Source: Actinophytocola sp.
GTDB lineage: Bacteria; Actinomycetota; Actinomycetes; Mycobacteriales; Pseudonocardiaceae
Length of the DNA: 36,343 bases
Assembly: GCA_009379975.1 (NCBI GenBank)
Contig: WHSS01000019.1
Coordinates: forward strand, 1 to 36,343
Reading direction: 5' to 3'
Both the position numbers and the translations under genes were made by a program. A model generated the notes under the pieces. The model saw only the letters and a program-made list of their open reading frames with translations. It had not been told where the DNA came from and did no database searches. Shown in pieces: positions 1 to 36,343 of the stretch; the first letter of the stretch is position 1, and each line of letters begins with the position of its first letter.

Positions 1-184
1 CAAAAGTGCAGCTTGCCGTCCAGCCACATCGCGGGCAGTGGCGCTGGGCGAAACTCATCGGTGGCAACCGCTGCACACCCGGATGTTGACCTTGATGCGA
101 ACTGGTTGCTGGAGCAACCACACGGCCTCATGATCGACTCACCCAAAGGATTCGCTCATCGGAACCGGCCGATACCGTCGCGGC
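1..184. other. Left edge, no firm gene
   Basis: No convincing complete gene lies here. On the minus strand two overlapping frames run off the left edge. One starts with ATG at 58-56 and reads MSFAQRHCPRCGW, which has a zinc-ribbon look (CPRC). The other starts with ATG at 29-27 and reads MWLDGKLHF. Neither has a clear ribosome binding site, and only 9 to 19 codons are visible, so neither can be assigned. The plus-strand open frame from 13 has no family resemblance. A weak -10 (TACCGT, 173-178) lies six bases before the ATG of the thioesterase gene at 185. Confidence 0.3.
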
Positions 185-607
185 ATGACGGAAACACGAC
201 AGCGGATCGTGCGGATGCCGCTGAAGGTGCGGTTCCACGAGTGTGACCCGCAGGGAGTGGTGTTCAACGCGCACTATCTCGCCTACGCCGACATGGCCAG
301 CTTCGAATGCCTGAACGCGCTGTTCGGCTCGGTCACCGAGCTCCATCGGATGGGCGTCGACCTGGTGGTCGCCGAGTCGAACGTGCGCTACCTCGCCGCG
401 TGCCGGTTCGGCGACGACGTACTGGTCGACAGCTATGTCGACCGGGTCGGGAACACGTCGCTGGTGCTGCGGTTCGACATGCGCCGTGCCGACGAGCCGG
501 TCGCCGAAGTGGTCAACCGGTACGTCTGGGTCGACCCGCGGTCGCTACGGCCGACACGGCCACCGGAGGCGGTACGCGATGCGTTCGTGCCGTACCAGCC
601 GCAATGA
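185..607 (+). CDS. Acyl-CoA thioesterase, 4HBT hotdog family
   Basis: This 140-residue protein has the length and pattern of a single hotdog-fold thioesterase of the 4-hydroxybenzoyl-CoA thioesterase / YbgC type. The diagnostic stretch is RFHECDPQGVVFNAHYLAY (residues 16-34), where Asp21 is the expected catalytic acid and the following Gly-Val-Val-Phe-Asn-x-x-Tyr forms the substrate loop. Family members hydrolyse acyl-CoA esters in the cytoplasm; the substrate cannot be read from sequence. The ATG at 185 lacks a Shine-Dalgarno sequence but lies six bases after a possible -10 (TACCGT), so it may be leaderless. It ends 65 bases before furA and could be transcribed independently. There is no sign of truncation. 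Confidence 0.85.
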   Translation: MTETRQRIVRMPLKVRFHECDPQGVVFNAHYLAYADMASFECLNALFGSVTELHRMGVDLVVAESNVRYLAACRFGDDVLVDSYVDRVGNTSLVLRFDMRRADEPVAEVVNRYVWVDPRSLRPTRPPEAVRDAFVPYQPQ

Positions 608-631
608 CCTGATAGGCGGGCGCGCCGCGCC

Positions 632-672
632 GAATCTTGATTGATTCCAGAAAACGTGCCAGACTTCGGCTT
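632..672 (+). promoter_or_regulatory. furA promoter and probable FurA operator
   Basis: An AT-rich island in GC-rich DNA. The arms GAATC (632-636) and GATTC (643-647) form an inverted repeat around TTGATT (637-642), which also serves as a good -35. Seventeen bases later CAGACT (660-665) fits a -10, and seven bases after it comes GTG at 673. Autoregulation of furA through an AT-rich box overlapping its promoter is established in mycobacteria and Streptomyces; assigning this box to FurA is by analogy. Confidence 0.6.
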
Positions 673-1104
673 GTGCCCACGACATCGGACTTCGAGCGCA
701 TGCTGCGCGGGGTGGACCTGCGTGTGACGCGTCCTCGGGTAGCCGCGCTGTCCGCGGTGCACGACCATCCGCACGCCGACACGGACTCGATCATCGGTGT
801 CGTGCGTGAGGATCTTGGTGACGTCTCCCACCAGGCCGTCTACGACGTGCTGCGGGCGCTGACCGCGGCGAGACTGGTGCGGCGCATCCAGCCGCCGGGC
901 TCCGTGGCCCGCTACGAGGCGCGGGTCGGGGACAACCACCATCACGTCGTGTGCCGGTCTTGCGGTGCTATCGCCGACGTCGACTGCGCCGTCGGCGCCA
1001 AGCCCTGCTTGACCGCTTCCGACGACCACGGCTTCGCGATCGACGAGGCCGAAGTCATCTACTGGGGCCTGTGTCCCGACTGCTCCACCGCAACAAGTTC
1101 CTGA
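673..1104 (+). CDS. furA: Fur-family peroxide-sensing repressor (FurA)
   Basis: Starting at GTG 673 this gives 143 residues, the usual Fur length. The N-terminal winged helix carries LRVTRPRVAAL and the recognition-helix region VSHQAVYDVLRAL. The C-terminal dimerisation domain has the histidine-rich metal site DNHHHVVC followed by the CRSC and CPDC pairs that normally hold structural zinc. The open frame extends upstream to 637, but those 12 codons overlap the apparent promoter, so the GTG, possibly leaderless, is preferred. It sits 30 bases before katG on the same strand. In actinobacteria FurA represses itself and katG until oxidised, and this gene order is the classic one. The function is firm at family level; peroxide rather than iron sensing is inferred from the katG linkage. 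Confidence 0.93.
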   Translation: MPTTSDFERMLRGVDLRVTRPRVAALSAVHDHPHADTDSIIGVVREDLGDVSHQAVYDVLRALTAARLVRRIQPPGSVARYEARVGDNHHHVVCRSCGAIADVDCAVGAKPCLTASDDHGFAIDEAEVIYWGLCPDCSTATSS

Positions 1105-3378
<2,274 letters not shown>

Positions 3379-3397
3379 TCGCCGCCTGATCCGGTAG

Positions 3398-3452
3398 CGA
3401 GCCCAAGGACCCCTTGAGTGCCAATGCGGCACCCGAAGAGTCCTTGGGCTCG
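3398..3452 (+). terminator. katG terminator, copy 1 of repeat family 1
   Basis: A perfect 13-base inverted repeat (CGAGCCCAAGGAC at 3398-3410, complement at 3440-3452) encloses a second small stem GTGCC/GGCAC (3418-3422 and 3427-3431), followed by TTTG. It starts 20 bases after the katG stop, as expected for an intrinsic terminator. The same layout recurs at 5789, 18536 and 32671, so it is also a member of a dispersed repeat family. Confidence 0.8.
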
Positions 3453-3468
3453 TTTGCTGCGCGCGGGT

Positions 3469-3507
3469 ACAAAACAAGTTGACTAGCTTGTTTTGTTCGA
3501 CTCGTTG
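3469..3507 (+). promoter_or_regulatory. Palindromic operator and -35 of the acyl-CoA synthetase gene
   Basis: ACAAAACAAG (3469-3478) and CTTGTTTTGT (3487-3496) form a perfect 10-base inverted repeat around an 8-base centre. The centre contains TTGACT (3479-3484), a near-consensus -35, so a bound dimer would block RNA polymerase. A -10 would fall near 3502-3507, but its sequence is poor. The symmetry and size suit a TetR-family dimer, and a TetR gene lies just beyond the synthetase gene; that pairing is inferred. Confidence 0.6.
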
Positions 3508-3563
3508 TGGTGAACTGTTGGGCACGTCACACAGCAAGCTCGCATGTTGGAAGGGACCGCGTC

Positions 3564-5132
3564 ATGACCGTCACCACGCCGCATCGGGTTGAGTTCATCT
3601 CCGATCGCCTCGCTCAGTGGGCGCAGGCCAAGCCCGATGAGGAGGCGATCAGCTACGGCGATCGGCAATGGTCGTGGGCCGAGTTGCACGAGCGGGTGAC
3701 GCGGGTCGCCGGCGGGCTCGCGGGATTGGGCCTCGGCCGGGGCGACCGAGTCGCATTTCTCGACAAAAACAATCCTGCGTGCTTGGAAGTGAGTTTCGGA
3801 GCCGGGTTGCTGGGTGCGGTCAACGCCGTCGTCAACTGGCGGCTCGCGGGCGACGAGCTGGACTACGTGATCAACGACTCCGGCGCGACGGTGCTGTTCG
3901 TCGGCGCCGAGCTGTTGCCTGCGATCGAGGCGATCCGCGCCAAGCTCAGCAACGTCGAACAGGTCGTCGTGGTGGGCGGCGACGACGACGGCTACGAGGC
4001 GTTCGTCGCTGGGGCCGAGCCGGCCGAACGGCTGCCAGAGGTATCACCCGACGACCTCTGGCTGGTGATGTACAGCTCCGGCACCACCGGCCGGCCCAAG
4101 GGTGTGATGCTCAGCCACCGCAACATCGTCACGCACACCGAGAACGTCGGGCCGGCGCTGCCGTTCGAGTCAGGCGACCGCAACCTGGTGGCCATGCCGC
4201 TGTTCCACGTCGGTGGCACCTGCTACGCCCTGTTCGGCATCCACGCGGGCGTGCCGAGCACGATGACCCGCGAGCCCGATCCGGCGTCGCTGTTCGCCGC
4301 CTTCGCCGCCGGCGTCACGCACGCGTTCCTGGTGCCCGCCGTGATCTCCGCCGTCTTCGCCGCCGGGGAGAAGGCTGTCGCGGCGCTGTCCGGGTTGAAA
4401 TACCTCATCTACGGCGCGGCGCCGATGCCGCTGCCGTTGCTACGCAAGGCGCTCTCGGCCTGGCCACGGATGAACCTCATCCAGGTGTACGGGCAGACCG
4501 AGCTGGCCGGTGTGATCACGACACTCGACCCGGCCGCGCACCGGGATGACGCTCGGCCGGAGCGGCTGGCCTCGGCAGGCACCTTGGTACCCGGCGCCGA
4601 AATGCGGGTGGTCGACCCGGCCACCGGGCACGACGTCGCGGGAGGGGAGGCGGGGGAGCTGTGGTTCCGCTCGCCGCAGCGGATGCTGGGCTACCTGAAC
4701 CGCCCCGAGGCCACCGCCGAGACGATCGTCGAGGACGGCTGGCTGCGTACCGGCGACATCGGCCACGTCGACGATGGCGGTTTCGTGTTCGTCTCGGACC
4801 GGATCAGGGACATGATCATCACCGGCGGTGAGAACGTGTACTCACCCGAGGTCGAGCAGGCCCTGGCGGCGCATCCCGCGGTCGCCGAAGTCGCCGTCAT
4901 CGGCGTCCCCGATGACCACTGGGGTGAGTCGATCAAGGCCTACGTCGCCCTGTTGCCCGGGCAGACCGCCGAGGCGGACGAGCTGCTCGCCTTCACCCGT
5001 GAACGACTGGCAGGCTACAAGTGCCCCAGAACCGTGGAGCTCATCGAAGCGCTGCCGCGCAACCCGAGCGGCAAGATCCTCAAGCGCGAACTGCGCAAGC
5101 CGTTCTGGGAAGGCCGGGAGCGACAGGTCTGA
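3564..5132 (+). CDS. AMP-binding fatty acyl-CoA synthetase (FadD-like)
   Basis: This 522-residue protein belongs to the class I adenylate-forming family. It carries the ATP-binding loop SSGTTGRPKG (171-180), the VYGQTE motif, the hinge region GWLRTGDIGHVDDGG, and the C-terminal KDMIITGG-type segment (here RDMIITGGENVYSPEVE) ahead of NPSGKILKREL with the catalytic lysine. Such enzymes activate a carboxylic acid as the acyl-adenylate and transfer it to coenzyme A. Overall length and motif spacing resemble FadD3/FadD13-type enzymes, but the chain length of the substrate cannot be read. ATG 3564 is chosen because GGAAGGGA (3549-3556) lies seven bases upstream; an in-frame start at 3507 would add 19 atypical residues. 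A palindromic operator lies upstream, and a TetR gene follows after 44 bases. Confidence 0.9.
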   Translation: MTVTTPHRVEFISDRLAQWAQAKPDEEAISYGDRQWSWAELHERVTRVAGGLAGLGLGRGDRVAFLDKNNPACLEVSFGAGLLGAVNAVVNWRLAGDELDYVINDSGATVLFVGAELLPAIEAIRAKLSNVEQVVVVGGDDDGYEAFVAGAEPAERLPEVSPDDLWLVMYSSGTTGRPKGVMLSHRNIVTHTENVGPALPFESGDRNLVAMPLFHVGGTCYALFGIHAGVPSTMTREPDPASLFAAFAAGVTHAFLVPAVISAVFAAGEKAVAALSGLKYLIYGAAPMPLPLLRKALSAWPRMNLIQVYGQTELAGVITTLDPAAHRDDARPERLASAGTLVPGAEMRVVDPATGHDVAGGEAGELWFRSPQRMLGYLNRPEATAETIVEDGWLRTGDIGHVDDGGFVFVSDRIRDMIITGGENVYSPEVEQALAAHPAVAEVAVIGVPDDHWGESIKAYVALLPGQTAEADELLAFTRERLAGYKCPRTVELIEALPRNPSGKILKRELRKPFWEGRERQV

Positions 5133-5176
5133 ACCCGCGCTGCCGTAGGTTCAGGTGAGTGAGAATGGAGAAATGA

Positions 5177-5779
5177 GTGGTCAACCCGGCGGTGCGTGAG
5201 CCCCAGCAGGAGCGGGGATGGGCCACCCGGCAGCGCATCCTCGAAGCGGCGATCGAATCACTGGCCGAGCTCGGCTGGACCGCCAGCACCGTCGCGGTGA
5301 TCGCCAACCGGGCCGGTGTCTCCCGCGGTGCGACGCAACACCACTTCCCGACCAGGGAGTCGCTGTTCGCCGCGGCCGTGGAGTACGTGACCGAGATCCG
5401 GCTCGACGAGATCCGCCGCGGCGCGGCCGAACTCCCCTCCGGCCCGCGCCGGACCGAAGCGATCCTGACCATGCTCGCCGGCCTCTATACGGGCACGCTG
5501 TTCAAGGCGACCCTGCACATGTGGGTCGCGGCCGCCACCGAGCCTGCCTTGCACGATCTCGTCGTCCGACTCGAGCGGCATGTCGGCAGGCAAGCCCACC
5601 GCGCCGCCATCGATCTGCTCGGCGCCGACGAAGCCGCGCCCGGCGTCCGGCAGACCGTCCAAGGCGCTCTCGACATGGCCCGCGGGCTCGGCCTCGCCAA
5701 CCTGCTCACCGACGACACCAACCGCCGCGAACCCATCCTCCGCCGCTGGGCGCAGATCCTGGAGCACGTGCTCCGATAA
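5177..5779 (+). CDS. TetR-family transcriptional regulator
   Basis: A 200-residue TetR-type repressor. The N-terminal helix-turn-helix is clear: TRQRILEAAIESLAELGW, then TVAVIANRAGVSRGATQHHF, then a typical F-x-x-x-x-x-L start of the ligand domain. The all-helical C-terminal region gives no ligand clue. The start is GTG 5177, with GGAG (5167-5170) six bases upstream. It lies on the same strand 44 bases after the acyl-CoA synthetase gene, which suggests cotranscription and control of that gene by an acyl-CoA or related ligand; this is inference. The palindrome at 3469-3496 is the best candidate operator. Confidence 0.9.
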   Translation: MVNPAVREPQQERGWATRQRILEAAIESLAELGWTASTVAVIANRAGVSRGATQHHFPTRESLFAAAVEYVTEIRLDEIRRGAAELPSGPRRTEAILTMLAGLYTGTLFKATLHMWVAAATEPALHDLVVRLERHVGRQAHRAAIDLLGADEAAPGVRQTVQGALDMARGLGLANLLTDDTNRREPILRRWAQILEHVLR

Positions 5780-5788
5780 CGCCGCAAG

Positions 5789-5821
5789 CGAGCCGAAGGG
5801 GTCCTCGAGTGCCTATATGGC
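5789..5821 (+). repeat. Truncated copy 2 of repeat family 1
   Basis: Starts ten bases after the TetR stop and matches the left half plus core of the family (CGAGCCGAAGG, then GAGTGCCTATATGGC), but the right arm is missing. After 5821 the sequence is instead the coding remnant of a LysR gene on the other strand. Without its right arm it cannot form the full terminator hairpin. Confidence 0.65.
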
Positions 5822-5893
5822 CGCCGCACGGGTGAGGTTGCCCTCTTCCGCCACCGCGATGAAGTAGCGCAGCAGGCGGGTATCGACATCCAT
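5813..5893 (-). pseudogene. 5' remnant of a LysR-family regulator gene
   Basis: Reading leftwards from ATG at 5893-5891 gives MDVDTRLLRYFIAVAEEGN followed by LTRAAAI and a TAG stop at 5815-5813. The first 24 or so residues are a textbook start of a LysR helix-turn-helix domain, where family members continue with AAxxLxVSQPALS. Here the match ends exactly where the repeat-family-1 sequence begins, and the stop codon lies in the repeat core. Roughly 270 residues are missing. The remnant is divergent from the DoxX-like gene, the usual position of a LysR regulator relative to its target. Confidence 0.75.
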
Positions 5894-5980
5894 GCCATCA
5901 GGTTATAGATGCAGGTATTGGACGCGCATCCGCCTGCTCGGCGAAACTTTGATGACGTGCGCGCAGGAGAGGGGCCAGAA

Positions 5981-6331
5981 ATGTTCACCGCGTATGTCGT
6001 GGTTACCGCCATTACCGTCGGCGCGAATGTCGCGATCGTGGTCGCGGACTTCGCGCGGGCCCGATTCGTCGTCGACAACTCGATCGAGGTCGGTGTGCCA
6101 CAGTCCTGGCTTCCTTACCTCGGCACACTCAAAGGCGCCGGAGCCGTCGGTCTCATCCTCGGCCTCGCTGGAGTACCTGTCATCGGGATCGCCGCCGCGA
6201 TCGGTCTGGTGCTGTTCTACATCGGAGCCGTCGCCGCACATGTCCGCGCCCGCGTGTTCTACAACATCGCGTTCCCCGGCGGGTTCCTCGCACTGGCCGT
6301 CGGCTCACTCGTCATCGGCCTCGCGCAATAG
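5981..6331 (+). CDS. DoxX-like small membrane protein
   Basis: Starting at ATG 5981, with AGGAGAGGGG at 5965-5974, this encodes 116 residues with four hydrophobic segments: an N-terminal one (TAYVVVTAITVGANVAIVV), two in the middle (around GAVGLILGLAGVPVIGIAAA and AIGLVLFYIGAVAAH) and a C-terminal one (FLALAVGSLVIGLA). The motif WLPYLGTLKGAGAVGLILGL is typical of DoxX-like (DUF4260/DoxX_2-type) membrane proteins, which often have a LysR or TetR regulator beside them. The biochemical role of the family is poorly defined. The longer in-frame start at 5909 lacks a binding site and would overlap the divergent promoter region. The gene converges with the fumarase gene; a family 2 repeat lies between them. 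Confidence 0.8.
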   Translation: MFTAYVVVTAITVGANVAIVVADFARARFVVDNSIEVGVPQSWLPYLGTLKGAGAVGLILGLAGVPVIGIAAAIGLVLFYIGAVAAHVRARVFYNIAFPGGFLALAVGSLVIGLAQ

Positions 6332-6344
6332 GTCACCAGCCGGG

Positions 6345-6391
6345 GTCGTGAGTGCTCAGGCGTGCGGGAGCACGGACTTTCACGCACGACG
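6345..6391. repeat. Repeat family 2, copy A, between convergent genes
   Basis: A 47-base unit starting GTCGTGAGTGCT and ending TTTCACGCACGACG. It matches 15994-16040 at 44 of 47 positions. The ends are inverted (GTCGTGAGTG against CACGCACGAC, one mismatch), so it can fold into a hairpin readable from either strand. It lies between the stops of the DoxX-like gene and the fumarase gene, which fits a bidirectional terminator. Confidence 0.75.
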
Positions 6392-6411
6392 ACGATGGTG
6401 GCCGTGGCGCC

Positions 6412-8070
<1,659 letters not shown>

Positions 8071-8106
8071 GGCCAAAACCGTACCTCGCCGCGTGGCCGG
8101 CCCAAC
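8071..8106 (-). promoter_or_regulatory. Leaderless promoter of the fumarase gene
   Basis: On the minus strand TACGGT (8083-8078) is followed by seven bases and then the GTG at 8070, placing transcription start at or next to the start codon. The -35 is weak (TTGGGC at 8105-8100, spacing 16). No Shine-Dalgarno sequence is close enough to the GTG. Confidence 0.45.
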
Positions 8107-8125
8107 GGCCTGTTCGGAAGTTAGT

Positions 8126-8163
8126 CGGAAGGCCGGGCCCACCCCGACGGACCCGACCTTCCG
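8126..8163 (-). terminator. Hairpin between the sigma-factor and fumarase genes
   Basis: CGGAAGGCCGGG (8126-8137) and CCCGACCTTCCG (8152-8163) pair over 12 positions with one wobble and a 14-base loop. It lies 190 bases beyond the stop of the sigma-factor gene and just upstream of the fumarase promoter, so it could end transcription from the sigma gene. There is no U-tract, and termination is inferred. Confidence 0.45.
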
Positions 8164-8350
8164 GGGAACGCGGCTGAAGGCCGGTGGCCCAACCGCGAAG
8201 TCCCAGCCCTACGCGGGCTAGACAACAAGCAAGCGATTGACTCGCCCCTTCGACGGTGCCGTGATCGGCCTCACAAGTCAACGCTGCCGAACGGGTTCAC
8301 AGCGTTCTCTCAGAGTGATGGCCGCCGGGCGGCCGGGTGATCAACGGAGG

Positions 8351-9379
8351 TCAGCTGGCGTAGGCGCGGAGCCGATCCGCGCGCTCGCCCTGCCGCAGCT
8401 TCGACATGACTTCGCGCTCGATCTGGCGCACCCGCTCGCGGGAGAGCCCGAAATGCCTGCCTATCTGGTCGAGGGTCCGGGGCTGCCCGTCGTCGATGCC
8501 GTAGCGCAGCCGGATGACGTGCTGCTCCCGGTCTTCGAGCGTGGACAGTACGCGCCGCAGGTCTTCCTGCAGGATCCCGGAGATCACCGCGGTCTCCGCG
8601 TCGGTGGCTTCGCCGTCCTCGATGAAGTCGCCCAGCGGAGCGTCTTCCTCCGTGCCGACCGGCATGTCGAGACTGACTGGGTCCCTGGCGTGGTCGAGCA
8701 GCTTGGCGATCTTGTGCTCGGGGATGCCCGACTCAGTGGCGAGCTCCTCGTGCGTCGCTTCCCGGCCCAACTGCTGGTGCAGATCGCGCTTGATCCGGCT
8801 GAGCTTGTTGACCTGCTCGACGAGGTGCACCGGCAGCCGGATGGTGCGGCCCTGATCGGCCATACCGCGGGTAATGGCCTGCCGGATCCACCAGGTCGCG
8901 TAGGTGGAGAACTTGAAGCCCTTGGTGTAGTCGAACTTCTCGACGGCACGGATCAGCCCGAGGTTGCCCTCCTGGATCAGGTCGAGCAGCGGCATGCCGC
9001 GGCCGGTGTAGCGCTTGGCGAGCGAGACGACCAGCCGGAGGTTCGCTTCGAGCAGGTGATCCTTGGCGCGGGAACCGTCACGCACCAAAGCCCGCAGCTC
9101 CGAGCGGCGCTTGGTGGAGAGCTGTTGCTGGGTGTCGAGCATGTGCTGGGCGAATACCCCGGCCTCGATCCGCTTCGCGAGCGAGACCTCGTCGGCGGCC
9201 GTGAGCAGCGCGGTCTTACCGATCCCGTTCAGGTAAACCCGAACCAGGTCGGCGGAGGGCCCCTGGGCGTCGAGATCCGGCTGCTCGGAATGCAGACCTT
9301 GCTGCGTCGGCAGCACTGCCGCGACGGCGTCCTCGATCGACGTCGAGCGAGTGTCGCGGTCGAGTGTCTTCACGGACAT
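8351..9379 (-). CDS. sigB: Group 2 sigma-70 factor (SigB/HrdB-like)
   Basis: A 342-residue primary-like sigma factor. It contains region 1.2 ([20 protein letters not shown]), the near-invariant region 2 ([54 protein letters not shown]), region 3 and the region 4 helix-turn-helix ([20 protein letters not shown]). It lacks the long acidic N-terminal region 1.1 of the housekeeping factor, which argues for a non-essential SigB-like factor. The start is ATG 9379-9377, with AGGGGAGG (9394-9387) about seven bases upstream; the frame runs open to 9502, but the added residues are not sigma-like. A stress-type promoter precedes it. The gene likely directs RNA polymerase to stationary-phase and stress promoters; the name sigB is by closest role. 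Confidence 0.92.
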
Positions 9380-9462
9380 TCTCAGCCTCCCCTGGCACCC
9401 TGGCAACAGGCGTGGACGGATGGCCCGCCGCACGATCCGGCCGCTCTGGCCGGACACTCTGC

Positions 9463-9491
9463 ACAACGCCGTCACACGCGATTTCGTTCCC
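9463..9491 (-). promoter_or_regulatory. ECF-sigma-type promoter upstream of sigB
   Basis: On the minus strand GGGAAC (9491-9486) and CGTTGT (9468-9463) are separated by 17 bases. This matches the GGAAC / CGTT promoters read by SigE/SigH/SigR-like stress sigma factors, which drive sigB in mycobacteria. The leader to the ATG would be about 75 bases and starts near a small stem, CCGGCC/GGCCGG (9438-9453). The match is by eye. Confidence 0.55.
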
Positions 9492-9577
9492 GACGCGAAC
9501 AAGTTTTGTCGGTGAATTCCCGGTGCGATCCTCCACCAAACCTGAGGTTTTCCTGAGAGCGGCGGGCGCTGCCCCGG

Positions 9578-10015
9578 TCAGACTTCGATGATTACGGTGA
9601 AGGGTCCATCGTTGACGCTGTGCACCCGCATCATCGCGCCGAACCGCCCTGTCATTACATCGGCGCCTCGGCCGCGTAACTCCGCGACGACGGCGTCGAC
9701 CAACGGCTCCGCCACCTCCGGCCGTGCCGCGGCGGTCCACGACGGGCGCCGCCCCTTACGGGTGTCGCCGTAGAGGGTGAACTGGCTCACGACCAGCAAG
9801 GGAGCGGACGCGGTCGCGCAGGACCGCTCGTCGCGCAGAATTCGGAGTTCGTGCAGTTTGCGCGCCATGTGCGGCACCTGCGCCGTGGTGTCATCGGCAT
9901 GGACGCCGAGCAGGACCAGCAGGCCAGGCTCATCGATGGCGCCGACGACTTCATCCTCGACTTCATCCTCGACGGTGACCCGGGCTTCCAGCACCCGTGT
10001 GACGACGGCCTTCAT
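9578..10015 (-). CDS. dtd: D-aminoacyl-tRNA deacylase
   Basis: A 145-residue DTD protein that hydrolyses D-amino acids mischarged on tRNA. Both active-site motifs are visible: SQFTLYG (the catalytic SQFTL strand) and the C-terminal NDGPFTV, which corresponds to the family's N-x-G-P-F/V-T motif. The start MKAVVTRV is typical. The ATG at 10015 overlaps the stop of the methyltransferase gene by four bases (ATGA), so translation is probably coupled. The insertion EDEVEDEVVGA near residues 16-26 is slightly more acidic than usual but fits the beta-hairpin position. Length matches the family norm of about 145. Confidence 0.95.
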   Translation of the reverse strand: MKAVVTRVLEARVTVEDEVEDEVVGAIDEPGLLVLLGVHADDTTAQVPHMARKLHELRILRDERSCATASAPLLVVSQFTLYGDTRKGRRPSWTAAARPEVAEPLVDAVVAELRGRGADVMTGRFGAMMRVHSVNDGPFTVIIEV

Positions 10016-11514
10016 GCCGGCGCGGGGAGCAGCATGCCGTGACGGATGAGTTCACGGACCATCGGCAGTGCGGCATCGACGAGGGCGTCCAGCGGTTCTC
10101 CGTGGGCGGCCGCGAGCAGGCCAAGCAGATCGGCGAGCGGCAGCGCGCCCCGTGATCCCGCGAGCAGCGCGGTGGCCAGCTCGTCGAGTTCGTGCTGCCA
10201 GCCGGGACCGTTCGTGCGGTGCACCCGGCGCACGGTAGTGGCCCACCCGTCATCGCCTGGCTCGCTGATCTGCTCCAGGATCACCGAGTCCGGCACGATG
10301 AACCGCTCGGTCAGCAGGTCGGGGTGCTCCCGCAGCCACGCGACGCGCTCCAACCACCCTGCGGCTTCCTCACCGAGTGGGTCGTCGTAGGCCTGGCGGA
10401 GGTCCTCGCACACCACGGTCGGCGTCGCACCTTCGAGCTTGCGGAGCGTGACGAAACCGAACCCGACACCGTCGACCCGGTTGCTGGTGAACCAGTCCAG
10501 CCATTCACCGGATTTCGCCCGGCCTTCCGGTGACCGGGGATCGATGCCCGCGTCGCGCAGCCAGGTGCCGACGTAGAGGCCCGGATCGGCGATGTCGCGT
10601 TGCACGAACCAGACATCGGTGTCGGCGGGCACCCACCGGCTCACACGTTCGGCCCAGTCCTCGCCGTCGCGGTGCAGCCAGGACGCGAGCACATGACCGG
10701 TTCCACCGCCGGCGAGGAACCCGGGCAACTGGCGGATGACCAGCGCGCTCGCGTCATCGCCCGCGAGGCCGGAGTCGCGGTAGACATAGTCCACGCGCGG
10801 CGGCCCGACGACGAACGGCGGATTGCACACGATCTGGTCGAACCGCCTGCGCGCGACGGGCGCGAACCATTCGCCTCGCAACAGTTCGACGTCGAGGTCA
10901 TTGAGCAGGAAGGTGCCGTGCGCGAGGGCGAGCGCACGCGCGGAAACGTCGGTCGCCGTGATCGACCGGGCGTGCCTGCTCGCGTGTAACGCCTGGACGC
11001 CGTTGCCGGTGCCGAGATCGAGCAGGCTGCCGCCGGGTCGTCGAGTCGTCGCCCGGACCAAGCTCAGCGACGCGTGCCCGACGCCGAGGACGTGATCGAC
11101 ATCGACCGCATGGTCGAGCCACCGGCGCTGCTCCGGGTCGAGGTCGGAGATCACCCACCAGGAGCCCGTGTCGTCGGCATGCGGACGGACGTCGAGCCCG
11201 GCGCGGATCCGGTCGCCATCGCGCCGCAGCAGTCCCAGCTCGAACGCGTCAGGCAGCGCGAGGGGAGCCAGCGCTGTGAGGACGTCGGATTCCGGCTCGG
11301 CGCCACCGAGCAGGAACAGCCGGATGAGGGTGCCCAGCGAGCCCGCGTCGCGGCTGGCACGGTAGGCCAACTCAGGTTCATCCCTGCCGAGCGCGAGGTG
11401 CGCCGGTACGCCGATGGCGTCCAGCACCCCGTCGGCGTCGTAGCGGTGGCGTGCGAAGGCCTCGCGCAGTCGCGCGCACAGCCCTGCCGAGAACTGAGGG
11501 TGATCGTCGGTCAC
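10012..11514 (-). CDS. SAM-dependent methyltransferase (HemK/RsmC-like, N-terminal extension)
   Basis: A 500-residue protein with a class I methyltransferase core in its middle. LLDLGTGNGVQALHASRHA is the SAM-binding motif I, and QIVCNPPFVVGPP contains the NPPF motif used by enzymes that methylate planar nitrogens (glutamine, guanine, adenine). The first ~150 residues and the last ~170 are extra domains found in an actinobacterial group usually annotated only as methyltransferase. The substrate is unknown. The start GTG 11514-11512 has no Shine-Dalgarno sequence, but CACTAT (11526-11521) lies six bases upstream, so a leaderless start is plausible. It is coupled to dtd by a 4-base overlap; a role near translation is suggested but not shown. 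Confidence 0.85.
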   Translation of the reverse strand: MTDDHPQFSAGLCARLREAFARHRYDADGVLDAIGVPAHLALGRDEPELAYRASRDAGSLGTLIRLFLLGGAEPESDVLTALAPLALPDAFELGLLRRDGDRIRAGLDVRPHADDTGSWWVISDLDPEQRRWLDHAVDVDHVLGVGHASLSLVRATTRRPGGSLLDLGTGNGVQALHASRHARSITATDVSARALALAHGTFLLNDLDVELLRGEWFAPVARRRFDQIVCNPPFVVGPPRVDYVYRDSGLAGDDASALVIRQLPGFLAGGGTGHVLASWLHRDGEDWAERVSRWVPADTDVWFVQRDIADPGLYVGTWLRDAGIDPRSPEGRAKSGEWLDWFTSNRVDGVGFGFVTLRKLEGATPTVVCEDLRQAYDDPLGEEAAGWLERVAWLREHPDLLTERFIVPDSVILEQISEPGDDGWATTVRRVHRTNGPGWQHELDELATALLAGSRGALPLADLLGLLAAAHGEPLDALVDAALPMVRELIRHGMLLPAPA

Positions 11515-11637
11515 GGGGGCATAGTGCCACGAACCGGCGCTGTGCTCTCACTCATAAGCCGGGCGTCGCGACAAACCCAGGTCGCGGTATCGGCCGGCGG
11601 GCAGCGGTGAGACGATGGGGAGAGGAGGTGGTCAGTG

Positions 11638-11964
11638 ATGAGCAGGGAGGCCAACGGTCCGGAGTCGTCCGGCTCCCCGGTGCTGATCACCGAGGCGGCG
11701 CGGTCGTATGACGATCAGCACGCCGACCGCAAGCGCAAATACATGATCATGATGGGACTGCGGTTCCCTTGCCTGATCATGGCCGGGATCTTCTACCAGA
11801 CCTGGTGGCTCGCCCTTGGCTTCATCCTGCTGTCGGTCCCGCTGCCCTGGGTCGCGGTCCTGATCGCCAACGACCGGCCGCCGCGCAAGGCCGAGCACGT
11901 CAACCGGTATGAGCACGACGCGAAGGCGATCGAGCCGGGGACGCACCGCGTCATCGACGGCTGA
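11638..11964 (+). CDS. DUF3099 family membrane protein
   Basis: A 108-residue protein with an N-terminal soluble stretch containing VLITEAARSYDDQHADRKRKY, the hallmark of DUF3099, followed by two membrane segments (around MIMMGLRFPCLIMAGIFY and WWLALGFILLSVPLPWVAVLI) and a short charged tail. A strong AGGAGGT (11623-11629) lies eight bases before ATG 11638; a GTG at 11635 is in frame but closer. In mycobacteria a DUF3099 gene also lies beside sigB, so the neighbourhood is conserved. The function is unknown. It is divergent from the methyltransferase gene and converges with the broken GCS2 ligase gene. Confidence 0.85.
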   Translation: MSREANGPESSGSPVLITEAARSYDDQHADRKRKYMIMMGLRFPCLIMAGIFYQTWWLALGFILLSVPLPWVAVLIANDRPPRKAEHVNRYEHDAKAIEPGTHRVIDG

Positions 11965-12003
11965 GGGGCAAGCCAGCGCGTACGGCCAGCACGGGCGCGG
12001 TCA

Positions 12004-13010
12004 CTACTTCGCGATGCCGTCCCGCATCTCCGCGATGAGCGATGCCACGACCGCTTTCAGACTGCCGTTGTGCTCCCGGGCGACGGCGCGCTGGCGCTGG
12101 TAGCTGGCACCATAGGTCAGGATCGACTCCACACCCCGCAACTCGTCGGCGCAGCGCAGCCGCTTCGCGGTCGGCTCCAGCCGGTCGAGCAGATCAACGA
12201 CGGATTCGGTGACGAGTCGCTCGTTGCCCGCCGCGTCCAGGATGACGATCGCGTCCATGCCGTAACGCGCGGCCCACCACTTGTTCTCCTGGACGTGCCA
12301 CGGCAGCTTCTCACCGTCGTCGAGCCGGCAGCTGAAGTCCTCGACAAAGCATTGCGTCAGTGCCGCGATCGCGGTGACTTCCTCCAGCGTCGGCAGCCCG
12401 TCGCACACCAGCATCTCCACAGTGCCGAAGTGCGGCGACGGCCGGATGTCCCACCGGATCTCGGTGAAGTGATCGATCACCCCGGTGACGTACATGTCGT
12501 CGACATAGCACTCCAGCTCGGCCCAGTCGGCGAACTGGAACGGGAGCCCGGCAGTGGGCAGCTGCTGAAACATCAGCGCGCGGTTCGACGCGTAACCGGT
12601 GTCCTCGGCGCCCCAGTACGGCGAGGAGGCCGACAGCGCCTGCAGGTGCGGCGCGTAGTTGAGCAGCGCGTCGAGAATCGGCAACACCTTGTCGCGGTGC
12701 TCGATGCCGACATGGACGTGCACGCCGTAGATCAGCATCTGCCTGCCCCACCACTGCGTGCGCTCGATGAGCTCGGCGTAGCGCTCCTTGTCGGTGACCT
12801 TCTGTTGATACCAGCTCGAGAACGGGTGAGTGCCCGCCGAGAACATCTCCACGCCGAGCGGATCGGTCACCTTCCGCACCCGGTTCGCACACGTCGTGCA
12901 GGATCGCGTTCCGCGACCGAAGTGAGCTCACCGCTGCGACGGTCGACGAGGGCGAGCTCCCATTCCGTGCCGACGGTGGATCGGTTCGACGGAACGAACT
13001 CGATGTTCAC
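12004..13010 (-). pseudogene. Broken GCS2/YbdK-type glutamate-cysteine ligase-like gene
   Basis: The intact family member would be about 370 residues. The N-terminus is present from GTG 13010 (VNIEFVPSNRS, then TVGTEWELALVD with the conserved active-site glutamates). After TSVAER the frame breaks near 12905, where one extra base shifts ILHDVCEPGA into another frame. A second break at about 12880 removes roughly 35-40 codons, including the expected LLLNTVE-like segment, and changes frame again. From 12879 to 12004 the remaining 291 codons are well preserved (SAGTHPFSSW, HVHVGIEHRD, SASSPYWGAEDTGYASNR, EIRWDIRPSPHFGT, PWHVQENKWWAARYG). The gene begins two bases after the stop of the preceding membrane-protein gene, so it was the last gene of the operon. 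An internal GTG at 12879 could still give a truncated product. Confidence 0.8.
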
Positions 13011-13012
13011 GG

Positions 13013-13510
13013 CTACACCTGGGCACCGTTGCTCGGGTCCGATCCCGGTGGTTGCTGATCGTCCCTGGCCTGCAACAACAGAAAGCCCAGTCCGGCGGCG
13101 AGCGAGAGGATGCCGAGCGGGGTGCCGACGGTCACGCCCATACCGATGACATGCGGCGCGATCAGCAACACCAGTCCCACCGTGAAGAACAGCCCGACTA
13201 CGAGCATGTTGCTGGTCGGCTTGGGCAGCGGTGGCGGCTCCGGCGGCACGAAATGCTCATCGTCGTCATCCTCGACCGTGCCCTGCGAGAGCATCGTGTC
13301 GTCCCAGTCGTTGTCACTGGAACGCCAGCCTGAGGCCGGGGCGGCCGGGCGGGGCGCCTGCTCGCCGCCCTCTTCGGGCCCAGCCGGCTTGTCGCCGCGC
13401 TCGTCGGTGTCTGTCCGCGCGCCCACGCCGTCGGCCCGCAGGTCGGCCACGATCTCGCCGAAGATCACGTCGACGTCGTCTTGCCCGTTGGAATCGTCGG
13501 TCTTGCTCAT
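13013..13510 (-). CDS. Acidic two-TM membrane protein, actinobacterial conserved hypothetical
   Basis: A 165-residue protein of unknown function. Residues 1-95 are acidic and low in complexity (DDVDVIFGEIVADLRADGV, then a Pro/Ala/Gly-rich stretch and EDDDDEHFVPPEPPPLP). Two hydrophobic segments follow (NMLVVGLFFTVGLVLLIA and TPLGILSLAAGLGFLLL), with a short polar tail. The HFVPPEPPPLP motif before the first membrane segment recurs in actinobacterial proteins of this kind, from general familiarity. ATG 13510 overlaps the stop of the esterase gene by four bases, and the stop lies two bases before the broken ligase gene, so the three form one translationally coupled operon. The long acidic N-terminus is probably cytoplasmic. 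Confidence 0.8.
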   Translation of the reverse strand: MSKTDDSNGQDDVDVIFGEIVADLRADGVGARTDTDERGDKPAGPEEGGEQAPRPAAPASGWRSSDNDWDDTMLSQGTVEDDDDEHFVPPEPPPLPKPTSNMLVVGLFFTVGLVLLIAPHVIGMGVTVGTPLGILSLAAGLGFLLLQARDDQQPPGSDPSNGAQV

Positions 13511-14295
13511 ACCGTGTCTAACTCACTGTGAGGCAGGCCTGCCCGGGATGCGTGAACCCGCATCGCGAACTCGGCGCTGCGCAGGAAGATCTCGGGTGCG
13601 TCGTTGTCCAGCGTCGCCACATGGAAGCTGTTGCGCAGTACCACCTCCGTGACGTCCTCGCTCCTGATCCGCTCGAGGACGAGCCGCGAGTTCTCCGGCT
13701 CGACGACGTGGTCGACGAGCGAACGCAGCAGCAGCACCGGCTGGGTGACCTTGGCCAAGTCCATCCTGACCAGCCCCCACAACTCGGCGAGGCTCGCGGC
13801 CGCCCGCACCGGTACGCGCTGATAGCTCAGTTCCTTGACCCCCTGCTTGGCGATGTCACCGCCGAGGCCCGCCACGGAAGGAACGAACGGGGCCAGCAGC
13901 TTGATCAGCTTCATGTCCTTGCGCAGGCTCATAACCGACGGATTGACCAGAGTTATTCCCGCGATCGCGTCCCCGAACTCTTCGGCCAGCCGCAGCGTCA
14001 GCGTGCCGCCCATCGACTGCCCGAACACGAACACCGACGAGCACTGCTCGAGCAGCGCATCGGTCTCGGCGCGGACGCAGCCGTACCAGTCCTGCCAGCG
14101 GGTCCGGTTCATCTCCTGCCACGTGGTGCCATGCCCGGGTAGCCGCGGCCCGCACACGGTGAATCCCGCTTCGGCGAGGTGCCTGCCCCACGGCCGCATG
14201 CTCGCCGGCGTCCCGGTGAAACCGTGGCAGAGCAGCACGCCGACATCGGTCGAGCCGGCGTGCGTGAAGGGCTCCGCACCGGGTATCACTGGCAT
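13507..14295 (-). CDS. Alpha/beta-hydrolase, carboxylesterase/monoacylglycerol lipase type
   Basis: This 262-residue protein has a complete alpha/beta-hydrolase core. The oxyanion region is LLCHGFTGTP, the nucleophile elbow is GQSMGG, the acid is the Asp in LVDHVVEP and the histidine is in NSFHVATLD. The pattern, including RLPGHGTTW, resembles bacterial carboxylesterases of the Est30 / monoacylglycerol lipase type that cleave short to medium acyl esters. ATG 14295-14293 is preceded by AAGGAGG (14309-14303) at seven bases, so the longer frame to 14346 is rejected. It is first in a three-gene operon and is divergent from the acyltransferase gene at 14511. Confidence 0.88.
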   Translation of the reverse strand: MPVIPGAEPFTHAGSTDVGVLLCHGFTGTPASMRPWGRHLAEAGFTVCGPRLPGHGTTWQEMNRTRWQDWYGCVRAETDALLEQCSSVFVFGQSMGGTLTLRLAEEFGDAIAGITLVNPSVMSLRKDMKLIKLLAPFVPSVAGLGGDIAKQGVKELSYQRVPVRAAASLAELWGLVRMDLAKVTQPVLLLRSLVDHVVEPENSRLVLERIRSEDVTEVVLRNSFHVATLDNDAPEIFLRSAEFAMRVHASRAGLPHSELDTV

Positions 14296-14446
14296 GGCCG
14301 GGCCTCCTTGTGTCTGGCCGCGAGGCGGTCGCCTCCATAGTCCCACGGACCGGCGCCGGCGAACCCCTCACGGGCGATGTCGGGTGAAGCCGGGCGGGAC
14401 TGTTGTGAGATCGATCGCGTCAAGATTGGTAACAGACGGTTGGCCG

Positions 14447-14476
14447 TTGTGCGAGCGTGGTTATCGTTCGTAGGCT
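14447..14476 (+). promoter_or_regulatory. Possible promoter of the acyltransferase gene
   Basis: TTGTGC (14447-14452) and TAGGCT (14471-14476) are separated by 18 bases and end 34 bases before the chosen GTG start. The match is moderate and was made by eye. The rest of the 215-base divergent region shows only small GC-rich stems. Confidence 0.4.
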
Positions 14477-14510
14477 GAGCGGGCCGGTGGTCGAGGAACG
14501 GGGTGGCGCA

Positions 14511-15269
14511 GTGCTGTATTGGGTCCTGAAGTATGTGCTGTTGGGGCCTCTGCTGCGACTGTTCTGGCCGACCAAGGTCACCGGGCTCGACAACGTGCCA
14601 TCCTCCGGCGGCGCGATCCTCGCCAGCAATCACCTCGCCGTCGTCGATTCGTTCTTTCTGCCCACTCACGTCAGACGACGGATCGTTTTCCTGGCCAAGA
14701 GCGACTACTTCACCGAGAGGGGCGTTAAGGGCAAGCTCAAGAAGTGGTTCTTCTCCGGATCGGGGCAGTACCCGATCGACCGATCCGGTGGCTCAGCCGG
14801 GCAGGCCGCGCTCAACACCGGCATCCGGCTGCTCCGCGAGGGCAAGGTGCTCGGCATCTACCCGGAGGGCACGCGCTCGCCGGACGGCAGGCTGCACAAG
14901 GGCAAGACCGGGGTGGCGCGGATGGCGCTCGAGGCGAAGGTGCCGATCGTTCCGGTCGCCATGGTCGGCACCGAGAAGGTCAACCCGATCGGCTCCCGGA
15001 TGTGGTGGCCGAGGCGCATCGAGATCCACATCGGTAAGCCGCTGGACTTCTCCCGCTACGACGGGCTCGCGGGTGACCGGTTCGTCGAACGGTCCATCGC
15101 CGACGAGGTCATGTACGCGCTGATGGAGCTCTCCGGGCAGGAATACGTCGACATCTACGCCGCCAAGGCCAAGGAACTGCTCGACGCCGAACGCAGCGGT
15201 GTCACGATGGTGCCGAGGCAGCCCGAGGGCGTGGCCACCGACCGCACGCCGGAGACCGAGGCGAGCTAG
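14511..15269 (+). CDS. 1-acyl-glycerol-3-phosphate acyltransferase (PlsC family)
   Basis: A 252-residue PlsC-family acyltransferase, which transfers an acyl chain to lysophosphatidate or a related acceptor at the membrane. The catalytic NHLAVVDS (H-x4-D) is present, followed by FLAKSDYF, the GQYPIDRSGG block and YPEGTRSPDG, the substrate-binding motif, then PIVPVAMVGTEKV. A short hydrophobic N-terminus (VLKYVLLGPLLRLFW) should anchor it. GTG 14511 is chosen because the family alignment begins at VLYWVLKY; an earlier in-frame start at 14457 adds 18 residues that overlap the promoter. In mycobacteria a homologue likewise lies close to the 3'-5' exonuclease and DAHP synthase genes, so the neighbourhood is partly conserved. 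Confidence 0.92.
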   Translation: MLYWVLKYVLLGPLLRLFWPTKVTGLDNVPSSGGAILASNHLAVVDSFFLPTHVRRRIVFLAKSDYFTERGVKGKLKKWFFSGSGQYPIDRSGGSAGQAALNTGIRLLREGKVLGIYPEGTRSPDGRLHKGKTGVARMALEAKVPIVPVAMVGTEKVNPIGSRMWWPRRIEIHIGKPLDFSRYDGLAGDRFVERSIADEVMYALMELSGQEYVDIYAAKAKELLDAERSGVTMVPRQPEGVATDRTPETEAS

Positions 15270-15284
15270 CTCAAGGGAGTGAGT

Positions 15285-15322
15285 GACGCTTTCAGTCCGT
15301 CCAGCGGACTGAAAGCGTCTTT
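15285..15322 (+). terminator. Intrinsic terminator after the acyltransferase gene
   Basis: A perfect 15-base-pair stem (GACGCTTTCAGTCCG at 15285-15299, complement at 15305-15319) with a 5-base loop TCCAG and TTT after it, 15 bases beyond the stop codon. It is a very strong terminator candidate. Confidence 0.85.
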
Positions 15323-15402
15323 CAGCGCGGGGCGTGCGCGGGGGTGGCTGGGGTCGCCGCTAGGTTGTGGCAGAGCCTGACATCTCATGATCCGACATCG
15401 AA

Positions 15403-15912
15403 GTGAGCACCGTGCGATTCTTCTACGACACCGAGTTCATCGAGGACGGCGTGACCATCGACCTGGTGTCGATCGGTGTCGTCGATGAGCGCGGCAGGGA
15501 ATTCTACGCGGTATCCACCGAGTTCGACCCCGACCGGGCGGGCCCATGGGTGCGGGCGAACGTGCTGCCGAAGCTGCCGTCGCCGAGCGATCCGGCGTGG
15601 CGCGGCAGGGAGCGGATCCGCCAAGACCTGCTCGCCTTCATCGGGAAGCCGCACGGCGGTATCGAGCTGTGGGCGTGGTTCGCCGCCTACGACCACGTGG
15701 CGCTCGCGCAGCTGTGGGGGCCGATGCCGCAGCTCCCGCGGCAACTCCCGAGATTCACGCGCGACCTGCGGCAACGCTGGGAAGATCTCGGTAAGCCGCA
15801 GCTGCCACCGCAGCCCGTGGACGCGCACGACGCGCTCGCCGACGCGAGGCACAACCTGGAGCGCTGGCGCGTGCTCGAGGAGGAGCGCCGCAGGCTCGGG
15901 CTACCCGGCTAG
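15403..15912 (+). CDS. DEDD-family 3'-5' exoribonuclease (Rv2179c-like)
   Basis: A 169-residue protein of the DnaQ-like exonuclease fold. The four acidic residues can be placed: Asp and Glu in FFYDTEFIEDG, Asp in WAWFAAYDHVALAQLWG, and the final Asp in HDALADARHNLERW, with the preceding His pointing to the DEDDh subtype. It closely resembles the M. tuberculosis protein Rv2179c, a characterised 3'-5' exoribonuclease that acts on RNA with 3' overhangs. There the gene also neighbours a DAHP synthase gene. GTG 15403 gives the longest form; a second GTG at 15412 begins VRFFYDTEF and would match the homologue's start better. A possible -10, TAGGTT, lies at 15361-15366. It converges with the DAHP synthase gene. 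Confidence 0.88.
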   Translation: MSTVRFFYDTEFIEDGVTIDLVSIGVVDERGREFYAVSTEFDPDRAGPWVRANVLPKLPSPSDPAWRGRERIRQDLLAFIGKPHGGIELWAWFAAYDHVALAQLWGPMPQLPRQLPRFTRDLRQRWEDLGKPQLPPQPVDAHDALADARHNLERWRVLEEERRRLGLPG

Positions 15913-15934
15913 CAGCTACGGCTCCCAGCTTTCG

Positions 15935-16040
15935 CTCGTGCGTGAAATTCGTTGCGGGGGCAGCTCTCAGCACTCACGACTCACGTAGCTGAGGTCGTGA
16001 GTGCTGAGGCGTGCGGGGGCACTGACTTTCACGCACGACG
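15935..16040. repeat. Repeat family 2, head-to-head inverted pair
   Basis: The right unit (15994-16040) matches the 47-base unit at 6345-6391 with three differences. The left unit (15935-15980) is a diverged inverted copy. Together they form a long hairpin: CTCAGCACTCACGAC (15966-15980) pairs perfectly over 15 bases with GTCGTGAGTGCTGAG (15994-16008), and the outer GTGCGTGAAA pairs with TTTCACGCAC. It lies between the convergent exonuclease and DAHP synthase genes and should terminate both. Confidence 0.75.
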
Positions 16041-16074
16041 GAGGCGGCGATCCGCACTGCCCTAAGAACCGGGG

Positions 16075-17169
16075 TTAGTCTGCGCGCCGGACTCGCACCG
16101 CAGCGTCGAGCCGGTCGAGCAGCTCGCTGGTGGCATCCCAGCTCATGCACGCGTCGGTGATGCTCTGACCGTAGGTGAGCTCATGCCGCTTGCCGAGGGT
16201 GAGGTCCTGCCTGCCCGGCTCGAGGAAGCTCTCCAGCATGATGCCCGCGATGCCACGTTCGCCCGCCGCGTGCCGGTCCGCGATGTCGTCGGCGACCTCG
16301 GCCTGCCGCAGGTGATCCTTGCCGCTGTTACCGTGACTGGCGTCGATGATCACCCGTTCCGGCAGCCCCGCCTTGGCCTGGGCGGCGAGCGTGCTCGCGA
16401 CCGTCTCGGCGTCGTAGTTCGGGCCTGCCGCGCCGCCGCGCAGGATGACGTGACAGTCCGGGTTGCCCGCGGTGGTCATGAGCGCGGCGAGGCCGTCGTC
16501 GTTGATGCCGGGGAAGACGTGGCTGGCGGAGGCGGCGCGGGTGGCGTCGACCGCGACCTGCACATCCCCCTCGGTCGAGTTCTTGATGCCGACCGGCATG
16601 GACAACCCGCTGCACAGCTGCCGGTGTACCTGGCTGGCGGCCGTCCGCGCGCCGATGGAGCCCCAGCTGACGGTGTCGGCGATGAACTGCGGGGTGATCG
16701 GGTCGAGGAACTCACAGCCGACAGGCAGCCCCAGTGCCGAGACATCGAGCAGCAACCGGCGCGCCAGCCGCAGGCCACGGTTCACCGCGAAGCTGCCGTC
16801 CAGCTCGGGATCGTTGATGAGGCCCTTCCAGCCCAGCGTGGTGCGCGGCTTCTCGAAGTACACCCGCATCACCACGTGCAGCTGCTCGCGTACGCGGTCG
16901 GCCTGCTCGGCGAGCTTGCGCGCGTAGTCGAGCGCGGCATCGGGATCGTGCACGGAACACGGGCCGACGACGACCAGCAGCCGATCGTCGACGCCGTCGA
17001 GGATGGCGCGCGTGTCGTCGCGGCCCTGGCCGACGGTCTTGGCCGCGGCCGGATCGAGCGGGTGCTCCTGGCGCAGTAATGCGGGGGAGAGCAACGGGCT
17101 GACCGCGGTGACGCGCTGATTATGAAGCCGAGCGCCGGTGCTTTCGCCTCGGCCTGCGGTGGGCGGCAT
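16075..17169 (-). CDS. aroG: Type I DAHP synthase (3-deoxy-7-phosphoheptulonate synthase)
   Basis: A 364-residue enzyme joining phosphoenolpyruvate and erythrose 4-phosphate, the first step of aromatic amino acid synthesis. It is the AroF/AroG/AroH (type I alpha) class: LLVVVGPCSVHD, MRVYFEKPRTTLGWKG, GCEFLDPITPQ, GARTAASQVHRQLCSGLSMP, GIKNSTEGD and IIDASHGNSGK are all in order. The metal ligands expected in this class (Cys in GPCSVHD, His in DASHGNS, Glu in MLESF, Asp in TDACMSW) are present. ATG 17169-17167 has AAAGGA (17182-17177) seven bases upstream; the open frame to 17379 is rejected because it overlaps the leader peptide and its RNA structure. Feedback specificity cannot be read with certainty. 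Confidence 0.95.
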   Translation of the reverse strand: MPPTAGRGESTGARLHNQRVTAVSPLLSPALLRQEHPLDPAAAKTVGQGRDDTRAILDGVDDRLLVVVGPCSVHDPDAALDYARKLAEQADRVREQLHVVMRVYFEKPRTTLGWKGLINDPELDGSFAVNRGLRLARRLLLDVSALGLPVGCEFLDPITPQFIADTVSWGSIGARTAASQVHRQLCSGLSMPVGIKNSTEGDVQVAVDATRAASASHVFPGINDDGLAALMTTAGNPDCHVILRGGAAGPNYDAETVASTLAAQAKAGLPERVIIDASHGNSGKDHLRQAEVADDIADRHAAGERGIAGIMLESFLEPGRQDLTLGKRHELTYGQSITDACMSWDATSELLDRLDAAVRVRRAD

Positions 17170-17176
17170 CAGTAGA

Positions 17177-17284
17177 TCCTTTCTACAAGCCGCCCCTTCA
17201 CCTTGAGCCGGCTTGCTTGTCCGGCTCGGAGGGTGGGAGTGATCAGCGCATGGTTTCGCCGCCGTGCCCACCCGGGGCCGGCTC
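17177..17284 (-). promoter_or_regulatory. Putative attenuator RNA in the aroG leader
   Basis: Four mutually exclusive segments can be drawn on the minus strand. Segment 1, inside the leader peptide gene, has GAGCCGG (17284-17278) and GGGTGGG (17273-17267). Segment 2 has CCCACCC (17237-17231) and GAGCCGG (17227-17221). Segment 3 is AAGCCGGCTC (17214-17205). Segment 4 is CGGCTT (17192-17187), four bases before the aroG ribosome binding site. Possible pairings are 1:2 (7 bp), 2:3 (GAGCCGG with CCGGCTC, 7 bp) and 3:4 (AAGCCG with CGGCTT, 6 bp). No U-tract follows 3:4, so control would more likely be at translation initiation. This is inference from sequence. Confidence 0.6.
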
Positions 17285-17308
17285 GCTAAACCAGAAATAA
17301 CGCTGCAT
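17243..17308 (-). CDS. Aromatic leader peptide upstream of aroG
   Basis: A 21-codon open frame from ATG 17308 to TGA 17243, beginning MQRYFWFSEPAPGG and ending GGETMR. Residues 4-7 are Tyr-Phe-Trp-Phe: four consecutive aromatic residues, covering all three end products of the pathway that aroG opens. TAGGCT lies exactly seven bases before the ATG, so the leader peptide is probably translated from the very 5' end. The gene ends 73 bases before aroG, and the RNA between them can adopt alternative hairpins. Stalling of the ribosome at these codons when aromatic aminoacyl-tRNAs are scarce would be the expected signal. It is too short for family assignment; the call rests on residue content and position. 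Confidence 0.75.
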   Translation of the reverse strand: MQRYFWFSEPAPGGHGGETMR

Positions 17309-17315
17309 GGGCGGC

Positions 17316-17344
17316 AGCCTAACATGAGCCGACACGGCCGAGCC
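17316..17344 (-). promoter_or_regulatory. Promoter of the aroG leader transcript
   Basis: On the minus strand TAGGCT (17321-17316) is a good -10, seven bases from the leader ATG. The region 17 bases further upstream (GCTCGG) is a poor -35, so an activator or an extended -10 context may be needed. Confidence 0.5.
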
Positions 17345-17441
17345 GGCCCCGGGGGTGCCAGGTGCGGGGCCGCCTGCACCGATCCAGTAACCCTGGCTAG
17401 GGTGAGAAACGACAGTGTGATCTGGGTAACTCGGAGGTCCG

Positions 17442-18467
17442 ATGCGTGTTGGATTGCTGACCGGTGGCGGCGACTGCCCCGGTCTCAATGCGGTGATCAG
17501 GGCGGTCGTCCGCAAAGGGATCGAGGATCAGGGCTGGGAGGTGGTCGGGTTCCGCAGCGGCTGGCAAGGCCCGATGTCAGGCGATTCGAGGCCGCTGGGG
17601 CTCGACAACGTCGAGGACATCCTGGCGCGCGGCGGTACCATCCTCGGCTCGTCCCGCACGAACCCCTACAAGGAGGACGGCGGGGTCGACAAGATCAAGA
17701 AGGTGCTCGCCAACCAGGGAATCGACGCGCTGATCGCCATCGGGGGAGAGGACACCCTCGGCGTCGCCAAGCGGCTGACCGATGACGGCGTCGGCGTCGT
17801 CGGGGTACCGAAGACCATCGACAACGACTTGGACGCCACCGACTACACCTTCGGCTTCGACACCGCGGTGCACATCGCGACCGAAGCCATCGATCGGCTG
17901 CGCACCACGGCCGAGTCACACTTCCGCGCGCTGGTCGTCGAGGTGATGGGCAGGCACGCGGGCTGGATCGCCCTGCACTCGGGACTGGCGGGCGGCGCCA
18001 ATGTGATCCTGGTCCCGGAGCGGCCGTTTTCGGTGACCAAGGTCGTCGAATGGGTCGAGCGCAGGTTCGAGCGGATGTACGCGCCGATCATCGTGGTGGC
18101 GGAGGGCGCGCTCCCGAAGGGTGGCGCCGAGGTGCTGCACACCGGTGAGAAGGACGCGTTCGGGCACGTGCGCCTCGGCGGCGTCGGTAGCTGGCTTGCC
18201 GACGAGATCGCGCACCGTACCGGCAAGGAGTCGCGCGCCGTCATCCTCGGGCACACCCAGCGGGGCGGGACGCCGACGGCCTACGACCGGGTGCTGGCGA
18301 CCCGGTTCGGGCTGCACGCCGTCGACGCGGTCGCAGACGGGGATTTCGGCACCATGGTCGCGTTGCGGGGCACCGATATCGTGCGGGTGCGACTCGCCGA
18401 GGCCACCGCGAAACTCAAGACCGTGCCGGAAGACCGCTATGCCGAGGCCGAGGTGTTCTTCGGCTGA
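17442..18467 (+). CDS. pfp: Pyrophosphate-dependent 6-phosphofructokinase
   Basis: A 341-residue PfkA-family enzyme that phosphorylates fructose 6-phosphate. The start MRVGLLTGGGDCPGLNAVIR, the substrate loop PKTIDNDL (123-130), GRHAGWIA, and the GHTQRGGTPTAYDR block are all typical. At the two positions that decide the phosphate donor the residues are Asp104 (GGEDT, where ATP enzymes have GGDGT) and Lys124 (PKTID, where ATP enzymes have PGTID). Asp104 with Lys124 is the signature of PPi-dependent enzymes, which work reversibly in glycolysis and gluconeogenesis, as characterised in Amycolatopsis methanolica. ATG 17442 is preceded by CGGAGG; TAGGGT at 17398-17403 is a candidate -10. It is divergent from the aroG leader. 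Donor specificity is inferred from these residues. Confidence 0.92.
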   Translation: MRVGLLTGGGDCPGLNAVIRAVVRKGIEDQGWEVVGFRSGWQGPMSGDSRPLGLDNVEDILARGGTILGSSRTNPYKEDGGVDKIKKVLANQGIDALIAIGGEDTLGVAKRLTDDGVGVVGVPKTIDNDLDATDYTFGFDTAVHIATEAIDRLRTTAESHFRALVVEVMGRHAGWIALHSGLAGGANVILVPERPFSVTKVVEWVERRFERMYAPIIVVAEGALPKGGAEVLHTGEKDAFGHVRLGGVGSWLADEIAHRTGKESRAVILGHTQRGGTPTAYDRVLATRFGLHAVDAVADGDFGTMVALRGTDIVRVRLAEATAKLKTVPEDRYAEAEVFFG

Positions 18468-18535
18468 ACCGGCGCCCGCAAACCACTCGCAGCCGGACTT
18501 CGAGATCTGGCGTGTGCAGGCCACCCCGTGATCGG

Positions 18536-18588
18536 GAGCCGAAGGTGGCCTTGGGCGCCTATATGGCACCCAAGGCCACAGTGGGCTC
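18536..18588 (+). repeat. Repeat family 1, copy 3, terminator-like
   Basis: The stem GTGGCCTTGGGCGCC (18545-18559) pairs with GGCACCCAAGGCCAC (18565-18579) around a TATAT loop with one mismatch. The outer GAGCC (18536-18540) pairs with GGCTC (18584-18588). It starts 68 bases after the phosphofructokinase stop. A TTGACA follows directly (18591-18596), but its spacing to TATCTA (18619-18624) is 22 bases, too long for a normal promoter. Confidence 0.75.
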
Positions 18589-18684
18589 CGTTGACATGCG
18601 AGGACACCCGTCCGGCCGTATCTAGCCGTGTGCATTAGGGGCAAGATGGTGGGCTGCGTCACTCCATGGAACGAAGGTGTCGAC

Positions 18685-20454
18685 ATGTCCGTTACTCGAA
18701 GGCTCACCTCGGTTTGCTCGGTCGTCGCGGTACTGGCCGGGCTGACGACGTCTGTCGCTCACGCACAACCCGCCAAAGTGCCGGTGGCCACGGGCACGGG
18801 CGGTGCCGTGGCGACGGTCGACACGAACGCCACCGAGGCCGGACTCGAGGTCTTGCGGGCCGGCGGTAACGCGGTGGACGCGGCGGTGGCCGCCGCCGCC
18901 GTACTCGGCGTGACCGAGCCATTCTCGTGCGGCATCGGCGGTGGCGGGTTCATGGTCATCTACCGGGCGGACCAGGGCAAGGTCACGACCATCGACCACC
19001 GCGAGATCTCCCCGGCCGCCATGCGCCCGGACTCCTTCTGGGAGGACGACGCCCCGCTGCCGTTCGCCGAAGCGCGCTACAGCGGGATGTCCGCCGGCGT
19101 GCCCGGCACCGTCGCGGGTTGGGCTTCGGCCTTGCGGAAGCACGGGACGATGGGCCTGGACAAGGTCCTCCAGCCCGCGATAAGGGTCGCGCACGACGGC
19201 TTCACCGTCGACCAGACCTTCGCCGACCAGACGCAGGGCAACGTCGACTTCTTCGACGACGTGCCATCGTCGGCCGAGCTGTTCCTGGACCCGGACGGGA
19301 CCCCGAAGGACGTCGGCACCACCTTCCGCAACCCCGACCTGGCGAGGACCTACGAACGGATCGCGCACCTGGGAACCAAGGGTTTCTACCGTGGCGCCGT
19401 CGCTTCGGCGATGGTCGAGGCGGTCCAGAACCCGCCGGTGTCCGAGGATGCCAACCACGCCTGGCGACCGGGCGTGATGACCACCAAGGACGTGCGCGCC
19501 TACACCTCGCCCGAACGCGAGCCGACCCGCGTCTCCTACCGGGGCCTCGACGTCTACGGCATGGCCCCGCCATCCAGCGGCGGTTCGACCACCGGTGAGG
19601 CGCTCAACATCCTCGGTGGCTACGACCTGTCCGAGATGGATCGTGCGGAGGCCCTGCACTACTACCTGGAATCGGCGCGGTACTCGTTCGCGGACCGCAA
19701 CGCCTATCTCGCCGACCCCGAGCACTTCGACGTGCCGCTGCGCGGGTTGCTCTCGCCGGAGTTCGCGGCGGAGCGGCGCGCGCTCATCGGCGAGACGGCA
19801 TCGAACCCACCGGTCGTCGAGCCGGGTGACCCGTACCCGCACGACGGCGGAGCAGGCGCAGGCGAGGCGTCGGCGACGGTGACGCGCGCGGGGACCACCA
19901 CGCATCTGACCGTCGGTGATGACGACGGCAACGTCGTTTCCTACACCTTCACGATCGAGTCCACCGGAGGGAACGGCATCGTCGTCCCTGGCTTCGGCTT
20001 CCTGCTGAACAACGAGCTCACCGACTTCAATTACAGTTCCCTGACGCATCCGAATCGGGTGGACGGCGACAAGCGGCCGCGTAGCTCGATGAACCCGACC
20101 ATCGTGCTGCGGAACGGGGAGCCCTACCTCGCGGTCGGCTCACCGGGCGGGGCGACGATCATCACCACGGTGTTGCAGATCCTGGTGGACCGGTTGGATC
20201 TCGGCGCCACGCTCCCCCAAGCGGTGGCCGCACCACGGGCGACTCAGCTCAATACGCCGTCGACCATCGCGGAGCCGGAGTTCATCGACAGCCCGGAGGC
20301 CGCGGCGATGCGCGAACGCGGGCACACTTTCACCTCGACCTCGGAGATCGGTGCCGCCACCGGTATCGAGTTCCTCGATGACGGCAGGCTGATGGCGGTG
20401 GCGGAGCCGACCCGCCGAGGCGGTGGGTCGGCTGGGGTCGTGACACCCGGCTGA
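18685..20454 (+). CDS. ggt: Secreted gamma-glutamyltransferase
   Basis: A 589-residue precursor of the Ntn-hydrolase gamma-glutamyltranspeptidase family. The first ~30 residues form a signal peptide (RRLTSVCSVVAVLAGLTTSVAHAQ), so the enzyme is exported. The large subunit starts near PVATGTGGAVAT and contains NAVDAAVAAAAVLGVTEPFSCGIGGGGFM and HREISPAAMRP. The autocatalytic Thr that becomes the N-terminus of the small subunit lies in TTHLTVGDDDGNVVS, where family members usually have TTHxSVVD. FGFLLNNELTDF and PRSSMNPTIV follow. It cleaves or transfers gamma-glutamyl groups outside the membrane. ATG 18685 has AAGG eight bases upstream; the longer frame from 18628 would hide the signal peptide. 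Glutathione is not the main thiol in actinomycetes, so the natural substrate is unclear. It directly precedes murE. Confidence 0.92.
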   Translation: MSVTRRLTSVCSVVAVLAGLTTSVAHAQPAKVPVATGTGGAVATVDTNATEAGLEVLRAGGNAVDAAVAAAAVLGVTEPFSCGIGGGGFMVIYRADQGKVTTIDHREISPAAMRPDSFWEDDAPLPFAEARYSGMSAGVPGTVAGWASALRKHGTMGLDKVLQPAIRVAHDGFTVDQTFADQTQGNVDFFDDVPSSAELFLDPDGTPKDVGTTFRNPDLARTYERIAHLGTKGFYRGAVASAMVEAVQNPPVSEDANHAWRPGVMTTKDVRAYTSPEREPTRVSYRGLDVYGMAPPSSGGSTTGEALNILGGYDLSEMDRAEALHYYLESARYSFADRNAYLADPEHFDVPLRGLLSPEFAAERRALIGETASNPPVVEPGDPYPHDGGAGAGEASATVTRAGTTTHLTVGDDDGNVVSYTFTIESTGGNGIVVPGFGFLLNNELTDFNYSSLTHPNRVDGDKRPRSSMNPTIVLRNGEPYLAVGSPGGATIITTVLQILVDRLDLGATLPQAVAAPRATQLNTPSTIAEPEFIDSPEAAAMRERGHTFTSTSEIGAATGIEFLDDGRLMAVAEPTRRGGGSAGVVTPG

Positions 20455-20539
20455 GCAACGCGTGGCTGATACCTTGCTGCGCGGGAGGTTTTCGGTCAAC
20501 ACACCGTAGCCCGACAGGGAGCTACCGCGGCTTCGCCGG

Positions 20540-20552
20540 TAACCTTCGGCCC
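20540..20552 (+). promoter_or_regulatory. Leaderless promoter of murE
   Basis: TAACCT (20540-20545) is a good -10 lying seven bases before GTG 20553, with no Shine-Dalgarno sequence between. The 98 bases between ggt and murE otherwise hold only a weak 5-base stem (GTAGC at 20506-20510 with GCTAC at 20521-20525). Confidence 0.5.
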
Positions 20553-22109
20553 GTGTCGATGCGTAGTGCTGGGTCAAGGACAGGTTGGCGACCTCGCAAG
20601 ACGACGCCGGTGCCGTTGACCACACTCGTGGCCCGCGCCGACGGCAGGCTGATCGGGGACGCCGCCGCCGCGGGAACGACCGTCACCGGCGCGACGTTGC
20701 GCGCCCAAGACGTGCGCCAGGGCGATCTGTTCGCCGCGCTGCCCGGTGCGCGGGCCCACGGTGCGGACTTCGCGCAGGAGGCGCTGGCGGCGGGTGCGGC
20801 CGCGGTTCTCACCGATCCCGACGGGGTCGAGCGGCCGTCGCTGCTCGACGCCGACGTGCCGATCCTGGTGCATCCGGATCCCCGGGGTGTGCTCGGTGAG
20901 GTCGCGGCGTGGATTTACGGCGAGCCGTCGTTGCATCTCGCGGTGCTGGGCATCACCGGGACCTCGGGCAAGACCACGACCGCGTACCTGGTGGAGTCCG
21001 GGCTGGCCGAAGCGGGCAAGACCACCGGGCTGGTCGGCACGGTGGAGACCCGGATCGCGGGTGAGCGCCTCGCCAGCGCGTTCACCACGCCCGAGGCGCC
21101 CGACCTGCAGGCGTTGTTCGCGGTGATGCTCGAGCAGGGCGTGACCCACGTGCCGATGGAGGTCTCCAGCCACGCGCTGTCGCTCGGCCGCGTCAACGGG
21201 ACCCGGTTCTCGGTCGGCGCGTTCACCAACCTCTCCCAGGACCATCTCGACTTCCACCGGGACATGGCGGAGTACTTCGCCACCAAGTCGATCCTCTTCG
21301 ACGGCCGCTCCACCACCGAGGTCGTCATCATCGACTCCGCGTGGGGCCAGGCGCTTCTCGCCCCGCACACCATCACGGTCGCGCTCGACGAGGGCACCGG
21401 TGCCGAGTGGACCGCGAGCGACATCACATCGACGCCAACGGGGGAGCAGGCGTTCGTGCTGCGCGGGCCCGGTGACGTGGCGATCAGCACCAAGCTGCCG
21501 CTGCCCGGCGAGTTCAACGTCGCCAACGCGCTGCTGGCCGCTGCGATCCTGGACGCCTGCGGCGTCGAGCCCGCCCAGATCGCCGCGGGGCTCGCCTCGG
21601 TCCGGGTACCCGGCCGGATGGAACGTGTCAACCAGGGCCAGGAGTTCACCGCGGTGGTCGACTACGCGCACAAGCCCGCCGCGGTCGCGCTCGCGCTCGA
21701 CGCGTTGCGGGCACAGACGACGGGCAAGGTGATCACCGTGCTCGGCTGCGGCGGCGATCGTGACACCGGTAAGCGCCCGTTGATGGGCGAAGCCGCCGTC
21801 CGGCGCAGCGACGTGTTGATCGTGACCGACGACAACCCGCGCAGCGAAGATGCCGCCGCGATCCGGGCGTCGATGCTGGCCGGGGCCAGGGCCGTCGGCG
21901 CGGTGCACGGCGGTGAGGTGCTCGAGATCGCCGACCGCGGGGAAGCCATCCGGCACGCCGTCTCGCTCGCCGTGCCGGGTGACACCGTCTTCATCGCGGG
22001 CAAGGGCCACGAGACCGGGCAGGACGTCGGGGGTGTGAAGCACCCGTTCTCCGACAGGGACGAACTGGCCGCCGCGCTGCGGATACACGTCGAGGGGGGC
22101 ACCAGGTGA
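20553..22109 (+). CDS. murE: UDP-MurNAc-tripeptide synthetase MurE (meso-DAP adding)
   Basis: This 518-residue Mur ligase adds the third stem-peptide residue to UDP-MurNAc-L-Ala-D-Glu in the cytoplasm. The ATP loop GTSGKTTT (136-143), the carbamylated-lysine region and the Mur ligase signature (EVSSHALSLGRVNGTRF, FTNLSQDHLDFH) are present, followed by VDYAHKPAAV. DNPR at 427-430 is the motif that recognises meso-diaminopimelate; lysine-adding enzymes lack it. The organism is therefore predicted to have meso-DAP peptidoglycan. The start at GTG 20553 (ATG 20559 also in frame) is probably leaderless. It is the first gene of a tightly packed cluster and overlaps murF by four bases. Its upstream neighbour is ggt rather than ftsI. 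Confidence 0.96.
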   Translation: MSMRSAGSRTGWRPRKTTPVPLTTLVARADGRLIGDAAAAGTTVTGATLRAQDVRQGDLFAALPGARAHGADFAQEALAAGAAAVLTDPDGVERPSLLDADVPILVHPDPRGVLGEVAAWIYGEPSLHLAVLGITGTSGKTTTAYLVESGLAEAGKTTGLVGTVETRIAGERLASAFTTPEAPDLQALFAVMLEQGVTHVPMEVSSHALSLGRVNGTRFSVGAFTNLSQDHLDFHRDMAEYFATKSILFDGRSTTEVVIIDSAWGQALLAPHTITVALDEGTGAEWTASDITSTPTGEQAFVLRGPGDVAISTKLPLPGEFNVANALLAAAILDACGVEPAQIAAGLASVRVPGRMERVNQGQEFTAVVDYAHKPAAVALALDALRAQTTGKVITVLGCGGDRDTGKRPLMGEAAVRRSDVLIVTDDNPRSEDAAAIRASMLAGARAVGAVHGGEVLEIADRGEAIRHAVSLAVPGDTVFIAGKGHETGQDVGGVKHPFSDRDELAAALRIHVEGGTR

Positions 22110-23608
22110 TCGCCCTGACGCTGGCCGAGATCGCCGGGATCGTCGGCGGCAGGCTGCACCGCAGCGACGGCGGTGAACGCATCACCGCCGGTGTCGAGTT
22201 CGACTCCCGCAAGCTCGCCGATGGCGGCTTGTTCATCGCCCTGCCAGGCGAACGCGTCGACGGTCACGACTTCGCCGCCCGTGCGGTCGCGGCGGGAGCC
22301 GCAGGCGTGCTGGCGGCCAGGGAGGTCGATGCCCCCGCCGTAATCGTGCCGCCGCTCGCGGCCGGCATCGCCCACGAAGGCTCGGTCGCGCTCGCGGGCG
22401 ACACCGACGGCTCGGGGGCGGCCGTGCTCGCCGCGTTGGCCGCCCTCGCCCGGCACGTGGTGAGCGAACTGGCCGCCGGTGGACTCACCGTCGTCGGGGT
22501 GACCGGGTCCTCCGGCAAGACCTCGACCAAGGACATCATCGCCCAGGTGCTCGAGCCGCTGGGCCCGACCGTGGCGCCGCCCGGTTCGTTCAACAACGAG
22601 CTGGGCCACCCGTGGACCGCGTTGCTCGCCGACACTGCCACGCGGCATCTGGTGCTCGAGCTGTCCGCGCGGGGTCCCGGCCACATCGCCGAACTGGCCC
22701 GCATCGCCCCTCCGCGCATCGGTGTGGTGCTCAACGTCGGCTCCGCGCACGTCGGGGAGTTCGGCTCGCGGGAGGGGATCGCGCGGACCAAGGGCGAGCT
22801 CGCCGAAGCGCTGCCGCCCGCGGCGGAGGGCGGGGTCGCGGTGCTCAACGCCGATGACCCGCTGGTCGCAGCAATGGCCGAGCGGACTGCGGCGCGGGTG
22901 GTGCTGGTCGGCGAGGCGGCTGTAGCCGAGGTCCGGGCCGCCGATGTGCGGCTCGATGAGCTGGCGCGGCCCTCGTTCCGGCTGATCGCACCGGCCGGCG
23001 ACGCAGCGGTGACTCTGCTTCTGCACGGTGAGCACCAGGTGGGTAACGCACTCGCGGCGGCGGCGGTGGCGCTCGAGCTCGGCAGCTCCGTCGAGGACGT
23101 CGCGAAGCGGCTCTCGACCGCGCAACGGCGCTCCGAGCGCCGCATGGAGGTCACGACCCGGTCCGACGGGCTCGTCGTGCTCAACGACGCCTACAACGCC
23201 AATCCGGAGTCGATGCGCGCCGCCCTGAAGGCCCTCGTGTCGATGAGCCAAGGGGGGCGGGAAGGACACCGCTCTCGATCTTGGGCGGTACTCGGTGAGA
23301 TGGCCGAACTGGGAGCCGATACCGTTGCCGCTCACGACGAGATCGGCAGGCTCGCGGTGCGGCTGAACGTCAACCGCTTGATCGTCGTCGGTGAGCGGGC
23401 AGCGGCCATGCACCACGGCGCCAGCCACGAAGGCTCCTGGGGCGAGGAGTCGATGCTGGTGCCCGACACCGACACCGCGCTGGCGCTGCTGCGTGCCGAA
23501 GCCGGCCCCGACGACGTCGTGCTGGTCAAGGCATCCAAGGTGGCCGAGCTCTGGCGCGTGGCCGACGCGTTGCTCGCCGAAGAAAGGGGCAGTTCCAGTG
23601 CCCGATGA
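22106..23608 (+). CDS. murF: UDP-MurNAc-pentapeptide synthetase MurF
   Basis: A 500-residue Mur ligase that adds D-Ala-D-Ala to the tripeptide precursor. It shows the N-terminal GVEFDSRKLADGGLFIALPG block that binds the UDP-sugar, the ATP loop GVTGSSGKTSTKD, the NNELGHPWTAL segment special to MurF and VLNDAYNANPESMRAAL in the C-terminal domain. The GTG start overlaps the murE stop (GTGA), indicating coupled translation. A small insertion (SQGGREGHRSRSW) lies before AVLGEMAELG and appears longer than in common homologues, at a loop position. It is followed by mraY after 18 bases. Confidence 0.96.
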   Translation: MIALTLAEIAGIVGGRLHRSDGGERITAGVEFDSRKLADGGLFIALPGERVDGHDFAARAVAAGAAGVLAAREVDAPAVIVPPLAAGIAHEGSVALAGDTDGSGAAVLAALAALARHVVSELAAGGLTVVGVTGSSGKTSTKDIIAQVLEPLGPTVAPPGSFNNELGHPWTALLADTATRHLVLELSARGPGHIAELARIAPPRIGVVLNVGSAHVGEFGSREGIARTKGELAEALPPAAEGGVAVLNADDPLVAAMAERTAARVVLVGEAAVAEVRAADVRLDELARPSFRLIAPAGDAAVTLLLHGEHQVGNALAAAAVALELGSSVEDVAKRLSTAQRRSERRMEVTTRSDGLVVLNDAYNANPESMRAALKALVSMSQGGREGHRSRSWAVLGEMAELGADTVAAHDEIGRLAVRLNVNRLIVVGERAAAMHHGASHEGSWGEESMLVPDTDTALALLRAEAGPDDVVLVKASKVAELWRVADALLAEERGSSSAR

Positions 23609-23626
23609 ACGGGATGGTGGTAACGC

Positions 23627-24712
23627 GTGATCAGCATTCTGATCGCCGCATCGGTTGGCCTGCTCGTCTCCATTCTGCTCACGCCGTATTTGATCCGGCT
23701 GTTCGTCAAACAGGGCTTCGGTCAGGAGATCCGCGAGGAAGGCCCCGAGGGGCACCAGTCCAAGCGGGGCACGCCGACCATGGGCGGTGTCGCGATCATC
23801 GTCGCGATGGTGCTCGGCTACTTCGTCGCGCACTTCGTCCGGTGGGTCATCGCCGACGACAGCCGTGGCCCGACGGCGTCCGGGTTGCTGGTGCTCTTCC
23901 TCGCGGTCGGGCTCGGCATGGTCGGGTTTCTCGACGACTTCATCAAGATCCGCAGGCAGCGCAACCTCGGGCTGAACAAGACGTCCAAGCTGGTCGGTCA
24001 GCTCGTGGTCGCGGTGCTCTTCGCGGTGCTGGCGATCAACTTCGCGGATGAGAACGGGCTGACACCCGCCTCGCTGCACCTGTCCTACGTGCGCGACATC
24101 GCGATGATCACGTTGCCGACCGTGGTCTTCATCATCTTCTGCTACCTGTTGATCTCGGCCTGGTCGAACGCGGTCAACTTCACCGACGGCCTCGACGGCC
24201 TCGCGGGCGGCGCGTCGGCGATGGTGCTGGGCACCTACGTGGTGATCTCGTTCTGGCAGGCGCGCCTCGCGTGCGCGTCGAGCCCGCAGGCCGCCTGCTA
24301 CGACGTCCGCGATCCGCTCGACCTCGCCGTGGTCGCCGCGGCGGCGACCGGGGCCTGTATCGGGTTCCTGTGGTGGAACGCCGCGCCCGCCAAGATCTTC
24401 ATGGGTGACACCGGATCGCTCGCGCTGGGCGGTCTGGTCGCCGGGCTGTCGATCACTACGCACACCGAGCTGCTCGCCATCGTGATCGGCGGCCTGTTCG
24501 TGGTCGAGATGATCTCGGTGGTCGCGCAGATCGCCGTCTTCCGCACCACGCGCCGCAGGCTGTTCCGGATGGCGCCCTTCCATCACCACTTCGAGCTCGC
24601 GGGCTGGGCGGAGACCACGGTGATAATCCGGTTCTGGCTGCTCGCCGGGATCTGCTGCATGTTCGGGCTCGGGTTGTTCTACTCCGAGCAGCTCGCCGCC
24701 ACGGGAGGTTAA
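23627..24712 (+). CDS. mraY: Phospho-MurNAc-pentapeptide transferase MraY
   Basis: A 361-residue integral membrane enzyme with about ten membrane segments. It links phospho-MurNAc-pentapeptide to undecaprenyl phosphate, giving lipid I. The catalytic aspartates are in [16 protein letters not shown] and [12 protein letters not shown], the nucleotide-binding [11 protein letters not shown] is intact, and [12 protein letters not shown] is the cytoplasmic HHH motif. Early KRGTPTMGG is also conserved. The GTG start at 23627 has only a weak purine-rich region upstream, so it may depend on translation of murF, 18 bases away. Length is normal for actinobacteria. Confidence 0.97.
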
Positions 24713-24714
24713 GG

Positions 24715-26190
24715 GTGCTTGCGCTCGCGGGCCGTGCCGTGCTCGTGGCGGGTGCGGGGGTCACCGGCCGTTCGGTCGTCACAGCGCTGCTGGCCGCCGG
24801 CGCCCGGGTCACGGTCACCGATGCCGACGCCGCCCGTCTCGCGGAGCTGGCGGGGGAGGGCGTCGAGCTACGGCCGGGCCTCACCGCGCCGCCCGAGGGC
24901 ACCGAGCTGGTCGTGACCAGCCCCGGCTGGCGGCCCGGCTCACCGGTGCTGGCCGCGGCGCTGGCGGCGGGCATCGAGGTGATCGGCGACGTCGAACTCG
25001 CCTGGCGCATCGGGCAGAGGATGCCGCGGCCGCCGGTGTGGCTGGCCGTCACCGGCACCAACGGCAAGACCACCACCGTCGGCATGCTCGAGTCGATGCT
25101 GCGCGCCGCCGGGGCCAACTCCGTGGCCTGCGGAAACGTCGGCTTCGCGGTGCTCGACGCGGTGCTGGCGGGCTATCAGGTGCTGGCCGTCGAGTTGTCG
25201 AGCTTCCAGTTGCATTGGTCGAACACGCTGGCCCCGCTGGCCTCGGTGGTGCTCAACGTCGCCGAAGACCACCTCGACTGGCATGGCGACCTCACCGCGT
25301 ACGCCGCTGCCAAGGGCAAGTTGCACGCCAACGCCGGCACCGCGGTCTACAACGCGCAAGATCCGATCTCGCGAGAGCTGGCGTTCCACTGCGGTGGCAG
25401 CGAGACCGCGCGGGTGGGCTTCAGCCTGGCCTCGCCCCGGCCGTCTGAGCTCGGTGTGGTGGAGGACCTGCTGATCGACCGGGCATACGTCGCCGATCCC
25501 GCACGGGAAGCGGAGGAGCTCGCCGGCATCGCCGACGTTTCCCCGGCAGGCCCCCACAACGTCGCCAACGCCCTGGCCGCCGCCGCGCTGGCGCGGGCTT
25601 ACGGCGTCCCGCCGAGTGCGGTGCGCGAGGGCCTGCTGGCGTTCACGCCGGGGGCGCATCGGGCCGTGCCGGTCGCCGACGTCGCGGGCGTGCGCTACAT
25701 CAACGACTCGAAGGCCACCAACCCGCATGCCGCCGCCGGGTCGCTGACCGCACATGAGCATGTGGTGTGGCTCGCGGGCGGCCAGCTCAAGGGTGCCGAG
25801 GTCGAGGGGCTGGTCCAGGCGGTCGCGGGCAGGCTACGCGGGGTGGTGCTCTTCGGCGCAGATTCCGATGTGATCGAGGCAGCGGTTCGCCGACACGCGC
25901 CGGATGTACCGGTCAAGCGCGTGGATTCGGGTGACGATGATTCCCATGCTGACAGTGCGACGGCCTCCGGCGAAGGCGGAGACCAGCCCCGGGGTGCCCG
26001 TATGCGGCGCGCGGAGCGGGCGATGACCGCCGCGGTGCGAGCGGCGAGCACGATGGCCCATGCGGGTGACGTCGTGCTGCTCGCGCCTGCCGCCGCGTCG
26101 TTCGACATGTTTCGCGACTACGCCCACCGTGGTGAGGCCTTCGCCGCCGCGGTGCATGCGCTCGCGGCGGGGGAGCCCGACAGTGTATGA
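24715..26190 (+). CDS. murD: UDP-MurNAc-L-alanine:D-glutamate ligase MurD
   Basis: A 491-residue Mur ligase that adds D-glutamate to UDP-MurNAc-L-Ala. It has the N-terminal VLVAGAGVTGRSV uridine-binding start, the ATP loop VTGTNGKTTTVGM, ELSSFQLHWSNTLAP, NVAEDHLDWHG, and in the C-terminal domain YINDSKATNPHAAAGSL and LLAPAAASFDMFRDYAHRG. GTG 24715 follows the mraY stop by two bases, with GGGAGG at 24703-24708. Residues from about 404 to 435 form a long hydrophilic loop (SGDDDSHADSATASGEGG and a basic stretch) that is not typical of MurD; it sits between conserved blocks and keeps the frame. MurD acts before MurE although it is encoded after it. Confidence 0.96.
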   Translation: MLALAGRAVLVAGAGVTGRSVVTALLAAGARVTVTDADAARLAELAGEGVELRPGLTAPPEGTELVVTSPGWRPGSPVLAAALAAGIEVIGDVELAWRIGQRMPRPPVWLAVTGTNGKTTTVGMLESMLRAAGANSVACGNVGFAVLDAVLAGYQVLAVELSSFQLHWSNTLAPLASVVLNVAEDHLDWHGDLTAYAAAKGKLHANAGTAVYNAQDPISRELAFHCGGSETARVGFSLASPRPSELGVVEDLLIDRAYVADPAREAEELAGIADVSPAGPHNVANALAAAALARAYGVPPSAVREGLLAFTPGAHRAVPVADVAGVRYINDSKATNPHAAAGSLTAHEHVVWLAGGQLKGAEVEGLVQAVAGRLRGVVLFGADSDVIEAAVRRHAPDVPVKRVDSGDDDSHADSATASGEGGDQPRGARMRRAERAMTAAVRAASTMAHAGDVVLLAPAAASFDMFRDYAHRGEAFAAAVHALAAGEPDSV

Positions 26191-26247
26191 CTCGAGCTCT
26201 GATCCGTCCGCCGACTCAGCACGTGGTCGACCGACGCCACAAGGACG

Positions 26248-27804
26248 ATGGTCGTGAGGTATCCGGGGTCCGCCACCACCACTCGCAAGCTCGGGTGGCC
26301 CCGTACCCCGGATGGCGGACGGCCCAACCGGGGGGCGGTCATTGAGCAACCGAAGGGCCGCGCGAAGGCGGGTACGGCCGCGAAGGCGCGCAAGGCCCGC
26401 GGTAAGCGCAAGCGGTCCGATGACGGCTTCGCGGGTCGGTTGCACGCGTTCCGCCGCGCCCTGACCGCGTGGCTGTCCCGGCCGCTGGCCTCCTTCCACC
26501 TGGTGCTCGCGCTGTGCGGGCTGCTCACCGTGATCGGCGCGGTGATGGTGCTCTCGGCGTCCTCGGTGGAATCCACCGTGGTCACCAACGGCGCCTCGGC
26601 GTATTCGCTGTTCAAGAAGCATCTGCTGTTCGCGGTGATCGGCGTCGGGGTGTTCTGGCTCTGCGTGCGTATCCCGCTGCGGGCCATCCGGGCGGTGTCC
26701 GCGACCGTCATGTTCGTCTCGATCGGCCTGCTACTGCTCGTGCTGACACCGCTCGGCGCCACGGTGAACGGCTCGCAGGGCTGGATCGTGGTCGCGGGGG
26801 TGTCGCTTCAGCCGGTCGAGCTGGCGAAGGTGGCGCTCGCCTTGTGGGGCGCGCACATTCTGGTCGTCAAGTCCCGCTTCGCTCACCAATGGCGGCACCT
26901 GCTCGTCCCGCTGGTGCCGGTGGCCCTGCTGATGTTCGCGCTGCTGATGGCGCAGCCCGACCTCGGCGGCACGGTCAGCCTCGGCGTCGTGCTCATCGCG
27001 CTGCTGTGGTTCGGCGGCGCGCCGCGGCAGCTGTTCACCGCGGTCATCGCGGGCGGGGTCGCCGCCGTGCTCGGGCTCGCCCTGGTCGCCGATTACCGGA
27101 TGGCGCGGGTGATCTCGTTCCTGTCGCCGGGTTCGGATGCCGCGGGCGCCGGGTATCAGGCGAACCAGGCGCTCTACGCGCTGGCCGACGGCGGGTTGTT
27201 CGGCAAGGGGCTCGGGCAGGGCGGCTCCAAGTGGCATTACCTGCCCAACGTGCAGCACGACTTCATCTTCGCGCTCATCGGTGAGGAGCTCGGCTTCATC
27301 GGTTGCGCGGTGGTCATCGGGCTCTTCGCCGCGGTCGCGATCGTGGGGCTGCGCATCGCGACGCGCAACATCGACCCGTGGATCCGCATCGTCTCGGGCA
27401 GTTTGACGGCATGGCTGGTCTCGCAGGCGGCGATCAACATCGGTTACGTGGTGGGCCTGCTGCCGGTGACGGGCGTAACGTTGCCGTTGATTTCCTATGG
27501 CGGCACTTCACTGGTGATTACCCTGGGCTTGTTCGGCATCCTCGCCAACTGCGCCCGCCACGAACCCGCGGCGGTAGCGGCGCTACGCACGCAGGGGCCG
27601 GGCAAGTTCGGCAGGCTGCTGCGGCTGCCCGCGCCGGAGCCCTACCGGCCCAAGGGAAGGCCGAAGGCGGCAGGCAGGCAGGCGGCGCGGCGCGGCGCCC
27701 CACCGGCCCGCAACGCGGCCGCCACCCGCGAGCGTGCCAGGACGCACCGTGGCACGAGGACCACGAACACAAGGACATCGGCCAGACGTGGAGGAAACAG
27801 GTGA
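26248..27804 (+). CDS. ftsW: SEDS peptidoglycan glycosyltransferase FtsW
   Basis: A 518-residue SEDS-family membrane protein that polymerises lipid II at the septum with its class B penicillin-binding partner. About ten membrane segments run from [20 protein letters not shown] to [19 protein letters not shown]. The family blocks [65 protein letters not shown] and [16 protein letters not shown] are all intact. The N-terminal ~80 residues and C-terminal ~60 residues are cytoplasmic, highly basic and low in complexity (for example [18 protein letters not shown]), as in other actinobacterial FtsW proteins where tails contact FtsZ or partners. ATG 26248 has AAGGA very close; exact start uncertain. 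It overlaps murG by four bases. Confidence 0.95.
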
Positions 27805-28901
27805 ATGAGCCCGCAGTGACCGGGCCGACGATCGTGGTGGCCGGTGGCGGCACGGCGGGACACATCGAGCCGGCGCTCGCCCTCGCCGACGCCGTCAAGC
27901 GGCTGCGGCCGGACGCGAAGGTCGTCGCGCTCGGCACCGAACGCGGCCTGGAGAACACGCTGGTCCCGGCGCGCGGCTACCCGCTCGAGCTGGTGCCGCC
28001 GGTGCCGATGCCGCGCAAGCTCACCCCGGAGCTGCTGCGGATGCCGGGCAAGGTCCGCGATTCGGTGAAGCGCACCAGGGAGGTGCTGCGGCGCGTGGGG
28101 GCGGATGTCGTCGTCGGCTTCGGCGGTTATGTCGCGTTGTCGGCATACCTCGCGGCTCGCGGTAACACGCCGATCATCGTCCACGAGGCGAACCGGCACG
28201 CCGGGCTGGCCAACAAGGTCGGCGCCCGCTTCGCGCAACGCGTGCTGGTCGCCTCGCCAGGCATACCGCTGCCGAGGGCGGAGGTCATCGGGATCCCGCT
28301 GCGGCATGCGATCACCTCGCTCGACCGAACGGCGATGCGGGAGCAAGCCCGCAAGGAGTTCGGGCTCGACCCGGACGCACCCACGCTGCTGGTTTTCGGT
28401 GGCTCGCAGGGTGCCCGTTCGATCAACGAAGCGGTGTCAGGCGCCGCGAAGGACTTCGCCGACGCCGGGATCGGCGTGCTGCACGCTCACGGCCCCAAGA
28501 ACACCCTCGTGGTGCGGGAGTTCCCCGGCAGGCCGCCGTATGTCCCGGTGCCGTACCTGGAACGGATGGACCTGGCCTACGCCGCGGCCGACGCGGTGCT
28601 GTGCCGGTCCGGGGCGATGACGGTCGCCGAGGTGTCCGCGGTGGGCCTACCCGCGGTCTTCGTGCCGCTGGCGCACGGCAATGGCGAACAGGCCCTCAAC
28701 GCGCAGCCCGCGGTGGCCGCCGGTGCGGCCACACTGGTGCCTGACGCCGACCTCACGGCGGCCTGGGTAGCCGAACAGGTGGTACCGCTCGTTGTGGACA
28801 AAACGCGGTTGGAGACAATGAGTACTGCGGCCGTCGGCCTCGGACACCGGGAGGCCGACGAAGTGCTCGCCAAGATTGTCTTGGAGGCTTGCGGTGCGTG
28901 A
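27801..28901 (+). CDS. murG: UDP-GlcNAc:lipid I transferase MurG
   Basis: A 366-residue GT-B glycosyltransferase that adds GlcNAc to lipid I on the inner membrane face, completing lipid II. The first glycine loop [19 protein letters not shown], the middle [14 protein letters not shown] and [12 protein letters not shown], the second-domain start [17 protein letters not shown], and the UDP-GlcNAc site [22 protein letters not shown] with [11 protein letters not shown] are all present. The GTG start at 27801 overlaps the ftsW stop (GTGA) and has GGAGG (27790-27794) six bases upstream. The longer frame from 27303 runs through the end of ftsW and is rejected. It overlaps murC by eight bases. Confidence 0.97.
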
Positions 28902-30348
28902 TGCGGGCGTTCCCAGCGTGCTACAGCGCGCACACCTGATCGGCATCGGCGGCGCCGGGATGAGCGGCATCGCCCGCATCCTGCTGGCCAGGGGTGCCGC
29001 CGTGTCCGGCTCGGATGCCAAAGACTCGCGGACCTTCCTCACGCTGCGCGCGCAGGGCGCCGAGATCGCGATCGGGCAGCGGGGCGAGAACCTGGACCTG
29101 CTCGCCGACGAGCCGTCGGCGGTGATCGTCTCGACCGCCATCAAGGAGAGCAACCCTGAGTTCGTCGAGGCGCGGCGGCGGGGTATCACCGTGCTGCACC
29201 GGGCCGAGGTGCTTGCCGAGCTGATGGCGGGCCACATCGTGGTCTGCATCGCGGGCACGCACGGCAAGACTTCGACGACGTCGATGCTGACGGTGGCGTT
29301 GCAGCACTGCAGGCTGGACCCGTCTTTCGCCATCGGCGGTGACCTCAACGAGTCGGGCGCCAACGCTCATCACGGCGGCGGCGAGATCTTCGTCGCGGAA
29401 GCCGACGAGAGCGATGGTTCGTTCCTGGTCTACTCGCCGACGGTCGCCGTCATCACCAACATCGAGCTCGATCATCTCGATCATCACGGCACGGCCGAGG
29501 CGTATTCGGCGGTGTTCACCGACTTCGTGCAGCGGATCCGCCCCGGCGGCACACTGATCCTATGCGCGGACGATTCCGCCGCGGTTGAGCTGGTTGACCG
29601 CGCGGTGGCCGACGGGTTGCTTGCCGACGGCGTGCGCATCCGCCGCTACGGCCGTGCGGCCACGGGCGAGGACGACGCGCGGGTGCTCGATTACCAGCCG
29701 CGCACCGACGACGGGGGAGTGGTCCGCATCGCGCTGCGGGGCGCCGAACTCGACGTCGAGGTCGCGGTGCCCGGCGAGCACATGGCGTTCAACACCATCG
29801 CGGCGCTGCTCGCGGGCGAAGCACTGGGAGCGCCCGCGGCCTGCCTCGGCGAAGGGCTCGCCGCGTTCGGCGGCGTCCGCAGGCGGTTCGAGTTCAAGGG
29901 CCGCTCGGGTGACGTGCGGGTCTACGACGACTATGCCCATCACCCGACCGAGGTCGCCGCCCAGCTGCGGGCGGTGCGCCATGCCGCGGGCGGCGGGCGC
30001 GTGCTCGTGGTGTTTCAGCCACACCTGTACTCGCGGACCAAGGCCTTCGCCAAGGCCTTCGCCGACGCGCTTGGCCTCGCCGACGAGGTGGTCGTACTCG
30101 ATGTCTTCGGTGCAAGGGAGGAGCCGGAACCCGGGGTGTCCGGCGCGATGATCGCCGATCAGATCACCGGTGCCAAGACGTACTACGAGCCCGCCTTCGA
30201 CCGTGCCGCGACGCTGGCGGCCGGGCTCGCCAGGCCGGGCGACGTGCTGGTCACCATGGGCGCGGGCGATGTGACCCAGCTCGGCGGGGAGATCATCAGG
30301 GAACTCGACGACCGGGGGAACGGCGCCGCCCCGCCATCGGGGAAATAG
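28894..30348 (+). CDS. murC: UDP-MurNAc-L-alanine ligase MurC
   Basis: A 484-residue Mur ligase that adds L-alanine to UDP-MurNAc, the first stem-peptide step. It shows [18 protein letters not shown] at the N-terminus, the ATP loop [15 protein letters not shown], the [10 protein letters not shown] and [11 protein letters not shown] blocks, and in the C-terminal domain [16 protein letters not shown] and [17 protein letters not shown] 28894 is chosen because GGAGG (28883-28887) is six bases upstream and the frame then overlaps the murG stop by eight bases; the frame extends 18 bases further up without a binding site. The ftsQ start follows the stop by three bases. Confidence 0.97.
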
Positions 30349-30351
30349 CGC

Positions 30352-31119
30352 GTGGCCCCGACACGGCAGCGATCGGGCTCGCGCGCCACCCGTTCGGTGC
30401 GAGGGAGGAGGCCCGCCGCCGCCCGGAAACGCACCGGCAATGCACCCGCCAGGCGTAAGGCATTGCGGCGCCGCTGGGTCGCGGTGCTCAGCGTGCTCAC
30501 GGTGCTCGGCCTCGGCTACACCGTGGGCTTCACCGAGTTGCTGGCGGTGCGTTCGATCGAGGTCAGCGGGACCGACCGGATCGAGCAGGCCACGGTGCTC
30601 GACCTTGCCGCGATCCCGCGGCTGCGACCGATGGTGCGGGCGGACACCGACGGGATCGAACAGCGCATCGCCAAGGTGCCGCAGGTCGAGCGCGTCGTGG
30701 TGTCCCGGACGTGGCCGTCGACGATCACCATCGAGATCACCGAGCGTCACCCGGTCGCCTACTTCGTCGCACACGACGGGATCCGGCTCGTCGACCGGGC
30801 GGGCGTGCCGTTTCACGAGGTCGGCAAGCGACCCAAGAAGCTGCCGCGGCTGAAGGTGGAGACCGTGGCCGCGTCGGATCAGGCGACCGGGGCGGCCATG
30901 CGGGTCCTGACGGCCATCCCTGACAAGCTGCGCAAGCGCGTCACCGAGGTGTCGGCGGACACCGGCAACAGCGTCGAGCTTCGGTTGACCAAGGGCAAGG
31001 TGGTGCGCTGGGGCAACGCCGCGCAGATCGAGCGCAAGGCGCAGGTACTCGGTGCCTTGCTTTCCCGCCCTGGCGAGTACTACGACGTGTCGAGCCCGGA
31101 ATTACCGACGGTGCGGTGA
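30352..31119 (+). CDS. ftsQ: Division protein FtsQ
   Basis: A 255-residue bitopic division protein. Residues 1-40 are a very basic cytoplasmic tail (RSGSRATRSVRGRRPAAARK), followed by one membrane segment near RWVAVLSVLTVLGLGYTVGF. The external part begins with the POTRA domain (LLAVRSIEVSGTDRIEQATV, ending VSRTWPSTITIEITERHPVAYF) and continues as the beta domain (IRLVDRAGVPFHEVG). FtsQ links early ring proteins to the septal synthases. GTG 30352 lies three bases after the murC stop. The extracellular part is complete; length is normal for the group. Confidence 0.92.
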   Translation: MAPTRQRSGSRATRSVRGRRPAAARKRTGNAPARRKALRRRWVAVLSVLTVLGLGYTVGFTELLAVRSIEVSGTDRIEQATVLDLAAIPRLRPMVRADTDGIEQRIAKVPQVERVVVSRTWPSTITIEITERHPVAYFVAHDGIRLVDRAGVPFHEVGKRPKKLPRLKVETVAASDQATGAAMRVLTAIPDKLRKRVTEVSADTGNSVELRLTKGKVVRWGNAAQIERKAQVLGALLSRPGEYYDVSSPELPTVR

Positions 31120-31248
31120 GCGAGCCGAGGGGCAGATCCGCCTGGACGCTCGATGGTGGAGGCGGGAATCACAAACACCCTCGACACGCGGCGTGGCTGC
31201 TGGATTCGACGCTGTGTGATGCCTACCGTCCACAAACAACGCCGGGAG

Positions 31249-31277
31249 TTGACATAACTCTAAGCCTCATGTAGAGG
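31249..31277 (+). promoter_or_regulatory. ftsZ promoter
   Basis: TTGACA (31249-31254), a perfect -35, is followed after 17 bases by TAGAGG (31272-31277). CTCTA (31257-31261) and TAGAG (31272-31276) form an inverted repeat within the promoter, which could be an operator. The leader to the ftsZ ATG is about 80 bases. This is the best sigma-70 promoter in the window. The rest of the 244-base gap between ftsQ and ftsZ has only weak motifs (such as TACCGT at 31224-31229). Confidence 0.7.
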
Positions 31278-31363
31278 TTCAGGGTTTGACCACGATCATT
31301 TCATCCGATCAGGTCAATTTCCGGCGGGTGAGTTGCTCAGCCACGATCAGGAAGGCGGACCCG

Positions 31364-32656
31364 ATGACGCCCCCGCACAACTACCTCGCGGTGATCAAGG
31401 TCGTCGGAATCGGCGGCGGCGGTGTCAATGCCGTGAACCGCATGATCGAGGTCGGCCTCAAGGGGGTCGAGTTCATCGCGGTGAACACCGACGCCCAGGC
31501 GCTGTTGATGTCCGACGCCGACGTCAAGCTCGACATCGGTCGCGAGCTCACCCGCGGTCTCGGCGCCGGTGCCGCGCCCGAAGTCGGGCAGCGCGCCGCC
31601 GAAGATCACCGGGAAGAGATCGAAGAGGTGATCAAGGGCGCCGACATGGTCTTCGTGACCGCGGGCGAGGGCGGTGGCACCGGTACCGGTGGCGCGCCGG
31701 TCGTCGCGCAGGTCGCCCGCAAGCTCGGCGCGTTGACGATAGGAGTCGTCACCCGCCCGTTCTCGTTCGAGGGCAAGCGCCGCGGCAAGCAGGCCGAAGA
31801 CGGCATTCAGCAGCTGCGCAACGAGTGCGACACGCTGATCGTGATCCCGAACGACCGGCTGCTGCAGCTCGGCGACATCGGGGTCTCGCTGATGGACGCC
31901 TTCCGGTCGGCCGATGAGGTGTTGCTCTCCGGTGTGCAGGGCATCACCGATCTGATCACCACCCCCGGCCTGATCAACCTCGACTTCGCCGACGTCAAGA
32001 GCGTCATGTCCGGGGCGGGCAGCGCCCTGATGGGTATCGGATCGGCGCGCGGCGAGGGCAGGGCGGTGCAGGCCGCCGAGAAAGCCATCAACTCCCCGTT
32101 GCTCGAAGCCTCCATGGACGGCGCGCACGGCGCGTTGCTGTCCATCGCGGGCGGCTCGGACCTGGGCTTGTTCGAGATCAACGAAGCGGCTTCGCTGGTG
32201 CAGGAGGCCGCTCACCCCGAGGCCAACATCATCTTCGGCACGATCATCGACGACTCGCTCGGCGACGAGGTGCGGGTGACCGTGATCGCTGCCGGGTTCG
32301 ACGCGGGCGCCCCGACGCACAAGAAGCTGGACCCGCCGACGGTCAGCTCGCGCAGGCCCATGGCCTCGGCGGAGTCGGGCGAGCTCCGCGGCAACGCGGC
32401 GCGGCCGCCGCAAGGCCCCCCGACGCAGCCGGTGAGCCCGCAGCGCCCGCAGGCCCCCGTGGCCGCCAATGGCGCGTCCGGCGCCGCGAGCGGCCCGCCG
32501 AACGGGATGGGCCGTAGCGGCGTGCCGCAGTCGCCGGTGAACCGCGGTATCGCCGCCAACGGTGCCGGCCGGGGCAGCCTGCCCGGGCGCGCCGTGCCGG
32601 TGACCGACGACAGCGACGACGACGAGGTGGATGTGCCGCCGTTCATGCGCCGCTAG
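31364..32656 (+). CDS. ftsZ: Cell division GTPase FtsZ
   Basis: A 430-residue tubulin-like GTPase that forms the Z ring. The N-terminal [18 protein letters not shown], the tubulin signature GGGTGTG (103-109), NDRLLQL, and the T7 loop region [12 protein letters not shown] that completes the GTP site of the next subunit are intact. After residue ~320 there is a Pro/Gly/Asn-rich linker ([20 protein letters not shown]), ending in the acidic-then-conserved tail [13 protein letters not shown], the actinobacterial partner-binding peptide that SepF and FtsW contact. ATG 31364 has AGGAAGG (31349-31355) eight bases upstream; an in-frame start at 31286 would overlap the promoter leader and is rejected. 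It has its own promoter and is followed by three hairpins. Confidence 0.98.
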
Positions 32657-32670
32657 CGGAGCGCGGCGCG

Positions 32671-32717
32671 AAGGTGCCATGGGGTGCCTATATGGCACCC
32701 GGGGCCACCTTGGGCTC
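32671..32717 (+). repeat. Repeat family 1, copy 4, terminator-like
   Basis: AAGGTGCC at the left, the core GGGTGCCTATATGGCACCC, and CCACCTTGGGCTCC at the right. The inner stem GGGTGCC/GGCACCC is perfect around TATAT; the outer GGTG/CACC also pairs, with a mismatched middle. It lies 14 bases after the ftsZ stop, where a terminator is expected. Confidence 0.75.
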
Positions 32718-32750
32718 CACCGCCGCCTGCCGAAATGGGGCGAATCGGGC

Positions 32751-32868
32751 GTGGTGGCGCTTTACTCGGGGCGCGGCGACCTTAAGCTGGTGGCGCTCGG
32801 GCAGGTGCACCTGCCCGCGTTATTTGTCCGAGGGTCGCCGCGGGGGTCCCCGAGTCAAGCGCCACCAC
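32751..32868. repeat. 118-base nested inverted repeat between ftsZ and pgeF
   Basis: The outer arms (32751-32771 and 32848-32868) match at 20 of 21 positions; the left starts GTGGTGGCGCTTT, the right ends AAGCGCCACCAC. Directly inside, CGCGGCGACC (32772-32781) pairs perfectly with GGTCGCCGCG (32833-32842), leaving a 5-base bulge on the right. In the centre is a perfect 20-base palindrome built from CGGGCAGGTG and its complement (32798-32817). No coding sequence fits. The 332-base gap between ftsZ and pgeF consists of this element, repeat family 1 copy 4 to its left and a terminator-like hairpin to its right. Confidence 0.7.
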
Positions 32869-32892
32869 ATGCCTCACTGACTCGGAGGGCGT

Positions 32893-32947
32893 GAGCCGAG
32901 CGGCCCGCTGGGTGTACATATCCTGTACCCAACGGGCCCCTCGGCTC
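32893..32947 (+). terminator. Long hairpin upstream of pgeF
   Basis: GAGCCGAG (32893-32900) pairs with CTCGGCTC (32940-32947), then GGCCCG with CGGGCC, then TGGGTGTAC with GTACCCA with a small bulge, around a loop of ATATCCT. The loop also contains TATCCT (32919-32924), which could act as a -10 for pgeF 65 bases downstream. No U-tract follows; it may terminate readthrough from ftsZ or act as an mRNA leader structure. Confidence 0.5.
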
Positions 32948-32988
32948 GTCCGGCCACACTCCGGCCAGACCAACGGAAGGCAGACGCG

Positions 32989-33696
32989 GTGCGCATTCGT
33001 CGGGTGATCACCACACGAGAAGGTGGGCGCTCGCGGCCGCCGTTTGGCTCGTTCAATCTGGGCGATCACGTCGGAGACGACCCGGCCGCGGTGGCGGCCA
33101 ATCGGGGTCGGCTCGCCACCGAACTCGGGCTGGACGAGCGCAAGGTGGTGTGGATGGAGCAGGTCCACGGGCGCACCATCACCGTCGTGACCGGGCCGCT
33201 GGATACCCCGGCCGAAGCGACCGACGGGCTGGTGACCGCTGAGGCGGGTCTCGCGGTGGCCGTACTGGTCGCCGACTGCGTTCCGGTGCTCCTCGGCGAT
33301 CCGGAAGCCGGCGTCGTCGCCGCGGTGCACGCGGGCCGGGTAGGCGCTCGCGTGGGCGTCGTCCCGGCCGCGCTCGCCGCGATGATGGAGCTCGGTGCCG
33401 AGCCAGGCAGGGTGCAAGCGTTGCTCGGCCCGTCGATCTGCGGTGAATGCTACGAGGTGCCGCAGGCCATGGCCGCCGACGTGGAGCAGCACCTGCCCGG
33501 CAGCGTGGCCCGTAGCCGTCGCGGCACGCCGAGCCTCGACCTGCGCGCCGGGCTGTGGCAGCAGCTCGCCGACGCCGGGATCGGCAAGATCGGCGTCGAC
33601 CCGAGGTGCACCGTCGAGGACCACACCTTGTTCAGCTACCGCCGGCAGGGGCAGACGGGCCGGATAGCCGCCGTCACCTGGGTGGACGCGGCATGA
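32989..33696 (+). CDS. pgeF: Peptidoglycan editing factor / multicopper-type YfiH (PgeF)
   Basis: A 235-residue YfiH/DUF152 protein. The metal-site residues are in WMEQVHGRTI, ADCVPVLL, AVHAGRVGAR and CTVEDHTLFSYRR, matching the His/Cys/His pattern of the family. The family was first called polyphenol oxidase or laccase-like; in E. coli PgeF removes misincorporated amino acids from UDP-MurNAc precursors, which fits its place between ftsZ and sepF. The GTG start at 32989 has GGAAGG (32975-32980) eight bases upstream. The stop overlaps the start of yggS by four bases (ATGA). Enzymatic role in actinobacteria is inferred. Confidence 0.9.
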   Translation: MRIRRVITTREGGRSRPPFGSFNLGDHVGDDPAAVAANRGRLATELGLDERKVVWMEQVHGRTITVVTGPLDTPAEATDGLVTAEAGLAVAVLVADCVPVLLGDPEAGVVAAVHAGRVGARVGVVPAALAAMMELGAEPGRVQALLGPSICGECYEVPQAMAADVEQHLPGSVARSRRGTPSLDLRAGLWQQLADAGIGKIGVDPRCTVEDHTLFSYRRQGQTGRIAAVTWVDAA

Positions 33697-34424
33697 GTGA
33701 GCGGATCGACGAGCTGCGTCGCTCGCTTGCCGCCGTCCGCGAGCGCATCGACGCCGCCTGCGCCGCGGCTGGGCGCGATCCCGGCGAAGTCCGGCTGCTC
33801 GCGGTGACCAAGACCTTTCCCGCGTCCGATGTGGCCGCACTGATCGACATCGGCCTGCGCGACTTCGCGGAGAACAAGGACCAGGAAGGCCGAGGCAAGG
33901 CGGCCGAGGTCGCCGAGCTGCGGCCGGGGGTGCCGGTGCGCTGGCACATGGTCGGCAGGCTCCAGCGCAACAAGGCGCGTTCGGTCGTCAGGTGGGCCGA
34001 TGAGGTGCAGTCGGTCGATTCGGCAAGGCTGGCCGACGCGCTGGCGAAGGCGGTCACCACGAGCCGCGAGCGCGGGGAGCGTGACGGCCCGTTGGACGTC
34101 CAGCTACAGGTCAGTATGGACGGAGACGCCACGCGCGGGGGATGTCCGGTCGATCAAGTTCTCCAGCTTGTTGATCATGTAACTCGGCTGGGTGAAATCT
34201 CGGTTCGCGGGCTGATGACCGTGGCGCCGCGCGATGCCGATGAGAATGAGACCTTTGCCCGGCTTGCGGCATTGTTCGAGCGGCTTCGTCGTGATCATGT
34301 CGGTCTCGTCGAGCTTTCCGCGGGGATGAGCGGTGATCTCGAGCGCGGGATAGCACACGGCTCGACGTGTGTGCGTGTCGGAACCGCGTTGCTTGGCGGA
34401 CGAGAGCTAGCCTCGCTTGAGTGA
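33693..34424 (+). CDS. PLP homeostasis protein YggS
   Basis: A 243-residue alanine-racemase-fold, pyridoxal-phosphate-binding protein of the YggS/PROSC family. The cofactor lysine is in LLAVTKTFP, and HMVGRLQRNKAR, VQLQVSMDGDATRGG, GLMTVAPRDAD and SAGMSGDLERGIAHGSTCVRVGTALLG are all family blocks. One stretch that is usually FGENRVQE reads FAENKDQE here, a modest deviation. These proteins keep free PLP balanced and are commonly encoded next to sepF and yggT. ATG 33693 overlaps the pgeF stop. The open frame extends further upstream through pgeF but is not used. Confidence 0.94.
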   Translation: MSERIDELRRSLAAVRERIDAACAAAGRDPGEVRLLAVTKTFPASDVAALIDIGLRDFAENKDQEGRGKAAEVAELRPGVPVRWHMVGRLQRNKARSVVRWADEVQSVDSARLADALAKAVTTSRERGERDGPLDVQLQVSMDGDATRGGCPVDQVLQLVDHVTRLGEISVRGLMTVAPRDADENETFARLAALFERLRRDHVGLVELSAGMSGDLERGIAHGSTCVRVGTALLGGRELASLE

Positions 34425-34458
34425 AGACGGGACATGCCGATAGTCACTAGGGAGTGGC

Positions 34459-35067
34459 ATGAGCACGCTGGAGAAGCTGAAGGCCTACTTCGGGATGATC
34501 CCGGCTGATGACTACGCGCCGGAAGATCCCTATGGCGGCGGCTACGACGATGGCGGCTACGGCTACGACTACGCCGAGCCGGTCCCGGCGCCGGCGCGTG
34601 GTGCGCGTAGGCGTGCCGCCTATCGTGTCGACGACCTGGACGAGATGGATGTGCCGGTGCGCGGCCGGGCCCGTTCGCGGGGTCCGGAGCCTGCCGTCAG
34701 TGGCGCGCTCGCCATGGACCGGCAGCCGGAACCGATCCGCCAGTTGCGTCCGGTTGCCGAGCAGCCGGTGGGCCTCGCCAGGGATCCGCTGAGCCGGATC
34801 GTGACACTGCACCCTACCGGCTATCCGGAGGCGCGCGACATCGGCGAAGCCTTCCGCGATGGCAACCCGGTGATCATGAACCTGACCGAGATGGCCAACG
34901 CCGACGCCAAGCGGCTCGTCGACTTCGCGGCCGGGCTGGCGTTCGCTCTACGCGGAACGATGGACAAGGTCACCAACAAGGTTTTCCTGCTCTCACCACC
35001 CGATCTCGATGTGTCGGCGGAGGACCGCAGGCGCATTGCAGAGGGTGGGTTGTTCCTCAGGCGCTGA
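34459..35067 (+). CDS. sepF: Division protein SepF
   Basis: A 202-residue Z-ring anchor. The N-terminus MSTLEKLKAYFGMIP is the amphipathic membrane-binding helix. Residues ~17-40 are rich in Gly, Tyr and Asp (DPYGGGYDDGGYGYDY), followed by a basic, disordered linker. The C-terminal SepF fold covers IVTLHPTGYPEARDIGEAF, GNPVIMNLTEMANADAKRLVDFAAGLAFAL and KVFLLSPPDLDVS, and binds the FtsZ tail. Actinobacteria lack FtsA, and SepF is the main membrane tether. ATG 34459 has GGGAG (34450-34454) just upstream. It is part of the pgeF-yggS-sepF-yggT series. Confidence 0.95.
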   Translation: MSTLEKLKAYFGMIPADDYAPEDPYGGGYDDGGYGYDYAEPVPAPARGARRRAAYRVDDLDEMDVPVRGRARSRGPEPAVSGALAMDRQPEPIRQLRPVAEQPVGLARDPLSRIVTLHPTGYPEARDIGEAFRDGNPVIMNLTEMANADAKRLVDFAAGLAFALRGTMDKVTNKVFLLSPPDLDVSAEDRRRIAEGGLFLRR

Positions 35068-35085
35068 CTAAGGCAGAGTGGACGT

Positions 35086-35370
35086 GTGGAAGCGGTCCGG
35101 ATCGTCGTCTTTTACGTGCTGTTCGTTCTCTGGCTTCTCATCCTGGCCCGTATGGTTGTCGAGATGGTGCGAGCCTTCTCGAGGGAGTGGCGTCCCGCCG
35201 GCGGGGTTGCGGTGACGCTCGAGACCATCTACACAATGACCGACCCAGTGGTTCGCTTGTCCCGCCGGCTCATCCCGATACGGCGGATCGGCAACGTGTC
35301 ACTGGACTTACCGATTATGGTGCTGGTGCTGGTTGTGTACATAATGATGCGACTGGCATATCCCGGGTAA
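35086..35370 (+). CDS. YggT family membrane protein
   Basis: A 94-residue YggT-family protein with two membrane segments (VVFYVLFVLWLLILARMVV and LPIMVLVLVVYIMMRLA) joined by a short loop containing ETIYTMTDPVVRLSRRLIP, the family hallmark (TDP..R..R...P). It is always found near sepF and divIVA in actinobacteria and Firmicutes; its role in division or membrane organisation is not settled. The GTG start at 35086 has a weak AAGG upstream, 18 bases after the sepF stop. A possible -10 for the next gene, TACCCT, lies just downstream at 35383-35388. Confidence 0.93.
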   Translation: MEAVRIVVFYVLFVLWLLILARMVVEMVRAFSREWRPAGGVAVTLETIYTMTDPVVRLSRRLIPIRRIGNVSLDLPIMVLVLVVYIMMRLAYPG

Positions 35371-35416
35371 TGGGGCCCGGGGTACCCTGCAGGCCTGGAG
35401 TGCGTGAGGTGATCAG

Positions 35417-36298
35417 ATGTCCTTGACCCCCGCTGACGTGCACAACGTCGCGTTCAGCAAGCCACCGATAGGCAAACGGGGCTACAACGAGGACGAGGTA
35501 GACGCCTTCCTCGACCTGGTGGAGACCGAGCTTGCCCGGTTGATCGAGGAAAACAACGAGCTGCGTCAGCAGGTCGAACAGCTCGACGTCGAGCTGGAGG
35601 CGGCCCGCAGCGACGTGCAGAGCGCGAACGCGGGGGCTCCGCCCGCGCCGCCGCCTCCGCCGACAAGACACGAGGAGCCGCCGCGACGGCTCACTTCGGT
35701 GCCGGCACCCGCGCCGGCACCGCCGTCCGCGCTCGAGCAGACCCAGGCTCATGCCGCGGCGATGGCAGGCGGCGACAACGGCGAGCCCAACGTGCAGGCC
35801 GCGAAGGTGCTCGGCCTGGCGCAGGAGATGGCCGACCGGCTCACCGGTGAGGCCAAGGCGGAGTCCGACGGCATGCTTGCCGAAGCGAGGACCAAGTCCG
35901 AGCAGCTGCTATCGGAGGCGCGGTCGAAGTCCGACGCGATGGTCAACGAAGCCCGCACCAGGGCGGAGACCATGTTGAACGACGCACGCACTCGAGCAGA
36001 GACGATCGAGCGCCAGTCGCGTGACAAGGCGACGTCGATGGAGCGCGAGGCGCAGCGCAAGTACACCGAGTCCATGAACAACCTGAACGCCGAGAAGGAC
36101 GTGCTGAGCAAGAAGATCGACGAGCTACGCACCATCGAGCGCGAGTACCGCACTCGACTACGCGGGTTCCTCGAGTCTCAGCTGCGCGAGCTCGACGATC
36201 GTGGCTCAGCGGCGCCGGCTTCGGCTGCTTCCGGGGCGGATGCCGGTGGCGGCGGGAACCAGGGGTTCTCGTTCGGTCCGCGCGCCGAAGCGGGCTGA
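35417..36298 (+). CDS. wag31: Polar growth protein Wag31/DivIVA
   Basis: A 293-residue DivIVA-family coiled-coil protein that marks curved membrane at cell poles and recruits the elongation machinery. The membrane-binding N-terminus is [32 protein letters not shown], with the first coiled coil to residue ~68 ([20 protein letters not shown]). A Pro/Ala-rich linker spans residues ~73-110, and a long C-terminal coiled coil follows. Residues 145-210 are six consecutive 11-residue repeats, for example [22 protein letters not shown] and [11 protein letters not shown]. The Gly/Ala-rich tail ends in [14 protein letters not shown] 35417 is preceded by GAGGTGAT. Nothing recognisable follows in the last 45 bases. 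Confidence 0.96.
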
Positions 36299-36343
36299 TC
36301 GACCCGCGTTAAGGAGTCACGCCCTTCCGCAAACTCGACTAAG

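Follow-up and report, generated by a model that had tools for sequence, protein, structure and literature searches.

What governs the expression of the type I DAHP synthase gene in Actinophytocola sp., and does the short open reading frame in front of it take part? The question is raised by a stretch of 36,343 nucleotides (hereafter the window), in which aroG, whose product matches TIGR00034 (type I DAHP synthase) with E 1.7e-143 and whose best start is 17169, is preceded by a frame reading ATG CAG CGT TAT TTC TGG TTT AGC GAG CCG GCC CCG GGT GGG ... CGC TGA, with 73 nt between the stop of the one and the start of the other. The Tyr-Phe-Trp-Phe leader that an earlier note on this DNA had placed ahead of aroG is thus confirmed, with the aromatic residues at codons 4-7. 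The elements of the locus are as follows.

17316..17321, minus strand: predicted -10 box TAGGCT, 7 nt before the leader start (from sequence)
17243..17308, minus strand: leader ORF, MQRYFWFSEPAPGGHGGETMR, 21 codons, kept across actinobacteria
17288..17299, minus strand: putative stall codons 4-7, TAT TTC TGG TTT (Tyr-Phe-Trp-Phe); UAU and final UUU are favoured in leaders
17177..17184, minus strand: Shine-Dalgarno (SD) sequence of aroG, AGAAAGGA, inside the 4:5 hairpin described below
16075..17169, minus strand: aroG, type I DAHP synthase, 364 aa (TIGR00034)

The genome encodes one type I and one type II DAHP synthase, and no aromatic leader was seen within 350 nt upstream of the latter. The putative leader promoter is situated in a gap of 133 bp (17309-17441) that it shares with a divergent 341-aa ORF that starts at 17442 and resembles 6-phosphofructokinase. 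Across 113 leaders the end of a TAnnnT box lies 7 nt upstream of the start codon (T at -13 in 74%, A at -12 in 74%, T at -8 in 85%, C at -1 in 94%). This spacing predicts that the transcript is leaderless and starts at 17308, in agreement with the start near this position expected in the earlier note. On the other side of aroG, at 15966-16008, there is a palindrome, CTCAGCACTCACGAC..GTCGTGAGTGCTGAG, whose arms have 25 exact copies in the genome including this site, several of them as facing pairs 28 nt apart; it is a dispersed repeat that possibly serves as a terminator.

Is the leader more than a chance frame? Among the upstream regions of type I DAHP synthase genes gathered from named genomes as well as across the window's family, order and class, most of those from actinobacteria contain a short ORF in the same place, in which a cluster of aromatic codons leads into PA[L/P/R]GG or APGGA; the genera include Amycolatopsis, Pseudonocardia, Rhodococcus, Nocardia, Mycobacterium, Gordonia, Tsukamurella, Dietzia, Streptomyces, Micromonospora, Kribbella and others. 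Within the Pseudonocardiaceae-Nocardiaceae clade of the AroG tree, which includes the window, a recognisable leader is present in 101 of 105 members, as against an ORF of leader type in 17 of 2100 shuffled upstream regions, so that its occurrence is beyond chance, and the comparison of 5' regions proposed in the earlier note finds the frame kept in Pseudonocardiaceae and beyond. The leader is absent upstream of distant type I paralogues and in the Nocardiopsis group. The exact-start pattern ATGCAR..TAYTTYTGGTTY matches only 4 of 200 family genomes, being too strict because many leaders begin with GTG or vary in the aromatic run.

Several loci at the margins of this distribution deserve mention. 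Three members of one genus (L107, L180 and L185) retain aroG and have lost the aromatic run of the leader, an apparent decay of the sensor, and in two further loci (L091 and L100) an intact leader frame has no ATG or GTG at the usual site, which points to either an unusual start codon or decay. Some type I DAHP synthases of beta- and gammaproteobacteria have aromatic leaders of their own, for example MSAKFYFYFFWYLRPLADREG and MNASCRSFYFWYYGFPMPLAEEGSRSP (loci L048, L049, L054, L060, L062, L066, L067, L078, L081 and L083), with a U-tailed hairpin after the leader in L044, L066, L067 and L070; Rfam has no listing for the three proteobacterial leaders that were tested.

The choice of codons within the leader is distinctive. 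Of 179 distinct leaders (one is betaproteobacterial), 164 have Phe at the end of the aromatic run, and this final Phe is encoded by TTT (UUU) in 158 of the 164; Tyr within the run is TAT (UAU) in 170 of about 192-193 cases, and for the internal Phe codons TTC is the commoner. The bodies of the genes that follow use TTT for 13 of 571 Phe codons and TAT for 1 of 492 Tyr codons. When a single sequence is taken per 80% AroG cluster, the bias persists (TTT for 27 of 29 final Phe, TAT for 31 of 36 Tyr). Could the leader, all the same, merely aid reinitiation at aroG, without any sensing? Short leader genes near gene starts are indeed common in Actinobacteria (PMC4833913), but the distance between leader stop and aroG start is 73 nt, against a described peak at 10-11 bp, and neither the codon bias nor the co-evolution of RNA helices described below would be explained; we regard this as the least probable of the readings considered here.

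The transcript beyond the aromatic codons can be divided into five segments, each with alternative partners.

17267..17282, minus strand: segment 1, GCCGGCCCCGGGUGGG, within the leader ORF (partner-swap test, 0/1000)
17221..17237, minus strand: segment 2, CCCACCCUCCGAGCCGG, partner of 1 or 3
17205..17215, minus strand: segment 3, CAAGCCGGCUC, partner of 2 or 4
17186..17196, minus strand: segment 4, GGGGCGGCUUG, partner of 3 or 5 (3:4 covariation; 4:5 swap test)
17161..17176, minus strand: segment 5, UCUACUGAUGCCGCCC, contains the aroG start codon (minimum-energy fold; family-wide 4:5 co-evolution)

The three pairings of the earlier note, 1:2 (GGGTGGG/CCCACCC), 2:3 (GAGCCGG/CCGGCTC) and 3:4, are all present and compete with one another, although two of them are longer than it had them and the fifth segment was missed: 3:4 is CAAGCCG/CGGCTTG, one pair more than the AAGCCG/CGGCTT given there, and 1:2 continues into GCCGGC/GCCGG, by which it overlaps 2:3. 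Neighbouring helices share nucleotides all along the chain (1:2 with 2:3, 2:3 with 3:4, 3:4 with 4:5), and at least 3 nt of segment 4 are common to 3:4 and 4:5 in 107 of 110 relatives. The leaders fall into two classes: in class B, segments 2 and 3 are separated by a U-tailed hairpin in many members, that of C. glutamicum among them, and in nearly all members of class A, which includes the window, this hairpin is missing. The class B hairpin has the form GGCAG[AU]GACC..GGUC[GU]CUGCC with a UUUUGUC tail (for example in L037, L143 and L123) and does not overlap 1:2.

Do these helices evolve as pairs? In an alignment of 65 sequences (A1), 2:3 is unchanged over its 7 pairs and 3:4 has compensatory changes at three pairs, so that the compensatory changes that the earlier note had hoped to see in the stems are found in 3:4 and not in the invariant 2:3. 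For 3:4 there are 54 double-change cells as compared with 22 in shuffles, none of 500 shuffles reaches 54, and slid controls fail. Since the spacing of 1:2 is variable, this helix was tested by swapping partners between species, a procedure that removes shared ancestry only in part: the native combinations are more stable than the swapped ones both in class A (-25.6 against -23.2 kcal/mol) and in class B (-29.5 against -26.1 kcal/mol), in each case beating 1000 of 1000 permutations. In the same test of 3:4, 0 of 1000 permutations reach native stability; among cluster representatives the figures are 98/2000 (n=8), 0/2000 (n=17) and 0/2000 (n=38), and within 80% and 85% clusters 0/1000, the native pairs being no better than permuted within 90% clusters. 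The co-evolution of 1:2 bears on yet another view of the leader, namely that its conserved PAPGG peptide acts through nascent-chain arrest or in trans and that RNA pairing is secondary. The persistence of PA[LPR]GG or APGGA from Streptomyces to Mycobacterium would suit this view; however, the motif varies as pairing demands (GCCGGC..GGGUGGG as against GGCUCCGGGUGG) and is complementary to segment 2 in each species, and the odd codons are located in the start of the run rather than in the motif. We find it very improbable.

The fifth segment, in the stretch from the SD to the opening codons of aroG, changes the picture. In the window, GGGCGGC of segment 4 pairs with GCCGCCC over the start codon, and GUAGA (17186-17182) pairs with UCUAC around the SD core, so that the 4:5 helix encloses the SD and start codon of aroG, as in a translational attenuator. 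This helix is invariable in the small group of the window's nearest relatives; across the family, own partners (-16.37 kcal/mol) are more stable than swapped ones (-13.53 kcal/mol), with 0 of 1000 permutations as good. The result recurs among cluster representatives (3/2000 for n=8, 0/2000 for n=17 and for n=38) and within clusters (0/1000 at 80% and 85%, 5/1000 at 90%), and in class B, too, there is an SD-enclosing pairing (swap test, 0/1000). Examples of the paired arms are those of L103 (CGCGGGUC/GACCCGCG), L102 (CGGGG..GGCUU/AAGUC..CCCCG), L121 (CGUGGGU/ACCCACG) and L094 (GCGGG..GGU/ACC..CCCGC). RNAalifold yields no consensus structure for the ribosome-binding-site part, because the arms of the helix shift register.

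So which helices go with starvation and which with plenty? Given that 4:5 encloses the ribosome-binding site, the OFF state should combine 2:3 with 4:5 and the ON state 1:2 with 3:4, and we infer from sequence and folding the following order of events. Transcription would begin at the start codon of the leader. Under a shortage of charged tRNA for Tyr, Phe or Trp, the ribosome would wait at UAU-UUC-UGG-UUU, just 5' of segment 1, whereupon the emerging segments 1 and 2 would pair, segment 3 would take 4, and the aroG ribosome-binding site would stay open. When the tRNAs are charged, the ribosome would pass segment 1 to the stop codon and mask part of segment 2; 2:3 would then form, leaving segment 4 free for 5, and 4:5, on this scheme a conditional helix, would shut the SD and start codon. 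Joint sensing of the three amino acids is possible.

Folding with a ribosome footprint (13 nt hidden, counted from the A-site codon's first base) is in part consistent with this order. Placing the first aromatic codon in the A site gives the largest number of 1:2 pairs (12.8, as compared with 8.9 without a ribosome), a ribosome positioned at the stop gives 2:3 at 0.97, and 3:4 forms in 107 of 110 cases when segment 2 is engaged and segment 5 not yet made; in the window, a ribosome at Tyr4 removes 2:3 and every other state gives 2:3. The energy needed to open the ribosome-binding site is lower in the 1:2 state by 1.5 kcal/mol from SD to AUG and higher by 0.9 kcal/mol over a wider stretch. Equilibrium folding was dropped as proof of the switch, 2:3 being dominant in nearly all states.

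The earlier note had assumed the opposite polarity: a stalled ribosome covers segment 1 and 2:3 opens the ribosome-binding site, which is otherwise blocked by 3:4 beside the SD. This order draws on the fact that 3:4 is real and ends 1-3 nt 5' of the SD, and on the footprint model with the last Phe codon, the most constrained of the run, in the A site, where the 5' part of segment 1 is hidden and 2:3 wins. Nevertheless, it is the co-evolving 4:5, not 3:4, that encloses the SD and start codon, and 2:3 already dominates both without a ribosome and with a ribosome at the stop, and so is not specific to starvation. Furthermore, in two loci (L311 and L252) a U-run directly follows the 2:3 hairpin, which fits 2:3 as the OFF form; the terminator-like run in L311 in particular speaks against the earlier polarity, which we consider unlikely. 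As a general intrinsic terminator 2:3 was rejected, the U-run after it being confined to these two loci. Together with L298, they have U-runs behind the segment-2 hairpin, a terminator-like form in an otherwise terminator-less class.

At what level, then, would the switch act? No terminator-like site was found between the window's leader stop and aroG, in line with the missing U-tract of the earlier note, and the window thus has no counterpart of the intrinsic terminator of aroR- and trp-type transcription attenuators. On a FastTree AroG tree, which is approximate, the A/B label changes twice among 142 labelled rows, so that roughly a single loss of the U-tailed hairpin, in the Pseudonocardiaceae-Nocardiaceae line, is probable. 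The hairpin's absence from the window's clade indicates translational output. Alternatively, the leader could act on transcription here too, as C. glutamicum aroR reportedly does, by governing early termination that depends either on Rho or on a hairpin lacking a U-tract. A poorly translated aroG mRNA could become exposed to Rho, which would favour this alternative, and the C. glutamicum leader (L314), described as transcriptional, has a strong U-tailed hairpin; yet such a hairpin is missing from the window and nearly all of class A, and the SD-enclosing 4:5 pairing would be left unexplained. Transcriptional output in the window's clade thus seems improbable. What the conserved leader, the codon bias and the co-evolving helices support is the attenuator on aroG that the earlier note had proposed, and we believe, with reasonable though not high confidence, that it is sensed by the ribosome with the same sensor as in C. 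glutamicum aroR and, in the window's clade, probably acts on translation. More tentatively, a wider scenario, for which we would give somewhat less than even chances, is that one sensor serves the committed aromatic step over most actinobacteria, with stall points set by the wobble-read UAU and UUU; Corynebacterium would couple it to a terminator-like hairpin, mycobacteria and others would add the ribosome-binding-site hairpin, and the Pseudonocardiaceae-Nocardiaceae line would have a purely translational chain of five segments.

DAHP synthase controls the entry of carbon into the aromatic amino acids and many actinobacterial natural products, and a widespread RNA control of aroG that is missing from Rfam would make a simple engineering target; replacement of aroR is already in use in C. 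glutamicum (PMC7356990). Rfam 15 gives no regulatory match on the window at E<=5 (no leader family, no T-box) and, at gathering score in 11 relatives, tRNA-Sec as the sole match. The element would also illustrate clearly how the output of a sensor can shift between transcription and translation with the role of the sensor unchanged. Searches of openly accessible full texts returned the C. glutamicum case alone and nothing on the window's group, so that the earlier note's statement that no specific description exists holds for that group but not for its relative in C. glutamicum. Of the eight leader peptides in a reannotation of Streptomyces lividans, not one belongs to a DAHP synthase gene. 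A 2005 survey (PMC1262725) reported nothing at aromatic genes beyond trp, and its conclusion that the other amino acid biosynthesis genes of Actinobacteria have no conserved structures in front of them would have to be qualified.

How does the element compare with known systems? As in the trp-type attenuators (E. coli trp and the actinobacterial trp leaders, PMC1262725), stalling at codons for the product amino acid would select the helix; unlike them, the window has no intrinsic terminator, and the final helix of its chain closes around the SD and start codon. With the translational T-box of actinobacterial ileS (PMC1262725) it shares a hairpin over the SD governed by amino acid supply, but the T-box reads tRNA directly, whereas in the window the translated leader would be the sensor. 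The LEU element upstream of leuA in Actinobacteria likewise has a leader peptide and usually no terminator, and is described as a conserved pseudoknot (PMC1262725).

The closest relative is aroR of C. glutamicum, a Phe-Tyr-Phe leader described as a ribosome-mediated attenuator of aroF (Mentz 2013, PMC4046766; Neshat 2014, as cited in PMC11802643) and reported to respond to Phe limitation but not to Tyr availability (2025 review, PMC11802643). L314 (genome G592) was taken as this locus on the strength of a primer sequence from PMC7356990 that matched 1 of 242 genomes of the genus. Its leader, MFAARFYFMSGSGASPRQLAISCAT, contains TTT TAT TTT, then GGCTCCGG, and past the stop come CCGGAGTC and a hairpin with a TTTTTTGTTT tail. 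Common to both loci are an aromatic leader ORF with UUU/UAU codons before a DAHP synthase gene, a -10-like box right before the leader ATG, and a segment 1 that lies two codons past the last Phe and is complementary to a segment beyond the stop, the C. glutamicum counterpart of 1:2 being GGCUCCGG/CCGGAGUC. Thus, the kind of element is already known from aroR-aroF, and the sensor is common to both; only C. glutamicum has the U6-tailed hairpin after segment 2, and its output is reported as transcriptional. The window, without that hairpin, adds Trp to the run and the 3:4/4:5 chain around the SD, and to the known kind it joins a fifth segment hitherto unnoticed in this case, a polarity that is the reverse of that in the earlier note, and a probable translational output in this clade.
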